64,000 nucleotides of DNA from Bacteriovoracaceae bacterium (GTDB taxonomy: Bacteria; Bdellovibrionota; Bacteriovoracia; Bacteriovoracales; Bacteriovoracaceae), in assembly GCA_025210745.1 (NCBI GenBank), contig JAOARC010000037.1:62001-126000 (forward strand), read 5' to 3'. How positions within the stretch are numbered: position 1 is the first letter of the stretch; the number at the start of each line of letters is the position of its first letter. Shown in pieces: positions 1 to 64,000 of the stretch. Under the pieces are notes generated by a model. It worked only from the letters and a program-made list of their open reading frames with translations, ran no database searches and was not told the origin of the DNA. Position numbers and translations under genes: made by a program.

Positions 1-953
1 GAAAAGTCCTCTAAAGAGTTATTAAATAATGCAAAACCAGCATTACAAAAAGCCGAAATACTATGAAAAAAGCCATAATACAAAGCCTGACCAAACTCAT
101 GCCCCTCAAAGAAAAACCCTGTAGATAATAAAATAGCTCCAAAAAATTCAATAACAAGAGTATATTTAATAATATCTAAAATCATATTTTTTAAATCTTC
201 AAAAGAAGATATATCTAATAAATCCTGCATTAAAACTTGATTTTTAACACCAAGAGACTTTCCAAGTAAAATAGTCATGGAAGATGATAGAGTCATAAAA
301 CCTAAACCACCTACCTGAATAAAAATTAAAACAATTATTTGTCCAATTGTAGAAAAATTATCTATTAACGAAATTGTTGAAAGGCCCGTTACACAAGTAG
401 CTGAAGTTGCTGTAAAAAAAGCATCAACAAATGTTATAGACTTCCCATCAGCAGCTGAAATGGGGAGGCTTAATAAAAGAGTACCGACAGCAATTAAACC
501 ACTGAATGACAATATTACAATTTGTGCAGGAGCAAGCTTCAACCTTTCTATAAAGGAAATTTTTGTTTCTATTGCTTCAATTTCATCTTGAGACTTATTA
601 GTATCTTGTTCATACAAAGAAAGCATTGATGAAAATAAATGAACTGCACTTAACCAAAAAGTAAATTGAATATCTCCCAACGTGATAATCATAGGAATAA
701 AAACAATAATAGAAAAAATATATTTTCTAACAAAGTCAGATATACTTAAACTTTTCTTGTAATACGAAATCATTGAAATAAATACGAAAGTTGGTGCTGC
801 ATATGTTAATGTACTTAATATAAAATTAAGATTAGTTGGATTGATATAATCAAATTTTAGTTTCTTTACTTCAAATAAGGCGTAAAGAAACACAAATATT
901 CCATTGAATATTAATTCCAAAAGAAATGGTATTTTCTGATATAGTCTATTCAT
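1..953 (-). CDS. ktrB: KtrB/TrkH-type potassium uptake channel subunit (partial, 3' end outside window)
   Basis: The frame is open from an ATG at 951-953 to the window edge, giving 317 residues with no stop. It carries hallmarks of the KtrB/TrkH superfamily: a pore-loop filter TATSATCVTG followed by L, the next-helix motif GGLGFMTLSS, and a second pore motif SISAFCNAGF near the edge. The hydrophobic segments around these fit the M1-P-M2 repeats. Established role: K+ (often Na+-coupled) import through the inner membrane, gated by a cytosolic KtrA/TrkA ring, which would have to lie outside the window. The N-terminal third (residues 1-120) is hydrophobic and divergent. A TATAAT box lies 12 bases upstream of the ATG on the coding strand. 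KtrB is preferred over TrkH because of the LAPAQ segment and length, but the two cannot be fully separated here. Confidence 0.85.
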   Translation of the reverse strand, partial: MNRLYQKIPFLLELIFNGIFVFLYALFEVKKLKFDYINPTNLNFILSTLTYAAPTFVFISMISYYKKSLSISDFVRKYIFSIIVFIPMIITLGDIQFTFWLSAVHLFSSMLSLYEQDTNKSQDEIEAIETKISFIERLKLAPAQIVILSFSGLIAVGTLLLSLPISAADGKSITFVDAFFTATSATCVTGLSTISLIDNFSTIGQIIVLIFIQVGGLGFMTLSSSMTILLGKSLGVKNQVLMQDLLDISSFEDLKNMILDIIKYTLVIEFFGAILLSTGFFFEGHEFGQALYYGFFHSISAFCNAGFALFNNSLEDF

Positions 954-1009
954 AACTTTTTATTTATTATAATAAACGTATTTTCAACAATTTGCGATAC
1001 GGTAAAAAA

Positions 1010-2095
1010 ATGACACAAATAGGAAAAAAAATAAACTTTTTAATTGATCATATTGATCCACTTGGACAAGGAGTGTTCAAACAGCAAAGTGATATCTATT
1101 TTATTCCTAAAACACTACCAGGTGAATCAGGTATAGCTATCGTTTATCGTTCAAAAAAAAATATTCATTTTGCCTACGTAGATAAAATAAACCAAGAATC
1201 TTCTTATAGAATCAAACCTGATTGTTTGCACTTTGAAAAATGTAATGGATGTCAGTTTTTACACACAGATTACAATACTGAAATTAATTTAAAAGAAATA
1301 ACATTTCAAAGAATGCTTTACCAAGTTAAGCATAAAGCTTTTGAAACAATTAAAGCACCAAAAAGAACCAATTATCGAAATAGAATTCAGCTCCATTATA
1401 ATAAAAATAAATCTCAGATTGGATTTATTAATCCAAGAACAAAACAGATCTCTAGTAGCACTTATTGCTTAATGCCAAATGAAAGATTGCAAGAAAACTA
1501 TGATAAACTAATACAATCTTGGCAAAAGGAAGCCCCTAAAAATCCCAACAAAGGACATGTTGAGATATATGAAAAAGAAAATCGGGTAATTAAAACTTGG
1601 AATAGTAAATACGCAACAGGCGGCTTTTCTCAAGTTTTTGATCATATGAATACAAAACTCAACAATATTGTATCCCACCATCTAGATTTCCATTTAGATA
1701 CAATTGATTTATTTGGAGGCAAAGGAAACTTAAGCCAAGCAATTGATTCTCATAAAAAAGTCATTATAGACTACTATACTCACAAAACGAATGATAATCA
1801 GTTTCATATAGACTTATACCAAGATCATGCTCTAAAAGAATTTCGAAAAATGTCTTCACAAAAGTTTGAGCAATTTATCGTCGATCCACCCAGAAAAGGG
1901 TTTTCACAACTTACACAGTGGGCCCAATTCTACCAACCAAAACGTATTATATATGTTAGCTGCCACCCAGCAACAATGATAAGAGATATAAAAAACTTAA
2001 TTGGATATTCTGTTGATCAAGCTTATTTACTTGATTTATTTCCTTCTACTTATCATTTCGAGGCACTTTTAGTGCTTAATAAAACTAAAGCTTGA
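1010..2095 (+). CDS. RlmD/TrmA-family RNA (uracil-5-)-methyltransferase
   Basis: SAM-dependent enzyme that makes 5-methyluridine in rRNA or tRNA. In order: a TRAM-like N-terminal domain; a [4Fe-4S] cysteine set (C-x5-C-x2-C in CLHFEKCNGC, fourth Cys in STYCLMP); the SAM motif DLFGGKGN; VDPPRKG; the catalytic Cys motif VSCHPAT; and the C-terminal base motif FPSTYHFEALL. At about 361 residues it is shorter than E. coli RlmD. An in-frame TTG at 992 exists, but the ATG at 1010 is more plausible. No clear Shine-Dalgarno sequence. Next come a pilF-like gene and rodZ; in gamma-proteobacteria rlmN occupies this place, so an RNA methylase ahead of pilF-rodZ is familiar but of another family. Whether the target is 23S rRNA or tRNA cannot be told. 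Confidence 0.85.
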   Translation: MTQIGKKINFLIDHIDPLGQGVFKQQSDIYFIPKTLPGESGIAIVYRSKKNIHFAYVDKINQESSYRIKPDCLHFEKCNGCQFLHTDYNTEINLKEITFQRMLYQVKHKAFETIKAPKRTNYRNRIQLHYNKNKSQIGFINPRTKQISSSTYCLMPNERLQENYDKLIQSWQKEAPKNPNKGHVEIYEKENRVIKTWNSKYATGGFSQVFDHMNTKLNNIVSHHLDFHLDTIDLFGGKGNLSQAIDSHKKVIIDYYTHKTNDNQFHIDLYQDHALKEFRKMSSQKFEQFIVDPPRKGFSQLTQWAQFYQPKRIIYVSCHPATMIRDIKNLIGYSVDQAYLLDLFPSTYHFEALLVLNKTKA

Positions 2096-2120
2096 TAGAA
2101 AAAGAAAGTTTTTCTAAACT
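2092..2120 (+). promoter_or_regulatory. Promoter of the PilF-like gene, leaderless type
   Basis: TTGATA (2092-2097), a 17-base spacer and TAAACT (2115-2120), then only six bases to the ATG at 2127. The -35 box overlaps the stop codon of the upstream methyltransferase gene. The gene has no Shine-Dalgarno sequence, so the transcript probably starts at or within a base or two of the start codon. Confidence 0.6.
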
Positions 2121-2126
2121 TAAGTT

Positions 2127-2909
2127 ATGAAACTACTACTTTTACCTTTTATCACAATAATTTTTATATCATGCTCATCAAATAAAAAAAGTGATGGACT
2201 CACTCAAGAGCAAAAAAAAGCAAGCTTATATTTTAATCAAGGTACAAGAAACCTTGTTGATCAAAAATTTCATCAAGCTCTTAAAAATTTAAGACTATCT
2301 GTAAAGTATGATCCTCAAAACTCAGAAGCTCATAATAATCTTGGCATGGCCTATTATTATAGAAAAAGTAATTCTATGGCTGAAACACACTTTAAAAAAG
2401 CAATATTACTCGACAAAAACTTTGTAGATCCCAAGCAGAACTTAGCAACTTTATATATGGAAACAAATCGTTACAATGATGCATTAACAATCTATAATCA
2501 AATACTAAAAAATCTTGAATATGAAGGACAATATAAAACTTATTTTAATATTGGAACTCTTTTTTTAAGACAAAAAAAATTAAGTCTTGCTCTAAAAAAC
2601 TATAAAAAATCAATTGAAGTCAATTCATCTTTTTGCCCATCACATTTTAAAATCGGAATGATTTATAAAAAGGCTAAAAAAGATCATAAAGCATTGGAGT
2701 ATTTTGCAAATGCTACAAAGGGAGTATGTTATGGACTTTTTGAGCCACTAAAAGAAAAAGTTCTTACTCTAACAAGATTAGGTCTTTTCAATCAAGCAAA
2801 AGTTGATCTACAAGAAGCTCTAGAAAGATTTTCAAAACAAGATCAGATTAATGAAATTCAAAAACTAAAGAAATATATTGCTATAAAAGAAAATAAACAA
2901 TCATTCTAG
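2127..2909 (+). CDS. pilF: TPR-repeat lipoprotein, PilF/PilW-like
   Basis: The N-terminus is a lipoprotein signal with lipobox FISC (Cys16). The mature part has tandem tetratricopeptide repeats: residues 32-65 (YFNQGTRNLV...), 66-99 (AHNNLGMAYYY...), 100-133 and 136-200. PilF/PilW lipoproteins are outer-membrane pilotins that help assemble the type IV pilus secretin PilQ. The identification rests on the TPR lipoprotein architecture and on the position directly before rodZ, as in the pilF-rodZ order of gamma-proteobacteria. TPR lipoproteins are common, so another envelope-assembly role is possible. No Shine-Dalgarno; see the leaderless promoter at 2092-2120. Confidence 0.65.
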   Translation: MKLLLLPFITIIFISCSSNKKSDGLTQEQKKASLYFNQGTRNLVDQKFHQALKNLRLSVKYDPQNSEAHNNLGMAYYYRKSNSMAETHFKKAILLDKNFVDPKQNLATLYMETNRYNDALTIYNQILKNLEYEGQYKTYFNIGTLFLRQKKLSLALKNYKKSIEVNSSFCPSHFKIGMIYKKAKKDHKALEYFANATKGVCYGLFEPLKEKVLTLTRLGLFNQAKVDLQEALERFSKQDQINEIQKLKKYIAIKENKQSF

Positions 2910-2976
2910 TCAGTCTAAATTACACTTTTTGCCTCCTAGTGTTATTTTTTTATTATAAAGCTAAACTATTAATATT

Positions 2977-4029
2977 ATGAGTATTGGTTCATTTATAAAA
3001 AAAAATAGAGAGCAAAAGCAGGTATCCCTAGAAGCTCTAAGCTTAAAGACAAAAATAAGCTTAAAGCTACTAAAAAACTTAGAAGCGGATGACTTAAAAT
3101 CCCTTCCTAATCCTACGTTTGTTAAAGGTTATATTAAAAGCTTAGCTAGAGAGCTTAAATTTGATATTAATGAAGGGTTAACTCTTTTATCCGAAACATA
3201 TAAAAATAAATTAATTTGTACTGAAGAAGTCGACACACCTATAAGTGAAGATCATGATGAAGATGAATTAAAAGAACTTAAAAACTCTGGAATTGATTTT
3301 ATTCACAAATATGCAAATGCAAAAACAGCTCTTATTGCTTTAAGTGTGGTTTTTGTAATCTTTATTATTATTAGCATTAACAAAATTATTAATAATGTCA
3401 CAACTCAAAAAGATGAAATTAAAAATAAACAGCAAAAAGCAATAACTCATATAAAAGATAAAGATGAAAGTTTATTTAATCTTAAAATTAGTGAAAAGCT
3501 TAAGCAAGATACGAAGCAGTCCTCTTTAAATCAAAAAGAAGATATAGCTCCTCCTAAAAAGAGTATCCAAAAAGAAGAAATAACTTCTCAAAAAAAAGGA
3601 ATGTTTCCCTTTAAAAAGTTTTATCCTGCACCTCAAAAAACTTATGAAATAGTAAAAGAGTCGCCATTAAATCAAGAATCTCAATATCAAATAGCACTTG
3701 AAGAAGGTATGCAAAATATTGCGATATATGCAAATGATGATACTTGGATAAGCTATAAAGTTGATAATCAAAAAATCAAAAGATATATACTTAAAGCAGG
3801 AAAAAATGCTTTTTTAAAAGGAAAAACAGTGCTTCTTTTTATGGGAAATGTACATGCAACAAATATATTTTTAAACAATCAACATATCAGTGTAAAATCT
3901 AAAACTGGTGTTAAATCACTTATTTTTCCCAATAATAAAAGCCAAAACTATGAACTACCTCTATTTCCAACTTTTAACGGAACCTCTTATACCGCTAAAG
4001 AATATAAAGCCAAAATGATAAAAAACTAA
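2977..4029 (+). CDS. rodZ: RodZ-like cytoskeleton protein (HTH-TM-DUF4115)
   Basis: Residues 1-67 form an HTH_25 domain (IGSFIKKNREQKQVSLE, then KTKISLKLLKNLE and FVKGYIKSLAREL), the part of RodZ that contacts MreB in the cytosol. A hydrophobic helix at about 118-140 spans the inner membrane. A Lys/Gln-rich periplasmic linker follows, and the C-terminal 100 residues resemble the DUF4115 beta domain. The 350-residue length is normal for the family. RodZ couples the MreB cytoskeleton to the elongasome and to cell shape. The start codon lacks a clear Shine-Dalgarno. The gene ends in a 4-bp stop-to-stop overlap with convergent lptF. Confidence 0.85.
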   Translation: MSIGSFIKKNREQKQVSLEALSLKTKISLKLLKNLEADDLKSLPNPTFVKGYIKSLARELKFDINEGLTLLSETYKNKLICTEEVDTPISEDHDEDELKELKNSGIDFIHKYANAKTALIALSVVFVIFIIISINKIINNVTTQKDEIKNKQQKAITHIKDKDESLFNLKISEKLKQDTKQSSLNQKEDIAPPKKSIQKEEITSQKKGMFPFKKFYPAPQKTYEIVKESPLNQESQYQIALEEGMQNIAIYANDDTWISYKVDNQKIKRYILKAGKNAFLKGKTVLLFMGNVHATNIFLNNQHISVKSKTGVKSLIFPNNKSQNYELPLFPTFNGTSYTAKEYKAKMIKN

Positions 4030-5159
4030 CTTTGCCAATCCATCTTTCGGTACAACTTAATACAATAAATAATAAGTAGAATACTTGGTAATATTACAGC
4101 CAAATACATTGGTATCTTCTCTGATTTTGCCATCCCTACAAGTCCAAAGAAAATAGCATAATAACCAATTAAAACTAAGATAGCTTTACCACTAGAATTT
4201 TGCCCTCTACTTCTTGTCGCTTTTACGCCAAGACAAAAACCTAAAAAAGTAAAAATAAGAACCATAAGAGGTTGGTTTAATCTATTCCAATATTCATACT
4301 TTGCATTAACATAAACTTTTTTCTTAAAACCTTTTTTTATTGCTGAGTCAAGTCCTGCATCTATAAAGTTTTTTAATTGCCTACCATTCATCATAATTTC
4401 TTTAGTTGAAGGAGTATAAGAGAATTTTTGAGATGAAATAGGCAATGTATATTCTTCAAAAAGTATCTTTTGAACATCATTTTTGCCTTTAATAGAGTTC
4501 GTTATGTTTCCATTCTTTAAATAAAGCTTAAAAGTTTCAAATCCTGTTTGCTCATCTTTTTCATGAAGAATTTTCCCAGACTTTGCATGAATAACTTTCT
4601 CTTCTTTATTAGCTGGCGTATAAATTTGTAAAAATACATTTGTTAGCTCTTTTGTTGTCTCATCAACTTTTTCAGGAAACATTGTTACGTTTGGAATAGT
4701 TGTAAAAAACTGTCCACTTTTTATCCCTTGTATAAGACTTGCAGAACTTATAATATTAATCTTTCTTCTTAAATTGCTATGAGCATTAGGCACAAGCTGT
4801 TGCGTTAAAAAATAAATATTTGCCGCCATAATAAAACCAACAATTAAAAAGGGCCCCATAATCTGTAGTTTTTTTAAACCAAAAGAACGTAAAGCAATAT
4901 ATTCTGAATCCCCAGATAGCTTATTAATACAAAATATTGTTGAGAAAAATACACTCAGAGGTAAGGCCATAGGTATTAATGTTACCCCAATATCTAAAAT
5001 CATAGATAGTATAAAGTTAAAGCTAACATCTGACGAAGACATTAATTGCATAATCCGAAATAACTCAAAAGTGAGTAAAAAAATGACAAAAAATAAAGTA
5101 CTTGTTACCAGCGGAACAACATAATGTGCTGCTAAATAAACTCGATATAACTTCAACAT
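4026..5159 (-). CDS. lptF: LPS export ABC permease LptF (YjgP family)
   Basis: Membrane subunit of the LptB2FG complex, which extracts LPS from the inner membrane and pushes it along the Lpt bridge. The layout is diagnostic: three N-terminal helices (about 14-35, 50-75, 97-118), a long periplasmic beta-jellyroll domain (120-290) and three C-terminal helices (296-372). The coupling-helix motif SGDSEYIALRSFGL is typical of LptF/LptG. No lptG lies beside it, whereas the two are usually adjacent. The LptF call over LptG is moderate. The 3' end overlaps rodZ by 4 bp through interlocked stop codons, leaving no room for an intergenic terminator. Confidence 0.85.
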   Translation of the reverse strand: MLKLYRVYLAAHYVVPLVTSTLFFVIFLLTFELFRIMQLMSSSDVSFNFILSMILDIGVTLIPMALPLSVFFSTIFCINKLSGDSEYIALRSFGLKKLQIMGPFLIVGFIMAANIYFLTQQLVPNAHSNLRRKINIISSASLIQGIKSGQFFTTIPNVTMFPEKVDETTKELTNVFLQIYTPANKEEKVIHAKSGKILHEKDEQTGFETFKLYLKNGNITNSIKGKNDVQKILFEEYTLPISSQKFSYTPSTKEIMMNGRQLKNFIDAGLDSAIKKGFKKKVYVNAKYEYWNRLNQPLMVLIFTFLGFCLGVKATRSRGQNSSGKAILVLIGYYAIFFGLVGMAKSEKIPMYLAVILPSILLIIYCIKLYRKMDWQS

Positions 5160-5252
5160 AAATTAAGAGTACTTTATCGAGTTAACTTAGACAATAGATC
5201 GCTACTTTGCTAAGCTAGTTAAAAATTATTTAGATAAACATAGGAGAAAAAT

Positions 5253-6755
5253 ATGAATACAAACATTGGATTTGACCTTGAAATATTTAACAAAGCTCAA
5301 TTTAAAGTTGTTGGAGCATTTGAATCAAAAGATAAGTCTAGTGCTAGCTTATCTTGGAGTGATAAAAATCTAGCGAAAATGTTCAAAATGGTTCAAGGCT
5401 CAGAAAACTTTACTGGAGCAAGTGGATCAAACTTTACTTTTACTGCTCCTGATTTATCAACTGTCTATATCGTAGGACTAGGAAACAAAACTAAAGCAAA
5501 AGATGAGCAACTTAGAAAAGCAATTGCATCAACTTATAAAGCAATTCATAAGAAAAAAGTTAAATCAATTTGCATAGATGTGGCATCTTTTAATTGTGTT
5601 GGAAGTATTTTAAATGCAAGTGCCATTGTAAAAGAAGCTTTAGATCTAGCTGCATATACTTTTGAAAAATATATGCAAGAAAAAACAAAAACAACTTTTA
5701 AATCCATTGATCTCTTTATTGCTGACAAAAAAATAAAAAGATCTATTGATAAGACAATTGAGAAAGTTGAAAATGTAACAAGCTCAGTAAATTTTGCTAG
5801 AGACCTTGTAAATGAAGCTCCAAATAAACTTCACTCAGAAGAATATGCTAAAAGAGTTGAAAAGGATGTAAAAACAAACCTTAAAGGCGTTAAAACTAAA
5901 ATTTTAGGAAAAGCTGATCTTAAAAAACAAAAAATGGGATGTTTTTTAGCTGTAAATGCAGGCTCAGCTTATGAACCAAGACTTGTGCACTTAACTTATA
6001 CTCCTAAAAAAGTAACAAAAAATACAAAACATATAGCACTTGTTGGAAAAGGGTTAACTTTCGATACTGGAGGGTACTCGCTTAAGCCAAGTAAGTCTAT
6101 GGTTGGAATGAAATTTGATATGGGAGGTTCAGCAACTGTTTATGGCGCTTTTAGAGCTGCTGTTTTAAACAACTCTCCATACAAAATTACTTGTATTCTA
6201 GGTATTACAGATAATGCTGTTAATGAACATGCAACAATGCCTGATTCAATTGTTACAGCAAGAAATGGAAAAACAGTTGAAATACTTAATACTGATGCCG
6301 AAGGTAGACTTGTGCTTGCCGATTGCCTTGACTACGTAAGTGAACTTAAACCTGATACAATTATTGATGCCGCAACTTTAACAGGTGCTTGCCTCGTAGC
6401 TCTAGGAACACAAGTTTGTGCAGTACTAGGTAACCACGATAAAACAATTAAAGAACTACTTTCATTTGCTAAGAAGTCAGATGAATACATGTGGCAATTA
6501 CCAATCATTCCTGAATGGCAAAATGATATGAAATCTAAAATTGCTGATTTAAAAAATATTGGCTCAACAGGTTATGCTGGAACTGCAACTGCTGCATGCT
6601 TTCTAGAAAACTTTATTGGAGAAGGAATTAACTGGGCCCATTTAGATATTGCTGGTGTTTGTGATTCTCAATCTCACTTATCATATTGTCCAACAAAAGG
6701 TGGATCAGGTCTTATTGTAAGAACTCTTCACAACTACCTAATGAATGGAAAATAA
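5253..6755 (+). CDS. pepA: Leucyl aminopeptidase (M17)
   Basis: Cytosolic two-metal exopeptidase that releases N-terminal residues; a hexamer in the family. The 500-residue length is standard. The C-terminal catalytic domain shows VGKGLTFDTGG (264-274, with K266 and D271), FDMGGSA for a further metal Asp, and NTDAEGRL (346-353, with D348, E350 and R352 matching the metal and bicarbonate-site residues). The N-terminal macro-like domain is divergent, as usual. The start is supported by AGGAG six bases before the ATG. trmL begins inside its last codons (11-bp overlap), so the two are probably cotranscribed. In some relatives PepA also binds DNA; nothing here tests that. Confidence 0.96.
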   Translation: MNTNIGFDLEIFNKAQFKVVGAFESKDKSSASLSWSDKNLAKMFKMVQGSENFTGASGSNFTFTAPDLSTVYIVGLGNKTKAKDEQLRKAIASTYKAIHKKKVKSICIDVASFNCVGSILNASAIVKEALDLAAYTFEKYMQEKTKTTFKSIDLFIADKKIKRSIDKTIEKVENVTSSVNFARDLVNEAPNKLHSEEYAKRVEKDVKTNLKGVKTKILGKADLKKQKMGCFLAVNAGSAYEPRLVHLTYTPKKVTKNTKHIALVGKGLTFDTGGYSLKPSKSMVGMKFDMGGSATVYGAFRAAVLNNSPYKITCILGITDNAVNEHATMPDSIVTARNGKTVEILNTDAEGRLVLADCLDYVSELKPDTIIDAATLTGACLVALGTQVCAVLGNHDKTIKELLSFAKKSDEYMWQLPIIPEWQNDMKSKIADLKNIGSTGYAGTATAACFLENFIGEGINWAHLDIAGVCDSQSHLSYCPTKGGSGLIVRTLHNYLMNGK

Positions 6756-7224
6756 AACTCAATTTAAAATTGTATTACACGCGCCCGAGATTCCAGGTAA
6801 CACTGGAAGTATCGGGCGTACTTGTGTGGCTTTAAATCTAGAACTCATTCTTATTAAACCCTATGGTTTTGATATCGATGAAAAAGCTGTTAGAAGAGCT
6901 GGTCTAGATTATTGGAAACACGTTAAAATTAAAGAATATGATAGCTTTGATCATTTTTTAGAAGGTGAAAAACCAGCTTTAAATAAGCTCTTCTTTTTTG
7001 AAAATGCAACTGGTACTCCCCATTATGATGGAAGTTATACTGAAGATTGCTATCTAATCTTTGGTTCTGAAACTAAGGGACTTCCAAAGTCTTTTTATGA
7101 AACTTATAAAGATCAAATGTTCGAGCTTCCCATGTATAGTGAACATATTAGATCCCTAAATCTATCAAATGTAGCAACCACAGTTGCCTATGAATGCATT
7201 AGGCATATCAATTATAAAAACTAA
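6745..7224 (+). CDS. trmL: tRNA (cytidine/uridine-2'-O-)-methyltransferase TrmL
   Basis: SpoU/SPOUT-class methylase that modifies the ribose of wobble base 34 in tRNA-Leu. Signature blocks: LHAPEIPGNTGSIGRTC near the N-terminus, KAVRRAGLDYW in the middle, and the C-terminal knot segments IFGSETKGLP and IRSLNLSNVATTVAYE, where SAM binds. The 159-residue length matches family members lacking an extension domain. It overlaps pepA by 11 bp and uses a start inside that gene. Confidence 0.93.
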   Translation: MENKTQFKIVLHAPEIPGNTGSIGRTCVALNLELILIKPYGFDIDEKAVRRAGLDYWKHVKIKEYDSFDHFLEGEKPALNKLFFFENATGTPHYDGSYTEDCYLIFGSETKGLPKSFYETYKDQMFELPMYSEHIRSLNLSNVATTVAYECIRHINYKN

Positions 7225-7290
7225 ATTACTCAAGCTTATTTTACTCAAACTTATCTAAATTTATATCGATAAGATTACAAAGGGATAAGT

Positions 7291-7722
7291 ATGAAAAATG
7301 TATTTTTAATGAGTTTAAGTTTACTGTTCTTAAGTGCATGTAATGTATATGAAATGGTAGGACAAGAAGCTCAGTTTAGCGATAACTTTGAAAAGAATCT
7401 ACCTCGTATTATTCAACGAACATTTAATGTAAAAGAATCTGATGTTGTTACAGGAAATGCAATTGTAGAGTTTGAGATAGTAGGAGAAGTTTTTACTGGA
7501 ACCTCACCTACTTATAACTACCATCCAATAAGTCCAACTAGCACTACAGGTGTTGGTTTAAATGAAAATAAAAGATATCAAATTACAATTAACGACTCTG
7601 GTTTTGCTCCTAGCTCTGATGTAACATTAATTATTGATTTTGAACCGGCAACCTATTCAAATACACTAGGAATACCACTGCCAAGGACAAGCTTTCAAGT
7701 TAATATCATAGAAGGTATTTAA
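7291..7722 (+). CDS. Hypothetical lipoprotein
   Basis: 143 residues with a clear lipoprotein signal (lipobox LSAC, Cys17) and AAGGGA eight bases before the ATG. The mature part is probably all-beta: a region rich in Thr/Pro/Tyr (TGTSPTYNYHP) and strands such as RYQITINDSG and SFQVNIIEG. No family recognised. The gene shares a TTAA with convergent mtgA: both stop codons lie in the same four bases. Confidence 0.75.
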   Translation: MKNVFLMSLSLLFLSACNVYEMVGQEAQFSDNFEKNLPRIIQRTFNVKESDVVTGNAIVEFEIVGEVFTGTSPTYNYHPISPTSTTGVGLNENKRYQITINDSGFAPSSDVTLIIDFEPATYSNTLGIPLPRTSFQVNIIEGI

Positions 7723-8435
7723 TTTTTCTCAAAGCTTAGTATTCTACTAGACTCTAATTCTCTTTGTTTTTCTGAAATAATTTTTGCTTGTCTAAGCTTT
7801 ACTAAAGTTTTTTCAATTGTTGAATGAGCATATTCCGATAGTTGCTTATTTTTAAAAGAACTATTATATTTTTTCGGATTTGGTAATAACATAGCTAAAA
7901 AAGAAGCTTCTTTAATATTTAGCAGACGAGGATCTTTTTTAAAATAATATAAACTTGCTTGTTTTAATCCATATATATTATCTCCAAGCTCTATTAAGTT
8001 TAAATAAATCTCTAAAATTTTTTTCTTAGAAAAATTCATCTCTAATTTAAAAGAAATAATAACTTCTTTAATTTTTCTAATAAAAGATCTTTCATTAGAT
8101 AAAAATAAATTTTTTGCAACTTGTTGAGTAATAGTACTCGCTCCTCGAAGATCTTTTTGTTCGTAAATCGTATCTGTGATCGCTTGATATAGTTGCTTTA
8201 AATCAATACCTTTATGCTCAAAAAACAACCAATCTTCACTAACTACAATAGGCCAGTAAATTTTTGAAGTTATTTCATTTATAAATAACCAAGTGTGAGG
8301 TTTTTTTTCAACAAAAACATATCCATCCTTGGACTTATAAAAATAACCTTCTTTTAAATTCGTTATATCAATTTGTACGAAATATACAATAGGTACAAGT
8401 ATAATTAAGAATATGATTAAGAAGATTTTTTTCAC
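7719..8435 (-). CDS. mtgA: Monofunctional peptidoglycan glycosyltransferase (GT51)
   Basis: Polymerises lipid II into glycan strands at the inner membrane. One N-terminal helix (4-21) anchors a GT51 domain. Motif 1 is SEDWLFFEHKGID with catalytic Glu67; motif 2 is RGASTITQQVAKNLFLS; later blocks are KILEIYLNLIELGDNIYG and EASFLAMLLPNPKKY. No transpeptidase domain follows, and the 238-residue length is typical of MtgA. A 65-residue gene lies 4 bp upstream on the same strand and is probably cotranscribed. The 3' end overlaps the convergent lipoprotein gene by 4 bp. Confidence 0.93.
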   Translation of the reverse strand: MKKIFLIIFLIILVPIVYFVQIDITNLKEGYFYKSKDGYVFVEKKPHTWLFINEITSKIYWPIVVSEDWLFFEHKGIDLKQLYQAITDTIYEQKDLRGASTITQQVAKNLFLSNERSFIRKIKEVIISFKLEMNFSKKKILEIYLNLIELGDNIYGLKQASLYYFKKDPRLLNIKEASFLAMLLPNPKKYNSSFKNKQLSEYAHSTIEKTLVKLRQAKIISEKQRELESSRILSFEKN

Positions 8436-8439
8436 AAAC

Positions 8440-8637
8440 CTATTTTAAAGCTTTTACTTTTTGAATTTCAATATAATCTTTATCAATATATTTAAAATAA
8501 ACGCTTAAGTCCTTGCCTCGATCGCTCTTTCCCCTCATCAACCTTTGATTTTTACTGTCTAGGTTTTTAAAACTTTTTGAGTTTTCGTTCCACCATAACG
8601 ATAAACACTCTTCTAATGTTACAAATGACTTTTTCAT
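8440..8637 (-). CDS. Small basic hypothetical protein upstream of mtgA
   Basis: 65 residues, charged, with no membrane segment or signal peptide. A good Shine-Dalgarno (AAAGGAGAG) sits at the right distance from the ATG, and the stop is 4 bp before mtgA, so this is a real translated gene in an mtgA operon. Visible features: an N-terminal Trp-rich segment (LSLWWNEN) and a Lys/Arg/Asp-rich centre ending in a predicted strand pair. No family recognised. Confidence 0.7.
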   Translation of the reverse strand: MKKSFVTLEECLSLWWNENSKSFKNLDSKNQRLMRGKSDRGKDLSVYFKYIDKDYIEIQKVKALK

Positions 8638-9057
8638 TAGCTCTCCTTTAGCTATTTGATAAGAGTCACAAGGGTTTTTTTCAATAAAAGCGAGCTTTAT
8701 AAACTTTTATTTTTCATAATTGATATAGATTTTATTTATATTTGTTAAAATTTTGTCTAAAAAAAATAATTTTATCTTTTGCCACCTTTCCCATAGGGGC
8801 AAAAAATGTGGATAACAAATCTTTGCTTTGCCCCGATATAAAAGAATCTAAAGAGGAATAGCCCCTATACATAAAAGTAAGTACTTGCTAGTGATATTTT
8901 TTTGACGCTTTTTCTTATAAAAAAAAACTCAAAAATGCTTTTTTTTATTTGCAAAGCGCAACTTATGATTCAAAATTTTACTATTAGTTACAAAACGTTA
9001 CGTTTTAAAAAAACGTTTATTTTATTAATAACAACAACCTAACAAAGGATGTAAAAC
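8638..9057. other. 420-bp gene-free stretch with structured leader
   Basis: Apart from the Shine-Dalgarno of the minus-strand gene at its left edge, the stretch holds GC islands near 8793-8868 that can pair in two exclusive ways (see the separate entry), several A/T runs, and the short palindromic tract AAACGTTACGTTT near 8995. No frame of useful length with a ribosome site is visible. It probably carries the promoter and long 5' leader of the outer-membrane protein gene at 9058, or an unannotated small RNA. Confidence 0.5.
8793..8868 (+). promoter_or_regulatory. Candidate RNA switch: two exclusive GC-rich pairings
   Basis: GGGGCAAA (8796-8803) can pair perfectly with TTTGCCCC (8827-8834). 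The overlapping ATAGGGGC (8793-8800) can pair perfectly with GCCCCTAT (8861-8868). Both pairings use the same GGGGC, so they exclude each other. In such an AT-rich region these are the only GC blocks. The arrangement is what an attenuator or riboswitch expression platform looks like, but no ligand class is recognised and no clear terminator follows. Confidence 0.4.
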
Positions 9058-9600
9058 ATGAAAAAATTATTAGTAGCAGCTTTACTAGTAACAAGTGCAT
9101 TTGCACACAACCACAACCCTAAGCACATGATCAAATTTGATGGATTTGCTGATGGTGGAGACTCGGCTTCTTTCGATATCTCTTCTTCTGTACAAGATGA
9201 CAAGAACACTGATACAGAAACAAAGAACTCAAGAGTAGCTTTAAATTATGCTTATTCTATTAATGGAACTTGGCAAGTTGGTGGACACTATGTAAACGAT
9301 ACAACAGCTCAAGCTCCAGTTTATGGAATTGATGTTTATTACAACTTAGAAGGAAGAGTAAACGATACTTGTTATGCTGCTTTACACTACTCAATGTCTA
9401 GCGAAGAAGATGTATTTGAAGCTAACACAATTGGTTTAGAGTACGGACACAGATTTAACGTTGGATCTTGGATGGGAATGCACTTAACTTTTGCTCCATC
9501 TGTTAACTACACAATGAATACTGTAACTCCAGATGGTGGTGAAGATATCACAACTAATGCTCTTGCATGGAACTGGATCAAGTTTGATTTATTATTCTAA
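9058..9600 (+). CDS. Small outer-membrane beta-barrel protein
   Basis: 180 residues. The signal peptide ends at SAFA (cleavage near residue 16), followed by HNHNPKH. The mature protein alternates hydrophobic and polar residues in strands (VALNYAYSINGTWQVGGHYV, TCYAALHYSMS, TIGLEYGHRFNV, MHLTFAPSVNYTM) and ends in an aromatic residue (FDLLF), as expected of an eight-stranded barrel inserted by BAM. Codon use is more biased toward frequent codons than in its neighbours, suggesting high expression. It is monocistronic: a long leader upstream and a strong terminator downstream. The function is unknown; OmpW- or OmpA-like porins or a surface adhesin are possible. Confidence 0.75.
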   Translation: MKKLLVAALLVTSAFAHNHNPKHMIKFDGFADGGDSASFDISSSVQDDKNTDTETKNSRVALNYAYSINGTWQVGGHYVNDTTAQAPVYGIDVYYNLEGRVNDTCYAALHYSMSSEEDVFEANTIGLEYGHRFNVGSWMGMHLTFAPSVNYTMNTVTPDGGEDITTNALAWNWIKFDLLF

Positions 9601-9625
9601 TTAAGGATTAATTAGTTTTAATATG

Positions 9626-9653
9626 GCCCTGGCTTTAAGTCAGGGCTTTTTTT
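9626..9653 (+). terminator. Rho-independent terminator after barrel gene
   Basis: Stem GCCCTG (9626-9631) with CAGGGC (9641-9646), a nine-base loop, then seven T. A strong, canonical intrinsic terminator 26 bases after the stop codon. Confidence 0.9.
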
Positions 9654-9806
9654 GTCCAAAATTTTGTGTTTAACGCTCCTCTTCGTCGCGTTTTCATTTT
9701 CAAAAGTGTAGAGATATCCTTGCTATCACCTTTCGGTGAAATGGTATGAAGACCGCTAACCCCTTGTAATTACATATACCCAACAAGAATTTGAATATTT
9801 TACTAA

Positions 9807-9835
9807 TTGTTTTACACACCAAACCGATGTATAAT
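9807..9835 (+). promoter_or_regulatory. bfd promoter
   Basis: TTGTTT (9807-9812), a 17-base spacer and a perfect TATAAT (9830-9835). The expected start is near 9842, leaving a short leader that contains the AGGAG of bfd. No convincing 19-bp Fur box overlaps it. Confidence 0.65.
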
Positions 9836-9858
9836 ATAATAGATAACAGGAGTTATAT

Positions 9859-10068
9859 ATGTACGTATGCATCTGTAAAGGAATTAGTGAAAAAGACATT
9901 GAAAGAGCAATGATTACTCATCAAAATACAAAAGATATCTTAAAGTCTTTAGGAGTAGGTTCTGACTGTGGTACATGTATGATTGATGCTATTGAATCAA
10001 TTAAATCTAAACAAAAAGCTCACAACACCTCACGCCAGACTGTACAAAAGCCAACAAATCTTAAATAA
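9859..10068 (+). CDS. bfd: Bacterioferritin-associated ferredoxin
   Basis: A 69-residue [2Fe-2S] protein that reduces the haem of bacterioferritin to release stored iron. The four ligands are in the expected arrangement: C4-x-C6 near the N-terminus and C37-x2-C40 (SDCGTCM). The fold segment between them (ISEKDIERAM) matches BFD_Fer2. AGGAG lies seven bases before the ATG. bfr follows 32 bp downstream, so donor and store are cotranscribed. Confidence 0.95.
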   Translation: MYVCICKGISEKDIERAMITHQNTKDILKSLGVGSDCGTCMIDAIESIKSKQKAHNTSRQTVQKPTNLK

Positions 10069-10100
10069 TATCCTTAAAATTACTATTTAAAAGGATATTT

Positions 10101-10580
10101 ATGAAAGGTAATGAAAAGATCTTAAAAGCGTTAAATGAAGTTTTAACTAAAGAACTAACTGCTATTAACCAATATTTTTTACATGCTAGAATGCTTCAAG
10201 ACTGGGGTCTAGAGAAACTAGGACAACTTGAGTATATGGCAAGTATCGATGAAATGAAGCACGCTGATGAGCTCATTAAAAGAATCCTTTTCTTAGAAGG
10301 ACTTCCAAACCTTCAAAAATTAAATAAACTTAGAATTGGTCAAAATGTAAAAGAAGTTTTAGAAGCTGATCTTGAAGTTGAGCATGAAGCTGTTCCATTT
10401 TTAAAAGAATGTATTACTTTATGTGAAGAAGAAAAAGACTATGGAACGAGAGACTTATTCTTAGAAATTCTAAAAAGTGAAGAAGAGCATGTTGATTGGT
10501 TAGAGACTCAGCATGGATTATTAATGAAAGTTGGTGAACAAAATTATATCCAAACTCAAATTGATCCTACAAAACAATAA
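10101..10580 (+). CDS. bfr: Bacterioferritin
   Basis: A 24-mer iron-storage ferritin of standard length (159 residues). All ferroxidase ligands fall at the classical positions: E18, E51, H54, E94, E127 and H130. Met52, which ligates the inter-subunit haem, is present, so this is a haem-type Bfr, consistent with the adjacent bfd. AAAGGA precedes the ATG. A bidirectional terminator closes the operon. Confidence 0.97.
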   Translation: MKGNEKILKALNEVLTKELTAINQYFLHARMLQDWGLEKLGQLEYMASIDEMKHADELIKRILFLEGLPNLQKLNKLRIGQNVKEVLEADLEVEHEAVPFLKECITLCEEEKDYGTRDLFLEILKSEEEHVDWLETQHGLLMKVGEQNYIQTQIDPTKQ

Positions 10581-10598
10581 AAAATAGATAGTAAAAAA

Positions 10599-10622
10599 GC
10601 CCGCTTTAAACGGGCTTTTTTA
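10599..10622. terminator. Bidirectional terminator between bfr and the convergent gene
   Basis: Stem GCCCG (10599-10603) with CGGGC (10611-10615), flanked by an A run on the left and a T run on the right, so it can act on both strands. It touches the stop codon of the minus-strand gene. Confidence 0.85.
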
Positions 10623-11741
10623 TAAACTTAAAATCGCTCTCGTTAAATACTTTATAGACTCGGAATCATCCATGCCACTAATCGGTGCTCCAAGACCTAC
10701 AAAATTTAAAGACTCATGAGAAGATTTCATAGAGTCAGCAAATTCATCTTTAATATTTTTGATAAAAGAATCATCTTCATAATGAATATGCTCTGTAACT
10801 TCTACTTTTGAAAAATTAGGTAGAATTCTTTCAATTGTTCTAGTCATTAAACGTATTTTCTTAGCTAGATCCTCTTCTGTTATTATATCTTCAGTTACAA
10901 ACATTAAACACGTTAACTTTTGTATATTTGCAGCTGGATCATAATCTTCAATATCAGCTATAAAGTGTCCCCACTCATGAGTTGCACTTTGAGGTAAAAA
11001 TAAAGTTCCACTATTTTCATAGATCTGGCCCTTACATTCAAAATGAACACTCAAAGATGTTCTTGTCTCTATTTGATTACAATAACTATGAACACTATCA
11101 TCTAATTTATCTTTATTTGAAACAAGAGAGTAAAATAGCTTTGGAGAACCTGCCCAATAAAGGTTTTCACATTCAAACTCTTCATTTTCAGAAGTAGTAA
11201 TCCTATAAAAAGCTTTTTCAACTAGATCAGTTGGGTCAATAAGTTCAATTTCTTCAATAAATTTTTGATGTTGATTAGCAAGAATATGATCATCAAGATT
11301 TTCTAGAACTTCACTCTCAAATAAGGCTTGCCACTTATAGTTATACTTTGAGCTTGTAAAAAAATCTTCATCTTCCATTAATGTAAATGGTTTTGCTCTT
11401 CCTCCAAAAGTATGAAATTTTGTATCTTTATAAAAACTAGGAGTTTCACTTTCTTTTAAAATTTCAAAACGTGGATTCTTAGATACAAGAAGCTCAGCAC
11501 AGGCTTCACTTCTAATTGTACCTATCTGGCATCTAAAAAAGTTCTCTACAAGCTTCTTAGTTAACATCGTCTTAGATATAAGACCTATACTTTCATCACT
11601 ATATTTTGACTTAAGATTTAAATATTTTAAAACAGCAAAAGCATCATCACCTATTACAAGATGTTTAAAATAAATCCTTTTGCCTATTTTAGATTCTTCT
11701 TCTTTAACTTTTTTTAAAGCTCTGATTCCAAAACCAGACAT
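10620..11741 (-). CDS. Hypothetical protein, degenerate FAD/amine-oxidase-like fold
   Basis: 373 residues without signal peptide or membrane helix. Three places recall flavin amine oxidases: a Rossmann-like first strand (LVIGDDAFAVLKYL), a late ENLYWAGSPKLFYSL block, and a C-terminal GLGAPISGMDDSESIKYL followed by a helix, the usual FAD-capping end. The dinucleotide glycine motif GxGxxG is absent, so FAD binding is doubtful. The region between is acidic and divergent. It stands alone, converging on bfr. The assignment is structural guesswork; treat the function as unknown. Confidence 0.6.
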   Translation of the reverse strand: MSGFGIRALKKVKEEESKIGKRIYFKHLVIGDDAFAVLKYLNLKSKYSDESIGLISKTMLTKKLVENFFRCQIGTIRSEACAELLVSKNPRFEILKESETPSFYKDTKFHTFGGRAKPFTLMEDEDFFTSSKYNYKWQALFESEVLENLDDHILANQHQKFIEEIELIDPTDLVEKAFYRITTSENEEFECENLYWAGSPKLFYSLVSNKDKLDDSVHSYCNQIETRTSLSVHFECKGQIYENSGTLFLPQSATHEWGHFIADIEDYDPAANIQKLTCLMFVTEDIITEEDLAKKIRLMTRTIERILPNFSKVEVTEHIHYEDDSFIKNIKDEFADSMKSSHESLNFVGLGAPISGMDDSESIKYLTRAILSL

Positions 11742-11764
11742 GTGTGTGTCCCCTTTTTTAAAAG

Positions 11765-13231
11765 CTATTTTATTGCCAATTTATCACCTGGTAATATCAT
11801 TCTTCTTTTTACTAATTTATGATTTGATCTAATAATTGTGTTAATTCCTACACCTGTTTTTCTGGCAATACTCCAAAGATTATCACCCTTTTTAACCGTA
11901 TAAAATTGTTTAGGACTTGCTATCTTTCTTCCTTTTTTCATTCCTCTTCTTATCCATCTTTGATAAGCCCTTCTTCTTCTAACACTTTTTCTAGGTTTTT
12001 CATAAAGGTCAGCATATAATCTATTTTTTCTAGAATGATCGGCTCTAAAAGGAAGCCTTATCGCCGTTTTTGGAAATAATCTCTTATTTTTTGGAAATCC
12101 ATTTAATGTTTCCAATATTTTTACAGGAACTTTAAACTTTCTCGATACATGCTTAAGACTTGCGTAACCTTTAAGTTGATAAATTTTATAATCATTTGCT
12201 TGGACAACTGTTTTATCTACAACAAGATCCCAGTTTTTCTTTATTCCCACAGGAACTCTTACTTTATAATTTCCTTTCTTAGGTGGAACCTGCCATCTTG
12301 TTAATTCAGGATTATATTTTTTTATTTCCTTAAAACTAGTTCCTATTACACTAGCTAAATTATAAAGATCTGTATTTTCTAAAACTGTAATTTCTTCAAA
12401 ATCAAGAGGCTTATCAAATTCGATATCATCAAATCCAAAGCTCTCTAAGTTTTTTCCAATGATTGCAAGTGCCATAATCTTTGGAACATAGTTTTTTGTT
12501 TCAGCTCTAAGATATCTTCCTTTTCTAATTTTCCAAAAGTTCTTAGTTCTATATCTTCTAATTGCTCTTTTGATTTTTCCTTCACCAGCGTTATAACCAG
12601 CCATTGCTAGTTCCCATGAGCCAAACATATCATAAAGAACAGTTAAATAATCACTTGCTGCAACTGTCGCTTTTAGAGGATCTCTTCTTTCATCTAAGAA
12701 AAAACCTACTTCAAGACCAAATTTTCTTCCCGTAAAAGGCATGAACTGCCACGGACCTACAGCTTTGGCCCAACTTCTAGCATGATTTTGAAAACCACTT
12801 TCTGCCATAGCTAAATATATTAGATCTCTTGGCATATTTTTATTATTTAAAATCTTAGATAAAACCGGCCCATATCTTCCCGATCTTTTAGCGTATCTTT
12901 TAAAGCTTTTTTTGCCTCTTCCAGTAAAGTACTTAATCCACATTTTTGTGTACTTGTTATAAACAACAGGAATATCAAAGTACTTATTTTTAAGATTTAA
13001 GTGCTCTGCTCCAAAAAGAAAATAACTTTTTTTGCCAGATTTTCTAATTTCATTATCTCCAGCACTACCTTTAATGCATCCATTACATCCTACCTCTACG
13101 CTATCAACAAGATGCTTTTGAACTCTTAGATTCTTATTGGATTTCTTTTGCTCTACACCTTTGCTTTGTTCTTGAGTAGTCGCACAACTAACTAGTGCCA
13201 AAAATAATAAAAAATTTGCAATTTTTTTCAC
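11765..13231 (-). CDS. mltD: MltD-like membrane-bound lytic murein transglycosylase (SLT + LysM)
   Basis: Cleaves peptidoglycan glycan strands to 1,6-anhydro products. The lipoprotein signal VKKIANFLLFLALVSC gives an outer-membrane anchor. The SLT domain follows, with catalytic Glu in YLAMAESGFQNHA and the motifs VGPWQFMPFTGRKFGL and AMAGYNAGEGKI. The second half holds a LysM-like segment (DLYNLASVIGTS) and a canonical C-terminal LysM (FYTVKKGDNLWSIARKTG). It is very basic and Arg/Lys-rich between domains. Start: AAGGAGAAAGA lies directly before GTG at 13229-13231; two upstream in-frame ATGs (13255, 13246) precede or overlap this ribosome site and are rejected. Confidence 0.9.
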   Translation of the reverse strand: MKKIANFLLFLALVSCATTQEQSKGVEQKKSNKNLRVQKHLVDSVEVGCNGCIKGSAGDNEIRKSGKKSYFLFGAEHLNLKNKYFDIPVVYNKYTKMWIKYFTGRGKKSFKRYAKRSGRYGPVLSKILNNKNMPRDLIYLAMAESGFQNHARSWAKAVGPWQFMPFTGRKFGLEVGFFLDERRDPLKATVAASDYLTVLYDMFGSWELAMAGYNAGEGKIKRAIRRYRTKNFWKIRKGRYLRAETKNYVPKIMALAIIGKNLESFGFDDIEFDKPLDFEEITVLENTDLYNLASVIGTSFKEIKKYNPELTRWQVPPKKGNYKVRVPVGIKKNWDLVVDKTVVQANDYKIYQLKGYASLKHVSRKFKVPVKILETLNGFPKNKRLFPKTAIRLPFRADHSRKNRLYADLYEKPRKSVRRRRAYQRWIRRGMKKGRKIASPKQFYTVKKGDNLWSIARKTGVGINTIIRSNHKLVKRRMILPGDKLAIK

Positions 13232-13397
13232 TCTTTCTCCTTCCATAGAATGCATGTGAAATTTTTTGTTTAGTATTAATCATCCGTTAATAGACACGAT
13301 TTGTCACGAAAGAATCAGCAATTAGTGCCCATAGTTAGAATGGGTATTCATTTTATATTATCATAGTAAGAGAAGGCATTTACAAAGGTGGAGTATT

Positions 13398-13907
13398 TTG
13401 CTTAGGAACTTAGTTTTCTTATTTATTTTCAATAACTTATGCTTCGCAAAAGTGGAGCCACCAAACTACAATTTTTCTGTAGATGAACTTAGTAAATTCT
13501 ATCCAGGAAAGAAGTTAGAGGAGCTTCTCAAGGAGTATCCAAACTCTAAAATTCAAAGCAATAATGGTGGGGCTATTATTAGAAAATTTTATGTAACCCA
13601 TAAGCAATATAAGTTTCCAGTATTAGTACAAGCTAGAGCCGGTGTTATTCTAGATTTCTATGCTAGATTACCTGCTTATTTTCTTCACGACGTATTTCAC
13701 CAGTCGTTAATTAACAGATATGGGAAACAAAATAAGTATAAAAAAGTTGAAGAATCAGCTGTCTATATTTGGACTAAGAGATCCGACTTTAAGATTATAT
13801 ATAGCGGAGGATGCTCTATAACTTGCTACCCTGTTTTTCTATCAATTATTGGAAAAGCTGCAACTGTATCAGGTGGATTTACACCGATTATTGAAACTAT
13901 GAATTAG
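13398..13907 (+). CDS. Exported hypothetical protein
   Basis: 169 residues from a TTG start preceded by AAAGGTGGAG. The signal peptide is LRNLVFLFIFNNLCFA, with cleavage after A near residue 17. The mature part contains FYPGKKLEELLKEYPNSKI and YIWTKRSDFKIIYSGGCS, a mix of helices and strands with a Cys pair (CSITC) that could form a disulfide. No family recognised. The 3' end overlaps the convergent gene by 11 bp. Confidence 0.7.
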   Translation: MLRNLVFLFIFNNLCFAKVEPPNYNFSVDELSKFYPGKKLEELLKEYPNSKIQSNNGGAIIRKFYVTHKQYKFPVLVQARAGVILDFYARLPAYFLHDVFHQSLINRYGKQNKYKKVEESAVYIWTKRSDFKIIYSGGCSITCYPVFLSIIGKAATVSGGFTPIIETMN

Positions 13908-14661
13908 CTCTAGGCTCAAAGTTTTTTTCAGGATATGAAAATGCACTTAAAATTTTTGTCACCTTTAAAAGATTCGTTCTCATTATATATACGCTACTTA
14001 ATGAACTAAATACACACGTATGAGTCGCTAAGAAACTATACATCATTTCCTTAGACATAGATCTTTGTTCTTGTTTTTGAAAACTATCAAGCCGACCAAT
14101 ATTTAATGAAGAATCAAAGTCGGTTACTTCCCCCTCACTATATACTTTGTTGGCATCTATATCGATAAAGAAGCACTCAGACTGAGATACAACAGGCTTT
14201 GTTACAATTAAAGTACTCTGAGCTTTCACTCCCCAGAATGAAAGAACTCCATACTTTGTTAAAGCAGCACTAATGATTCTATTATAAAAGAACTTAAGTC
14301 CTTCAAAACTACAATCCTCTACAAGAGCGACCTGCCAGTTTACCTTTGAAAGTGAGATTAAAGCACTAGCACATCCTTTCTTATAATATTGAAAAGCTGC
14401 ACCCGATTGGCTTAGTACCTCATCTTGATATAATCCATCTAGTGCTGAAGTTAGCTTTGCACTGGCTTTATTTATTGCGATAATCGTACAGCTATCTTTA
14501 GCTGTTGAGGCTCTTTTAACACTCTTATAGTCTACGCTTGTAAAGCCTAGCTTAAATAATAGGTCTGTCTGAGAGTCATAAAGTGCTCTATCAGCAAACT
14601 GTAAATAGATATTAAATCTACTATCATTTTGAAATTTAAGATAAATTAATTCACTTCTCAT
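13897..14661 (-). CDS. Hypothetical protein
   Basis: About 254 residues, no signal peptide. GAGGAAGC lies six bases before the ATG at 14659-14661, so this start is preferred to the in-frame ATG at 14673. Segments such as KDSCTIIAINKASAKL and SALISLSKVNWQVALVED alternate strands and helices like a Rossmann-type fold, but no nucleotide motif is visible. It lies between two exported or ribosomal units and shares no obvious operon. Function unknown. Confidence 0.65.
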   Translation of the reverse strand: MRSELIYLKFQNDSRFNIYLQFADRALYDSQTDLLFKLGFTSVDYKSVKRASTAKDSCTIIAINKASAKLTSALDGLYQDEVLSQSGAAFQYYKKGCASALISLSKVNWQVALVEDCSFEGLKFFYNRIISAALTKYGVLSFWGVKAQSTLIVTKPVVSQSECFFIDIDANKVYSEGEVTDFDSSLNIGRLDSFQKQEQRSMSKEMMYSFLATHTCVFSSLSSVYIMRTNLLKVTKILSAFSYPEKNFEPRANS

Positions 14662-14756
14662 AAGCTTCCTCATTAATCTTATCGCTTATTACGCAAAGCA
14701 AAATTAATTTATAGTAACTTTTTGTTTAGAAGGGCAAAGTTTGCCTGATCCAGGAG

Positions 14757-14785
14757 TTGACATCTATCCATAAAAGGCTTAAAAG
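14757..14785 (+). promoter_or_regulatory. rplU-rpmA promoter
   Basis: A perfect -35 TTGACA (14757-14762), a 17-base spacer and TAAAAG (14780-14785). The -10 is weak, but spacing and position upstream of a ribosomal-protein operon fit. It leaves a leader of about 70 bases. Confidence 0.55.
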
Positions 14786-14811
14786 ATAGTGTTAAAAAAG
14801 GAAGATCTATT

Positions 14812-14841
14812 CTAGGGCTAAGCAGCTTTATGCTCCCCTAG
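14812..14841 (+). promoter_or_regulatory. rplU leader hairpin
   Basis: CTAGGG (14812-14817) pairs with CCCTAG (14836-14841), and inside it AGCA (14821-14824) pairs with TGCT (14831-14834), giving a two-tier hairpin that ends ten bases before the AAGGAG of rplU. Leaders of ribosomal-protein operons often bind the encoded protein for feedback control. That L21 binds here is inference. Confidence 0.5.
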
Positions 14842-14861
14842 TTAGGCGTAAGGAGAATTAA

Positions 14862-15167
14862 ATGTACGGAATCGTAGAAATCAAAGGTCACCAGTACAGA
14901 GTTAAAGAAGGTGACATCATTGATGTTCAAAAAATGGAAGGTGAAGTTGGATCTAAAGTTGAGTTAGACCAAGTTCTTTTTATCGGTGGTGACAGCCCAA
15001 AAGTTGGAACACCAGTAGTTTCTGGAGCAAAAGTAAATGCTGAAATTATCAGACAAGCTCGTTCTAGAAAGGTAATTGTTTTAAGAAGAAGTCCAGGAAA
15101 ATACATTAAAAAGAATGGACACAGACAACATTATACGGCCCTTAAAATTACAGGGATTAAAGCTTAA
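14862..15167 (+). CDS. rplU: 50S ribosomal protein L21
   Basis: 101 residues, full length. It starts YGIVEIKGHQYRVKEGD and ends RHGHRQ-like (KKNGHRQHYTALKITGI), the L21 signature. It binds 23S rRNA in the large subunit. AAGGAG precedes the ATG. First gene of the rplU-rpmA unit. Confidence 0.98.
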   Translation: MYGIVEIKGHQYRVKEGDIIDVQKMEGEVGSKVELDQVLFIGGDSPKVGTPVVSGAKVNAEIIRQARSRKVIVLRRSPGKYIKKNGHRQHYTALKITGIKA

Positions 15168-15190
15168 TTTAAGAATTCAGGAGATATACA

Positions 15191-15445
15191 ATGGCTCATA
15201 AAAAATCAGGTGGTAGTACTAGTAACGGCCGTGATTCTAACCCAAAGATGAGAGGGGTTAAGAAATTCGGTGGACAAGTAGTTAGAACAGGAAACATTAT
15301 TGTTCGTCAAAAAGGAACAAAGTTTCACGCAGGTCCAGGTGTTAAAATGGCAAATGACTTTACATTATTTGCTATGACAGAAGGACACGTTAAGTTTTCT
15401 TATTACAATAAGAAAATGAAAATGGTTTCTGTAATACCAGCTTAA
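15191..15445 (+). CDS. rpmA: 50S ribosomal protein L27
   Basis: 84 residues. The N-terminus [16 protein letters not shown] is the classical L27 tail that reaches toward the peptidyl-transferase centre; no N-terminal extension that would need protease trimming (as in Firmicutes) is present. The motif [18 protein letters not shown] matches the family. CAGGAG lies upstream of the ATG, 23 bp after rplU. An intrinsic terminator follows. Confidence 0.98.
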
Positions 15446-15471
15446 TCAAAAGTTAAAATTATTTTAGATAA

Positions 15472-15498
15472 AGCCTCCTTTTTAGGGGGCTTTTTTTT
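15472..15498 (+). terminator. Terminator after rpmA
   Basis: Stem AGCCTCC with GGGGGCT (one G-T pair), loop TTTTTA, then a run of T. It separates the ribosomal-protein unit from obg. Confidence 0.88.
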
Positions 15499-15584
15499 AT
15501 GTATTTTTTACAGTAAAAGTTTCACAAACGACCTCTAAACCTATATAAAGGCATAATTTTATAATTTAGGAACGAAGCTTAAAA

Positions 15585-16631
15585 ATGAAGTTTATCGACG
15601 AAGTAAAAATTGAAGTATACTCCGGTAAAGGAGGAGATGGAGCATCTAGCTTTAGAAGGGAAAAATTTGTCCCTTACGGTGGTCCTGATGGTGGAAATGG
15701 CGGAGTCGGTGGAAATATCATTCTTCAAGGTGATGAAAATTTAAACACTCTTGTTCACTTTAGAGGGAGAAAGGTTTTCAAAGCTGATGATGGAAAAAAC
15801 GGAGCTGGTCGCCAAATGGATGGGCATGCTGGAGAAGATATCATTTTAAAAGTTCCAGTTGGGACTCTTGTTTATCATACTGATACGGGTGATCTTCTTG
15901 AAGACATCACAGAACATGGACAACAAAAGTTACTTGCTCAAGGTGGACGTGGTGGTCTTGGAAATACATACTTTAAGACATCAACAAACCAAGCTCCAAG
16001 ATATGCTCAAGAAGGTGAAACAGGTCAATTCTTTCCTTTAAGATTAGAGCTAAAACTAATTGCTGATATTGCTTTAGTTGGTCTTCCTAATGCTGGAAAA
16101 TCTACTTTAATTTCTAGTATCTCTGAAGCAAAACCAAAAATTGCTGACTATCCTTTTACAACATTAGAACCTAACTTAGGTGTAGTTGTTGTTGATAAGG
16201 AGAACTCTTTAGTTGTAGCTGACATTCCAGGACTAATTGAGGATGCTTCAATTGGAAAGGGATTAGGTCATCAATTTTTAAAACATATTGAAAGGACATC
16301 AGCTCTTGTTCATTTAATTGATTGTTCTATGTTACTTGAGCCATATGAAGCTTTAGATGACTATTCAACAATTAAGAACGAACTTTTAAAATATAATGAA
16401 GATGTATTTTATAATCGCGTAGAGATTATCTGTCTTACAAAGATAGATGCTATGAGTGAAGATGAAATCTCAAAGTTTCAAAAGTATATGGAAGAGTCTT
16501 TAGAAAAAAAGGTTCTACCAATTTCAAGTGTCTCTGGAAGAAATTTAGAAGTATTAAAAAGATTAATGTTAAAGACTAAGGGATTTGAATTCCCAAATAA
16601 GGAAAATGTAAATGAGCAATCCGTACGTTAA
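15585..16631 (+). CDS. obgE: GTPase Obg/CgtA
   Basis: Ribosome-associated GTPase acting in 50S assembly and stringent-type control. The Gly-rich N-terminal Obg fold (GKGGDGASSFRREKFVPYGG, GGVGGN, GRGGLGN) precedes the G domain: P-loop GLPNAGKSTL near 166-175, switch YPFTTLEPNLG, DIPGLIEDAS, then the TKID base motif and ISS. The 348-residue length lacks a C-terminal OCT domain. rsfS starts inside the gene (20-bp overlap). RsfS and RlmH follow, so the cluster serves large-subunit maturation. Confidence 0.97.
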   Translation: MKFIDEVKIEVYSGKGGDGASSFRREKFVPYGGPDGGNGGVGGNIILQGDENLNTLVHFRGRKVFKADDGKNGAGRQMDGHAGEDIILKVPVGTLVYHTDTGDLLEDITEHGQQKLLAQGGRGGLGNTYFKTSTNQAPRYAQEGETGQFFPLRLELKLIADIALVGLPNAGKSTLISSISEAKPKIADYPFTTLEPNLGVVVVDKENSLVVADIPGLIEDASIGKGLGHQFLKHIERTSALVHLIDCSMLLEPYEALDDYSTIKNELLKYNEDVFYNRVEIICLTKIDAMSEDEISKFQKYMEESLEKKVLPISSVSGRNLEVLKRLMLKTKGFEFPNKENVNEQSVR

Positions 16632-17073
16632 AAAAGAAGTAGCAAAGATTATTTCAAATGAAAGCTTAGAGTATCCATTAAATACAGCAATGGCATCTTG
16701 TTGGATTATTGCAAACTTTAAAGGTGTAAATATCAAACTTTTAGATTCAAGCCAAACGAGCTCATTATGTGATTACAATATTATTGCAACAGCAGAAAAT
16801 CATATTCAAGCAAGAACGATGGTTGATGAGATTCTAGCCAATACATTACCAGAAGGAACTGAAGCAAAATCAATTGAAGGTGTTGAAGCTGGAGATTGGA
16901 TTCTTTTAGATCTTGGTGATGTTATTATTCATATCTTTGATGAAAATTCTAGAGAAGTATATGATCTTGATGGGCTTTGGTCAGATCTTGCATCGATTGA
17001 TATTCCAACTGAATACTATCACGGTTCAAGTGAAATAGAGCAAAAGTTAGAGACGGCTGAAAGCTATTTCTAA
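16612..17073 (+). CDS. rsfS: Ribosome silencing factor RsfS
   Basis: Binds L14 and blocks subunit joining under starvation. The diagnostic block is GDWILLDLGDVIIHIF followed by REVYDLDGLW. Upstream sequence shows the expected alpha-beta arrangement (WIIANFKGVNIKLLD, AENHIQARTMVDEI). 153 residues; the C-terminal tail after LWSDL is longer than in the shortest homologues. It overlaps obg by 20 bp at the front and rlmH by 1 bp at the back, so translation is probably coupled. Confidence 0.92.
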   Translation: MSNPYVKKEVAKIISNESLEYPLNTAMASCWIIANFKGVNIKLLDSSQTSSLCDYNIIATAENHIQARTMVDEILANTLPEGTEAKSIEGVEAGDWILLDLGDVIIHIFDENSREVYDLDGLWSDLASIDIPTEYYHGSSEIEQKLETAESYF

Positions 17074-17534
17074 TGGCCACAAATTGCCATCTTATTGTTG
17101 TTGGAAAGCTTAAATCAAAAGAGCTAGAAGCAATAGAAAATGATTATCTAAAAAGAATTAGTAATCCAAACCTTAAAATTCATGAAGTAAAAGCTAGTGC
17201 TGATAATAAAGATCAGGAAGGAAAGTCTGTCTTAAAAAAAGCTTTAGACATATCTAAAGGGTCTGCCTACCAGCTTATCATTATGAGTGAATGGGGGGTG
17301 GAATATACGAGCAAAGATTTTTCAAAGTTTGTCTTTAATAAGCTTGAAGATCAAAGGCCTCTTATTTTTGTCATCTGCGGAGCTGAGGGCCCAAGTGATG
17401 AATTAATAAATGAGTCTACTGGTAAGCTATCCTTATCTAAACTTACCTTTCCCCACAAGATTGCAAGGGTTCTCTTTGTTGAACAGTTTTATCGTGCTAT
17501 AACTATAAAGAACAATCATCCTTATCATAACTAA
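17073..17534 (+). CDS. rlmH: 23S rRNA pseudouridine-1915 N3-methyltransferase RlmH
   Basis: SPOUT methylase acting on helix 69 of assembled 70S ribosomes. 153 residues. Key blocks: IVVGKLKSKELEAIENDYLKR, YQLIIMSEWGVEYTSKDF, FVICGAEGPSDEL (SAM knot) and the C-terminal LTFPHKIARVLFVEQFYRA and NHPYHN, all standard. Its ATG overlaps the TAA of rsfS. rsfS and rlmH are commonly adjacent. The 3' end shares CTAA with the convergent signal-peptidase-like gene. Confidence 0.97.
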   Translation: MATNCHLIVVGKLKSKELEAIENDYLKRISNPNLKIHEVKASADNKDQEGKSVLKKALDISKGSAYQLIIMSEWGVEYTSKDFSKFVFNKLEDQRPLIFVICGAEGPSDELINESTGKLSLSKLTFPHKIARVLFVEQFYRAITIKNNHPYHN

Positions 17535-18421
17535 TACAACTTCTTATTAAATCTCTTTCTAAAGTCTTTAAAGTTTGTTGTAAAGTATATATAACGAGCT
17601 ACACCTATAATATTTTTCTTAGGAACAAGTCCCCAATAACGTGAATCTGCAGAATGGTTTCTATTATCACCTAAAACAAAATAATGATCTTTTGGTATAC
17701 TAATTTCATGATAGTTATCACTAGAAAACTTTGCTTTATCTAAAGCGATTGAATAACTTCTCTTATTGTTATGCTCTTCATATATAGAAATATCACGACT
17801 TAAATAAAGCTCATCAAGATTATCTTTCATATCTGTATTAAGTTTATTTAAAGTTAGTTCTTTTCCATTCAGAATCACTCTTTTATCTTTTATTTCTATT
17901 TTATCACCAGGCATTGCAATAATTCTTTGAATATAAACTAAACTTTCATCATCAGGATACTCGAAAACGACAATATCTCCATAGTTAACTTTTTTTGTAA
18001 GTTTAGAGATAAAACGATCACCTTTTTTAAGAACTGGATTCATTCCAGAACCATTAATGTCATATATGATATAAGAAGGCTTTATAATAGAATTAATCGC
18101 AATAAAGAATGAGTATATTAAAAGGTAAAAGTACCATTTATTAATTTTTCTTAGTTTTACATATAAACTTAACTTAAGTTCTTTAACACAAAGATAGATA
18201 ACGATAATTGTATATATAAAATCTAAGATATTTACTAATAAATAAGCATATACACTACTACTGTAGGTAAAATCTGATGAATGAATAAGAATAAAAAGAA
18301 ATGAAACAATAAGAAGTTTTACTGATTTATTATTTTGGCCAATATATAAATGTCCTAATCCAGGTACTAAGAAGCTTAAAAAACCAGCTAACACTTTGCT
18401 TCTTTGAATTACTTTATTCAT
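17531..18421 (-). CDS. Signal peptidase I paralogue lacking the Ser/Lys dyad
   Basis: Residues 1-115 hold several helices and the TM2-like motif SFLVPGLGHLYIGQ; the rest is an S26 signal-peptidase fold. Box B reads GSGMNPVLKKGD: the Ser that normally precedes MxP is Gly126. Box D reads YIQRIIAMPGD: the catalytic Lys is Gln165. Box E, GDNRNHSADSRYWG, is intact, and the substrate-binding fold seems kept. The codons were read directly (GGA at 18044-18046, CAA at 17927-17929). It is therefore probably a non-cleaving homologue that binds signal-peptide-like substrates, or it uses other residues. GGGGAG precedes the ATG at 18419-18421, so an upstream in-frame start at 18469 is rejected. It overlaps rlmH by 4 bp. 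Confidence 0.85.
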   Translation of the reverse strand: MNKVIQRSKVLAGFLSFLVPGLGHLYIGQNNKSVKLLIVSFLFILIHSSDFTYSSSVYAYLLVNILDFIYTIIVIYLCVKELKLSLYVKLRKINKWYFYLLIYSFFIAINSIIKPSYIIYDINGSGMNPVLKKGDRFISKLTKKVNYGDIVVFEYPDDESLVYIQRIIAMPGDKIEIKDKRVILNGKELTLNKLNTDMKDNLDELYLSRDISIYEEHNNKRSYSIALDKAKFSSDNYHEISIPKDHYFVLGDNRNHSADSRYWGLVPKKNIIGVARYIYFTTNFKDFRKRFNKKLY

Positions 18422-18544
18422 ATTGCTCCCCAAAAGTAAAATACTCAAGTATGGTATAACTTTTAACAAAGAAATTACAAGCTTTTACATCCTAATACTT
18501 CTCCTTTTTCTAAAGTAAGTATAAAATATTTTAAAAGGATATTG

Positions 18545-20080
18545 ATGAAGACAATTAAAGGATTAACTGACAGAGTACTACTCGTTATTTGCGATGGAAT
18601 GGGATATAACCCAAATGATGATAAATTTAACGCCGTTAAAGATGCTAAAACCCCTACCCTAGATCATCTTATTTCAAACTATCCTTTTACAACTTTAACT
18701 CCAGGTGGAGAGCTTGTTGGTCTTCCAAAAGGTGTTGCTGGAAACTCTGAAGTTGGACATATGAATCTTGGAGCAGGAAGATCTGTAAGACAAGATTTAG
18801 TTAGAATTAATGAGGCTATTGAAAATAATACTTTTAAAGATTTAGAAAAATTTCAAAAACTTATTTTAAAAGCAAAAGAAAATTCAAACCGCATTCATCT
18901 TATGGGACTCTTATCTGATGGTGGAGTTCATTCTCATATTGATCACCTTGAACATATTGTTGATATTTTAAAAGATACGGGAATAAAAGTTTATCTTCAC
19001 GCTTTTATGGATGGACGTGATACTCCTAAAGATAATGGTAAAAAGTATTTAGAGCGTATTTTAAAAAATGAAAATATTATCTTTGCTTCTATGCAAGGAA
19101 GATCCATTGGAATGGATAGAGATAGAAGATGGGATAAGATTCAAAGAGCCTATGATATGATGACAGGATCAGCTACAACTGATCTTGATCCTTTAAGTTA
19201 TCTTAAAAGTGAATATGATAAAGATATTTTTGATGAATTTATAACTCCAGCTTTATTTTTAGATGAAGGGGCGATTAAAAATGATGATTGCGTTTTATTT
19301 TTTAATTTTAGACCAGATAGAGCAAAGCAAATAAGTGAAGTTTATTGCAGTGATAAGTTCAGTGAATTTAAAAACAAGATAAGGCCAACTTATTTTCTTT
19401 GTATGAGTCCATATATAGATGAAGAGTTTCCTCAAGTGCCGATTCTTTTTAATAGAGAAAAGGTTGCTGGAACATTATGTGAATACTTATCAAGCCTTAA
19501 TAAGAATACTTTTAAAATAGCTGAAACTGAAAAATATGCTCATGTGACTTACTTTTTTAATGGAGGCATCGAGCCACCTTTTAATGGTGAAAAAAGAGTT
19601 CTTATTGATTCGCCAAAAGATGTAGAAACTTATGATCAAAAACCACAGATGAGTGCACCACAGGTATTAGATAGTTTACTTGAAAATTTATCTGATAAAT
19701 CTATTAGTACTTATATTGTTAATTTTGCAAATCCTGATATGGTTGGACACACAGGAAACTATGAAGCATCTGTTCTTGCTATGCAAGAGATTGATAGATG
19801 TCTATTAGAGCTTAGTAAAAAATGTAAAAGTGAAAATATAGCAATGCTGATAACAGCTGATCATGGAAACTGTGATCAAATGAAATATGAAGATGGATCA
19901 GTTCATACTTCTCACTCTAAAGCAGATGTTCCCTTTATTTTATTTCACAAAGATTTAGAAAATATAAAAATTAATACAAAAGATAGTGATAATGCTCTGA
20001 AAGATGTATCACCTACTATTTTACATTTGCTTGGAATTGAAAAAGCTCCTTTAATGGAAGGTAACTCGGTATTTTTATGA
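18545..20080 (+). CDS. gpmI: 2,3-bisphosphoglycerate-independent phosphoglycerate mutase
   Basis: Glycolytic Mn-dependent mutase of the alkaline-phosphatase superfamily. About 511 residues, full length. Metal Asp in ICDGMGYN, phosphorylated Ser in GNSEVGHMNLGAGR, then MDGRDTPKDN, FNFRPDRAKQ, and the late metal sites PDMVGHTG and TADHGNCDQM with the final VHTSHS. AAAGGAT lies before the ATG at 18545; a TTG three bases earlier is also in frame. The gene overlaps pfkA by 4 bp (ATGA), joining two glycolytic steps in one transcript. Confidence 0.97.
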   Translation: MKTIKGLTDRVLLVICDGMGYNPNDDKFNAVKDAKTPTLDHLISNYPFTTLTPGGELVGLPKGVAGNSEVGHMNLGAGRSVRQDLVRINEAIENNTFKDLEKFQKLILKAKENSNRIHLMGLLSDGGVHSHIDHLEHIVDILKDTGIKVYLHAFMDGRDTPKDNGKKYLERILKNENIIFASMQGRSIGMDRDRRWDKIQRAYDMMTGSATTDLDPLSYLKSEYDKDIFDEFITPALFLDEGAIKNDDCVLFFNFRPDRAKQISEVYCSDKFSEFKNKIRPTYFLCMSPYIDEEFPQVPILFNREKVAGTLCEYLSSLNKNTFKIAETEKYAHVTYFFNGGIEPPFNGEKRVLIDSPKDVETYDQKPQMSAPQVLDSLLENLSDKSISTYIVNFANPDMVGHTGNYEASVLAMQEIDRCLLELSKKCKSENIAMLITADHGNCDQMKYEDGSVHTSHSKADVPFILFHKDLENIKINTKDSDNALKDVSPTILHLLGIEKAPLMEGNSVFL

Positions 20081-21057
20081 CAAAGAAAATTAAATCAATA
20101 GCAGTATTAACAAGTGGTGGAGACTCTCCAGGAATGAACCCAGCAATTAGAGCAATCGTAAGATCTGCCATTGGAGCTGGCCTTGATGTTTATGGAATAA
20201 ATCGTGGATACCAAGGTCTATTAAAAAAGGATATCCACAAATTAGATGCTTCTAGTGTTGGTAATATTATTCAAAAAGGTGGAACTATTCTCTACACTTC
20301 AAGATGTCTCGAATTTAAAAAGCCTGAATATAGAGCAAAGGCCGCGCAGATTTTAAAAGAGTTTAATATAGATGCTCTTATTGTTATTGGAGGAGATGGA
20401 TCGTTTAAAGGTGCAATTGCTCTATCTGATGAACATGGCATCCCAGTCATTGGTATTCCAGGAACTATTGATAATGATATCTCTGGAACAGAATATACAA
20501 TTGGTTTTGATACAGCTGTTGAAAATGCTGTTGAAGCTATTGATAAAATTAGAGACACGGCGATGGCCAATGACAGAGCTTTTTTAATTGAAGTTATGGG
20601 TGCTAGAACTTCAGCGATAGCTGTTCAGGTTGGAATTTGTGCTGGAGCAGAGAACGTTCTTATTAACGGACAAGAAATAAACCTAGATGAAATCGCAAGT
20701 AATATCAACAGAGGTATTAATCGAGGCAAAAACTTTTCTGTTATTATCGTAGCTGAAGGTAAAACTCCAGGAAGAGCTTATGATATAGCTAAAGATCTAG
20801 AAGAAAAACATAATATTAAATCTAGAGTTTGTATCTTAGGTTATATTCAAAGAGGCGGATCCCCTAGCGTATCTGATAGATTCTATGCAAGTCTTATGGG
20901 TAAAAAAGCAGTTGAAGCTCTGCTAGAAGGTAAACTTAAGCATGCTATTGTTGTAAATAAAAACCTTGTTGAGGTTTGTGATCTTCACGACTGTTCTAGA
21001 AAATCAGATCACGTGATGAGCGCTTATATTGATGTTGCTAAGACTTTAGCTATTTAA
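20077..21057 (+). CDS. pfkA: 6-phosphofructokinase
   Basis: ATP-type phosphofructokinase of 326 residues. LTSGGDSPGMNPAIRA is the N-terminal ATP loop, IGGDGSFKGA a second nucleotide motif, PGTIDNDISGTE contains the catalytic Asp, and GYIQRGGSPSVSDR closes the fructose-6-phosphate site. The Gly after GGDG-S-x-x fits ATP rather than PPi dependence. Start codon inside gpmI. The 3' end overlaps the convergent ComM-like gene by 8 bp. Confidence 0.95.
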   Translation: MTKKIKSIAVLTSGGDSPGMNPAIRAIVRSAIGAGLDVYGINRGYQGLLKKDIHKLDASSVGNIIQKGGTILYTSRCLEFKKPEYRAKAAQILKEFNIDALIVIGGDGSFKGAIALSDEHGIPVIGIPGTIDNDISGTEYTIGFDTAVENAVEAIDKIRDTAMANDRAFLIEVMGARTSAIAVQVGICAGAENVLINGQEINLDEIASNINRGINRGKNFSVIIVAEGKTPGRAYDIAKDLEEKHNIKSRVCILGYIQRGGSPSVSDRFYASLMGKKAVEALLEGKLKHAIVVNKNLVEVCDLHDCSRKSDHVMSAYIDVAKTLAI

Positions 21058-21586
21058 TAACTCGATAACTAAGCTTAGGAATATGAGATAAAAGCGCACT
21101 AGTATCTATTTTAAAAAGGCTCGAGTCCATGGTACTAGAACTTGTTATGGCCTTTATATTATAAAAGTCCGAATCATTATGATACCTCTTTAAAAGATTA
21201 TCTAATTTTTTCGGTAAGTGATTTTGGTAGATAACTCCTTTAGTACTAATAAAGCCTTGGCAAATACAGTCGTCTAGTTTTCTAATTGGGAGTAAGCCTC
21301 CCAGATACCAATATAGAAGTATTGTAGGAAACTCTAATCCTTTTAAATCTTCCCATTTTTCATCACCATCTAAATCATTTATATCAATACTAATAACGTA
21401 CCTTCTTTTCTTTAGATAAAGCTCTCTCATCTTTGTTAGATAGATGATTTTTTCTTTAAGGCTTCTTGAAAGTCTTCCCATCCCTATAATATCGATTCCA
21501 GGGATGCCCTTTGTTGAGTACCCGAACAATGATACGATCTTAATGCCTTTTGATGTTAAAATATATGAGTTGATTCTTGCTTCCAT
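21050..21586 (-). CDS. Stand-alone ComM/YifB N-terminal domain protein
   Basis: 178 residues that follow the N-terminal (ribosomal S5/Lon-P-like) domain of ComM/YifB: ARINSYILTSKGIKIVSLFG, GIPGIDIIGMGRLSRSLKEKI, a basic RRYVISIDINDLD segment and FPTILLYWYLGGLLPI. The AAA+ helicase module and C-terminal domain that form the rest of the roughly 500-residue protein are absent, and the sequence after the domain shows no remnant. ComM drives branch migration during natural transformation. This may be a truncated relic or a regulator assembled with a full-length ComM elsewhere. No Shine-Dalgarno; TACTTT lies just before the ATG. Confidence 0.65.
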   Translation of the reverse strand: MEARINSYILTSKGIKIVSLFGYSTKGIPGIDIIGMGRLSRSLKEKIIYLTKMRELYLKKRRYVISIDINDLDGDEKWEDLKGLEFPTILLYWYLGGLLPIRKLDDCICQGFISTKGVIYQNHLPKKLDNLLKRYHNDSDFYNIKAITSSSTMDSSLFKIDTSALLSHIPKLSYRVIK

Positions 21587-21619
21587 AACAAAAGTAGTGC
21601 AAGAAGGTATATATAACGA

Positions 21620-22591
21620 TTAACCTAACTTATTGAACTTAAAGGAAAATATATTTAGCAAATAGACAAACTGTCCAAAGGCATAGCTAATATGAATAAG
21701 GATATTAAGAATTAAGATATGAAAGACTTTAAAGGGTATCTTATAAGCTAATGCTCCTTTTATTGAAAAATAAGCTCCTATAAGAAAATAAGGGATAAAT
21801 AACTCATCAAAGAAAATAAGAGAAAAATAAAAAACTATTGGAGCTAAATAAATAAGATCCTTTAACTTAAAAGAATTGTGAAGCATTTTCATTCTATAAG
21901 TGCCAGATACCTTTATTGATAGAAGAAGATCTCTAATATTTTCTCTTCTATGATGAATCACATATAAAGAAGGGTTATAGAAAATGGAGCTTCCTCTTCT
22001 TTGCAGTTCATTTAATAGAACATTTTCTTCGTTTCTTCTGTAAGAAGGATTAAAACGAGTCTGTTTTAAAAGATCAGACTTTACCCACAAGTTACATAGT
22101 GTAACACTTGCTTCATCCACTTCGATAAGTTCATTAACGAGTTTTCCTAAATGTCTTTTGAAAGTTGGGCCCATGGCAAATGGAGAACTTAGGGATGCAT
22201 TCATAATTTTTTGAATAGGATCACTTATTTCACTTCTAAATGAATCGGGTCCTCCTAAAATAGAAATATTTGATTTATCTAAAATACGAAGGGACTTTTT
22301 GAAATAATTTTCACAAATAATAGCATCATCATCTATAAAGTAGACCCAATCACTTTCAACTTTATCTAAAACATGATTTCTTGCGACACCAGCATAAGAC
22401 TTTTCAATATGATAGATATTTATCTTTGATGAGCTAAACTCAGTTAAAACTTCATTAGTTAAAGAGTCCTTACCATTTACTATAATATGAATAGCATTTA
22501 ATGAATCATTATCCTGAGATAAAATCTCAATTAAACACTTTTTTAGATATTTTGATCTATTAATTGTTGGTATGACAATTTCAAAATTCAT
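21620..22591 (-). CDS. Family 2 glycosyltransferase with C-terminal membrane segments
   Basis: GT-A fold: FEIVIPTINRSKYLKKCL at the N-terminus, an IHIIVNG strand, and FIDDDAIICENYF, in which DDD is the DxD metal/nucleotide-sugar site. Later, NEENVLLNELQRRG is the usual acceptor-side acidic helix. Two or three hydrophobic stretches after residue 245 suggest membrane association. It may act in surface polysaccharide or glycoprotein synthesis; the substrate is unknown. It is transcribed divergently from the HprK-like gene, with only 15 bp between the two start codons. Confidence 0.88.
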   Translation of the reverse strand: MNFEIVIPTINRSKYLKKCLIEILSQDNDSLNAIHIIVNGKDSLTNEVLTEFSSSKINIYHIEKSYAGVARNHVLDKVESDWVYFIDDDAIICENYFKKSLRILDKSNISILGGPDSFRSEISDPIQKIMNASLSSPFAMGPTFKRHLGKLVNELIEVDEASVTLCNLWVKSDLLKQTRFNPSYRRNEENVLLNELQRRGSSIFYNPSLYVIHHRRENIRDLLLSIKVSGTYRMKMLHNSFKLKDLIYLAPIVFYFSLIFFDELFIPYFLIGAYFSIKGALAYKIPFKVFHILILNILIHISYAFGQFVYLLNIFSFKFNKLG

Positions 22592-22600
22592 AGCTATACT
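22572..22600 (+). promoter_or_regulatory. Leaderless-type promoter of the HprK-like gene
   Basis: ATGACA (22572-22577), 17 bases, TATACT (22595-22600), then six bases to the ATG at 22607. The -35 box lies inside the first codons of the divergent glycosyltransferase gene. No Shine-Dalgarno is present. Confidence 0.6.
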
Positions 22601-22606
22601 TTTCTT

Positions 22607-23623
22607 ATGTTATCTAAGTACTTTAACTTTCATGATATTCAAGTTCAAGTTAATTCCAATAATAAACAAATCCTTGATCTTATGGAAAAGAACTTTTCAT
22701 ATTTTTTAGTAGATAATCTAAACGATATCTTTTTAACCATTGATGTATATATTTGTGATGAAGTTCCAATGGAAAAAATTCCTTCTATGATAAGCTCTCA
22801 TCAAACAAGAAATGCAATCATATATGATAAAGATAACTTTCGTTATTGTGACTATTATGGAAAAGGTATTATTATTTTTGATAAAATAAATAGTACGGCA
22901 AAAATCTATTGTGACGATATAAATTTTACTCATGAGTTAACCTATTTATTTCTTTTATCTAGAGTTGGTAAACAAATGGATTTAAATGGTATTCATAGAG
23001 TTCATGCATGTTCTTTTACCCTTGAAAATCATCCTGTTATCTGTATGATGCCTATGAAGGGTGGTAAAAGTTCTCTATTTCTAGAAATGATAAAAAATGA
23101 TGGAGTTAAGTTTATTTCAGATGATGCTCCTTTAATAACTAAAAAAGGTAAAGTCCTAGAGTTTCCTATTAGATTCGGTCTAGATCATATACCTAAAGAC
23201 CTTAGTTTTAATTCTGATTATATTTTTGAGCTTTATAGATCTGAGTTTGGAAAAAAGTTTTTATTTGATACAAGAGGATTAAGTATTCCTATTTATAAAG
23301 GATCTAAAAAAGCTCCTATCCTTATTCATGGAAAAAGAACTTCATTTAAGAAAGGGAAAATAAAAAAAATTTCCAAGTATAAAATGTTCTTTCATCTTAT
23401 AAAGTATTTAGGTGTTGGCCTTGGACTTCCTATTATTATTGAGCACTTTTTAGAAAAAGGCTTTAAAGATATTCTAGTCAGAGTTAAAATCACTGCTTTA
23501 AGATTAAGATGTATTATAAGCTTACTTAGAAAGTCTAAATGCTTTGAGATCTATCTTGGTACAGATAAAGAGCATAATGCAAAAATTATTTTAAATTACT
23601 TTGGGCAGCACCAAGCCCAATAA
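22607..23623 (+). CDS. HPr-kinase-like P-loop protein
   Basis: 338 residues. The N-terminal half is a mixed fold (EKNFSYFLVDN, KGIIIFDKIN). A Walker A loop PMKGGKSSL (Pro149 to Lys154) follows GIHRVHACSF and is followed by KFISDDAPLI, which is the HprK arrangement (P-loop, then an Asp-Asp motif). Such HprK-related proteins are found in polysaccharide and peptide-modification loci rather than in sugar-PTS control, and no HPr gene is visible here. Divergent GT2 and convergent pseudopilin genes suggest a role in surface-structure synthesis. The substrate is unknown. Start chosen from the leaderless promoter geometry. Confidence 0.7.
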   Translation: MLSKYFNFHDIQVQVNSNNKQILDLMEKNFSYFLVDNLNDIFLTIDVYICDEVPMEKIPSMISSHQTRNAIIYDKDNFRYCDYYGKGIIIFDKINSTAKIYCDDINFTHELTYLFLLSRVGKQMDLNGIHRVHACSFTLENHPVICMMPMKGGKSSLFLEMIKNDGVKFISDDAPLITKKGKVLEFPIRFGLDHIPKDLSFNSDYIFELYRSEFGKKFLFDTRGLSIPIYKGSKKAPILIHGKRTSFKKGKIKKISKYKMFFHLIKYLGVGLGLPIIIEHFLEKGFKDILVRVKITALRLRCIISLLRKSKCFEIYLGTDKEHNAKIILNYFGQHQAQ

Positions 23624-24690
23624 TGAGCAGTTTGACTTGCTTCAATTAAACATGAAGTTTCCCAGCGAGATGAACTCCCACTGGCCTGTAAAGCATTACG
23701 ACTATATTCAATTTTTCCACCTGCACCACAATCAGCTCCACCATATCTAGCAACAGAATGAGTAGAAGGACAATTAAATTGTCTTGATACTGAAATTGCT
23801 GAAGTCGAACTTGGGTTTGTATGAACTAACCCACCACTAGCTGCTGTTGCCGATATACAACCTGTTGGTTTAGTATCACACTTTCCTGAAACATATATAC
23901 CTCCAACAGAATTACAAAACTCTTCTTTTAGATATTCTTTTTCAGCGTATGGTAAGCTAGTTCGTATACATGTATTATTCTGCTCACTATAGCTTCCTCC
24001 CATAGCATTACAATTTTGTTCATGTTCATTCGTAAAAGCTTCTTCTAAATAACAACTTGTAATCGGCTCAGAAGGATTTGAATAAATGGTACAGTTTGCA
24101 CTATAACCAGGGCTTGATCCAAACTGATATTGTATTGGCGATGTCAAAGTTCCTTCAAAACCATCTCTTCTACAGTTTGCGACAACTTGATCCTTACTGA
24201 CTTGTAAAGGAACTGCAAAAGTATGTGTTGCACTTGGAGTATGCTTAAGTATGAGAGGATAACGTTTTTCAATTGTCTTTGATAAAAAAGATAGTTTATT
24301 TGTACTCTTTTTTTCAAGTGTAACAATTAAATCAGCCTTCGTTACCTTTTGTGAAGTCGTAGGAGTATTTAGTCTAATACTTGAAATAATAAATCCATCG
24401 TAGCTTTGTCCCGTTACAAACTGATCAATAACACCAATTGAATCAGCATATTTAAAAGCTGTTATACTATCAGTTGCTCTTTTTCCACTTAAGGTTGCAG
24501 AACAATGTTTTTGCTCCTTTAAGAGCATCTTTATTTTTTGATCTAAAAGCTCTCTTGATTCTCTTAGTCTTTCAGATTTAGCGATATCAACTCTTAACTG
24601 ATTTTGCTCCATATACTTATAAGCACCAAAACCTATAATTGCTAATGCAAATAATGATAGGATTAAAGCCGATCCATTTTGATTACTCAT
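23596..24690 (-). CDS. Cys-rich pseudopilin-like protein 3, lacking Glu5
   Basis: Third gene of a tandem triplet. The N-terminus NGSALILSLFALAIIGFGAYKY resembles prepilins but has Leu in place of Glu at position +5 after the Gly, as in tip subunits of the GspK type. The ectodomain carries the paralogous marks: an early Cys motif (HCSATLSGKR), MGGSY followed by a spaced Cys, EYLKEEFCNSVGG, a CPSTHSVARYGGADCG block, and a terminal Cys pair (WCCPK). The start codon follows directly on the stop of gene 2. The 3' end overlaps the HprK-like gene by 28 bp. Export and pilus-tip function are inference from the family. Confidence 0.75.
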   Translation of the reverse strand: MSNQNGSALILSLFALAIIGFGAYKYMEQNQLRVDIAKSERLRESRELLDQKIKMLLKEQKHCSATLSGKRATDSITAFKYADSIGVIDQFVTGQSYDGFIISSIRLNTPTTSQKVTKADLIVTLEKKSTNKLSFLSKTIEKRYPLILKHTPSATHTFAVPLQVSKDQVVANCRRDGFEGTLTSPIQYQFGSSPGYSANCTIYSNPSEPITSCYLEEAFTNEHEQNCNAMGGSYSEQNNTCIRTSLPYAEKEYLKEEFCNSVGGIYVSGKCDTKPTGCISATAASGGLVHTNPSSTSAISVSRQFNCPSTHSVARYGGADCGAGGKIEYSRNALQASGSSSRWETSCLIEASQTAHYWAWCCPK

Positions 24691-25758
24691 TTATTCCTCA
24701 CAACATGTTACAAAAAATTTGCCCGGAGTAATAAGCCCAGCTGAATTACACTGAACGTACCATTTATTAGACTCCGCTGAATTTACTAAGTTTCCAGGGT
24801 ACGAGTTTAGTACTCTTGTTGCAGTTGCTCCGCAAATACCTCCACCATTTATCGCGACTTGATTGGCACCAGGACATGCAATCCCAACTAAAGCGGTACT
24901 ATGTGTAGAGCTTACTTCATGTATAAAACAAGATTTATAAACACAATTATTTGTCACTTCATTGTATACCTTGCCCATAGAATTACAGACTTCTTCTTTA
25001 ATTAAACGAAGCTCTGATTCTCTAATGCTATTTCTTTGACAGGTTTCATCAGCAGAATTATAACTTCCTCCCAAAGAAGAACATTTATCTCTTAGAAAAT
25101 CACTTTCCCCATCCTTATCTACACAATTTACAATAGGATGGTCATATGCTGTCGTACATTCTGTTTGGCAACTTGCACTGTACTCGCCCGTTGTACTATT
25201 AAACTCTATTCCCGTATATAAATAACCACTATAAGATGACTCACACTGACTTTTTAAATCAGCACTACTAATATTAGAAGTTAATGTCACAATACTAGAA
25301 CTACATTTTTTAGCATAAAATTCAATCTTTCTTTTAAAGTTTTTTCCACCAATTGTTTTTTGATTGTTATTAATTTCAAAGTCTAACTCTAAAAACATTT
25401 TAGTTGTTTTTCCATCACTTAAGGAGTCTGTATTACTTGAAATACTCATCGACTTAATTGTTACTCCGTTATAGCTTTGCCCTGTAAGATATATTCCATT
25501 TCCAGCTCTTTTTATCCCCTCTAAAGCTCCATTTATATTTTGCCCAAACCTTTTACCTGCAAAAGTATCCGAACAACTTTTGATATTTGAAACTTCTCTT
25601 GAGATTTCTTGAGTAAGAATATTAATTTGATTTTTGATTTTTGATGTTTTTTCTACTTTTCCAGTTTCTTTACTTAATTGTAGAACAGAAAGAGCTCCAA
25701 CAGAAAGCACACCAATAGCAACTAAAATTTCAACTAAACTAAAGCCTTTTTGTTTCAT
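24691..25758 (-). CDS. Cys-rich pseudopilin-like protein 2
   Basis: Type IV prepilin N-terminus KQKGFSLVEILVAIGVLSVG: peptidase site after Gly5, Phe+1 and Glu+5 present. A coiled region (GKVEKTSKIKNQINIL) follows, then a C-terminal domain with many Cys: SCSDTFAGKRFG, SLGGSYNSADETCQR, RLIKEEVCNSMGK, CPGANQVAINGGGICG and a final CCEE. The Cys spacing matches both neighbours, so all three arose by duplication. 355 residues, much longer than ordinary minor pilins. Two bases separate it from gene 1. Confidence 0.82.
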   Translation of the reverse strand: MKQKGFSLVEILVAIGVLSVGALSVLQLSKETGKVEKTSKIKNQINILTQEISREVSNIKSCSDTFAGKRFGQNINGALEGIKRAGNGIYLTGQSYNGVTIKSMSISSNTDSLSDGKTTKMFLELDFEINNNQKTIGGKNFKRKIEFYAKKCSSSIVTLTSNISSADLKSQCESSYSGYLYTGIEFNSTTGEYSASCQTECTTAYDHPIVNCVDKDGESDFLRDKCSSLGGSYNSADETCQRNSIRESELRLIKEEVCNSMGKVYNEVTNNCVYKSCFIHEVSSTHSTALVGIACPGANQVAINGGGICGATATRVLNSYPGNLVNSAESNKWYVQCNSAGLITPGKFFVTCCEE

Positions 25759-25760
25759 TC

Positions 25761-26879
25761 TTACCTTTCACAACAAGTAATACTATAATTTCCCGAAGAA
25801 ACTGCACCATAACACAAAACAATCCATTTATTATCTTCTGCCAAACTACTTGTTGAGATAATAGATTTAGAATAACCATGAATCGCTTTAGAAGAGCTTC
25901 CACCACAGTTTCCATAACCAGATTTTGCAACCCTATTTCCAGGACAAATAAGCTCAACAGCCGTTAGTCCCCCAGCAGGGTTATAAGAAGCCGGTGATAC
26001 AGCATGTTCCGAGCAATTTTTTTCAATCAGTTGGCAGTTGCCACTAATAGTATCAAATTTTCCTCCAGAAGTATTACATACTTCTTCTTTTATTAAATTA
26101 AGTTCATCGTCAGGAATTTCAACTCTAGAGCAAGTAGAATTTCCTCCCGCCTCATGGTAACTACCACCCATTGTTACACAAGCGTCTTCTATAAATTGAT
26201 CTCTAGCATCTCCAGCAATACATTCTTTTATTTGGGAAGCGACTCCTAAATTTGTATCATCACATATTTCACATGAAACATCATAATTTAGACCATTAAT
26301 AACTAAGCCCTTTGTTAAAGATCCATTTCTTGTCACTCGACAAGCGTCTCTTGCTACTTTTGGTCCAGATGATACAGGAGAAGAAAAATTATCTTGTCGA
26401 CAATTTTTCTTAGCATAGATACTAAATTGTCTTTTTAAAATTTTAGCACCAATAAGCTGAGTATTCTTACCTCCATTAGTAAGATCAAATTCGACTTGAA
26501 TATCAAATTTTGTATTAACTCCATCATTATCTTTTCCTAGAATTTCAATAGAGCTTATTTGAACTAACTTATTTTTTGTTTTTGCTAAAGGTATCCCCGT
26601 ATTATAAATCACCTCATTATTTAAATTCTTAACTGTTGATAATTGGTTAAAGGATGATTCATGACTAAAGCCGCTAAAAGTATTGGTACAAGCTATAGGA
26701 TTTTGCATCTTCATTTTTATATCTTTAAAGATCTGATCCACTTCAGATTTTATATCTGAGCTCTTTTCATTTTGCATAGTCATATTCATAATTTTTACTG
26801 TTCCAAGGCTTACGAGTCCAAGAACACCCATTGCAATGACAACCTCAATTAATGAAAAACCTTTATTATTTTGAATCAT
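25761..26879 (-). CDS. Cys-rich pseudopilin-like protein 1
   Basis: First gene of the triplet. NNKGFSLIEVVIAMGVLGLV is a full prepilin signal (cleavage after Gly7, Glu+5). The ectodomain repeats the paralogue pattern: ACTNTFSGFSHES, MGGSYHEAGGNSTCSR, NLIKEEVCNTSGGKFD, CPGNRVAKSGYGNCGG and a terminal CCER. Type IV prepilins are processed by PilD and assembled into pili or secretion pseudopili; no pil assembly genes lie in the window apart from a pilF-like gene at 2.1 kb. The ATG is not preceded by a close Shine-Dalgarno: AAGGAGG lies 25 bases upstream. Confidence 0.82.
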   Translation of the reverse strand: MIQNNKGFSLIEVVIAMGVLGLVSLGTVKIMNMTMQNEKSSDIKSEVDQIFKDIKMKMQNPIACTNTFSGFSHESSFNQLSTVKNLNNEVIYNTGIPLAKTKNKLVQISSIEILGKDNDGVNTKFDIQVEFDLTNGGKNTQLIGAKILKRQFSIYAKKNCRQDNFSSPVSSGPKVARDACRVTRNGSLTKGLVINGLNYDVSCEICDDTNLGVASQIKECIAGDARDQFIEDACVTMGGSYHEAGGNSTCSRVEIPDDELNLIKEEVCNTSGGKFDTISGNCQLIEKNCSEHAVSPASYNPAGGLTAVELICPGNRVAKSGYGNCGGSSSKAIHGYSKSIISTSSLAEDNKWIVLCYGAVSSGNYSITCCER

Positions 26880-26912
26880 TAAACATCCACACTATTTTTT
26901 TTAACCTCCTTA

Positions 26913-26918
26913 ATTATA
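26913..26918 (-). promoter_or_regulatory. -10 box of the pseudopilin operon
   Basis: A perfect TATAAT on the minus strand, immediately followed by the AAGGAGG that lies 25 bases from the first ATG. The mRNA would begin at or near that AAGGAGG. No good -35 is seen at 16-18 bases. Confidence 0.5.
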
Positions 26919-27013
26919 CATTAAAATGGGAAAAAGAGTGAAATCAAATAGACTTTCATACAAAAATAGTGTTTTAGTCAGTTATTTCGTGCCAGCGTAA
27001 GTTGGCATTATTG

Positions 27014-27022
27014 TGCTAAAAT
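27014..27022 (+). promoter_or_regulatory. Extended -10 promoter, leaderless type
   Basis: TGC then TAAAAT (27017-27022), seven bases, then the ATG at 27030. The TG one base before the hexamer is the extended -10 element, which can replace a -35. A small inverted repeat (TGCCA, eight bases, TGGCA) lies just upstream. Confidence 0.5.
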
Positions 27023-27029
27023 CTAAAAG

Positions 27030-28403
27030 ATGTTTTTAAAAAAGTATTTTAATACCTATTTTCTTATTATATGCGCTCTACTATGGTTTATTGGTGTCAG
27101 TAATTATGCTTTTTGGGATGATTTTTATTTTATATTTCAAAATCATAATTTAATCAAAGCTCCTCATCCATTTGTTTATTGGGGTAACTCCGAATATTCT
27201 CGTTCTTGGCCTCTTACTTACTCTATATTTTGGATATTAGTTAAGATTTTTTCTCATAACTTTATATATTATAAATTTATAAACATTATTATTCATATAT
27301 TTAATTCTTTGCTAATAAAAAAAATTACTTCCAAATATTTTTCAAAAAAAACTTCTCTTATTGCAGCTTTATTTTTTCTCATTCATCCACTACAAGTAGA
27401 ATCCGTTAGTTGGATTTTTCAGCTAAAAACAATTTTATCAACGACATTTTTTCTTCTTTGTATGCTATATTTAAATAGGAACTTATTATATAGTTTTATT
27501 TTCTTTTTTCTTTCTTTGAAAATGAAGATCACATTTATCTTATTTCCCGTTTTCTTTCTTTTCCTTTTAAATAAAAGACTTCATGACAAAAAGGTTATGT
27601 TCTTTTTATTTTGTTCTTTTATTCTGTCTGTTCAATCAGGATTCCAGACACTCTCTGGTAATATATGGAGTAAACAAGAATCACAACAACAAGTTAAACA
27701 TCACTCTCATATCAAAAAGATTATAAGTTCTAGTAATAAAAAAGATATTTATCGAACTTCCATCGAAAAGCCTGAATTCACATCACCATCCATCTTTAAA
27801 AATTTTACATTTTATATCTTAAAGTTTATCTATCCCCATAAACTAATGTTTTTATATCCAAAGAACTATAATCTTATATATAAACCCTATATCTTCTATT
27901 CCATTTTTTTTCTATTTTTTATTATTATCGTTTATCTTTTTTGTATAAAAAATATTTTTATTAAATATGTCATCCTAGGACTTTTATTATCTTTTATTCC
28001 CATTAGTGCTCTTTTTTATATCCCCTATATGAAATATTCTTTTGTTGCTGACCACTGGGCATATCCTATGATCATTTTTCTATCTATATTAATAGCATTT
28101 TTATTAATAAGAATTCCATCTAAGCTTATATCATGGAGTTTTATCATCTCATTTTTTATATTTTTCTTGTTATCAAATATAAAACAACAGCATATCTTCA
28201 AAAATGAATTCTCTATTATTGAACATAATATTATTCACAACAAAACAAGTTCATTTTTATATTATTATTTAGCTAAAAAAAACTATGATATTGGAGACTA
28301 TCAAAGTGCTATAGATTTATTAGAAAAAGCTCAAAAAATTAATTCTAATGATCCTAAAATCATTTTCTTAAAAAAGAAAATCATATCAACTTTAAAGCAA
28401 TAA
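27030..28403 (+). CDS. TMTC/PMT-like membrane glycosyltransferase with TPR tail
   Basis: 457 residues with about ten transmembrane helices. The first loop holds FWDDFYF (D30, D31), the position of the catalytic acidic pair in GT-C enzymes such as protein O-mannosyltransferases. A later block, LIAALFFLIHPLQVESVSWIFQLK, matches the conserved core of bacterial TMTC-like proteins (usually LFALHPVHVEAVAW). The last 50 residues form one TPR-like repeat (DIGDYQSAIDLLEKAQKINSND). Enzymes of this group transfer sugar from a lipid carrier to proteins. Divergence from the pseudopilin operon makes pilin-like proteins candidate acceptors; that is inference. Confidence 0.68.
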   Translation: MFLKKYFNTYFLIICALLWFIGVSNYAFWDDFYFIFQNHNLIKAPHPFVYWGNSEYSRSWPLTYSIFWILVKIFSHNFIYYKFINIIIHIFNSLLIKKITSKYFSKKTSLIAALFFLIHPLQVESVSWIFQLKTILSTTFFLLCMLYLNRNLLYSFIFFFLSLKMKITFILFPVFFLFLLNKRLHDKKVMFFLFCSFILSVQSGFQTLSGNIWSKQESQQQVKHHSHIKKIISSSNKKDIYRTSIEKPEFTSPSIFKNFTFYILKFIYPHKLMFLYPKNYNLIYKPYIFYSIFFLFFIIIVYLFCIKNIFIKYVILGLLLSFIPISALFYIPYMKYSFVADHWAYPMIIFLSILIAFLLIRIPSKLISWSFIISFFIFFLLSNIKQQHIFKNEFSIIEHNIIHNKTSSFLYYYLAKKNYDIGDYQSAIDLLEKAQKINSNDPKIIFLKKKIISTLKQ

Positions 28404-28406
28404 ATA

Positions 28407-29354
28407 TTACGATAGAAAAACTTTATCTAAAAAAAAGTTTCTATTAAAAATTTCTTTATGAAGAGCTTTTATTTCTTTCGATGTTCTTAATTCTATACCG
28501 ATAGTTTTTTTCAATTTTTTAATATTCATATAAGAAAATTTTAAATTTGTTTTTATCTGCCAAGCTCCCATCAGGTCAGTATAGGCACGTACAAATTGAA
28601 ATTTCAAAAGATCTTGATCATTAAGTTCATAAATAAAATTGTGATCATCCATACCTGAGAAGTAATATATATTAAACAGTTCCATTGGCATCCAATCATT
28701 AGAAATACGAAGACCTCTTACTTTATAATGCTCATATAAACCTTTTGTAACTTCTTTTTTTATATCAAACAAATTAATTGCTTTAGTTCTTATTTTACTT
28801 AGCTCATCTTCAAAGTTATTTAAGATTTTAAAACTATCTCTTCTTTTTTTTAGTACTTTAAAGTCTAAAGTCTCATAAAAAAGAAGAGTTCTTTTTAACT
28901 CTTTAATCAGTTTTTTAATAAAAATAATATCTAGCTTCGTTTTGTTTTCTTTTTTTAAAATTCTATATAAATTAATGTAAACATTAAAAAACTCATGAAT
29001 AGTACTTATTTTTATTATACTTTTACTACAGTTATCTACATTTTTAGCTCCCTTAAAGGGACCAAAGGATCTATAACCACCAAACTCTAACCATATATCA
29101 AACATATCTTTTGAAAAAATTTCTATTTCTTGAATCATTGGAAACAAGATTGAGACCAGCTTTGCTTTGAAAAAATGTCTTTTTTCATCAAAATATTCAA
29201 AGTCATCATAAACTACAGTTAAGTCGATATCACTTATTCCATAATCAAATTCTTCTCTTGCTCCACTTCTTCTTAAGATAATTTTTTCATTGATAAATAA
29301 AAACTTTGCACAAAAAAAGGCCAGCTGATACTGACCTTTTAAAATAAATTTCAC
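28407..29354 (-). CDS. Nucleotidyltransferase-fold protein
   Basis: 315 residues from a GTG start. Near the N-terminus, RRSGAREEFDYGISDIDLTVVY is the pol-beta-type NTase core: a G-S/A-x-x-x turn followed by DxD (SDIDL). The rest is helical and basic (KELKRTLLFYE, KVLKKRRDSF), with no second recognised domain. Such proteins add nucleotides to small molecules, proteins or RNA. It ends 3 bp from the convergent TMTC-like gene, lies 43 bp downstream of gdhA on the same strand, and lacks a Shine-Dalgarno sequence. Substrate unknown. Confidence 0.62.
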   Translation of the reverse strand: MKFILKGQYQLAFFCAKFLFINEKIILRRSGAREEFDYGISDIDLTVVYDDFEYFDEKRHFFKAKLVSILFPMIQEIEIFSKDMFDIWLEFGGYRSFGPFKGAKNVDNCSKSIIKISTIHEFFNVYINLYRILKKENKTKLDIIFIKKLIKELKRTLLFYETLDFKVLKKRRDSFKILNNFEDELSKIRTKAINLFDIKKEVTKGLYEHYKVRGLRISNDWMPMELFNIYYFSGMDDHNFIYELNDQDLLKFQFVRAYTDLMGAWQIKTNLKFSYMNIKKLKKTIGIELRTSKEIKALHKEIFNRNFFLDKVFLS

Positions 29355-29397
29355 AAGACTAAATTTCTTAGATAAGTAATTTATAAATACTCTTAAA

Positions 29398-30657
29398 TTA
29401 TCCAGGAAATAGTCCTCTAAGCTTCATTGCTGCTTCCATCTTTTTTATTGAAGTGATCATTGCAGCAGTTTTCATATCACATTTAAAACATTCATAATTA
29501 TCCATTACCTCATAAAATGCTTTTTTCAATATAGAATGAAGTGTTTTATTAATTTGATCTACATCCCAAAAAAAGTGCGCTAAACCTTGAACCCACTCAA
29601 AATAAGAAACTGTTACTCCTCCAGCATTACATAAGATATCAGGAATAATAAAAACTCCTTTCTCAGATAAATGTGTTACAGCTTCATTAGTTAAAGGTCC
29701 ATTTGCTCCTTCAGCAATCATTTTAGCTTTTACCTTATCCATATTATCTTTTGTTATAACACCATCAATTGCAGCAGGTATTAAAACATCAACATCAAGC
29801 TCTAGAAGTTCTTCATTAGAAATTAAAGTTGCATCTTCGTAATCTTTTAAAAAGTTGCCTTCTTTTACCCATAAAGCCGCACTACCAACATCTATTCCAT
29901 TTGCATTATAAATAGCTCCTGAAACATCACTAACAGCAACGATCTTAGCTCCTTGAGCTGATAGATCTTCAGCTGCAGGAACACCAACTTTACCAAATCC
30001 ATGAATCGCAACAGTTGTATTGGAATCAACTTTTTTATTTAAGTAATCATAGGCAAAATTAATGCAATAAGCGACACCTCTTCCTGTAGCTTCTTCTCTT
30101 CCTAATGAACCACCAACAGAAATAGGCTTTCCAGTTACAACTCCATGAGCAGCATATCCATTAATCTGAGAATATGTATCCATAAACCAAGCCATTGTCT
30201 GCTTATCAGTTCCAATATCTGGAGCTGGAATATCTTTGTCTGGCCCAACAAATGGTCCAATTTCTGTTGCATATCTTCTTGTTAAACCTTGTAGTTCCTG
30301 CCTAGATAGATTTCTTGGATCTACTTTTATACCACCTTTTGCACCACCTAAAGGAAGCCCTACAAGAGCACATTTAAATGACATAAGCATTGCTAAAGCC
30401 GCTGTTTCTGATAGGTCTACATCTGGATGGAAACGAATTCCACCTTTGCCTGGTCCTAAAGTAATATTATGCTGAACTCTATAACCTTCAAATGTTTTCA
30501 CTGTACCATCATCAAGTCTTATTGGTACTGAAACTTGAATTGCTCTTTTAGGATATTTTAATCTTTCAATAATGTTTGGATCAATTTTTCCAACCTGCGC
30601 TGCCTGTTCTAATTTAGCTAAAGCATTTTGAAATAAGTCACTCTCGTATATACTCAT
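29398..30657 (-). CDS. gdhA: Glutamate dehydrogenase (Glu/Leu/Phe/Val family)
   Basis: 419 residues, the standard length of the hexameric S_50 type. LGPGKGGIRFHPDVDL binds glutamate, LPLGGAKGGIKVDP contains the catalytic Lys107, and a Rossmann domain follows with HGFGKVG. The C-terminal PDILCNAGGVTVSYFEWVQ is typical. The enzyme interconverts glutamate and 2-oxoglutarate plus ammonium. Peptide-fed bacteria use it to burn amino acids, which suits an organism rich in secreted hydrolases. Cofactor preference (NAD or NADP) is not decided by what can be seen. Confidence 0.94.
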   Translation of the reverse strand: MSIYESDLFQNALAKLEQAAQVGKIDPNIIERLKYPKRAIQVSVPIRLDDGTVKTFEGYRVQHNITLGPGKGGIRFHPDVDLSETAALAMLMSFKCALVGLPLGGAKGGIKVDPRNLSRQELQGLTRRYATEIGPFVGPDKDIPAPDIGTDKQTMAWFMDTYSQINGYAAHGVVTGKPISVGGSLGREEATGRGVAYCINFAYDYLNKKVDSNTTVAIHGFGKVGVPAAEDLSAQGAKIVAVSDVSGAIYNANGIDVGSAALWVKEGNFLKDYEDATLISNEELLELDVDVLIPAAIDGVITKDNMDKVKAKMIAEGANGPLTNEAVTHLSEKGVFIIPDILCNAGGVTVSYFEWVQGLAHFFWDVDQINKTLHSILKKAFYEVMDNYECFKCDMKTAAMITSIKKMEAAMKLRGLFPG

Positions 30658-30757
30658 TTTAACTCCATTTATAATCTTTCAAATATGATAATACTATTTT
30701 ACAAAATATCCATATTTTTTACCATATTTATAATAAATGTTTATTATATTATTAAGA

Positions 30758-31615
30758 TTAAAAAGCCATGCTAAAACGAAGTTGCATTGTGTTGTTTTCT
30801 GCCTCTCCCGCCATAAAAAATGAATCAAAATTTGAAATATCTTTCTCATGAGTTACACGAAGATTTAAACCTCTATACAATCTTTGATCAACTGAAGCTA
30901 AAACTCTTGTCTGATCAATATAGTAATATAAAAGAGCATTTGTTCCCGTTTTCGAGAATCTTTGTGAGATCTTTATTTCTTGATTTCCATTAGCTCCTAG
31001 CCAAGCTTTTACATCAATATAATCCGTATCAAGAGTAATTTTAACCATACCTTGTTCAACCCTTGGCTGAATTCTAAACTTAAACTTCTTTTTTCCAACT
31101 TTAATTCTAGCTTCTACAGACTTATTAACTTTAGGAGAACTATTTCCCTGAGCTTTTACGATATACTTTTCACTTTTTTCCTGCTGCTCAATTGCATCAA
31201 TTTCATCATCTGCAGTCCAAGATTGCCATGTTTGCCTTAGTGTTTGTTGGTTTGATCTTTGAATATCTTTAGAAATAAACCTTAGATAATTTCTCTTGAA
31301 GAAATTGATTTTTTCTTCTTGAGATGGCCTATAAATAAAACTAGCATCTTCTAAACCGTAGTCAATAGCGTATTGCTCTTGAGATAGCCAAAAATCCATT
31401 CTCTTTTTTGAAGCAGCAAATTTATGTTTATGCTTTTCATTAAAATCTTCATAAACACTTCTTTCGATATTTAACGGAACAACAATCATATCATCATCTG
31501 GAACAAAGTTGGCTGGCTTTCTGCCAATCATATCCCTAGCAATAGCAGATCCAATAAAGTGTACACATAATAGTAACTGAATAATTTTAATACAATTCGC
31601 ATTTAAAAAATTCAC
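30758..31615 (-). CDS. Exported hypothetical protein, probable beta-rich C-terminus
   Basis: 285 residues with a signal peptide ending near GSAIA (residues 1-26). The first half is helical and charged (SKKRMDFWLSQEQYAID). The second half is made of strands: KVGKKKFKFRIQPRVEQG, MVKITLDTDYIDVKAWLG, NALLYYYIDQTRVLASVDQ, LNLRVTHEKD, ending TMQLRFSMAF with a C-terminal Phe, as in outer-membrane proteins. It may be a half-barrel or periplasmic beta-sandwich. No family recognised. It sits upstream of gdhA with its own leader. Confidence 0.65.
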   Translation of the reverse strand: MNFLNANCIKIIQLLLCVHFIGSAIARDMIGRKPANFVPDDDMIVVPLNIERSVYEDFNEKHKHKFAASKKRMDFWLSQEQYAIDYGLEDASFIYRPSQEEKINFFKRNYLRFISKDIQRSNQQTLRQTWQSWTADDEIDAIEQQEKSEKYIVKAQGNSSPKVNKSVEARIKVGKKKFKFRIQPRVEQGMVKITLDTDYIDVKAWLGANGNQEIKISQRFSKTGTNALLYYYIDQTRVLASVDQRLYRGLNLRVTHEKDISNFDSFFMAGEAENNTMQLRFSMAF

Positions 31616-31695
31616 ATTTAACCCTTTGAAATTACATTGTTTTGTAACTTCTTATTCCCTTAATATTAATATTAAGAGCAAGGTACATGCCATTT

Positions 31696-32415
31696 TCAAA
31701 CAATAGATTTTATTGAGTCCAGGATTTCAATCTGAACATCTGTAGTATCATCTAAATCAGAGTGAACTTCAGGTCTAAGAAAGTTTTTAACTGTTGTTCT
31801 ATCATAGCTTCTTGCTATATTTGGCCCATCATTTAAAAAATTATATGGTCCTTGAGCTAAAAAATTTAAATTCTTACGTACATTTTGCGGAATAAAATCA
31901 TTATTAAAACCAACTGAATCTAAAGTAACTAATAAATCAATTGTCCTAAAACCATTTTCAATAGTATTGAGTTCATTAGCAACTTCGACAATTGTATCCC
32001 CACCAAAGCTATGACCAACAAGAATAACTGGCTGAGCTCCATCTCTTTTTTTAATTTCTTCAATAATTTCAGACTTTTCATCCCAACTAAACTTTTGAGC
32101 TCCTTCTACAGCTTCTGCCATATCAGAAATGCCATCATAATTTCCTTTAATAGATCCAGCTCCAAACCAGTCAAACCCGCTTACAAATAAAATTGCAGGT
32201 TCTGTTACTTTTCCAAATTTTTTAGCGTGTATTTTAGAAACTTTTTCAGTGGCACTTAATTCTCTTTTAAGCTCTTTTGCTTTATCAGAAATAGAGACAT
32301 CAAAATCTTTAGACTTCTTTTTGAGTTCTTTTGTATTAAGTGTATTTTTTGGTTGTTCAAACTTTGAAATTTTTTTAGCAGGTGTGTTTGAAGGTAATTG
32401 GCCTAGCTTATTCAT
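31696..32415 (-). CDS. Alpha/beta-hydrolase fold protein
   Basis: 239 residues. The nucleophile elbow is VGHSFGGDT (Ser in GHSFGG). Candidate acid and His are in VTLDSVGF and PEVHSDLDDT. The strand AILFVSGFDWFGAG fits an oxyanion strand. The N-terminal 60 residues are Lys/Glu-rich with no signal peptide, so it is probably cytosolic or secreted without a Sec signal. It may be a lipase or esterase; no substrate is indicated. TATAAT lies six bases before the ATG (leaderless type). Confidence 0.75.
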   Translation of the reverse strand: MNKLGQLPSNTPAKKISKFEQPKNTLNTKELKKKSKDFDVSISDKAKELKRELSATEKVSKIHAKKFGKVTEPAILFVSGFDWFGAGSIKGNYDGISDMAEAVEGAQKFSWDEKSEIIEEIKKRDGAQPVILVGHSFGGDTIVEVANELNTIENGFRTIDLLVTLDSVGFNNDFIPQNVRKNLNFLAQGPYNFLNDGPNIARSYDRTTVKNFLRPEVHSDLDDTTDVQIEILDSIKSIV

Positions 32416-32421
32416 AGATCT

Positions 32422-32427
32422 ATTATA
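32422..32427 (-). promoter_or_regulatory. -10 box, leaderless type, of the hydrolase gene
   Basis: A perfect TATAAT on the minus strand, six bases before the ATG at 32413-32415. The -35 at 17 bases is poor (TTTTAT). No Shine-Dalgarno. Confidence 0.5.
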
Positions 32428-32464
32428 GAATGAAAAGCTAGGCCATAAAATTCGGAAAAATTGT

Positions 32465-33352
32465 CTACATATCGATCAATTCTTTCGCCTCATCCATGAG
32501 TTCTTTAAGCATTTTCTGAGTTTTTCTATCAAGCTTCATGTCTTTTGACTTAGACTTCATAGCTTTAATTAAAAGAGCTGCACTTGCAGACTTTGTAGTT
32601 GCTTTAGGCTTTGCTTTTGATTTAGTTTTCGCCTTAACAACTCCACCACCAGCATTAATAGCTCTTTTAAGTTGTAATCTTTTTGTAATAACACCATCAA
32701 TAATTTTCTTTTTAAGATCTTCTTTAAGTTTACTCTTCTCTAGTGCTGACCACTCTAAAAGAACATACTTTTCTGTGTTATGAATTTTTGCCGCTTCTTT
32801 AACTTTTTTAGCAATCTTTGCAATTAAAATACATCTATGAACTTCTGATTTTGAAATACCTAAAGCTGCTTGAATTTTTCGCTCACTTGCCCCAGTTAAT
32901 TTTTTATATCCATAAATTGAATCAGCTTGATCAATATAATGAAGTTGTTCTCTTGCACTGTTTTCAGAAAACTGAATGGCCATAAGCTCTTCATCTGTTT
33001 TATCTTCTAAAATAAAACAAGGTGCCATTTTCATTTCAGTTAAAGTTGTCATCGCTCTAAATCTTCTTTCACCACAAATAAGTACGAATTTAGATCCTTC
33101 TCTATGAACAACTAATGGTTGAATTAAACCATTTTCTTTAATATTAGCAGCAAGCTCAGCAATTGAATCATCATTAAACTTTGTTCTAACTTGCTTTCTA
33201 ACTTCAATACTTGCTAATTCTATATCATCTAACCTTGCCCCTTGAAGAAGTTTTTCATCTTTAAATCTGAAAAAATCATCTCCTAAGTGACTTGCTATAT
33301 CTTTTTTTACTCTGTTTCTTTTAGAAACTCTTGATGCAAATTCTTTTGCCAT
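32465..33352 (-). CDS. parB: ParB/Spo0J-family partition protein
   Basis: 295 residues. The N-terminal ParB/Srx domain includes LIQPLVVHREGSKFVLICGERRF (box II, the CTPase site GERRFRA) and NSAREQLHYIDQADSI (box III). An HTH follows (RKIQAALGISKSEVHRCILIA). The C-terminal tail is Lys/Ala-rich with a final helix for dimerisation. The box I-like segment ARLDDIELASIEVRKQVR is unusual. Together with ParA 17 bp upstream it forms a two-gene segregation operon. No gidA, gidB or dnaA genes surround it, unlike the primary chromosomal locus. Confidence 0.9.
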   Translation of the reverse strand: MAKEFASRVSKRNRVKKDIASHLGDDFFRFKDEKLLQGARLDDIELASIEVRKQVRTKFNDDSIAELAANIKENGLIQPLVVHREGSKFVLICGERRFRAMTTLTEMKMAPCFILEDKTDEELMAIQFSENSAREQLHYIDQADSIYGYKKLTGASERKIQAALGISKSEVHRCILIAKIAKKVKEAAKIHNTEKYVLLEWSALEKSKLKEDLKKKIIDGVITKRLQLKRAINAGGGVVKAKTKSKAKPKATTKSASAALLIKAMKSKSKDMKLDRKTQKMLKELMDEAKELIDM

Positions 33353-33369
33353 TTGTAACCTCTCCTAAA

Positions 33370-34149
33370 TTACATTAAACCTAATGAATCCCATAACTTC
33401 TTATAATCTTTTTTCCCTTTAGATTTTCTGTTCATTAAAAACATTGGTTTTTTAAGAGAAATAGATTCTTGCATATCCACTAAATTTCTAATTGGAGTTG
33501 TTACTTTGAAAGATTGCGCTAATTCATCTAATCTTGTTTGCTCAATTTTTCTTCTTGCATTTACCATTGATGGAATAATACTAAATTCAAGCTGTGGATT
33601 TTCACTTTCTTTAATAATTTCAAAAGTGTCCATAAGCTCTTCAAGTCCATCAATAGAATAATCTTGAGCTTGAGTTGGAATAAGAATTCTATTACTTGCC
33701 ACAAGTGACATAATTAATTCATCTCCTAACATAGGAGGTGTATCAATAACAATATAATCATACTTATTATTAAGTTCGCTAATTCTTAACTTTAGTAATC
33801 TTTCTTTTCTTCCAGCATTTTTTCTTACTTCAGCTTCAGATAAAATTAAAAGCTTAGCAAGATTAGCTAAATGTCTACTAGATGGAATAACATCTAAGTT
33901 TTTATGAAAATCATATTTTCCAACAGAAGGAACAATAACATCTTGTGCATCAACATCACCAATTAACCATTCAGGAATTAATGTTCTTCTTACTTCTGCT
34001 CCTAAAGTTGAGCTTAGGTTTCCTTGTGAATCAAGATCGATAACGAGAACTTTGTTCCCTTCATTCGCTAGGTGTGTCGAAAGTTGGTAAGCTTGCATAG
34101 TTTTTCCAACTCCACCTTTATTATTGGCGATTGTGATTACTTGTGTCAT
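33370..34149 (-). CDS. parA: ParA-family partition ATPase
   Basis: 259 residues. Deviant Walker A KGGVGKT at residues 10-16 with the upstream ITIANN; Walker A' strand LVIDLDSQGN; Walker B IVIDTPP. It lacks an N-terminal HTH, so it is the type Ib/Soj-like short form and would not autoregulate through its own HTH. The promoter at 34193-34221 is one of the clearest in the window. Function: ATP-dependent positioning of a ParB-bound site, on the chromosome or of a protein cargo. Confidence 0.92.
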   Translation of the reverse strand: MTQVITIANNKGGVGKTMQAYQLSTHLANEGNKVLVIDLDSQGNLSSTLGAEVRRTLIPEWLIGDVDAQDVIVPSVGKYDFHKNLDVIPSSRHLANLAKLLILSEAEVRKNAGRKERLLKLRISELNNKYDYIVIDTPPMLGDELIMSLVASNRILIPTQAQDYSIDGLEELMDTFEIIKESENPQLEFSIIPSMVNARRKIEQTRLDELAQSFKVTTPIRNLVDMQESISLKKPMFLMNRKSKGKKDYKKLWDSLGLM

Positions 34150-34192
34150 AGCAGAACTCCTTTTCTTACTATTTTTATATACTTATAAATAA

Positions 34193-34221
34193 AGTGTAGG
34201 GGCAATATCACGGTTCGTCAA
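34193..34221 (-). promoter_or_regulatory. parAB promoter
   Basis: On the minus strand: TTGACG (34216-34221), a 17-base spacer and TACACT (34193-34198). The same hexamers with identical spacing recur at 44472-44500. It leaves a leader of about 40 bases with a proper ribosome site. Confidence 0.75.
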
Positions 34222-34262
34222 AAATAAGTTCATAATATTATTACGTTTTACTCTTTGCACAA

Positions 34263-34291
34263 TTGTTAAATCCCTTTTTAATTGCTAGATA
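34263..34291 (+). promoter_or_regulatory. Extended -10 promoter of nadA, leaderless type
   Basis: TTGTTA (34263-34268), 17 bases ending in TGC, TAGATA (34286-34291), then six bases to the ATG at 34298. The geometry argues for the second of two nearby ATGs as the start. Confidence 0.65.
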
Positions 34292-34297
34292 ATGCTC

Positions 34298-35407
34298 ATG
34301 TTAGATTTTTATAGTGAAACAAAATTGGATGATCATAAACCTGCAATTTCTAAAGATGAGCTATCGGACCAGCAAGTAATCAATGAAATCTTCAGGCTAA
34401 AAGAAAAGTTAAAAGATAAGGTCGTTGTTCTAGGACATCATTATCAACAAGATGATGTTATTCAGTTTAGTGACTACAAAGGTGACTCTTTAAAGTTAGC
34501 AAAAGATGCCGCTAAACTTGATGCTCCTTATGTTATATTTTGCGGAGTTCATTTTATGGCAGAAACTGCTGATATGCTTACAAGCGTCGATCAAAAAGTA
34601 ATCTTACCTGATATGAATGCTGGTTGCTCTATGGCAGATATGGCAAATAATGATCAAATAGAAAAAGCCTGGGAAAACATACAAGCTGCAACAGATGAAA
34701 AAGTTATTCCTATCACATATATAAACTGCACAGCTGCTTTAAAAAGCTTTGTTGGAAAAAATGATGGATCAATTTGTACATCATCCAATGCGCACAAAAT
34801 AATTAAGTGGGCACTAGATAAAGGTGAGAAACTTTTATTTTTTCCTGATCAACATTTAGGTAGAAATACATGTCATGATCTTGGAATTGAGCTTGATGAT
34901 ATGATTATCTATAACCCTAATATGCTTTATGGTGGAGTTACAAAAGAACAAATCCAAAAAGCGAAGGTTATTTTATGGTATGGTTACTGTTCTGTTCACC
35001 AGGGATTCAATGCTGGGCAAGTAAAACAAATTAAAAAAGATAGTCCTGATACTACAGTAATCGTACACCCTGAATGTAGTTTTGATGTAGTTCAGGCTTC
35101 AGATATGAATGGAAGCACTGCTTATATTATTGATACAATTAAGAATGCTCCAAGAGGCTCTAAATGGGCAGTTGGAACAGAGATAAACTTAGTTAATAGA
35201 CTTCAAGATGAGTTTAAAGATAAAGAAATTAAATCATTATCTCCCTATCAATGTCTTTGCACTACAATGTACAGAGTAAGACCTAGATGGCTACTTGAAA
35301 CATTTAGGTCTATTGAAAAAGATCAGCCAATAAATGTAATAAAAGTTAGCGATGAAGTTAAAGAAAATGCTTTAAAAGCCTTGGATAGAATGTTACAAAT
35401 TTCATAA
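34298..35407 (+). CDS. nadA: Quinolinate synthase A
   Basis: [4Fe-4S] enzyme condensing iminoaspartate with dihydroxyacetone phosphate in NAD synthesis. About 369 residues, the long form. LGHHYQQDDVIQFSDYKGDSL, IFCGVHFMAETADML, LPDMNAGCSMADM, ITYINCTAALKSFVG, FFPDQHLGRNT, VHPECSFDV and YQCLCTTMYR are all family blocks, including the three cluster Cys. The ATG at 34298 is chosen over 34292 because the promoter ends there. Next is a cysteine desulfurase, the probable source of sulfur for its cluster. No nadB or nadC in the window. Confidence 0.96.
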   Translation: MLDFYSETKLDDHKPAISKDELSDQQVINEIFRLKEKLKDKVVVLGHHYQQDDVIQFSDYKGDSLKLAKDAAKLDAPYVIFCGVHFMAETADMLTSVDQKVILPDMNAGCSMADMANNDQIEKAWENIQAATDEKVIPITYINCTAALKSFVGKNDGSICTSSNAHKIIKWALDKGEKLLFFPDQHLGRNTCHDLGIELDDMIIYNPNMLYGGVTKEQIQKAKVILWYGYCSVHQGFNAGQVKQIKKDSPDTTVIVHPECSFDVVQASDMNGSTAYIIDTIKNAPRGSKWAVGTEINLVNRLQDEFKDKEIKSLSPYQCLCTTMYRVRPRWLLETFRSIEKDQPINVIKVSDEVKENALKALDRMLQIS

Positions 35408-35423
35408 GGGAGAAATTTAACAC

Positions 35424-36572
35424 ATGATATACGCTGATTTTAATGGCTCTGCACCTATGCATCCATCTGTTCGTGAATATTTAAGCAAAAGAGTAATCGA
35501 TGGCCCATATGCAAATCCAAATGCAATTCACTCACTTGGAAAGAAAATGGGGATGGGGTTAGAAAAAGCAAGAATGAGTGTTGCTAAAAACCTTGGCGCT
35601 AAAATGAATCAAATTGTTTTCAACTCTGGTTCTAGTGAAGGAATTACTCATGTTTATCACAGTGTTTTAAATCAAACTACAAAAAGAACAATTATAACTT
35701 CAGGTATTGAGCATAGTGCTGTTGTTCAAGCAAATAAATTTTATGAGTCAAAAGGCTTTAAAATTATCACAGTAAAAACAAATCCATGTGGAACTATTTG
35801 TATGGATGACTTTAAATCTCATTTTGAAAATAATAAATCTGATATTGCAATGGTTTCCATCATGGCTGCAAATAATGAAACAGGTGTTATTCAACCACAT
35901 GCAGAGGTAGGAAAGTTGTGTAGTAAAAATGAAGTTATCTTTTTCAGCGATACAACTCAATACATTGGAAAAACAGATTTTGACTTTTGCCAGTCAAATA
36001 TGGACTTTGCCGTTGTAAGTGGACATAAAATCGGAGCTATTATTGGCAGTGGTGTTCTTTTAGTTAAAAATCCTCATTCACTTATTCCATTAGTTTTTGG
36101 TGGTGGTCAAGAGTTTGGAAAAAGAGGTGGTACTCAAAACTATATTGGAGCTGAAACTCTAGCAGTTGCTTTAGAAGCTTTTAATGAAGAAAAACAAAGA
36201 TTAAACGAAATCAATGAAATGAGATTAGCTTTTGAAAATAAACTAAAAGAATCTTTTTCAAATATTGTTGTTATTGGTGATAAGGCCAATAGGCTTCCAA
36301 CCAGTACCCTTATGGCCTACACAGGTATTCATGGTCAAGCTGTTCAAATAGAGCTTGAATCAAATGATATTTTTGTAACGACTTCAAGTGCATGTTCAGA
36401 TAATGAACCAGAGACATCTAAAGTATTAAAAGCCATGGGAATTTGCGATGATATAGGACGTGGTGTAATTAGAATTTCATTTTGCACTAAAGTTCAGCAA
36501 GAGCACTATGATAAAATCTACAATGCTCTTTTTGATATATATTCTAGATTAAATAAAATTAAAGTTTCTTAA
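35424..36572 (+). CDS. NifS/IscS-type cysteine desulfurase
   Basis: PLP enzyme of 382 residues that removes sulfur from cysteine. YADFNGSAPMHP at the N-terminus, ITSGIEHSAVVQ with the cofactor-stacking His, VVSGHKIGAIIGSG with the PLP Lys, FGGGQEFGKRGGTQN, and the persulfide Cys in TSSACSDNE. GGGAGA precedes the ATG. Position 16 bp after nadA parallels the NifS-type desulfurase that matures NadA in Bacillus. General Isc/Suf genes are absent here, so a NadA-dedicated role is plausible but not proven. Confidence 0.93.
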   Translation: MIYADFNGSAPMHPSVREYLSKRVIDGPYANPNAIHSLGKKMGMGLEKARMSVAKNLGAKMNQIVFNSGSSEGITHVYHSVLNQTTKRTIITSGIEHSAVVQANKFYESKGFKIITVKTNPCGTICMDDFKSHFENNKSDIAMVSIMAANNETGVIQPHAEVGKLCSKNEVIFFSDTTQYIGKTDFDFCQSNMDFAVVSGHKIGAIIGSGVLLVKNPHSLIPLVFGGGQEFGKRGGTQNYIGAETLAVALEAFNEEKQRLNEINEMRLAFENKLKESFSNIVVIGDKANRLPTSTLMAYTGIHGQAVQIELESNDIFVTTSSACSDNEPETSKVLKAMGICDDIGRGVIRISFCTKVQQEHYDKIYNALFDIYSRLNKIKVS

Positions 36573-37450
36573 AAAAGAGAAGTTTGAACTTCTAAATCAA
36601 TATCAAAAGGATCTTCCAAGTTAGCACCAAGCTCATTCATACTTTGTATAAAGTCTGATCCTAGGTCGATAGAATATATATTATTTGGTTGATGACAAAA
36701 GAAGTATAAATCTTTAAGTCCTTTTTTAAACCAAGAATCAATCCTTATTTGCCACAAAGAAAGCCTACTTGCATCCGTTTTTGGATCTTGATTCCCAACA
36801 AACCTTACAATGACCTTATCATTTATAATTGTTGAATGCAGAACATCCCTATTTCCAGCGACATCAGTAATAACAGTATTAATATCGTATTTAATTAGTT
36901 TATCTAAAACCTGCTTTTGTATTAGATTATTTACAAAAAATGATGCATTTCTAAATTCAATCGCAAGTTTAAAGTCTTTTGGCTTTTGTATAAGAAGCTT
37001 TTCTAAAAGATAAAAATCATTTAATGAAAAATGCTCAGGAAGTTGTAAAAAACAAAGTCCTAATTTATTTTCAAATTGCATTATCACATCAACAAAAAAA
37101 TTAAACTCTTCTTTATCTAATCCATAATGAGAGATCTTTTGCAACACCTTAGGACAAAATCTAAAATTATCAGGAGTCATATTAACCCAAGATTGAATTC
37201 TATCTTTAGATGGAAGAGCATAATGAGTTGAATTAAGTTCAATGCTATTAAATCTTTTAGCATAATGTTCTAAAAACTCAGATGGCTTACAACCTTTAGG
37301 ATATAGCCTTCCAATCCATTCTCTTTGATTCCATCCAGGTGTACCAAAGTATATATTGATATCTTCGTGATAATTAAAAGGGGTTGGATAATTATCTTTA
37401 GGTAAAGAAAAGTCTACACTTCTAAAATGTGGGGTTTTTCCAAATTCCAT
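36569..37450 (-). CDS. DUF72 family protein (YecE-like)
   Basis: 293 residues of the DUF72 TIM-barrel-like family. Blocks: YFGTPGWNQREWIGRLYPKG, FNSIELNSTHYALPSKDRIQSW, FRFCPKVLQKISH, LGLCFLQLPEHFS, LAIEFRNASFF and VIVRFVGNQ. The N-terminal 30 residues are an extra, polar lead. Biochemical function unknown in the family. It follows ung at once (3 bp between stop and start) in a minus-strand operon. The 3' end shares TTAA with the convergent desulfurase gene. Confidence 0.88.
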   Translation of the reverse strand: MEFGKTPHFRSVDFSLPKDNYPTPFNYHEDINIYFGTPGWNQREWIGRLYPKGCKPSEFLEHYAKRFNSIELNSTHYALPSKDRIQSWVNMTPDNFRFCPKVLQKISHYGLDKEEFNFFVDVIMQFENKLGLCFLQLPEHFSLNDFYLLEKLLIQKPKDFKLAIEFRNASFFVNNLIQKQVLDKLIKYDINTVITDVAGNRDVLHSTIINDKVIVRFVGNQDPKTDASRLSLWQIRIDSWFKKGLKDLYFFCHQPNNIYSIDLGSDFIQSMNELGANLEDPFDIDLEVQTSLF

Positions 37451-37453
37451 TTA

Positions 37454-38131
37454 TTAACTTGGGACTTGCCAATGGATTTGATCAAATCCATTTTCTTTTA
37501 GATATTCATTTGTCTTTGAAAAATGTTTGCAGCCGAAAAATCCTCTATAGGAAGATAAAGGCGAAGGATGTGGTGCCTTTAATACAAGATGTTTATTTTC
37601 ATCAACTTTAGCTGCCTTTTTTTGAGCAGGAGCTCCCCATAATATAAATACAAGGTTTTCTTTTTCATTATTTAAAACTTCAATAACTTTATCAGTAAAC
37701 TGCTCCCAGCCTTTTTTTCGATGTGATCCCGCTTTAGAGTGCTCAACAGTTAGCACAGAGTTTAAAAGTAAAACTCCTTGTTTGGCCCAAGATTCAAGAC
37801 ACCCATGAGAAGCTGGTTCAATACCAAGATCACTTTTTAGTTCTTTATAAATATTTACTAAAGATGGTGGGGTTTTAATTCCTTTTTTAACTGAAAAAGA
37901 TAAACCATGAGCTTGGCCTTCTCCATGATATGGATCTTGTCCAAGAATAACAACTTTTACATCATCAAAGCCAGTTTGATTAAAAGCTTCAAAAATATCT
38001 TTTCCATGAGGATAGATAATCTTTTTTTCTTTAATCTCTTTAGTTAAAAAAGCTTTTATGTCCTTCATATATTGCTTTTCAAACTCATCTTTTAATTTAT
38101 CTAACCACGATTTTTCTAGTTTTACCTGCAT
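37454..38131 (-). CDS. ung: Uracil-DNA glycosylase
   Basis: Family 1 UDG, 225 residues. The water-activating loop is [22 protein letters not shown], the minor-groove Leu loop is [23 protein letters not shown], and [10 protein letters not shown] plus [11 protein letters not shown] are standard. Removes uracil from DNA in base-excision repair. It overlaps the upstream Cys-rich gene by 10 bp, so repair and secreted-protein genes share a transcript. Confidence 0.97.
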
Positions 38132-38928
38132 ACTAACCTTTTATTTTCACAATATACCCTTAAGCCTTTTTGACAAAAACCAAATGGACTATCAGGCATA
38201 CAATAGGAACTTGATGAATAATTAACTGCTTTAAAACCTCTTATACAAGCAGGTCTATTCTTTTGTCCACAACGATCCATCCCACAAACTTTAGATGTTT
38301 TAGATGAACATTTTGAATCGATAATATGATAAGAGCTCTTTTTACAACGATTACAATTATCATAAATAACTTCACACTTATTATTAACTTTTTTACATTG
38401 TTCTTTATCTTTAAGTATATAAGTTAAAGCCTTTGCCTTAATATTTGATACAAACTTAATTCCAAGAATTTCACTATCAACAAATGAATTTGAATATAAT
38501 TCTTTTTTATAATTTCCTATATTTAACATTTTTATTTCAATAGTGTTTTTATCTATATAGAGAAAAACTTTCTCTTTGCTTAACTTATATTTAAAATTAT
38601 GAATACCACCGATTAACGAGACGGTAGAAAAGGATTTATAATCATTACAAGTTGTATCTGTATTAACGACTTTTAAAGAGATTATCCCATCATTTTTTTT
38701 GTATAATAGACAGTCCTTAGTCTCTTTAAAGTCATCTGTTAAAAAATCAAAACTTAATAACTCAATCCAAATATTTGTAGGAAGCTTTGCAAAGGCATCA
38801 TTATGCTTAGCTTCTTTTTCATAAACTTTAGTTGAATAACTCCATCTACTAGTTAAATTACTAGAAAAATGATCTAAGTTTGCTCCATAAACAAGGTTTG
38901 ATATTAATACTAATAAGAAGCCATACAT
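38122..38928 (-). CDS. Exported Cys-rich hypothetical protein
   Basis: 268 residues. The signal peptide ends near LVYGA (residue 16). The middle is strand-like, and the C-terminal 100 residues contain many Cys with short spacings ([50 protein letters not shown]), suggesting a disulfide-stabilised secreted domain. It overlaps the upstream gene by 19 bp and ung by 10 bp. No family recognised. It may act with its upstream partner at the cell surface. Confidence 0.68.
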
Positions 38929-39851
38929 CTAAATGCTCCTTTTACTCTATCTCCTAATACTTTTCTTCCTAAAGAAAGTAATGATGCTTGCTTTAAGCTA
39001 TATCTTGGATCAATCTTATTATCAATGATCTCATCTATTGATCCTAGAACATGATTAATTCCCACCCAGCTAACAGCATAGTCTTTATAATTATTAAATA
39101 CTCCGCATTTTTTATCAAAAATAACATCACAGTTTCTAGAGACTCTATTTGTTTTATTAAAAGGAGAATTAAACTTATATATATAACCAGTTTTACTATC
39201 TCTTAGTGGAAGAAAACTTGCTGCATCTAAATAACGAGATTGAAGAAGTTTCATTTTTTTATCATGACAAAACTTCTTTTTTTGATCCAAGGTTAATGAA
39301 GTATTAGGATTTAAATCATTTTTAATTTTTAATTTATTATTCCACAAAAGAACTTCTTTATTTGTTATATAATATTTGTCGATATAAACATCTTCATGGA
39401 AGTTATCCCAAATATCCTTTTGATAGTTTACAGCTCCAGCACTATAAATTCTCTTTGGAAGAAATCTTGTATGACATTTTTTTTCTAAAATAAATTTATA
39501 AGATCCAATTTCAATATATGTATTTATAAGATCTTCTTTTAAAACTTTTAACTGATATTTTTTATTTTCTAAAACCAAAGGACTATTTTTGTAAAAACAT
39601 ATAAGAGCTTCAGTGCTACAACGTGAAGATTGAGTATTATGATCACCTAAACTACATTTGTTTAGATAATCATTAGAAATCCCTTGGCGCCAAGTTTTTG
39701 AGATAATTTTGGCCAATTTAAGCTTTATATTAATAGATGCCATAGCTTTTTTCTCAAGATCCACCTGTTTTTCACCACCTACGAGGAAGTAAAAGCCGGC
39801 TACAAGCAATATAGCTATATTTGATATAATAATTAAGACTTTTTTCATCAC
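38910..39851 (-). CDS. Membrane-anchored protein with degenerate FGE/SUMF1-like domain
   Basis: 313 residues. One N-terminal helix (VLIISNIAILLVAGFYFLVGG) anchors or exports the protein. Two places recall the formylglycine-generating-enzyme/sulfatase-modifying fold: YIDKYYITNKEVLLWNNKL (usually yidryEVTnaqyaxf) and the C-terminal AVSWVGINHVLGSIDEIIDN with final GAFRCMAS (usually GFRCV). The catalytic Cys pair of FGE is not recognisable. Such FGE-like folds also serve as ligand-binding variable proteins. The start is GTG at 39851 or ATG at 39848; a -10-like TATAAA lies six bases before the GTG. Only 11 bp separate it from divergent prkA. Confidence 0.6.
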   Translation of the reverse strand: MMKKVLIIISNIAILLVAGFYFLVGGEKQVDLEKKAMASINIKLKLAKIISKTWRQGISNDYLNKCSLGDHNTQSSRCSTEALICFYKNSPLVLENKKYQLKVLKEDLINTYIEIGSYKFILEKKCHTRFLPKRIYSAGAVNYQKDIWDNFHEDVYIDKYYITNKEVLLWNNKLKIKNDLNPNTSLTLDQKKKFCHDKKMKLLQSRYLDAASFLPLRDSKTGYIYKFNSPFNKTNRVSRNCDVIFDKKCGVFNNYKDYAVSWVGINHVLGSIDEIIDNKIDPRYSLKQASLLSLGRKVLGDRVKGAFRCMASY

Positions 39852-39857
39852 AAGGAT

Positions 39858-39863
39858 TTTATA
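39858..39863 (-). promoter_or_regulatory. -10 box, leaderless type, of the FGE-like gene
   Basis: TATAAA on the minus strand, six bases before the GTG, with TTTACT (39880-39885) at 16 bases as a -35 candidate. The promoter lies inside the first codons of prkA. Confidence 0.45.
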
Positions 39864-42046
39864 TGGATTGGCTAGCAGAAGTAAATAAAGAAGAAAAAAA
39901 GCTTAAACAAATTTTCTCATTTAATGAGTACATGGATAACCTTGAAAATGATTTTAAAAATCAACTTAGAACCACAGGAATGTTTTTAAAAGATATGTTT
40001 GAGTTCTTTGGAAAAGGTGAAAAAGGTGGTTTTAAACTTTTTAAAAAAGAATACCCTTTTTCAAATAAAGTCGCGGGGGGATTTAAAGTTCAAGAAAAGA
40101 TTTATCAAAACTTACTTAACTTCACAGAAGAAGGATTTAATAATAAATTTCTTTTATTAGTTGGTCCAAATGGATCTTCAAAGTCTTCCATTGTGAATCA
40201 AATTATGAAAGCTGCTGAAGAGTATTCAAAAGAAAATCAGGGAGCTCTTTTTACATTTAGCTGGATCTTTCCAATTGATACCTATACTAAGGGAAGTCTT
40301 GGATTAAATTCAAAGGCTTCTGGAAGTAATATGTTAAGTTATGCACATCTTCAGGATAATGAAATTAGTGCTATTTTAACTAGTGAGCTCAAAGATCATC
40401 CTTTCTTACTTATTCCAAGAAAAACAAGACAAAAGATGATCAATAATTTTTTTAGTGACTCTCCTGATGTTTTATTAACGATTCAAAATAGCTATTTATA
40501 TAACGGGGATATTTCAAAAAGAAATAAATTAATCTTTGATGCTTTATTAAAGAACTATGAAGATGATTTTAGTGAAGTTATGAAACATATTAGAGTTGAA
40601 AGATACTTTATCGATAAAAGATACTCTAATGGAGCAGTAACGATTGAACCTCAAATGCATATTGATGCAAAAGCTCAGCAAATAACCATGGATAGAAGAT
40701 TAGCTTCTCTACCTCCAAGTCTACAATCACTTAATCTTTTTAGCTTAAGTGGTGAGCTTGTTATGGCCAATAGAGGGATCTTAGAATATTCAGATCTTCT
40801 AAAAAGACCTCTTGATGCCTTTAAATATCTTCTTATGACTATGGAAACAAAAAATATTAATCTTGGTGGTATTTTAACAGAGCTTGATACTTTCTTTATT
40901 GGTAGTTCAAATGAAGTTCACTTAGCAGCTTTTAAACAACACCCTGATTACAAATCTTTTAAAGGAAGATTTAGCTTTATTAAAGTTCCTTACCTTTTAG
41001 ATTATCAAGAAGAACTATCAATATATGAAGAACAAATCATTAATATAAAAGACAAAACAGGCTTTGAGCCTCTTGCTCTTGAAGCTCTTTGTCTTTGGTC
41101 AGTTATGACAAGGATGAGACACCCTCAAGCGGCAAACTTTAAGAGTCAAAATCTAGGAAAGATTGCTGAAAAGCTAACACCTATTGAAAAAGCATTATTT
41201 ATTGCTGAAAGTAAAATTCCAGAATACCTTAATCAAGAAGAGCAAAGTCTTTTAAAACTTCACAAAGACGATATTATAGAAGAGTTTGAAGATGATGCAT
41301 TATATGAAGGAATGTTTGGTATCTCCCCTAGAGAAGTTAAACAGATTATTTATGAACTATCATCTGATTATAAAAATATTACCTTTATAGAAATCTTAGA
41401 ATATCTAACTGAGGCTTCTGATAAAAAGGCTGAATATGATTTTTTAAATATCAATCCTCAAGGGGATTTTCATAACTCTAAAAAGTTCTTATATCTTATA
41501 GAACAACATTGTTTAAATGAGTTTGATTCACTAGTAAGAGAATCTTTAGGACTTGTGGATAATAGATCTTATGAAGATTATATTGCTAAGTATGTAATGA
41601 ACATCAATGCAATTATTAAGGGTGAAAAAGTTAAGAACTCTGTTACCAATAAATTTGAGGATCCTGATAAGTTCTTTATAAAAGAGTTTGAACAAAATAT
41701 TCACTTAAAAGAAAATGCGGATTCGTTTAGATCGCATATTATATCAAAACTTGGAGCTTGGGCCTTAGATAATCCAGGTGAAAAGATCGTATATACACAA
41801 GTTTTAGATGGAATCTCAAAGCAGTTAAAAGAATCTTTTAGAAATGAGCAAAAGAAAATCATTAAAAAAGTAGCAAATGATCTTGTTTATTATGTTCAAG
41901 AAGATAAAAAATCAGGTCTATCAGCTGAAGGAAAAGAGCAGATTGAAAAGATCTTAAAGACATTAACTGATGACTTTAAGTTCACTCAAACTGGTTCAAT
42001 TAAGTGTTTAAAGTATCTTATTCAAAAAAGATATGATAATGCTTAA
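39863..42046 (+). CDS. prkA: PrkA-type serine protein kinase / AAA+ ATPase
   Basis: 727 residues. N-terminal AAA-PrkA domain with Walker A GPNGSSKSS at 101-109; the block FSWIFPIDTYTKGS follows. The region around 280-345 (LASLPPSLQSLNLFSLSGELVMANRGILEYSDLLKRP) is highly typical, then the C-terminal PrkA domain. The family is described as a serine kinase in Bacillus and as an ATPase or Lon-related protein elsewhere, often with yeaH and spoVR. Those partners are absent; instead an RluA-type gene starts 2 bp after the stop. AAGGA precedes the ATG. Confidence 0.93.
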   Translation: MDWLAEVNKEEKKLKQIFSFNEYMDNLENDFKNQLRTTGMFLKDMFEFFGKGEKGGFKLFKKEYPFSNKVAGGFKVQEKIYQNLLNFTEEGFNNKFLLLVGPNGSSKSSIVNQIMKAAEEYSKENQGALFTFSWIFPIDTYTKGSLGLNSKASGSNMLSYAHLQDNEISAILTSELKDHPFLLIPRKTRQKMINNFFSDSPDVLLTIQNSYLYNGDISKRNKLIFDALLKNYEDDFSEVMKHIRVERYFIDKRYSNGAVTIEPQMHIDAKAQQITMDRRLASLPPSLQSLNLFSLSGELVMANRGILEYSDLLKRPLDAFKYLLMTMETKNINLGGILTELDTFFIGSSNEVHLAAFKQHPDYKSFKGRFSFIKVPYLLDYQEELSIYEEQIINIKDKTGFEPLALEALCLWSVMTRMRHPQAANFKSQNLGKIAEKLTPIEKALFIAESKIPEYLNQEEQSLLKLHKDDIIEEFEDDALYEGMFGISPREVKQIIYELSSDYKNITFIEILEYLTEASDKKAEYDFLNINPQGDFHNSKKFLYLIEQHCLNEFDSLVRESLGLVDNRSYEDYIAKYVMNINAIIKGEKVKNSVTNKFEDPDKFFIKEFEQNIHLKENADSFRSHIISKLGAWALDNPGEKIVYTQVLDGISKQLKESFRNEQKKIIKKVANDLVYYVQEDKKSGLSAEGKEQIEKILKTLTDDFKFTQTGSIKCLKYLIQKRYDNA

Positions 42047-42048
42047 AC

Positions 42049-43116
42049 ATGTTTGAAATCTATAAAAAGTTTACTACTCAAAAATATGAGGTCCATCTAA
42101 AGGTGGAAGAAAACTTTCACGGAAAAAGAATAGATCAGTTCTTAAGCGATTTTCTAACTAGTTTTTCAAGACAACAAATAAAGAAAAAGATTACTAATGG
42201 TGATATACTCATTAGAAATAGGCCTCATCCCCATAAAGCATCTACTAAAATCTATGAAGGTGAAGTAGTTGAAGTTGTTACTCATAGAGGAAATATTGAA
42301 GATGAATATTGGAATGGCAAAAAGATAGAGTTTCAAGAAGATCCTGATATTATTTTTGAAGATGAAGATATCATCGCTATTTCAAAGCCTCCTTATATGT
42401 GTACTCATCCAACAGGAAGACATCTTTTTTTCTGCGCAACAGTTTATTTTGAAAGCCGTGATGATAAGACAATTCATTCTATTCACAGATTAGATAGAGA
42501 AACTAGTGGGACTTTACTTTTAGCTAAGAATCCAAAGGCGGCTAACTTTTGTACTGAAAACTTTGAAAATGGTTTAGTATCAAAATGTTATTTTCTTATG
42601 GCCCATAAAAATAAAGATACAAAGAAAAACTTTACAGCAAATGACAGACTTGGACCTAAAGATGGCTATGAGCCAAGACTTTTTGTCTTTTGTTTTGATG
42701 AAAATTCAAATGAAGGAAAAAGCGCAAGTACAAGATTTGAAACTGTTTATGAAAATGATGACTATATTCTAGCTCTTGCTTTTCCAAAAACGGGAAGACA
42801 GCATCAAATTAGATCCCATGCTGCTTTTCATGGTTTTCCACTTATTGGAGATAAGCTCTATAATGGTGATGCTACAGTATTTCAGCGTTTTAAAGATGAA
42901 ATCGCAACTAAAGAAGATCACGATAAAATGATGTTATCTAGGCATGCTCTTCATGCTCTAGCTTTAAAGATTCCGTATCCTAATCATAATGAAACAAAAG
43001 TTTTAAGATCTAAACTTCCAGAAGATTTTAAAATGTGGATTAATGAAAATATAAATGATTTAAATATAAAAGATCTTGAATCAAAAATCGATACTACTAT
43101 CAGCAATTTCTTTTAG
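42049..43116 (+). CDS. RluA-family pseudouridine synthase with S4 domain
   Basis: 355 residues. An S4 RNA-binding domain (GKRIDQFLSDFLTSFSRQQ, KKITNGDILI) precedes the catalytic domain with HRLDRETSG, in which Asp is the nucleophile, and TGRQHQIRSHAAFHGFPLIGD. The TGRxHQIR motif and S4 domain place it in RluA/C/D. Site not determined. The N-terminal 15 residues and an insertion near 195-220 (DRLGPKDGYEPRL) are extra. Probably cotranscribed with prkA. Overlaps the convergent HAD gene by 36 bp. Confidence 0.9.
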   Translation: MFEIYKKFTTQKYEVHLKVEENFHGKRIDQFLSDFLTSFSRQQIKKKITNGDILIRNRPHPHKASTKIYEGEVVEVVTHRGNIEDEYWNGKKIEFQEDPDIIFEDEDIIAISKPPYMCTHPTGRHLFFCATVYFESRDDKTIHSIHRLDRETSGTLLLAKNPKAANFCTENFENGLVSKCYFLMAHKNKDTKKNFTANDRLGPKDGYEPRLFVFCFDENSNEGKSASTRFETVYENDDYILALAFPKTGRQHQIRSHAAFHGFPLIGDKLYNGDATVFQRFKDEIATKEDHDKMMLSRHALHALALKIPYPNHNETKVLRSKLPEDFKMWINENINDLNIKDLESKIDTTISNFF

Positions 43117-43815
43117 GTGCATATAAACTCCAGCGGCACCACTATTTTCTTTTCCTTCTAATACAATTTTAGGTTTATGAGTAAGTTCATCAATAATCTT
43201 AATGATATTACTTACACCAACTGTATTTTGAAGGCCCTCAAAAGCTGATTCATCGTTTTTAGCATCCCCATAGAAGATTGTATCTTCTTCATTAATATGA
43301 GGAGCGTAATGCTTTAAAAAGTGCTTTATACCAAGGTATTTGGACATATCTCCTGCCCAAAAATTGATATGTACATTTGATTTTGAATAATGAAGACCGC
43401 TATCATCTAAGATCTTAGTGACTTTATCGATATCTTCTTTTTTCATTTGAGAAAACTCAATAGCTCTATCAGTTTTTCTTCCAAATGAATCTGCGCTCAT
43501 CACACAACCTGGAACTTCAGAAATTATCTTTTGAGTAATCTTTTCTAAAAGAGCTACATCTTCATCATATACAAGAACTTCTTCACAAATATGACCAAAC
43601 TTATTCTTATAAAGAAGAACTCCTCCTCCTTCCATAATCACATAGTTTAAGTCAAAGTGAGTCAGGAAAAAATGCCCCCAAGAAATAGAACGTCCAGACA
43701 CAATAACAAACTCTGCATTCATTTTATTTGTGACATCCAAAATATCAAAAAAAATAGCACCCAACAGTCCATTACTTGTTAAGGTGCCATCAAAATCAGA
43801 AAAAATTATTTTCAT
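43081..43815 (-). CDS. HAD-superfamily phosphatase, Cof/sucrose-phosphatase-like
   Basis: 244 residues. Motif I is FSDFDGTLT (Asp nucleophile and acid), motif II is VIVSGRS, and motif IV is FYGDAKNDESAF. The cap region between 80 and 180 is of the Cof type. Hydrolyses a small phosphorylated metabolite; substrate unknown. It lies 6 bp downstream of the beta-barrel gene and shares its transcript. The 3' end overlaps the RluA-like gene by 36 bp. Confidence 0.82.
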   Translation of the reverse strand: MKIIFSDFDGTLTSNGLLGAIFFDILDVTNKMNAEFVIVSGRSISWGHFFLTHFDLNYVIMEGGGVLLYKNKFGHICEEVLVYDEDVALLEKITQKIISEVPGCVMSADSFGRKTDRAIEFSQMKKEDIDKVTKILDDSGLHYSKSNVHINFWAGDMSKYLGIKHFLKHYAPHINEEDTIFYGDAKNDESAFEGLQNTVGVSNIIKIIDELTHKPKIVLEGKENSGAAGVYMHLKEIADSSIDF

Positions 43816-43821
43816 ATAAAG

Positions 43822-44424
43822 TTATAAAGGTAAAGATACTCCTAAAACAAGTGCAGTATAGCTATCTTTTAAATCAAAGTTTGCCTCTACACTTCCAATC
43901 ATATCTCTTAAACTTCCAGAACCTAGCTGAGTTGTAAAACCTGTTGCAAGAGATGTTGAAGTTTCATAAGTTCCTTCATCTGAATTTAAGCCCACTTTAA
44001 CGGGTAAAGATACAAAAGGGAAAGCTTCTTTATTCCAAAACAAAAATCCTTTTGATATCGTTGGAGCAACTCCAAAAGTATTAATTCTATCTCCATCAAA
44101 AGTTAAAGTTTCTGCTAACCCCTTAACGGAAAATCTTGGTTGTCTTCCATAATCAGGAAAAATTTCATAATCAGCACCAACAAATAGCCTGTTTGATCTA
44201 TCTCCATCTGTAATTCCTATACCAGCATCAAAATTAAGTCTTCTATTTAATCTTTGGTAATACTTCGCAGTAATCCCCATTCCAGTACCGTTAGATAAGT
44301 AACTATTAAACTCTGTTGTTACGACTCTATTATTAGTTGAAAATGGATGTGTTGAAAGACCAATTGTACTTGAAAATGAACTCATAGAAACCACTAGGGC
44401 CATCGCTAAAATAATTTTTTTCAT
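43822..44424 (-). CDS. Predicted outer-membrane barrel protein
   Basis: 200 residues with a signal peptide ending near MSSFSS (18). The mature part alternates strands with Gly/aromatic girdles (GITAKYYQRLNRRLNFDAGIG, NRLFVGADYEIFP, RFSVKGLAETLTF) and ends YTALVLGVSLPL; it lacks the usual terminal Phe. Probably an eight- to ten-stranded barrel. It leads a two-gene unit with the HAD phosphatase behind a clear promoter. Function unknown. Confidence 0.65.
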   Translation of the reverse strand: MKKIILAMALVVSMSSFSSTIGLSTHPFSTNNRVVTTEFNSYLSNGTGMGITAKYYQRLNRRLNFDAGIGITDGDRSNRLFVGADYEIFPDYGRQPRFSVKGLAETLTFDGDRINTFGVAPTISKGFLFWNKEAFPFVSLPVKVGLNSDEGTYETSTSLATGFTTQLGSGSLRDMIGSVEANFDLKDSYTALVLGVSLPL

Positions 44425-44471
44425 AACCTACTTCCTTGTCGTTATTTACTATAAAAGTTGTTCTAATAATA

Positions 44472-44500
44472 AGTGTAGAGAAGCAAATGCGTCTCGTCAA
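44472..44500 (-). promoter_or_regulatory. Promoter of the barrel/HAD operon
   Basis: On the minus strand: TTGACG (44495-44500), 17 bases and TACACT (44472-44477). Same hexamers and spacing as the parAB promoter. The spacer contains CGAGACGCA, a 9-mer repeated twice near 59.5 kb. Confidence 0.75.
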
Positions 44501-44599
44501 AAACTTGCTGAAAAAAATGCTTCGCATCAATAGCATCATGTTTTATAATTTCATTGACTTAAAGAAGCAAAATAATTATAAATATTCTACTAATTCTAT

Positions 44600-44676
44600 G
44601 GTGGCTGTAGCTCAGTTGGTAGAGTAGTGGATTGTGATTCCATTTGTCGTGGGTTCGAGCCCCATCAGCCACCCCA
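44600..44676 (+). tRNA. trnH: tRNA-His (GTG anticodon)
   Basis: Cloverleaf read directly: acceptor GTGGCTG (44601-44607) pairs with CAGCCAC (44666-44672); G-1 at 44600 faces C73 at 44673, the identity pair of tRNA-His; anticodon GTG in the loop ATTGTGATT; T arm GTGGGTTCGAGCCCCAT. The CCA end is encoded (44674-44676). An intrinsic terminator follows 11 bases later. Confidence 0.98.
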
Positions 44677-44686
44677 TTTTTAAAAA

Positions 44687-44713
44687 GCCAGATTCGAAAG
44701 ACTGGCTTTTTTT
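44687..44713 (+). terminator. Terminator after tRNA-His
   Basis: GCCAG (44687-44691) pairs with CTGGC (44702-44706), extended by A/T pairs, followed by a run of seven T. Confidence 0.88.
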
Positions 44714-44984
44714 ATTTCTGTTTATTTCACGCTATTTCAAGACATTACAACTTTAAGTTTTCTAAAAAATGACAAATATTTCTAGGTATTTCTGTATATT
44801 TCAAACCAGTGGTTGCATCTGGCTGCATATTTGGCTTCACGTTTGGGTTCCGAAATTATGACTATGTAGGGTGATTGCTTGTTTCAGGAAGGACATTGAG
44901 TAAAGCTTCTAATTTAGATTTTTTGGAGACAGATCACATGTCTGAGTTCATAATTGTAGGAAATTACTTATATAAGGATAAAAT
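44714..44984. other. Gene-free stretch downstream of tRNA-His with decayed coding traces
   Basis: The stretch contains many TATTTC units (44716-44802). On the minus strand there are two short open stretches without start codons, one ending at a TAA near 44752 and one ending near 44862 (...KSKLEALLNVLPET). Their position and direction against a tRNA 3' end would fit the tail of a lost tyrosine integrase, but similarity cannot be confirmed by eye. The right end carries AAGGAT for the lipoprotein gene at 44985. Confidence 0.3.
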
Positions 44985-45890
44985 ATGAAAACTCTATTGC
45001 TTTTAAGTATCGCTATTGCTGTTGTATCTTGTGGATCAACTAAGATCACAAAAAAGAAAGAACTTAAGCCTCTTACTAAAGATGCAAAAGTTGATGTTTA
45101 TATTAAAGAGGCACCTACTTTTAGATATGAAGTTATATGTGAGGCTGAAATAGAATCTAAAGGTAACTTTACATCTACAGATAGAGAGTCTTATGCGTCT
45201 AAAGCCAAAGAAATAGCCAGGGGTTGTGGTGCAAATATTGCTGTAATAAAAAGTTTATCTGGCTTTACATATGGAAGCTCAGCGAATGTAACTGTTCGTA
45301 TAGAAGCTGGTTTAAAGACATCTGAAGAATCTCGCTTTAATGGACGTACTAAAGCTATGAAGCAATTTGTATCTGCAGTAACTGTGGGCAATGTTAAAAA
45401 TACTTCTATCATCCTAAAGAAACTTAAAGTGAATCGTGATAGATCTAAAAGGTCTGAAGTTGATGAAGCTATTCTTGGACAAGTTATGAGAATTTCTGCT
45501 GAAAAAGGAAAGTCTTGTCCTACGAAAACCATGTACTATCTTTATAAGTATTACGGAGTCACAATTGACTACTTTGGTAATCACAAAGGTTCTGGCAGAT
45601 ATGCAACTACAAGCTTTGTTAATACAAATGGAATTTTAAACTGTAAAAGTAGTGCTGTCGCAAAATCATTATCAAAAGTATCTAATAAAGTTGAAGCAAT
45701 AACTGCTATAAATAATTCAATGACAACATATCTAAATAGTGGAGTTAGCTCTACAACGGCTAAAAATAACTATAAGAACATGTATTCAACAATACAAAAA
45801 GCTGTGAATGATGATTGCAATAAAGACAAGCTCGGCTCTCTTTGTTCTGCAAAGTCAAACCTTTCAAAGATATATAAGGCTTGTAGATAA
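44985..45890 (+). CDS. Hypothetical lipoprotein
   Basis: 301 residues with lipobox VVSC (Cys16). The first half contains FRYEVICEAEIESKG and ANIAVIKSLSGFTYG, reminiscent of short lipoproteins with a strand-helix-strand unit that handle RcsF-like or YajQ-like folds, but no family is recognised. The second half is helical and rich in Ser/Asn/Lys with Cys pairs (KSCPTK, CNKDKLGSLCSAKS). AAGGAT precedes the ATG. First gene after the tRNA; outer-membrane anchored by inference. Confidence 0.7.
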   Translation: MKTLLLLSIAIAVVSCGSTKITKKKELKPLTKDAKVDVYIKEAPTFRYEVICEAEIESKGNFTSTDRESYASKAKEIARGCGANIAVIKSLSGFTYGSSANVTVRIEAGLKTSEESRFNGRTKAMKQFVSAVTVGNVKNTSIILKKLKVNRDRSKRSEVDEAILGQVMRISAEKGKSCPTKTMYYLYKYYGVTIDYFGNHKGSGRYATTSFVNTNGILNCKSSAVAKSLSKVSNKVEAITAINNSMTTYLNSGVSSTTAKNNYKNMYSTIQKAVNDDCNKDKLGSLCSAKSNLSKIYKACR

Positions 45891-45899
45891 GTAAAAAGC

Positions 45900-45914
45900 C
45901 ACAGTTTAACTGTG
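45900..45914 (-). terminator. Hairpin between convergent lipoprotein genes
   Basis: CACAGTT (45900-45906) and AACTGTG (45908-45914) form a perfect inverted repeat. On the minus strand it is followed by GGCTTTTT, so it acts mainly for the lipoprotein gene at 45935-46270. Confidence 0.6.
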
Positions 45915-45934
45915 ACCTTACTTACTGTTTATGT

Positions 45935-46270
45935 TTATAGATTTTGAACTTCTTCCAAGAGGCTCTGTAGATTAGACTCTGTTATATAAAACTCCTCTTT
46001 ATCTAACCCATAGCCTCTTTCTGCCTTACAATCAATCCCAGGATATTTATCCATTAATTGAATGATTTTATTTTCACACTCATCGACATCTGAAGTTGAA
46101 TACATTGATCTACATTGTAACGCCATACTGTTGTAATCAGAAACAACATCAAGTCCACAATTTCCACCGACAGATTGGCTATAGAAGTTATCTTCACTAG
46201 TCTCTTCTTTATTTGCTCCACAACTAATAAATAAAAGCATTGGTAGTACACATAATAATAATTTTTTCAC
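45935..46270 (-). CDS. Small hypothetical lipoprotein
   Basis: 111 residues. The start is GTG at 46268-46270, preceded by AAGGAGAGAGAA; an in-frame ATG at 46291 lies upstream of that ribosome site and is rejected. Lipobox FISC. The mature part has four Cys after the lipid Cys (NCGLD, LQCRSM, DECENK, DCKAER), enough for two disulfides, and an acidic helical tail. No family recognised. Confidence 0.7.
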   Translation of the reverse strand: MKKLLLCVLPMLLFISCGANKEETSEDNFYSQSVGGNCGLDVVSDYNSMALQCRSMYSTSDVDECENKIIQLMDKYPGIDCKAERGYGLDKEEFYITESNLQSLLEEVQNL

Positions 46271-46755
46271 TTCTCTCTCCTTTTTGATCACTGTCTAAAA
46301 AGTAATCAACTTAAATCTCTATAAAGTATTGTTTTTATACAAACATATTATTTATTTATAATTTATTAAGCAGGAACTATGCCAAAGTATGGTAGGGCCT
46401 TCACAAAACCTAAAAACCATTCTATATCTAGGACAGTTTGGACAACACGGACAGGTGATTTATTTTTAATGAATATATTATTTAGTGATATTTAATTCTA
46501 TTAAAGGGGGCACGCCCCCTAGCCCCCCACTGGGCTCTAAACCCTATCCCTAAAAATAAAATATTATCTCTAAAGATAATTAACTTTAAAAAAAGAAAAA
46601 TATAAAGAAAATATAATTAATGGATTTTAAACTAAGTCAGATATTAAAAGAACAAATACTAAATGCAATGCAACACTCTACAAGTTCTCAAAAGATTGTT
46701 ACTCTTGAATAAAAATGATTTAATACCTTCAATTGAAATAAGTAAAAGGCTTTTT
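46271..46755. other. 485-bp intergenic stretch
   Basis: Very AT-rich except for a GC-rich palindromic element at 46505-46548. It also holds three GGACA copies spaced nine bases apart (46431, 46440, 46449) and a 30-codon frame from ATG at 46622 (DFKLSQILKEQILNAM...) with no ribosome site. I see no convincing gene. The right end holds AAAAGG for the gene at 46756. Confidence 0.45.
46505..46548. repeat. GC-rich palindromic intergenic element
   Basis: AGGGGGC (46505-46511) and GCCCCCT (46514-46520) form a 7-bp stem with a two-base loop, followed by AGCCCCCCACTGGGCT and AAACCCTATCCC. Its composition contrasts sharply with the surroundings. It resembles dispersed intergenic repeats of many bacteria, but only one copy lies in the window. 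Confidence 0.45.
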
Positions 46756-47169
46756 ATGAAACAACTTTTGATTGTATTATCAACACTACTATTATCTTTT
46801 AATGTAATAGCTAAAATATATATTGATATTGATTTTAAAAATAATGAAAATAATCAAAAAATAGAACTCAAGAAAAAATTTGAAGTCTATCTTAATGAAA
46901 CAAAACATTTAGTTGTTCCAAACTCTAACAAAATGATTAAAATAAAAATTACAAATAGAGGACCTGAATCTATGGAAAACAATCAAAAGTTTGACTCTCA
47001 AATACTAATTGATCTTAAACTGATTGAAAATATTGATGGAGTAAAAAAAGTTATATCTTCACCCAAGGTTATTACCTTAATCGGAAAAGAAGTTATTATA
47101 GAGTCCTTTAAAAATGATAAGTCTAAAAAAGCTACTATGACATTAAAAGTTCTACCAACAAGAATATAA
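46756..47169 (+). CDS. Exported hypothetical protein
   Basis: 137 residues. The start is ATG 46756, after AAAAGG at six bases; the frame is open farther upstream to 46663, but without a ribosome site. Signal peptide KQLLIVLSTLLLSFNVIA, then KIYIDIDFKNNENNQKIELK and strand-rich Lys/Ile/Asn sequence ending MTLKVLPTRI. Composition is extremely A-rich even for this genome. No family recognised. Confidence 0.6.
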   Translation: MKQLLIVLSTLLLSFNVIAKIYIDIDFKNNENNQKIELKKKFEVYLNETKHLVVPNSNKMIKIKITNRGPESMENNQKFDSQILIDLKLIENIDGVKKVISSPKVITLIGKEVIIESFKNDKSKKATMTLKVLPTRI

Positions 47170-47239
47170 AATAAATATCTCTTACTAAGATCTCTTTCTT
47201 TTAACTTTGATAGTTATAGCAATATTGACCAATCTAAAA

Positions 47240-48016
47240 TCACAATAATAACTCCTCCATAAAGTCGACAATTTTTTTAGCCTTCTTATCATCAAGACCA
47301 TCTGCTTGTGGTGAAGCATATTTTCTATTATCGTTGTCATAGTACTCACCTGTATGTTTTTCATGTTCAGCATCTAAAGACAAACTCGTTAGAATATTAA
47401 CTCCAGTACTAATATCATTACCTGATGTACCAAATCCTTCTTTAACCATTTTCGTTGCTAATAAAGAAGCTGGGTTAACTGATATAATAGTTATTCCATC
47501 GTTTTTAAGCTCTTTAGCTAAGTTTCTACTCCACATAGTTATGGCGAGCTTACTTTGAGCATATGCTTCGAAGTCACTCATTTCGACTTTTCCGCTCATA
47601 GCATCAAAATCAACAGATACTTGTGCTGCTGATGATAAATTAATAATTCTTCCTCCTTTTAATATCGGCAATAACTTTTTAGTTAAAATATATGGAGCAA
47701 AAGTATTAACGACATAGCGAGTATCATAACCATCTTTAGTTTTAGTAACAGGGGTTTTAAAAACTCCTGCATTATTGATCAAGACATCAATCTTATTAAC
47801 TTTCTCTAAAATACTTTCAGCCATAGATCTGACCTCTGAAAGATCTGATAAATCAGCTTTAAAATATTCGATTTTTAATTCAGAAGAAACTGTCTTAAGT
47901 TTTTCCTCGTTTCGTCCATGAATAATAATCTCATGGCCTATAGATTTTAACTTTCTTGCCGTTTCTAAACCTATTCCATCTGTTGCACCTGTAATCATAA
48001 TTACTTTATTTTGCAT
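47240..48016 (-). CDS. Short-chain dehydrogenase/reductase
   Basis: About 258 residues. Start at ATG 48014-48016, after GGAGAAG; in-frame ATGs at 48028 and 48052 lie upstream of the ribosome site. Cofactor motif TGATDGIG, ADLSDLSEV (adenine-side Asp), NNAG, catalytic Ser in INLSSAAQ and YxxxK in AYAQSKLA. The basic segment HGRNEEKL after strand 2 suggests NADP(H). Resembles retinol-dehydrogenase-like SDRs in length and C-terminus. Substrate unknown. Confidence 0.9.
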   Translation of the reverse strand: MQNKVIMITGATDGIGLETARKLKSIGHEIIIHGRNEEKLKTVSSELKIEYFKADLSDLSEVRSMAESILEKVNKIDVLINNAGVFKTPVTKTKDGYDTRYVVNTFAPYILTKKLLPILKGGRIINLSSAAQVSVDFDAMSGKVEMSDFEAYAQSKLAITMWSRNLAKELKNDGITIISVNPASLLATKMVKEGFGTSGNDISTGVNILTSLSLDAEHEKHTGEYYDNDNRKYASPQADGLDDKKAKKIVDFMEELLL

Positions 48017-48202
48017 ACACTTCTCCATTAAGACGCAAATCAACTTTATCATTTTCCTGTATGCGCTTCAACTATATGCACGGGAAAAGATAACAATCCA
48101 ACGAGTAAAACTATGTCATAAAACACAAAAACCTGACAAATATCATGTCTTAGATCTCATTTATCAATTAAAAATGAAGATACTTTTTATAAGCGAGACT
48201 TT

Positions 48203-49315
48203 ATGCAAGCAACTCAAGCACTTTTGCAGGATTTCTATACATATCTTTTAAAACAAAGAAAGCAAATGATTGGATATCCTTCAAATCAGAGCTATAACTT
48301 TGAAAATCTATACAAATTTTTTGAATTGAGTATTAATAATATTGGAGACCCCCTTAGTGAAGGCCCTTATAAGCTTAAGGCCCACAAATTTGAAAAAGAA
48401 GTTGTTGAATTCTTAGCTGATTTAGTAGGAGTTGAAGGAGATAACTTTTGGGGATATGTCACCAATGGAGGTACAGAAGGTAATATGTATGGGCTCTATA
48501 TAGCAAGAGAAATATATCCAAATAGTATTGTTTATTATTCTCAAGAAGCTCACTACTCTATTCAAAAGATATTAAAACTATTAAAGATGCCATCAATCGC
48601 TATAAAAACCTACAAAAATGGAGAGATAGATATTGAAGACTTAGAAAGAGCTTTGAGTGTCAATCGAACCAAAACACCAATTATACTAGCAACAATTGGA
48701 ACGACTGTTAAAAGTGGATTTGACAACCTTCCTAAAATTAAAAATTTATTAAAAGATTATGCTTTTACAAATCATTACATTCACTGCGATGCTGCTCTAG
48801 GAGGAATGATTCTCCCTTTTTGTGATGATGCATTTGAAATTGGCTTAAAGAGCGGTGTTCACTCTATAAGCGTATCTGGGCATAAAATGTTTGGCTCCCC
48901 AATGCCTTGTGGAATTGTTTTAGCCCGTAAAGACTACGTAGATAAAATTGCTAGTAGTGTTGAATATATAGGAGCACTAGATACAACTTTAAGTGGGTCT
49001 AGAAATGGACACACAACTCTTCTCTTATGGTATGCTATTCAAAAAAATCAATATGAAGGTTATAAAAAAATTGTTGAAAAATGCCTGAAAAATGCGCAAT
49101 TTGCAGTACAAGAATTTAATAAAATAGGCATAAAAGCTTGGAGAAATAAGTTTTCAAATACTGTCGTAATTCCAAAACCTTCTAGAGCTCTACTTGAAAA
49201 ATGGCAATTGGCACATGAGGGTAAAATTGCTCACATTATAACAATGCCGCATATAGATCAATCAGATATAAGTAAATTTATATCTGATTATGCTAAAGAT
49301 ATATCTACTTCATAA
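48203..49315 (+). CDS. hdc: Pyridoxal-dependent histidine decarboxylase
   Basis: 370 residues of the group II PLP decarboxylase family, very close in block order to the Gram-negative histidine decarboxylase: QMIGYPSNQSYNFENL, SINNIGDPLSEGP, FWGYVTNGGTEGNMYGLYIARE, YYSQEAHYSIQKILKLL, LATIGTTVKSGFDNL, YIHCDAALGGMILPF and the PLP Lys in SVSGHKMFGSPMPCG, then SGSRNGHTTLLLW. Converts histidine to histamine. No histidine/histamine antiporter lies beside it, so an acid-resistance role is not supported here; secondary metabolism or signalling is open. TATAAG lies nine bases before the ATG; no Shine-Dalgarno. Confidence 0.9.
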   Translation: MQATQALLQDFYTYLLKQRKQMIGYPSNQSYNFENLYKFFELSINNIGDPLSEGPYKLKAHKFEKEVVEFLADLVGVEGDNFWGYVTNGGTEGNMYGLYIAREIYPNSIVYYSQEAHYSIQKILKLLKMPSIAIKTYKNGEIDIEDLERALSVNRTKTPIILATIGTTVKSGFDNLPKIKNLLKDYAFTNHYIHCDAALGGMILPFCDDAFEIGLKSGVHSISVSGHKMFGSPMPCGIVLARKDYVDKIASSVEYIGALDTTLSGSRNGHTTLLLWYAIQKNQYEGYKKIVEKCLKNAQFAVQEFNKIGIKAWRNKFSNTVVIPKPSRALLEKWQLAHEGKIAHIITMPHIDQSDISKFISDYAKDISTS

Positions 49316-49409
49316 ACCCTTGAGTTTTCTTATCAAATACTAGCTATATTTACCTATACTCTCAAAAAAGTTCATTTGAAATACAATATAGTAATAAAAG
49401 GACTTAAAT

Positions 49410-51002
49410 ATGAGAAAACCATTTTTACTAAGTATTATTCCCATAATACTCACAATATATTTGCTAGGACACTATATTCATGAAAGATATTTTTATATCT
49501 ACTTTATTGCAATACCACTCATACTACTTGGTATTAGAGATATCATACAAAAAAAGCATATCATCCTTAGAAACTACCCTATATTAGGACACTTTAGATA
49601 TTTACTTGAAGAAATACGTCCTGAGATTCAACAATATTTTATTGAGACTTTTGATAATGGAAAACCTTTTTCTAGAGAACAAAGAAGTGTTGTTTATCAA
49701 AGAGCAAAAGGTGCTTTAGATACGGCTGCTTTTGGTACTCAACACGATGTTTATGAAATAGGAAAAGAATGGTTACTTCACTCATTGCAACCTTCAAAAG
49801 AAAACCATGAACAATCTAGAGTTTTAATTGGAGGAAAAGACTGCAAACATCCTTATAGCTGCTCACGCTTTAATATCTCTGCAATGAGCTACGGATCTCT
49901 TTCAAAAAATGCCGTTATGGCATTAAATAAGGGGGCCTCAATGGGGGACTTTTTTCATAATACTGGGGAAGGAGGGATTTCTCCATATCATGAAAAGTAT
50001 AATGCTGACCTTGTTTGGCAAATAGGAACAGGTTACTTTGGTTGCCGTAACAAAGAAGGCAAGTTTGATGCTCAAATGTTTAAGGAAAAAGCATCTAAAG
50101 ATAATGTCAAAATGATTGAATTAAAAGTTTCACAGGGTGCAAAACCAGGACATGGAGGAATGTTACCAGGAGAAAAGGTTACTGCCGAGGTTGCCAAAAT
50201 AAGAGCCGTTGAAATAGGAAAAGACGTTAACTCTCCTCCCGCTCACTCTAGCTTTGATACTCCATTAGGGCTAATTCATTTTATTAAAGAACTAAGAGAA
50301 TTATCAGGTGGTAAACCTGTTGGTTTTAAAATATGTGTAGGTAAAAGAAGAGAGTTCTACGCAATTTGTAAAGCAATGATTGAAACTAAAATATATCCAG
50401 ATTTCATTACTGTTGACGGAAGTGAAGGTGGTACAGGAGCAGCTCCAAGAGAGTTTTCTAATCATATTGGGTCTCCCTTAGCTGATGCCCTAAATTTTGT
50501 TCACAACTCTTTGATTGGCTGTGGCATCAGAGATCAAATTAAAATTATAGCTAGTGGGAAAATTATTGATGGTTTTTCTATGATAAAAAACTTTGCTCTG
50601 GGTGCTGATATTTGCAATAGTGCAAGAGGAATGATGTTTGCCGTAGGATGCATTCAAGCTCTTAGATGTAATAGTAATAATTGTCCTGCAGGTGTTGCAA
50701 CTCAAGACCCAAACTTATATAAACTAGTTGATGTTGAAGATAAATCAAAAAGAGTAGCAAGATTTCACAAAGAAACAGTAAAACAAACCATTCATATGAT
50801 TGCCGCAATGGGACTTAAAGGCATTGATAATATTCACAAAAGTCATATTTTAAGAAGAGTTGATGTTGGTAAAAGCCTTAGCTATGAGCAACTATATCCA
50901 GAAATGAAGCCTATGGCACTTATTGAAGGTAAATGTGAAGACTTTGTAAATGCTAGATGGAAAAGAGCAAGTTCAAGTACTTTTGAAGCTTCTTTACCTT
51001 AA
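49410..51002 (+). CDS. Membrane-anchored FMN-dependent glutamate-synthase-family protein
   Basis: 530 residues. Two N-terminal helices (PFLLSIIPIILTIYLLGHYI and a second at 31-45) precede a Glu_synthase/FMN barrel: ISAMSYGSLSKNAV, NTGEGGISPYH, VSQGAKPGHGGMLPG, VGFKICVGKRREF, DFITVDGSEGGTGAAP, and the [3Fe-4S] Cys set CIQALRCNSNNCPAGVATQ. It matches the glutamate-synthase domain without the glutaminase and NADPH parts. Related proteins are annotated as FMN-binding glutamate synthases, but their real substrate and electron partner are mostly untested. AAAGGA precedes the ATG. Confidence 0.88.
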   Translation: MRKPFLLSIIPIILTIYLLGHYIHERYFYIYFIAIPLILLGIRDIIQKKHIILRNYPILGHFRYLLEEIRPEIQQYFIETFDNGKPFSREQRSVVYQRAKGALDTAAFGTQHDVYEIGKEWLLHSLQPSKENHEQSRVLIGGKDCKHPYSCSRFNISAMSYGSLSKNAVMALNKGASMGDFFHNTGEGGISPYHEKYNADLVWQIGTGYFGCRNKEGKFDAQMFKEKASKDNVKMIELKVSQGAKPGHGGMLPGEKVTAEVAKIRAVEIGKDVNSPPAHSSFDTPLGLIHFIKELRELSGGKPVGFKICVGKRREFYAICKAMIETKIYPDFITVDGSEGGTGAAPREFSNHIGSPLADALNFVHNSLIGCGIRDQIKIIASGKIIDGFSMIKNFALGADICNSARGMMFAVGCIQALRCNSNNCPAGVATQDPNLYKLVDVEDKSKRVARFHKETVKQTIHMIAAMGLKGIDNIHKSHILRRVDVGKSLSYEQLYPEMKPMALIEGKCEDFVNARWKRASSSTFEASLP

Positions 51003-51054
51003 ACCAAGCAATATGATCAACTTTTTCATCATTTTTATTTTCTTTAAAAGTTGA

Positions 51055-51060
51055 TATAAT
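51055..51060 (+). promoter_or_regulatory. -10 box, leaderless type, of the Cys/His-rich gene
   Basis: TATAAT (51055-51060), seven bases, GTG at 51068. No Shine-Dalgarno; the -35 region is weak (TTTTTA). Confidence 0.45.
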
Positions 51061-51067
51061 AATATTT

Positions 51068-51403
51068 GTGAAGTTCATTATTTTTATACTAAATATTTTA
51101 ATTGTCTCTAGTATACTTGCAACAAGTGTAGAAATACATTGCAATTTAAAATTTGAAAATGAATGCCATCATTGTCATGAAAGTGAAAATGACATTCATG
51201 ATAATGAAACAACTAAACAACATGAACACGATAGTAAGTGTCTTGCAAAATGTCCTTGTCATAAAATAAATACAAAACCTAACTTTAAAATAACACAAGC
51301 ATCAAATGATGCTGCTAAACAAACAAGGTATTCTCATCAAATTGGAAAACCAAAAAGTGTTAGCTATATTCTTCTTCGACCTCCTATTTCTTCTGTTAAT
51401 TAA
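51068..51403 (+). CDS. Small exported Cys/His-rich protein
   Basis: 111 residues from a GTG start. Signal peptide KFIIFILNILIVSSILA. The mature N-terminus has a dense metal-ligand region: IHCNLKFENECHHCHESE, DIHDNETTKQHEHDSK, CLAKCPCHK (eleven or so Cys/His in 45 residues). The C-terminal half is ordinary polar sequence ending RPPISSVN. Similar Cys/His-rich leader-like proteins accompany heavy-metal efflux systems. It opens the metal-related segment of the window. Confidence 0.65.
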   Translation: MKFIIFILNILIVSSILATSVEIHCNLKFENECHHCHESENDIHDNETTKQHEHDSKCLAKCPCHKINTKPNFKITQASNDAAKQTRYSHQIGKPKSVSYILLRPPISSVN

Positions 51404-51443
51404 AAGAAAAAAAGATTTTTAACTATTTTAAGGAGAATATATT

Positions 51444-51656
51444 ATGAATTTTATAAAAGTATCATTATTAATTTTATCACTTACAGCATTTACATCATGT
51501 TCGCATTATTCAAAAAAATCATGTTGTAAAAAATCACAAAAAAGCTGTGAATTAAAGAAAAAAAATTGTGATTTAAAAACAAAGTGCAAAAAAGATAAAG
51601 ATTGTTCAAAAAAAGAAAAGAACTGTAAAAGTCGATCTTGCGAAATAAAAAAATAG
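51444..51656 (+). CDS. Cys/Lys-rich metallothionein-like lipoprotein
   Basis: 70 residues. AAGGAG precedes the ATG. Lipobox FTSC (Cys19), then eight further Cys in about 45 residues (KKSCCKKSQKSCEL, KNCDLKTKCKK, DKDCSKKEKNCKSRSCEIKK), nearly all separated by Lys. No aromatic residues after Tyr22. The composition is that of a metallothionein, but with a lipid anchor placing it in the envelope. Family unknown; metal buffering is inference. Confidence 0.68.
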   Translation: MNFIKVSLLILSLTAFTSCSHYSKKSCCKKSQKSCELKKKNCDLKTKCKKDKDCSKKEKNCKSRSCEIKK

Positions 51657-51662
51657 ATCACT

Positions 51663-51682
51663 GGCCCTCTTTGAAGAGGGCC
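51663..51682 (+). terminator. Hairpin after metallothionein-like gene
   Basis: GGCCCTCTT (51663-51671) pairs with AAGAGGGCC (51674-51682), a nine-base stem with a two-base gap. Only a broken T tract follows (TTATACTT). Confidence 0.6.
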
Positions 51683-51699
51683 TTATACTTAATATAAAA

Positions 51700-52053
51700 A
51701 TGAATTTTTTCAAAAATCTTATTATTATTTATCTAGTTCTTATTTTAAGTTTATTAATACAAAGAGACTTTATTCACTCTTCTATTATTAGTGCTGCTCT
51801 ACTTGCTTTTCTAGCAAGCTTTATATTTAAAAATAAAGATATAATAAATTTAATATATACAGTTCTCTTTTGTTCAATGGCACCATTTTTAAAAAATGAT
51901 TTTTTCATGCTTCACTCTTTACTTATTTGCATAATAAGCTACATAAGCTATCAGTTCTTAAAAAACAAGTTTAATGGACATGGCGGAAAACTAGGAACAA
52001 TTGCATGTTTTTCAACAATGACCTACTACCTCTTTATCTCTTATGTTAATTAA
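51700..52053 (+). CDS. Small integral membrane protein A of an overlapping pair
   Basis: 117 residues, four hydrophobic segments (5-22, 27-43, 48-63, 67-85) and the C-terminal motif NGHGGKLGTIACF before a last helix. No signal peptide distinct from the first helix. Overlaps gene B by 11 bp. No family recognised; the Gly-rich turn suggests a transporter half. Confidence 0.6.
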   Translation: MNFFKNLIIIYLVLILSLLIQRDFIHSSIISAALLAFLASFIFKNKDIINLIYTVLFCSMAPFLKNDFFMLHSLLICIISYISYQFLKNKFNGHGGKLGTIACFSTMTYYLFISYVN

Positions 52054-52414
52054 ATTATTTATTGCTCTTCCTTGTGCTTTATTTACCTATCAACTCATTA
52101 ATTTATATAAGTATAACCCTGTAAAAGCATCCTCATTTATAACCTTATTATTTTGTTTTATCCTATCATTATTAACAAGCTCTCAAGAATACTTCCCTAT
52201 CATATTTGGTAGCACATTTATTGGAATGAGTAGTAATAAGGTTTTTTCAAAGAAACAAATTATAGTCGCCACAATATTTTTTATACCTTTAAGTTCTTTT
52301 TTTCTTAATATATTTCCACCAATTGGTGGAATTTTAGGCTTTAGTGCCTTTGTTGCTTGTTTTCTTCTTTTGCCTTTCAAAATCCTAGTTTCTTCTAAAA
52401 AAAGAATAAAATAA
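52043..52414 (+). CDS. Small integral membrane protein B of an overlapping pair
   Basis: 123 residues with four hydrophobic segments, a Gly-rich loop (FPPIGGILGFSAF) and a Lys-rich tail. It matches gene A in size and topology but not evidently in sequence, like the two halves of a small heterodimeric transporter. Start inside gene A. Its end overlaps the convergent ABC permease gene by 30 bp. Confidence 0.6.
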   Translation: MLIKLFIALPCALFTYQLINLYKYNPVKASSFITLLFCFILSLLTSSQEYFPIIFGSTFIGMSSNKVFSKKQIIVATIFFIPLSSFFLNIFPPIGGILGFSAFVACFLLLPFKILVSSKKRIK

Positions 52415-53209
52415 ACTTATCAAAAAAACTGAAAATAGAATAAGAACTGTTGTTGGGAGTCTGTCTTGGATAAACATTAATCCAAATGCAATAAAAACGC
52501 CTATAATATTAAGTAAAGCTAGTTTTAAATAATCTTTATTAGATACATTTAAAGCGCCGCTTATAAAAGCTGGAATAATTAGTACTCCAACGGTAAATAA
52601 GCTACCAAATAGATGTATACTTAAAAGCATTAAAAAAATAATAATTAAATTAAAATATAATAAGGAAGAACGCTTTTTTGTCACGTTATTAAATAAAGAA
52701 ATTTCCATTGTATCTAGCATAATATTCTTTGAATTTTTATAAAACAAAAAAAAGATAAAAGTAGACAAAATAATAACTAAAAATGACTCATTTTTGGAAA
52801 CTGTAACGATATCCCCCAATAAGCTTTTAACCATGTGGAATTCAACAATCGGACTAAATAGAACGATAAGATGGTTTAATCCCATCAAAAGAAGTATAGC
52901 AACTATTGCTCCTTCAGTCCGAAACTTTCGATGAATGCGATTTAGTTTTAAGAAAAAGATATGAAAACAAATAACAAGTATTAAAGATAAAAGGGCTTCT
53001 ATATGAAATGCATGGTCATTATGTTCATTAGTCTCAAAAAAACTAACACAAATAGATGATAAAAGAATTGCAGTTTGAAACTCTTGTCCTACAAGCATTG
53101 TTTCCACTGACTGATTCCTTGCAACAAGATGTTTTCCAACAAGAGATAATAAGAAAACAAGAACACAGCCTGCAATTATATTTGGCCAATAAAAAGCTAA
53201 CATCTCCAC
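52385..53209 (-). CDS. znuB: Metal ABC transporter permease (ZnuB-like)
   Basis: 274 residues, eight or so helices. ABC-3 family features: GKHLVARNQSVETMLVGQEFQ near the N-terminus, SLLGDIVTVSK in the middle, and the core LFTVGVLIIPAFISGAL helix that lines the metal path. His-rich loop NEHNDHAFHIE near 60-70. Last gene of a four-gene minus-strand operon, overlapping the ATPase gene by 13 bp. Confidence 0.85.
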   Translation of the reverse strand: MEMLAFYWPNIIAGCVLVFLLSLVGKHLVARNQSVETMLVGQEFQTAILLSSICVSFFETNEHNDHAFHIEALLSLILVICFHIFFLKLNRIHRKFRTEGAIVAILLLMGLNHLIVLFSPIVEFHMVKSLLGDIVTVSKNESFLVIILSTFIFFLFYKNSKNIMLDTMEISLFNNVTKKRSSLLYFNLIIIFLMLLSIHLFGSLFTVGVLIIPAFISGALNVSNKDYLKLALLNIIGVFIAFGLMFIQDRLPTTVLILFSVFLISLFYSFFRRN

Positions 53210-53733
53210 TTTGAAACCTCGATGTTTATTGTACCTTCAAGTTCAATATCATGACTTGTATATATTATCGTCAGACCTTTTTTATTTAGCTTTTCAAGCT
53301 CTTTTTTCACCTCTAAAGAACTTTTTTCATCCAAGTGATTAAATGGTTCATCTAAAATTAATAATTTGTTACCTTCAGATATGGCTTTTGCAATAAGAGC
53401 TTTTTTTCTTTCTCCCCCACTAGAAGTATGCCAGCTTTTTTTCATCAACTCTTTTGAATAAAAAGAAAATTCTTTATCACAAAGATCTATAAGCTTAATA
53501 TAAATTTTAGGAAATTGATGTGCAACCTGAGGAAGATAACCGTAGTCATTAATATCAAAATTTCTTTTAACTTCTTTACTTCTTAAATTTAACAACAAAT
53601 CGATAAAAGTTGTTTTTCCAGAACCATTTTTTCCTTGTAATCTAATAACATTCGATTCTTTAATTTCTAAAGAAATATTTTTAAAAAACATCTCTTTTTC
53701 TAGTTTATAATTAATATTATCTAGTATTATCAT
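53197..53733 (-). CDS. znuC: Metal ABC transporter ATPase (ZnuC-like, short)
   Basis: 178 residues, short for an ABC ATPase. Walker A GKNGSGKTT (34-42), Q-loop LPQ (67-69), signature SSGGERKK (104-111), Walker B LLILDEP (124-130), H-loop TSHD. Sequence between Q-loop and signature is reduced, and the usual C-terminal extension is missing. Energises import with the ZnuB-like permease. Overlaps znuA by 4 bp. Confidence 0.85.
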   Translation of the reverse strand: MIILDNINYKLEKEMFFKNISLEIKESNVIRLQGKNGSGKTTFIDLLLNLRSKEVKRNFDINDYGYLPQVAHQFPKIYIKLIDLCDKEFSFYSKELMKKSWHTSSGGERKKALIAKAISEGNKLLILDEPFNHLDEKSSLEVKKELEKLNKKGLTIIYTSHDIELEGTINIEVSKWRC

Positions 53734-54578
53734 TTTATTTTTCTTAAAAGCTTTTTCATAAAAGCAAGATAGTCCTCATCTCTTTTAGGATGTAAATCGA
53801 GTTTTATATAGTTTACACCTGATATTTCCTTAAATTTTTTAAGAATTTTAATAGGACTTGTATTTCCCGCTAATACTAAAAGAGGTCTGTCTTGTTTTAC
53901 TTTTTGAGCAATTTTACTCAAGAAACTCGCCGAAGGCAATACTCCGGGAACTTCTTCTAAAGATTCCTTTAAGTTTAATTTAAAGTCTTGAGCTAAATAT
54001 TGAAATTCTCTATGATATACATAAAAAACTTTATCTTTAAATTTATCCTTAAAATCATTAAACAAAGAAAGAAGAGACATTTTTATTTTTTTTGCATTGT
54101 TTTCTAATTTTACTCTTTCATACCCAATGCCTACCAAGCACTCTAGTACCCCATCAACAACCTCTGCCATCCTTAGTAAAGACAAAGTATAATGAGGGTT
54201 TCCACCAGGATGAATATCTCCCATTGAACGATTATAATCTTTTAAAAGTCCTACTTTTTTTACTTTTTTGCTAGCATCACAGAAACCTCTACTTTGAGGT
54301 TGTACTTTTTTATTTCCGGACATCTGAACAACTTTAGGAAACCATCCAATTTCTAAATCAAGTCCATTCATAATAACAAGATCAGCTTTTGCAACCTTAA
54401 AAATAAAAGATGGTGATGCATCAACAAAGTGAGGATCTTCTGTTCCACTCAAAAGAGAAATCGATCTTTGCTCAGTTAATTTTTCTACCACCCAATTTAA
54501 CTCGGGCAATGTACTAACAATATTTTTAGAAAATACATTTACCGAAATAAGAAGAAGTAAAACTATTTTAATAAACAT
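53730..54578 (-). CDS. znuA: Metal-binding periplasmic protein (ZnuA-like, cluster A-I)
   Basis: 282 residues with a signal peptide (FIKIVLLLLISVNVFS). Metal His are in EDPHFVDASPS (H50), GDIHPGGNPHYTLS (H129) and VYHREFQYLA (H189), as in ZnuA/MntC-type proteins. It lacks the His/Asp-rich loop of gamma-proteobacterial ZnuA. Zinc is favoured by the His-rich neighbours, but Mn cannot be excluded from sequence alone. Overlaps the outer-membrane gene by 11 bp. Confidence 0.88.
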   Translation of the reverse strand: MFIKIVLLLLISVNVFSKNIVSTLPELNWVVEKLTEQRSISLLSGTEDPHFVDASPSFIFKVAKADLVIMNGLDLEIGWFPKVVQMSGNKKVQPQSRGFCDASKKVKKVGLLKDYNRSMGDIHPGGNPHYTLSLLRMAEVVDGVLECLVGIGYERVKLENNAKKIKMSLLSLFNDFKDKFKDKVFYVYHREFQYLAQDFKLNLKESLEEVPGVLPSASFLSKIAQKVKQDRPLLVLAGNTSPIKILKKFKEISGVNYIKLDLHPKRDEDYLAFMKKLLRKIK

Positions 54579-55668
54579 GGGCAGGATGAGCTCCTATATT
54601 AAAAACAAATTGGATTAAACCTCGAGTATAACTTTCAGTGTCACTATCTTCAACATGAATTCCATTACCATGTTCTAATGTAAACCTTATTTTAGAAAAC
54701 TCACTATTTGTATATGTATAGCTTAAACTTAAAGCACTCATAGCATCTTCTACTTCAAGGCCATCAACAGAATGTCCATGTTCTTCACCACCATCTTCTC
54801 TTTCATCTTGAATATAATGATCTAGACGTACTCCCAAAGCATGATGTCTATTAATCCCCTTTTCTAGGTATACATAAGCACCCGAGTCAGTATGTTTTTC
54901 ATCATCATGCTCAAGTTGTCTTGTCCATATTTCTAATTGAAGTAATGTAGAAAGAAATCTTCCTGTTTTATTTTTATAAATTAAATCTAAACCATAATAC
55001 ATATATTTGTGACTCTGTTCATCTCTTCTTGAAATAACATTAAGCCCTATATCAACACCCTTTTGATCATCCAACTCAAAAAAAGTAGCATATCTTAAAT
55101 ACCCAGTTGGAGCCTTTGCTTTTGAATGGTTATGTTCAGCCTCTTCTTCATGATCATGTTCAGCACTATGATTAAATTCATTTCCACTAGTTAAACCAAA
55201 AGTCATAGAAGACTGAAGCTTAGGAAGATTTCTTTTATACTCTATACCTGTATCTTTAGCTCCTTCATTTCCAAAAAAAGACTTCTGGACAAAAGGTGCT
55301 TCTGTTATAACCCAATCGTGTCTATGAAAACGGTTTAACCTTCCAAAGCCCAAGAAAAACTTACCAATTTTTACAGTTGATAGATCAAAAATCTGACTAC
55401 TTAAAATAAATGCTTCATGAACTTCTGTATGAGCATGTCCTTGTTCTAATTCATTATGATGAGACAAAGTTAGAACTCCATCAAATGTCTGATCAATTTT
55501 AGAAAATGCAGAAAACTCAAATTCTCTAACATAAAAATCAGAATGAAGGCCAGCATTAGAGCTAGCACTACTTGCTACAATATCAGCTCCAGCAAACCAA
55601 TCAATTAAACTAAGCCTTCCTTGAGAAAAAGCACTTACTGAAACTAGTGCTATCATTAAATATTTCAC
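54568..55668 (-). CDS. Outer-membrane barrel with His-rich loops, metal uptake
   Basis: 366 residues from a GTG start behind AAGGAG. Signal peptide ends VSAFS. The body is a porin-like barrel. Three loops are rich in His and acidic residues: NELEQGHAHTEVHE, SAEHDHEEEAEHNHSK and EDGGEEHGHSVDG. The C-terminus reads FNIGAHPAHVY; a terminal HPAH is a recurrent ending of zinc-linked outer-membrane proteins. It lacks a TonB box and plug domain, so it is not a ZnuD-type receptor. First gene of the znu operon: outer-membrane entry, periplasmic carrier, importer. Confidence 0.8.
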   Translation of the reverse strand: MKYLMIALVSVSAFSQGRLSLIDWFAGADIVASSASSNAGLHSDFYVREFEFSAFSKIDQTFDGVLTLSHHNELEQGHAHTEVHEAFILSSQIFDLSTVKIGKFFLGFGRLNRFHRHDWVITEAPFVQKSFFGNEGAKDTGIEYKRNLPKLQSSMTFGLTSGNEFNHSAEHDHEEEAEHNHSKAKAPTGYLRYATFFELDDQKGVDIGLNVISRRDEQSHKYMYYGLDLIYKNKTGRFLSTLLQLEIWTRQLEHDDEKHTDSGAYVYLEKGINRHHALGVRLDHYIQDEREDGGEEHGHSVDGLEVEDAMSALSLSYTYTNSEFSKIRFTLEHGNGIHVEDSDTESYTRGLIQFVFNIGAHPAHVY

Positions 55669-55728
55669 TTCTATATTCTCCTTAAATAATATATCAAAAA
55701 GTTAATTGATTATATTGATCAGTTCTAC

Positions 55729-55749
55729 TTTTGCAAGCAGATTGCAAAA
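55729..55749. promoter_or_regulatory. Palindromic operator candidate between divergent metal genes
   Basis: TTTTGCAA (55729-55736), five bases, TTGCAAAA (55742-55749): perfect eight-base arms centred between the znu operon and the His-rich protein gene. Position and symmetry fit a dimeric repressor such as a Zur-like Fur-family protein; the sequence is not the enterobacterial Zur box. No second copy seen in the window. Confidence 0.5.
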
Positions 55750-55883
55750 AAGGTGTAACTATTTGAAAATATATAAAGTGAAAGATTTTTATAATAAATA
55801 GCTAAAACTAATATTCACGTTTTGCATTAAGAAGGTCTCTTATTTTTCCGATAAATTTATATACTGTAATTTAAGGAGATTTA

Positions 55884-56159
55884 ATGAAACTAATATTACT
55901 ATTATCTATTATATCTTTTGGTCTATTTGCTCACTCACACACAAAAGAAAACTCCCACTATCAACATAAAGGCCATAACCACCACAAAGACCATCACCAT
56001 AAGCACCATACAGATCATAAGCATGTACACAAAGAAGGTTGTGGTCACAAAGCTATAAAGCACGATGATCATAAAGACTATAAACATGCAAAACACTTTC
56101 ATCATCAAAAAGAAGGACATACTCACGACTGTGAAGGACCAAAAAGTGAAACTAAATAA
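55884..56159 (+). CDS. His-rich periplasmic metal-binding protein
   Basis: 91 residues with a signal peptide ending LFAHS. Roughly a third of the mature protein is His, arranged in HH and HxH clusters (HNHHKDHHHKHHTDHKHVH), with two Cys (EGCGHK, HDCEGP). AAGGAG before the ATG. It resembles His-rich Zn/Ni buffers that feed ABC importers. Divergent from the znu operon across the palindrome. Confidence 0.78.
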   Translation: MKLILLLSIISFGLFAHSHTKENSHYQHKGHNHHKDHHHKHHTDHKHVHKEGCGHKAIKHDDHKDYKHAKHFHHQKEGHTHDCEGPKSETK

Positions 56160-56640
56160 AGAACAAACTAAGTTTCAAAAACAAGCAACTTCATTTTTAA
56201 TGAATGCATTTACTTTTTTTAAAATTCCATCTGCATTTTTTTCAGGAGTAAGAGTCAATAATTTAGATGAAAAAAATTGCGTTGTTACAGTCCCCTATAA
56301 GTGGTTTGCAACAAACCCATTTCGTTCAACATACTTTGCTTGTCTATCTATGGCGGCAGAACTATCAACAGGGCTTCCCACTATGTGGGCGACAAAAGGA
56401 TATAAACCTAGCTTTTCTATGCTAGTCATTGACATGAAAAGTGAATTTGTAAAAAAAGCGACTTCCACAACATTTTTTACATGTGAAAATATACAGGATA
56501 TTTTTCAAGCAGTTGATGAATGTATTAAAACTCAAGAATCTAGAGCCATTAAAATGAAATCTATTGGAAAAGACAAAGATGGTGAAATTATTGCTCACTT
56601 TGAATTTACATGGTCTATAAAACAAAGAAGCTTCAAATAA
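56146..56640 (+). CDS. DUF4442 hot-dog thioesterase-like protein
   Basis: 164 residues. Start at GTG 56146, with AAGGA at seven bases, overlapping the His-rich gene by 14 bp; a longer open frame to 56065 lies wholly inside that gene and is rejected. The DUF4442 pattern is present: FSGVRVNNLDEKNCVVTVPY, NPFRSTYFACLSMAAELSTGLP and the final strand HFEFTWSIKQ. PaaI-like acyl-CoA hydrolase activity is the family guess; the link to zinc is not understood. Confidence 0.78.
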   Translation: MKLNKEQTKFQKQATSFLMNAFTFFKIPSAFFSGVRVNNLDEKNCVVTVPYKWFATNPFRSTYFACLSMAAELSTGLPTMWATKGYKPSFSMLVIDMKSEFVKKATSTTFFTCENIQDIFQAVDECIKTQESRAIKMKSIGKDKDGEIIAHFEFTWSIKQRSFK

Positions 56641-56750
56641 AACAACACTTTGCAATATAAAAATGTTACCAAATTGTAAAATATCACTAATACAAACATT
56701 AAAATTATGTTAAGAATATCTTATTACGAAAAAATAAAGGAGATATTTAA

Positions 56751-57110
56751 ATGAAAAACTTAATCATTATTTCTGTATTAGCATTAATTTTTGTTGGCTG
56801 CGCTCATAACTGTCATAGTGACAAGTACTCTTCGCAAGACTCAATTTCAAACACACAATCAGCAACATCTAATAATACAATTACAGCTGATATGTTAACA
56901 GACTCTGTTACAGTTAAAAAAGTTCAAAGAGCTCTAACGGCGGCAGGACATAACTCAGGACCAATTGATGGTATTGTTGGACCAATAACAACTGGTGCTT
57001 TAAAGAGCTATCAAAATGCAAAGAAATTAGATATTTCTGGAAATATTGATGTTGCAACTGTTAATTCTTTAAAAATCACAAAGACTGAATTAAAGAAAGT
57101 TAACTTATAA
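56751..57110 (+). CDS. Peptidoglycan-binding lipoprotein (PG_binding_1)
   Basis: 119 residues with lipobox FVGC (Cys17) and a low-complexity Ser/Thr/Asn linker, then a PG_binding_1 domain: VKKVQRALTAAGHNSGPIDGIVGPITTGALKSYQNA. The DGxxGxxT repeat motif is clear. Probably holds the outer membrane to the wall or targets a partner. AAGGAG precedes the ATG. Confidence 0.88.
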   Translation: MKNLIIISVLALIFVGCAHNCHSDKYSSQDSISNTQSATSNNTITADMLTDSVTVKKVQRALTAAGHNSGPIDGIVGPITTGALKSYQNAKKLDISGNIDVATVNSLKITKTELKKVNL

Positions 57111-57135
57111 GAACCTCATAAACAAATAAAAACAG

Positions 57136-57161
57136 GCATTTAGGCTCATCCTAGGTGCTTT
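57136..57161 (+). terminator. Weak terminator after the PG-binding lipoprotein gene
   Basis: GCATTTAGG (57136-57144) pairs with CCTAGGTGC (57150-57158) using two G-T pairs; only three T follow. Confidence 0.4.
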
Positions 57162-57226
57162 CATTATAAGCATATATATTTTTCATCAATATTGAGCCGC
57201 GTTAAACACTATGTTAATAATGCACC

Positions 57227-58294
57227 ATGAAAATAATATTTTCTCTCATATTTATACTAAATGTAGCACTATCTAATGATTGTTTTATCAAGCCTCTAAA
57301 CTCTTGTCGTGATGGATATACGAAAAACTTATCTAAATCCCAAATTAGAAAAGCGCAAAGATCGAAAGAAAACTCAATATATAACTCCATTTTCAATTCA
57401 TTTACTTCTAAAACCACACACCAAGACTTTATAAATAGCTTTCTTAAAATTGAAAAAATCAACAAACAATATAATCGCTGTAAACTCAATCCTGATAATT
57501 CAGATAAATATTGTCTTAGACTAAGCTTACAAAAAATAATTTATTATGGTTATTCAAGAAAATACCTTGATGCAACAGCTACAATGATTCTACTAAGTAA
57601 ATTCACTTATAAAAAAGGTAAATATTCTGGTGGACTAGATAGCTATGCTAGCAAAATACATTTGCTTCAAAAAAGCTATACTAAGAATCAAAAAGATACG
57701 ACCAATTATTCTCTTTCCCCTTTATCAGATAAAAAATATCTTAAAAGCTTTGGTAAACTAAAAAAACTAACTCCAAGACAAAGTACATTACTTCGCTATA
57801 ACTACTCGCAAATAAAGTTTATGGGAAAAATCATGCAAGATTTTGAACAAAGAGTACTTGCTATTAACTCTGGTGTCTTTTTTGACTTTGATGGTGACGG
57901 CAAACAGGATGAGACTTATATTTTTGATGAAGCCGAAAAATATAGATTAAGTGTAAAACTTTTAAAACTAGAACTAGAAAAGAAGTCTCATACAGGAGAA
58001 GTCTTTGAAGGTAACAAGCCTGATTTTCACGATTTACTAGTTGCGTCAAGTGAACTTGGATTAATTAATAACGAGGCCTTGGCGCAAATGATTGAGATGC
58101 CATATCTCTATGAACAAAAGGTCTCTCCATGGATAAAAGTAGGTAATATTACTTGGGAAATTGGAAAGTCTATTGCCATGGCAATGCCAGGTATAAATCT
58201 CTTTGCCATTATTCCAATTGTATTAGTAGAAAGTATTAAAAGCTCAAAGGATAAAAAGAATGAAACTTCTGATCTTCATATTATTACTTTCTAG
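57227..58294 (+). CDS. Exported hypothetical protein with Ca-loop-like motif
   Basis: 355 residues, signal peptide ending ALS (residue 16). Mostly helical. An EF-hand/dockerin-like loop DFDGDGKQDE lies near residue 220. The C-terminal part is hydrophobic (GKSIAMAMPGINLFAIIPIVLVESI), possibly a membrane-inserting segment. Cys near the N-terminus (NDCFIKPLNSC). It overlaps the metallopeptidase gene by 35 bp, so the two are likely coexpressed. No family recognised; no Shine-Dalgarno. Confidence 0.68.
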   Translation: MKIIFSLIFILNVALSNDCFIKPLNSCRDGYTKNLSKSQIRKAQRSKENSIYNSIFNSFTSKTTHQDFINSFLKIEKINKQYNRCKLNPDNSDKYCLRLSLQKIIYYGYSRKYLDATATMILLSKFTYKKGKYSGGLDSYASKIHLLQKSYTKNQKDTTNYSLSPLSDKKYLKSFGKLKKLTPRQSTLLRYNYSQIKFMGKIMQDFEQRVLAINSGVFFDFDGDGKQDETYIFDEAEKYRLSVKLLKLELEKKSHTGEVFEGNKPDFHDLLVASSELGLINNEALAQMIEMPYLYEQKVSPWIKVGNITWEIGKSIAMAMPGINLFAIIPIVLVESIKSSKDKKNETSDLHIITF

Positions 58295-59441
58295 TTTCGC
58301 TCATGCTCTAGAGTATAAATGCAAAGCTATTGTTAGAAATAATAAGCACAAACTTATCATTTCAGAAGTTACTCTAAAAGATCTAACCTCTAAAGACAGC
58401 TTCAGTGGTAAATATATTAAAGTTTTAAGAAGAAATGAAACTCTAGCTGTGAAGTTTAATTCTGTAGATAGCTTAAGAGCTTGTACAGTGTACTATCATG
58501 GTAGTAAAGCAAAAGACTTTTTTCAGCAAAATTATGATTTAAAAAGACTAAAAAGACCTCGTGCAATTGTCATGAGAATAGAAATGGATTTAGGTTTCGA
58601 AGAATCAGTACACATGATGCATCAAAATAACGGTTTATTTTATAACAATGCTGTAACAATACCACCAAGTGGGCCTGGAAGAATAACTGAAAAACCTTGG
58701 TTTTATGAAATATGGTTTGCACCTAAAAAGAAAGTAAAAATTGATAATAACACATACAAAGCAGCACAGTTAGTTTCAAGTGGACCATTTATGTCGTCAA
58801 TGCTCTTAGGTGTAGGACAATCACAAGCCACGACAATTGGAATTGACCTTATAAGAGGTACTGGTTTTGGAGCAAGCTTTTATGCTAAGACTTTAGCTTT
58901 ATCTTTAGGGGTGACTGCATTAGTTCCACAAGTTTTAAAGTATGTATCTAAGCCATTTAAGAAAACTATTTTCTTAGATACGGCAATGATTCCAGAAGTA
59001 ATCTATCATGAATATACTCATTATGCTTTGAGTGAGCATCTTCCTATAAGTAGACACTCTTCAACAGTTGAAGGGATTGCTAACTTTTATGCTGCAGCAA
59101 TCAGTAATACTGACTCTATTTTAAAAAATGCTAGAAAATACTCAAGAGGATTAGTTAAAGTTGAAGCTAAAAAAGATAAAAACTATGAGTACTATATGGA
59201 AGATAGTAAATACGCTCAACTTGATTTTACTTTTAAATTTCTATATGCCTTAAATGGAGCGTTTGGAAAAGTTTACGCTCAAAAGCTTGTTTTTACTGCA
59301 TCTAAGATTTTAGGTTCCAGAGATTCTTTAGGAATAAAAACTGATCTTATTCCAGCATTACGATTAGCACTTGATGAGCTTGGTGCAACTAGTGCTAAAA
59401 ATTTTAAGCTGCAAAGTCTAATTCAAAAGTTTGGTTTTTAA
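58260..59441 (+). CDS. Secreted zinc metallopeptidase-like protein (HEYTH)
   Basis: 393 residues with a signal peptide ending AHA. YHEYTHYAL contains HExxH (H250, E251, H254), and VEGIANFY provides a Glu (E271) 17 residues after the second His, a gluzincin pattern. Upstream there is a strand-rich N-terminal domain (1-150) and a hydrophobic stretch near 200-225 (TLALSLGVTALVPQVL). AAAGGAT precedes the ATG inside the previous gene. Substrate unknown. The short helix before HExxH (ITAMIPEVI-like) fits a real catalytic site. Confidence 0.72.
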   Translation: MKLLIFILLLSSFAHALEYKCKAIVRNNKHKLIISEVTLKDLTSKDSFSGKYIKVLRRNETLAVKFNSVDSLRACTVYYHGSKAKDFFQQNYDLKRLKRPRAIVMRIEMDLGFEESVHMMHQNNGLFYNNAVTIPPSGPGRITEKPWFYEIWFAPKKKVKIDNNTYKAAQLVSSGPFMSSMLLGVGQSQATTIGIDLIRGTGFGASFYAKTLALSLGVTALVPQVLKYVSKPFKKTIFLDTAMIPEVIYHEYTHYALSEHLPISRHSSTVEGIANFYAAAISNTDSILKNARKYSRGLVKVEAKKDKNYEYYMEDSKYAQLDFTFKFLYALNGAFGKVYAQKLVFTASKILGSRDSLGIKTDLIPALRLALDELGATSAKNFKLQSLIQKFGF

Positions 59442-59489
59442 CAAATACATTCGTTTAAAAGTTAGAAAATATTGTAACTTTTACATAAC

Positions 59490-59532
59490 GCGAGACGCAC
59501 TGACACTGTTGATGCGAGACGCACTGTCACCG
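59490..59532 (+). repeat. Two 19-base direct repeats upstream of the coiled-coil protein gene
   Basis: Copies at 59490-59508 and 59514-59532 share GCGAGACGCACTG and CAC, period 24 bases. They lie about 110 bases upstream of the ATG. Two-site spacing of about 2.3 helical turns is typical of operator repeats. CGAGACGCA also lies in the promoter at 44472-44500. Confidence 0.5.
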
Positions 59533-59642
59533 GTATACATTTGTCACTTTTCTAGAATGTAAAAACAAAGCTTTAAAGTTGGCATAAGCTTTGCTCCATG
59601 ACTTTTCATAACAACACAGACACGAATGTCAGGAGAAAAAAA

Positions 59643-60569
59643 ATGAAAAAATTAATTTCATCATCGATGCTTGGAGTTCTTTTATTAACGACATCAGTAA
59701 CACCAGCATATGCAGTACAAAAACCAGAACTAAAAACGATGACTGTTCAATCAGCATTTACAGAATTTAAAAAAACTGTATTTCTTGAAGGAAAAGAATT
59801 AGAGATTGCAACAGAAGTATTAGTAAGTAAGCTTATTGATGCAAAAATAACAACAGGTCAATTAGAACTGTATGTTGCCAAAAACAGTACAAAAGAAGGA
59901 TATAAAAAATATAATGAAATGATGAAAACAGCTTTAGAAGATGTCGACTCATTAAATGATTTAAGTAAAGATGATTTATCTTTCATCTTAAAGAGCACAC
60001 TGGAAAAAACTCATGCTACAGGTTCAAACTTTATGAGTTGTGCTGCTGGACAAAAAATAGGACTTCCTCTACTTGCAGTAGGTGTTATTATTGGAATCGT
60101 TTCTCTTGTAAATGCGACGGCATCAAAAGAAATGGTAACTCAAGAGTTTTTAGATAAGAAAAGAAATAAAACACAAGATTATTTAAATACAATTGCTGAT
60201 TTAGAGCTAGAGGTTACAACTTATGAATCAGATATTATTTACTACCAAGATGAGATTGATGAATTAAATAGAAGAATTAACTCTGGTGAGTATACATCTG
60301 AAGAAATAGAGCAAATGTATTTACTAATAAGAGACTATGAATTCTTTATATCAGACTCTCATGCTTTAATTGGTGAAGTAAATGTTGATATTGCTTATTT
60401 TGAAAACCAATATGCAACAGACTTAGTTAATCTTGAAGCAAATGAAGTTTCTGAACTAGCAAGAGTTGATGAGAAAAAAGCAAGTGCTGCTAAGACAGGT
60501 ATTGCAGCTGGTATTATTGGTGGTGTAGGTGTCGTTTTTGCTGCCGCAGGACTATCTGACTGTAACTAA
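59643..60569 (+). CDS. Exported coiled-coil membrane protein
   Basis: 308 residues. Start at ATG 59643 behind AGGAG; an in-frame ATG at 59598 has no ribosome site. Signal peptide ends PAYA. Then a helical domain (VQSAFTEFKKTVFLEGKEL), a hydrophobic helix near 143-165 (GLPLLAVGVIIGIVSLV), a long coiled coil (LEVTTYESDIIYYQDEIDEL and on) and a final Gly-rich hydrophobic end (GIAAGIIGGVGVVFAAAG) before CN. Monocistronic with its own terminator. Function unknown. Confidence 0.72.
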   Translation: MKKLISSSMLGVLLLTTSVTPAYAVQKPELKTMTVQSAFTEFKKTVFLEGKELEIATEVLVSKLIDAKITTGQLELYVAKNSTKEGYKKYNEMMKTALEDVDSLNDLSKDDLSFILKSTLEKTHATGSNFMSCAAGQKIGLPLLAVGVIIGIVSLVNATASKEMVTQEFLDKKRNKTQDYLNTIADLELEVTTYESDIIYYQDEIDELNRRINSGEYTSEEIEQMYLLIRDYEFFISDSHALIGEVNVDIAYFENQYATDLVNLEANEVSELARVDEKKASAAKTGIAAGIIGGVGVVFAAAGLSDCN

Positions 60570-60586
60570 TATTAACTAATATATAT

Positions 60587-60610
60587 GCCTACTTTGAAGT
60601 AGGCATTTTT
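60587..60610 (+). terminator. Terminator after the coiled-coil protein gene
   Basis: GCCTACTT (60587-60594), TG, AAGTAGGC (60597-60604), then A and five T. Confidence 0.85.
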
Positions 60611-60622
60611 ATAGGATAAATC

Positions 60623-61789
60623 ATGAAACTTAATAAGTATTATATAATTTTATTTGCTGTTTTCTTTGTTGTAAATGAAGCCATGGCTCAAAGAAATAGA
60701 CCATCAAGAGGAAGAACTTCTTCAAGAACAGGAGCTAGCTCCGGTTCAAGCGGGTCATCTAGCTCAACAGTTAGTAGTGGTTCAAGATCAACTTGGGGAT
60801 CGGGAAGCTCATCTTCTTCGAGTTCTAGTTCATCTTCATCAAGCTCATCATCATCGTCCTCATCTAGCGGAGGATATTATTCAGGAAGCTCTTCTTCTGG
60901 TTCATATACAAGCACATATGTTGCTCGTGGTAGAAATAGAATGAGAGGAAGAAATACTGCTCCAATCCTACAATATAGAGTTGACCAGTTCAGGTCTGTA
61001 AACTCTGGAAATATTGCAGCGATTAGAAACTATCATACAGGAAGATACAGAGTTAGGACTCACATATCTATTAGTATTATTAACGATTGTTCTTTAGCCA
61101 ATGGATACTATAATAACCCAGGCTCATTTCATACAGGAGTTGACTCTAGACTAATCTATCAAAGATCTTGGATTATGGAACCAACTTCATATATTCATCA
61201 TACTGGTTATGTATGTCTAGATAGATATCCTTACTATGTTCATAATGGATACAGATATAGATACTCACCTGTCGACATTTGTAATTATGAACTTGTTGAT
61301 GTTAAAGATAAAGAAGCAAAAGTCATCAAAACTTATTATGCAATGGCATGTAAAAAAGCTTTTGATCAATGTGCAGGAAAAAGAGATCAACTTAACAAAG
61401 ATGAATCTAGCCAAAGGTATATTTGTATGGAAAAAATTGATGATAATCTAAAACCAAGTGATAACTACGATAATATTCCAGCACTTGTGAATCTTCTTAG
61501 TCCAGAAAAAGTAAAGGAAATTAAATCATTGCTTGCAAATACTTCATCTCGTTCATTATTTAAGATGGGTAAAAGAGGATACAAAAAATGTAAAATAGTA
61601 AAATCAAAAACAAGAAAATGTAACTATGAGGTAAGAGTTAATAATAAATCTTATCCAATGGAAGATGGGTCAATATGCTCAAATGCATTAAACTCTAACC
61701 TAAGTATCTATGGATGCGATGGATCTTCTCAAAAAGGTAATGCTGCTTGCTTATTATCCCTAGCAATAGCTGAAGGTTATTGCCACTAA
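60623..61789 (+). CDS. Secreted poly-Ser, Cys-rich protein
   Basis: 388 residues. Signal peptide ending EAMA. A basic Ser/Arg/Gly region leads into an uninterrupted run of 21 Ser, then GGYYSG and a C-terminal domain (from about 110) with many Cys and Tyr (YVCLDRYPYY, VDICNYEL, MACKKAFDQCAGK, CKIVKSKTRKCNYEV, GSICSNA, IYGCDGSS). The Ser run uses six different codons, so it is held by selection rather than by slippage. Poly-Ser linkers join domains of secreted hydrolases in marine bacteria. No domain recognised. Confidence 0.72.
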   Translation: MKLNKYYIILFAVFFVVNEAMAQRNRPSRGRTSSRTGASSGSSGSSSSTVSSGSRSTWGSGSSSSSSSSSSSSSSSSSSSSSGGYYSGSSSSGSYTSTYVARGRNRMRGRNTAPILQYRVDQFRSVNSGNIAAIRNYHTGRYRVRTHISISIINDCSLANGYYNNPGSFHTGVDSRLIYQRSWIMEPTSYIHHTGYVCLDRYPYYVHNGYRYRYSPVDICNYELVDVKDKEAKVIKTYYAMACKKAFDQCAGKRDQLNKDESSQRYICMEKIDDNLKPSDNYDNIPALVNLLSPEKVKEIKSLLANTSSRSLFKMGKRGYKKCKIVKSKTRKCNYEVRVNNKSYPMEDGSICSNALNSNLSIYGCDGSSQKGNAACLLSLAIAEGYCH

Positions 61790-61798
61790 GATTTAAAT

Positions 61799-61836
61799 TA
61801 GCACTGATATAAACTGTATCAGTGCTATTTTTTTTT
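61799..61836 (+). terminator. Terminator after the poly-Ser gene
   Basis: GCACTGATA (61801-61809) pairs with TATCAGTGC (61817-61825), extended by TA/TA, followed by nine T. Confidence 0.9.
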
Positions 61837-61844
61837 AATGAATC

Positions 61845-62705
61845 TTAATTAATAATATCTTTTAGCTCTTTAATAGCTGACGTTTTTATAGCAAGCTCAT
61901 AAGCATCACTTTCATCATGTTCAAATGATTTCATGCATCCCTTATCACTTGAAAATAAATCTGATTTACCATGAACTAAAATCCCCTCAACCTCATAAGT
62001 ATTTTCATTTACTAAAAGTGTCCCTTGATTTTCACCAGCAATATCTGAATTTGTTATAAAGTTAGTAGTGTTTTGCTTCATTACTTTTACATCTGAAGCA
62101 ACCTTTAAAGGAGTACTTTGCATAAATCCCATAGCAAAAAACTTTGTGTCTAATGATAAATCATTTTTCAAATTAACTTTTAAAGGAGATCTACCTGATA
62201 CTGACTTTTTTAATTCAATAATTGAATAACTGATTGAAGTTGATGGATCTACAATTGTTTTTACAACATTTTTACATCTATAAACATTGCTTTTTGTAAA
62301 AGAGTCTGGATATGCACTCTTGTCCATTTGGTGATAATCAAATACCCATCTATAAAAATCATTAAAACAAGTATGCATTGTTACATGGCAATCACCTGCA
62401 GTTAAAAGGTGTCTGTCAGAAATTAAAAAGGCTGTACATGAACTTTGAACAGTTGCCCTAAAACTTGGCTGAGAAGCAAACTTTTCATCCTTACAAAGAA
62501 CTTGATCTGATAGTGGCCATGACTGGACCTCTACTTTTGAGCTAAACAAGCTTCCCTGAATGTCCTTTCTTGAAACCTGGATAGCGATTGATCGAGACAT
62601 TTTAAGTAGCTTTTCGTTTTGAATTTCATATATATCTTTTCTTGAATCGTCCCCATAATATGCAAAAGCACTTGAAATTACAGACAATAATACTATTTTT
62701 AACAT
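61845..62705 (-). CDS. Trypsin-like (S1) protein without catalytic triad
   Basis: 286 residues with a signal peptide ending SAFA. The S1 outline is clear: SSCTAFLISDRHLLTAGDCH, then SYSIIELKK, and DIAGENQGTLLVN. All three catalytic places are changed: the His of TAxHC is Asp105, the Asp of D-x-A-L-L is Ser159, and the Ser of GxSGxP is Gln227. The Cys that flank the active site are kept. It is therefore probably a non-proteolytic S1 homologue, perhaps a binding protein or inhibitor. GGGAGA precedes the ATG. Confidence 0.78.
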   Translation of the reverse strand: MLKIVLLSVISSAFAYYGDDSRKDIYEIQNEKLLKMSRSIAIQVSRKDIQGSLFSSKVEVQSWPLSDQVLCKDEKFASQPSFRATVQSSCTAFLISDRHLLTAGDCHVTMHTCFNDFYRWVFDYHQMDKSAYPDSFTKSNVYRCKNVVKTIVDPSTSISYSIIELKKSVSGRSPLKVNLKNDLSLDTKFFAMGFMQSTPLKVASDVKVMKQNTTNFITNSDIAGENQGTLLVNENTYEVEGILVHGKSDLFSSDKGCMKSFEHDESDAYELAIKTSAIKELKDIIN

Positions 62706-62734
62706 TTGTATTCTCCCTAACTCTTCTCTTTGAA

Positions 62735-62763
62735 TTTACGAATATATCAAGGGGTGCTAGTAT
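62735..62763 (+). promoter_or_regulatory. Extended -10 promoter of the lipase gene, leaderless type
   Basis: TTTACG (62735-62740), 17 bases ending in TGC, TAGTAT (62758-62763), then six bases to the ATG at 62770. No Shine-Dalgarno. Confidence 0.6.
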
Positions 62764-62769
62764 CGACAA

Positions 62770-63621
62770 ATGCTAAAAACTGTCTTTATATTGCTTTTAT
62801 CTCTAAATGCTGTAGCTAGTCCTACAATGGTATTAATTCCAGGAGCTGCTTCATCGGGAAAGTATATTTCTATTGATGTTTTATCTACAATTTTAGATAT
62901 TCCGGGACAACAGGAATACTTTTATAATTTTGATCCATTTATAAAAAGTCTAGGATACAAAACAATTATTTGCCCTTTTAATGAAGATCAAGACAGAAGA
63001 TCTTTAAATGATAGAGCTCATGCATGTCATAAGATAATTTTAGAAAAGCTAGCAAAATCTCCAAATACAAAGTTTCATATTATAGGACATAGCATGGGAG
63101 GACTAATAGGAAGAAAGCTCTTAGAAAAAGAAGACATTAACTTTTCTATTGAAACTCTTACAACGATTTCGACACCTCATAGAGGAGCTGCTCTTTCTCA
63201 TTTTGTTTTTGATAACCAAGATAGAAAAAATCCTTATGGTGTCTTTTTAAGACGAACTAACTTTATACCTGAGATAAAAAAATACATAACAGATCTTAGA
63301 TTTGATTCTAGGTTTATATCAAATCTAACAAATAAAAAGAAAATTCCTATTTATAGTGTTAGTAATTATAAAACTAATTATTATAACATTCCTTTTGAAG
63401 CAAGTTATAGTATATTAAAAAGTTATATAAAAAATAACCTTCCGCATAAAGATTGGCTTAATGACGGAATTATAGAAACGAGCTCTATGAACTTTGGAAC
63501 TCACTTAGGTACAATTAAAGCTGATCATATGGAAACAGCTTGCGTTCTTTACACTAAATATTCTAAAGGATGCAAAAATATAAAAGAGTTACTTAAAAAT
63601 CACCTTAAAGCATTATATTAA
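62770..63621 (+). CDS. Secreted triacylglycerol-lipase-like hydrolase
   Basis: 283 residues with signal peptide LKTVFILLLSLNAVAS. Oxyanion strand MVLIPGAASSG, nucleophile elbow IIGHSMGGLIGR (Ser108), TISTPHRGAA, then the acid in LNDGIIETSS and the His in KADHMETA: the full family I lipase order. Cys near the end (ETACVLY, KGCKN) may pair. Probably acts on lipids outside the cell. The 3' end overlaps the RluA-like gene by 17 bp. Confidence 0.85.
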   Translation: MLKTVFILLLSLNAVASPTMVLIPGAASSGKYISIDVLSTILDIPGQQEYFYNFDPFIKSLGYKTIICPFNEDQDRRSLNDRAHACHKIILEKLAKSPNTKFHIIGHSMGGLIGRKLLEKEDINFSIETLTTISTPHRGAALSHFVFDNQDRKNPYGVFLRRTNFIPEIKKYITDLRFDSRFISNLTNKKKIPIYSVSNYKTNYYNIPFEASYSILKSYIKNNLPHKDWLNDGIIETSSMNFGTHLGTIKADHMETACVLYTKYSKGCKNIKELLKNHLKALY

Positions 63622-64000
63622 GCTCTTTATTTAAAATTGGATGTTTAAATTTCATTTGAATACACTCAAGTTGTAATTCATCTTCTTTAGAAAAATTTCC
63701 ATAAACATGATCTCCTACTATTGGATATCCAAGATATGATAAATGGCATCTTATTTGATGTAACCTTCCTGTTTTTGGATAAGCATAACCAGATATTGTT
63801 TTGTCATTTTTTTCTATATTAGAAAATAAAGTAATCGCAACCTTACCCTTTTCACTAACCCTTTGCTTTAAAGAAATTTTCTTATCATTTGCATCTTCCA
63901 TATATGTTTCTAGTTTTTCTGGAATATTTAACCCAGACTCTATAGATGATTTAAAAAAATATTTTTTTTCGACTTTATGCTCATCAAACAGTCGTCTCAT
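63605..64000 (-). CDS. RluA-family pseudouridine synthase (partial, 5' end outside window)
   Basis: The visible 131 residues are the C-terminal half of an RluA-type synthase: SGYAYPKTGRLHQIRCHLSYLGYPIVGDHVYG. The catalytic HRLDxxTSG motif is not in view, so the gene must begin beyond the window edge; the ATG at 63998-64000 is probably an internal Met. Second RluA-type gene in the window. Confidence 0.88.
   Translation of the reverse strand: MRRLFDEHKVEKKYFFKSSIESGLNIPEKLETYMEDANDKKISLKQRVSEKGKVAITLFSNIEKNDKTISGYAYPKTGRLHQIRCHLSYLGYPIVGDHVYGNFSKEDELQLECIQMKFKHPILNKELNIML

Follow-up and report, generated by a model that had tools for sequence, protein, structure and literature searches.

Why does a bacterium that is probably a relative of predatory bacteria carry three adjoining genes for cysteine-rich, prepilin-like proteins with one shared ectodomain? 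Prey choice by bacterial predators is still poorly understood, and a role of pili is suspected. The genes lie in the window, i.e., the whole stretch of 64,000 nucleotides that was analysed, which belongs to an assembly of 2.72 Mb in 50 contigs that is 88% complete. The nearest three of the six named matches to its glutamate dehydrogenase come from a MAG of an uncultured member of the Oligoflexia (77%), a Bacteriovoracaceae bacterium (72%) and a Bacteriovoracales MAG (70%). The DNA is likely that of a Bacteriovoracaceae-type bacterium.

The three genes and their locus

The trio is encoded on the minus strand and is read in an order that starts with A.

25761..26879, minus strand, pilin A: 372 aa; leader MIQNNKG^FSLIE; 16 Cys; N_methyl 29.3 bits
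24691..25758, minus strand, pilin B: 355 aa; leader MKQKG^FSLVE; 16 Cys; N_methyl 28.9 bits
23596..24690, minus strand, pilin C: 364 aa; leader MSNQNG^SALIL; no Glu+5; 14 Cys; no Pfam match

The initial annotation had described three coupled genes, 2 and 0 bases apart, that encode prepilin-type proteins of 355-372 residues, and the open reading frames at 23596-26879 bear this out. A and B exceed the cut-offs of Pfam N_methyl (21.2 bits) and of the NCBIfam model TIGR02532; C matches no pilin family of Pfam or NCBIfam and presents a short leader, the site Gly^Ser-Ala-Leu-Ile-Leu and a hydrophobic stretch, its Leu at +5 agreeing with the claim that the third member lacks Glu+5. Beyond the general prepilin motif, no known pilin family in Pfam or NCBIfam was matched above cut-off by any of the three. 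Among the NCBIfam models, gspI gave 16.9 bits for B (cut-off 44.35), gspJ 12.3 bits for B and 17.4 bits for A (cut-off 64.85) and the PilV model TIGR02523 30.9 bits for B and 23.9 bits for A (cut-off 52.2), with no GspK match listed, and TadE, TadF and TadG gave no match up to E 1 in Pfam or NCBIfam.

The ectodomain, taken from the outset to be of a disulphide type, is common to all three. A, B and C alike contain the blocks C-x2-T-x2-G (at C62 in B), (M/L)GGSY with a Cys, KEE(V/F)CN, CP(G/S)...CG and a terminal CC, and each of their Cys totals is even. Identity to B over the full length is 34% for A and 27% for C (about 26-35% within the trio). As the identities to B are 41% (A) and 31% (C) in the ectodomain versus 34% and 24% in the pilin body, the ectodomain is the better conserved half, and since A as a query in its own genome recovers B at E 1.4e-46 and C at E 1.7e-14, the similarity of the three is not due to chance.

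The trio is located within a stretch that is recognised by comparing its flanks with those of relatives.

21050-21586, flank: 178-aa ORF
21587..29397, no strand, insert, about 7.8 kb long, bounded by the 178-aa ORF and glutamate dehydrogenase
29398-30657, flank: glutamate dehydrogenase

Next to the trio the insert contains a GT2 glycosyltransferase and three more ORFs, one HprK-like, one PMT-like and of membrane type, and one nucleotidyltransferase-like, names taken from Pfam or NCBIfam matches that are weak for all except GT2. None of the six relatives with both flanks in view (L131, L132, L133, L164, L165 and L166, the second flank of L166 being cut by the contig end) has this insert, and the distance between their flanks is below 0.7 kb; named and unnamed records may overlap in species, and the comparison left out L130 and L167, which do not have both flanks in view, as well as L168 and L169. 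As the insert is missing in all six, the trio is accessory here. None of the seven insert ORFs matches a mobile-element family, and no pilus-machine or secretion gene is recognised among them (Pfam, NCBIfam). The G+C content of the PMT-like and nucleotidyltransferase-like ORFs is 24-25% versus 33-35% for the trio. Promoter-like sites number 11 versus 15.1 in shuffles and terminator-like sites 3 versus 1.6, counts on which no conclusion is based. The insert could possibly serve to glycosylate the pilins or the cell surface. Elsewhere in the window, the ORFs at 54568-55668, 57227-58294 and 58260-59441 (355-393 aa) have no Pfam match at E 1e-3.

Candidate machines are encoded in the same genome, with names inferred from family and position: PilB-, PilT- and PilC-type neighbours (contig C15:502651-506140), a Tad-type pair (C15:560196 and 561703) and, on contig C14, a T2SS-type locus in which GspE/F-type genes (66468-68826) stand beside GspH/I/J-like genes whose products have 0-1 Cys. 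PilY1 (PF05567) had no match in the genome, but as its control gave no match anywhere, this does not count as an absence.

Distribution and predicted fold of the terminal domain

The ectodomain of the trio was found in one of 129 family genomes, its own. A search of 5.8 billion proteins, which required shared 5-residue words and in one run scored the best 7993 candidates, returned no homologue beyond the window's own proteins, and none was found in viral contigs with query A2 or in genome contigs with query B; the ectodomain family also has no match in Pfam, NCBIfam or PHROGs. With the terminal domain alone as query and at E 0.05, matches came from 8 of the 339 phylum genomes, its own included. 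The seven others, each read in one frame on the stored strand and with a 1654-aa frame behind L044 left out, are not counted as relatives, the best of them (6e-4) lying in a stop-containing frame. A different Cys-rich end that also closes in CC is present in pilins at L053:3377-4642, L108:3078-4349, L109:6621-7805 and L110:3474-4646. The CC-ending proteins of genus g24 (G024, G134, G122, G124) look resistin-like by eye; as comparison of their profile with the domain of the window gave a probability of 0.4% and they had no PDB match, we do not claim them as such.

The ectodomain includes two small modules followed by the CC domain.

26025..26198, minus strand, A residues 228-285: two Cys-GG-hairpin modules (C-x3-GG-x-Y/F...C), from sequence and motif count; helix and hairpin by analogy with the B model
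24937..25104, minus strand, B residues 219-274: two helix-Cys-GG-hairpin modules, from the predicted model
23866..24033, minus strand, C residues 220-275: two Cys-GG-hairpin modules, from sequence alignment and motif count
25764..26015, minus strand, A residues 289-372: terminal six-Cys CC domain, from alignment and Cys spacing
24694..24930, minus strand, B residues 277-355: terminal six-Cys CC domain, from the model; predicted PCSK9-module/resistin-like fold
23599..23859, minus strand, C residues 278-364: terminal six-Cys CC domain, from alignment and Cys spacing

The models predict a pilin helix with a beta sheet, the small helix-Cys-GG-hairpin modules (in B, helices at 219-228 and 247-260 with two short strands behind each) and, at the end, a beta sandwich in the arrangement of PCSK9 and resistin. 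The model of the whole protein, built on three sequences, is weak (pLDDT 60.2, pTM 0.39) and that of the ectodomain moderate (pLDDT 74.9, pTM 0.55). For the last ~80 residues in two predicted models the structural matches are PCSK9 modules, resistin and RELM-beta, with Z mostly 5.0-6.2, all below 8, a threshold under which a match may be a mere common arrangement. We read the terminal CC domain as predicted to fold like a PCSK9 module or resistin. The structure prediction proposed at the outset has yielded a resistin/PCSK9-like sandwich for B at Z below 8 in a moderate model, and the claim that no described family has this domain stands as regards Pfam, NCBIfam and PHROGs, less so at the level of the predicted fold.

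The likeness could be accidental, small beta sandwiches of this kind being common, with the head some other disulphide-rich, perhaps lectin-like domain. The best rows other than PCSK9 and resistin reach Z 5.6 and 5.0 in the two models, and the phage depolymerase 6tku, at Z 5.0, is level with resistin in one structural comparison. In that comparison the start register varies among the 24 PCSK9 rows, 16 of them beginning at residue 558 and 4 falling on module 1 (455..529). Foldseek gave no row at E 1e-3, with TM-scores over the query of only 0.32-0.39 for the PCSK9 rows, and with the whole model PCSK9 came fifth by E (0.23), after four rows of probability 0.10-0.12. A viral fold library returned a 75-residue viral protein (probability 1.00, TM 0.70 over the target) and no row at E 1e-3, while the terminal domain had no match at E 10 among PDB sequences, nor had the three terminal domains in Pfam. 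Against coincidence, the same top family emerged from two models in VIA-align 2, where resistin and RELM-beta appear beside PCSK9, and six Cys with a terminal CC suit a module of three disulphides. We regard coincidence as doubtful; it overlaps the other explanations, and a heteromeric tip could still hold under it. Weak profile matches of the helix-hairpin part to the RSV fusion protein F2 (E 0.018-0.29) had no structural support and were deemed chance.

The pilin-body family and its heads

The initial annotation had proposed following the trio across relatives. A body profile made of ten bodies, three of them from the window, matches 120 of 125 family genomes including its own, with one to fifteen matches each; as some rows span the N-terminal half of the profile only, the matches may include pilins that are more remote. 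By this measure of sequence the pilin body belongs to a prepilin family of family-wide occurrence, so that the peculiarity of the trio holds for its ectodomain and not for its N-terminal body. Five body matches fall in its own genome, the trio itself plus L004 on contig C38 and L005 on C45. These two are single and unlinked, as the initial annotation had expected of homologues that would speak against it, but their N-terminus is prepilin-like.

We examined 41 loci, a set biased by having been chosen for its matches and with one genus represented by both G009 and G146. Here the profile picks 95 proteins, 61 of them with Glu+5 by automatic site calling. Neighbours form 20 clusters of at least three in this set, of which 17 contain exactly three, one four, one five (at a cut edge) and one six; 19 include a member without Glu+5 and 18 lie on a single strand. 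In the cluster of six (L113:4491-13156) the residues at +5 read E,E,Q,E,E,Q, i.e., two trios in a row. The number of Cys after the leader is even in 83 of 90 complete proteins and odd in 7 (naive binomial p 7e-18, the sequences being related), compared with even counts in 23 of 39 other mechanical window ORFs (at least 200 aa and 2 Cys). Even counts fit full disulphide pairing.

The heads differ freely from trio to trio on one body family. The mature length of the complete proteins ranges from about 200 to 1281 residues and their Cys content from 2 to 156; L062:4606-8502 has 1298 residues and 156 Cys, and L052:6047-9358 has 1103 residues and 107 Cys. The motif C-x3-G(G/N/K/A)-x-(hydrophobic)...C occurs in 29 copies in 21 of 41 proteins versus 3.2 expected from shuffles. 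In relatives, four proteins end by Pfam in the phage-fibre domain S74 (PF13884, chaperone of endosialidase), three of them also above the N_methyl cut-off. The G136a trio has S74 ends throughout, as have all four scanned members of the G014 cluster; these seven proteins do not reach N_methyl at E 1e-3 and are pilins by the body profile. Fusions of pilin and S74 were seen in at least 14 genomes among the matches listed, by contig and open frame, plus G010, G013 and G034. S74 of any kind is found in 83 of 125 family genomes, with no match in the trio's own assembly, 88% complete as noted. S74-ended pilin-body proteins, several with an SDxxxK motif, lie at L065:7861-9465, L069:6251-7705, L030:1489-3402, L033:1480-2772, L112:5044-9769 and L125:1245-11999; L026:1483-2370 carries a C-terminal DUF4214 domain.

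Within a locus the heads often match: 42 of 72 same-locus neighbour pairs match in the ectodomain versus 79 of 3560 pairs from different genera. The 30 non-matching pairs include those of the G006, G017, G032, G087 and G137 trios (0/3 each). Together with the recurrence of trios that have a member without Glu+5, these matching neighbours strengthen the earlier idea of a heteromeric tip. They also follow from plain tandem duplication, and the three genes might be duplicates of one surface-displayed minor pilin that act separately, as independent adhesins or as variants on one pilus. In the body tree A, B and C form one side of a branch, weakly (73/50; 74% of 200 bootstrap trees, with the bootstrap not settled), local duplication is clear at G136a, G136b, G014, G115 and G075, and clusters of three are lacking at 21 of the 41 loci, body-family pilins also occurring singly or in pairs. 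Yet the divergence of the trio is old and the operon and shared ectodomain were kept, with the ectodomain better conserved than the body; clusters are mostly of exactly three and nearly all have a Glu+5-less member; and for G017, G020 and G087 each of the three positions forms a lineage of its own that persists from genus to genus (two groups starred, one 99/72), as expected for subunits with different places. We consider separately acting duplicates unlikely. That the trio is a dedicated GspI/J/K-like set of a type II-like secretion system, pushing a substrate rather than adhering, is very improbable, as the presence of three minor members, of which one lacks Glu+5, and the body's weak fold match to the XcpGHIJK pseudopilus have to be weighed against a separate T2SS-type locus on C14, gspI and gspJ scores far below cut-off and an insert without a recognised secretion gene.

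A proposed heteromeric tip and its precedents

On the models, then, the trio is a minor-pilin set with an unusual, predicted resistin-like head, within a family of differing heads. We propose, at odds of about one in two, that A, B and C co-assemble as one heteromeric minor-pilin tip, in which three matching six-Cys heads would come together as a three-lobed, disulphide-locked structure for binding. A prepilin peptidase would mature all three, and each chain would contribute one helix to the base and one disulphide-locked head. The heads, touching each other, would pack like three PCSK9 modules or three resistin chains and form an adhesin at the end of the pilus, with C, lacking Glu+5, presumably at the top as GspK is. 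One of the machines of its own genome (PilB-PilT-PilC, Tad or T2SS) would carry the tip, which may attach the cell to prey or surfaces. The same logic would apply to the G136a trio with its three S74 heads, S74 ends serving trimeric fibres.

More tentatively, and with the odds leaning against it, we suggest that the three-pilin tip of the Bacteriovoracaceae type is a universal socket for exchangeable trimeric heads, resistin/PCSK9-like six-Cys lobes in one lineage and phage tail-fibre S74 ends in others, with matched sets swapped whole, so that the pilus would be a cell-borne, prey-specific tail fibre. If true, a family-wide set of three pilins with differing Cys-rich heads, some of which are phage-fibre ends, would offer a repertoire for recognition that can be read, and a resistin/PCSK9-type module would be placed on a bacterial pilus. 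In a literature search mostly without subscription papers we found no likeness of resistin and pilins in titles or abstracts, no report on resistin-like proteins or PCSK9 with bacteria and no link of S74 or endosialidase to pilins or prepilins.

The trio resembles PCSK9 and resistin in the predicted fold of the terminal domain, in its six Cys and in the three copies per locus, comparable to the three modules of PCSK9. It differs in having no sequence match and in being of the bacterial prepilin type, with three separate chains where PCSK9 has one. Resistin is assembled from identical chains. The six Cys of A, B and C end in CC, and the PCSK9 module has the pairing 608-679, further disulphide pairings and a final CC.

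GspK, which lacks Glu+5, sits at the tip of the type II secretion pseudopilus. The GspI-GspJ-GspK tip is likewise made of three minor pseudopilins, one without Glu+5, and the body of the trio is pseudopilin-like; its large Cys-rich heads are extra, the Gsp models score far below cut-off and the T2SS-type locus is separate. The mosaic adhesive trimer (MAT) fibres of Bdellovibrio are surface adhesins with mosaic tips behind a signal peptide, described in a text from which the word 'pilin' is absent (PMC10769870). Some relatives in the present pilin family share the S74 end with them, whereas the trio is of the prepilin type and its genome has no S74 match.

The Kil tips of Myxococcus xanthus (KilL-KilM-KilN) are exchangeable minor-pilin tips that are genetically tied to predation and were modelled as heterotrimers (PMC12075869). 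Like the trio, they are encoded by three clustered minor-pilin genes, in their case in a predator, and their predicted heterotrimer has an N-terminal helix bundle, variable distal domains, many predicted disulphides and paralogous, interchangeable sets (PMC12075869). The Kil pilins are relatives of TadE/F/G and their extremity is the distal domain of KilN (PMC12075869), whereas A and B belong to the GFSLxE prepilin class with no Tad family match, and the head of the trio is common to all three chains. Of the systems compared, the interchangeable Kil/Tad tip of Myxococcus is the closest precedent known to work.
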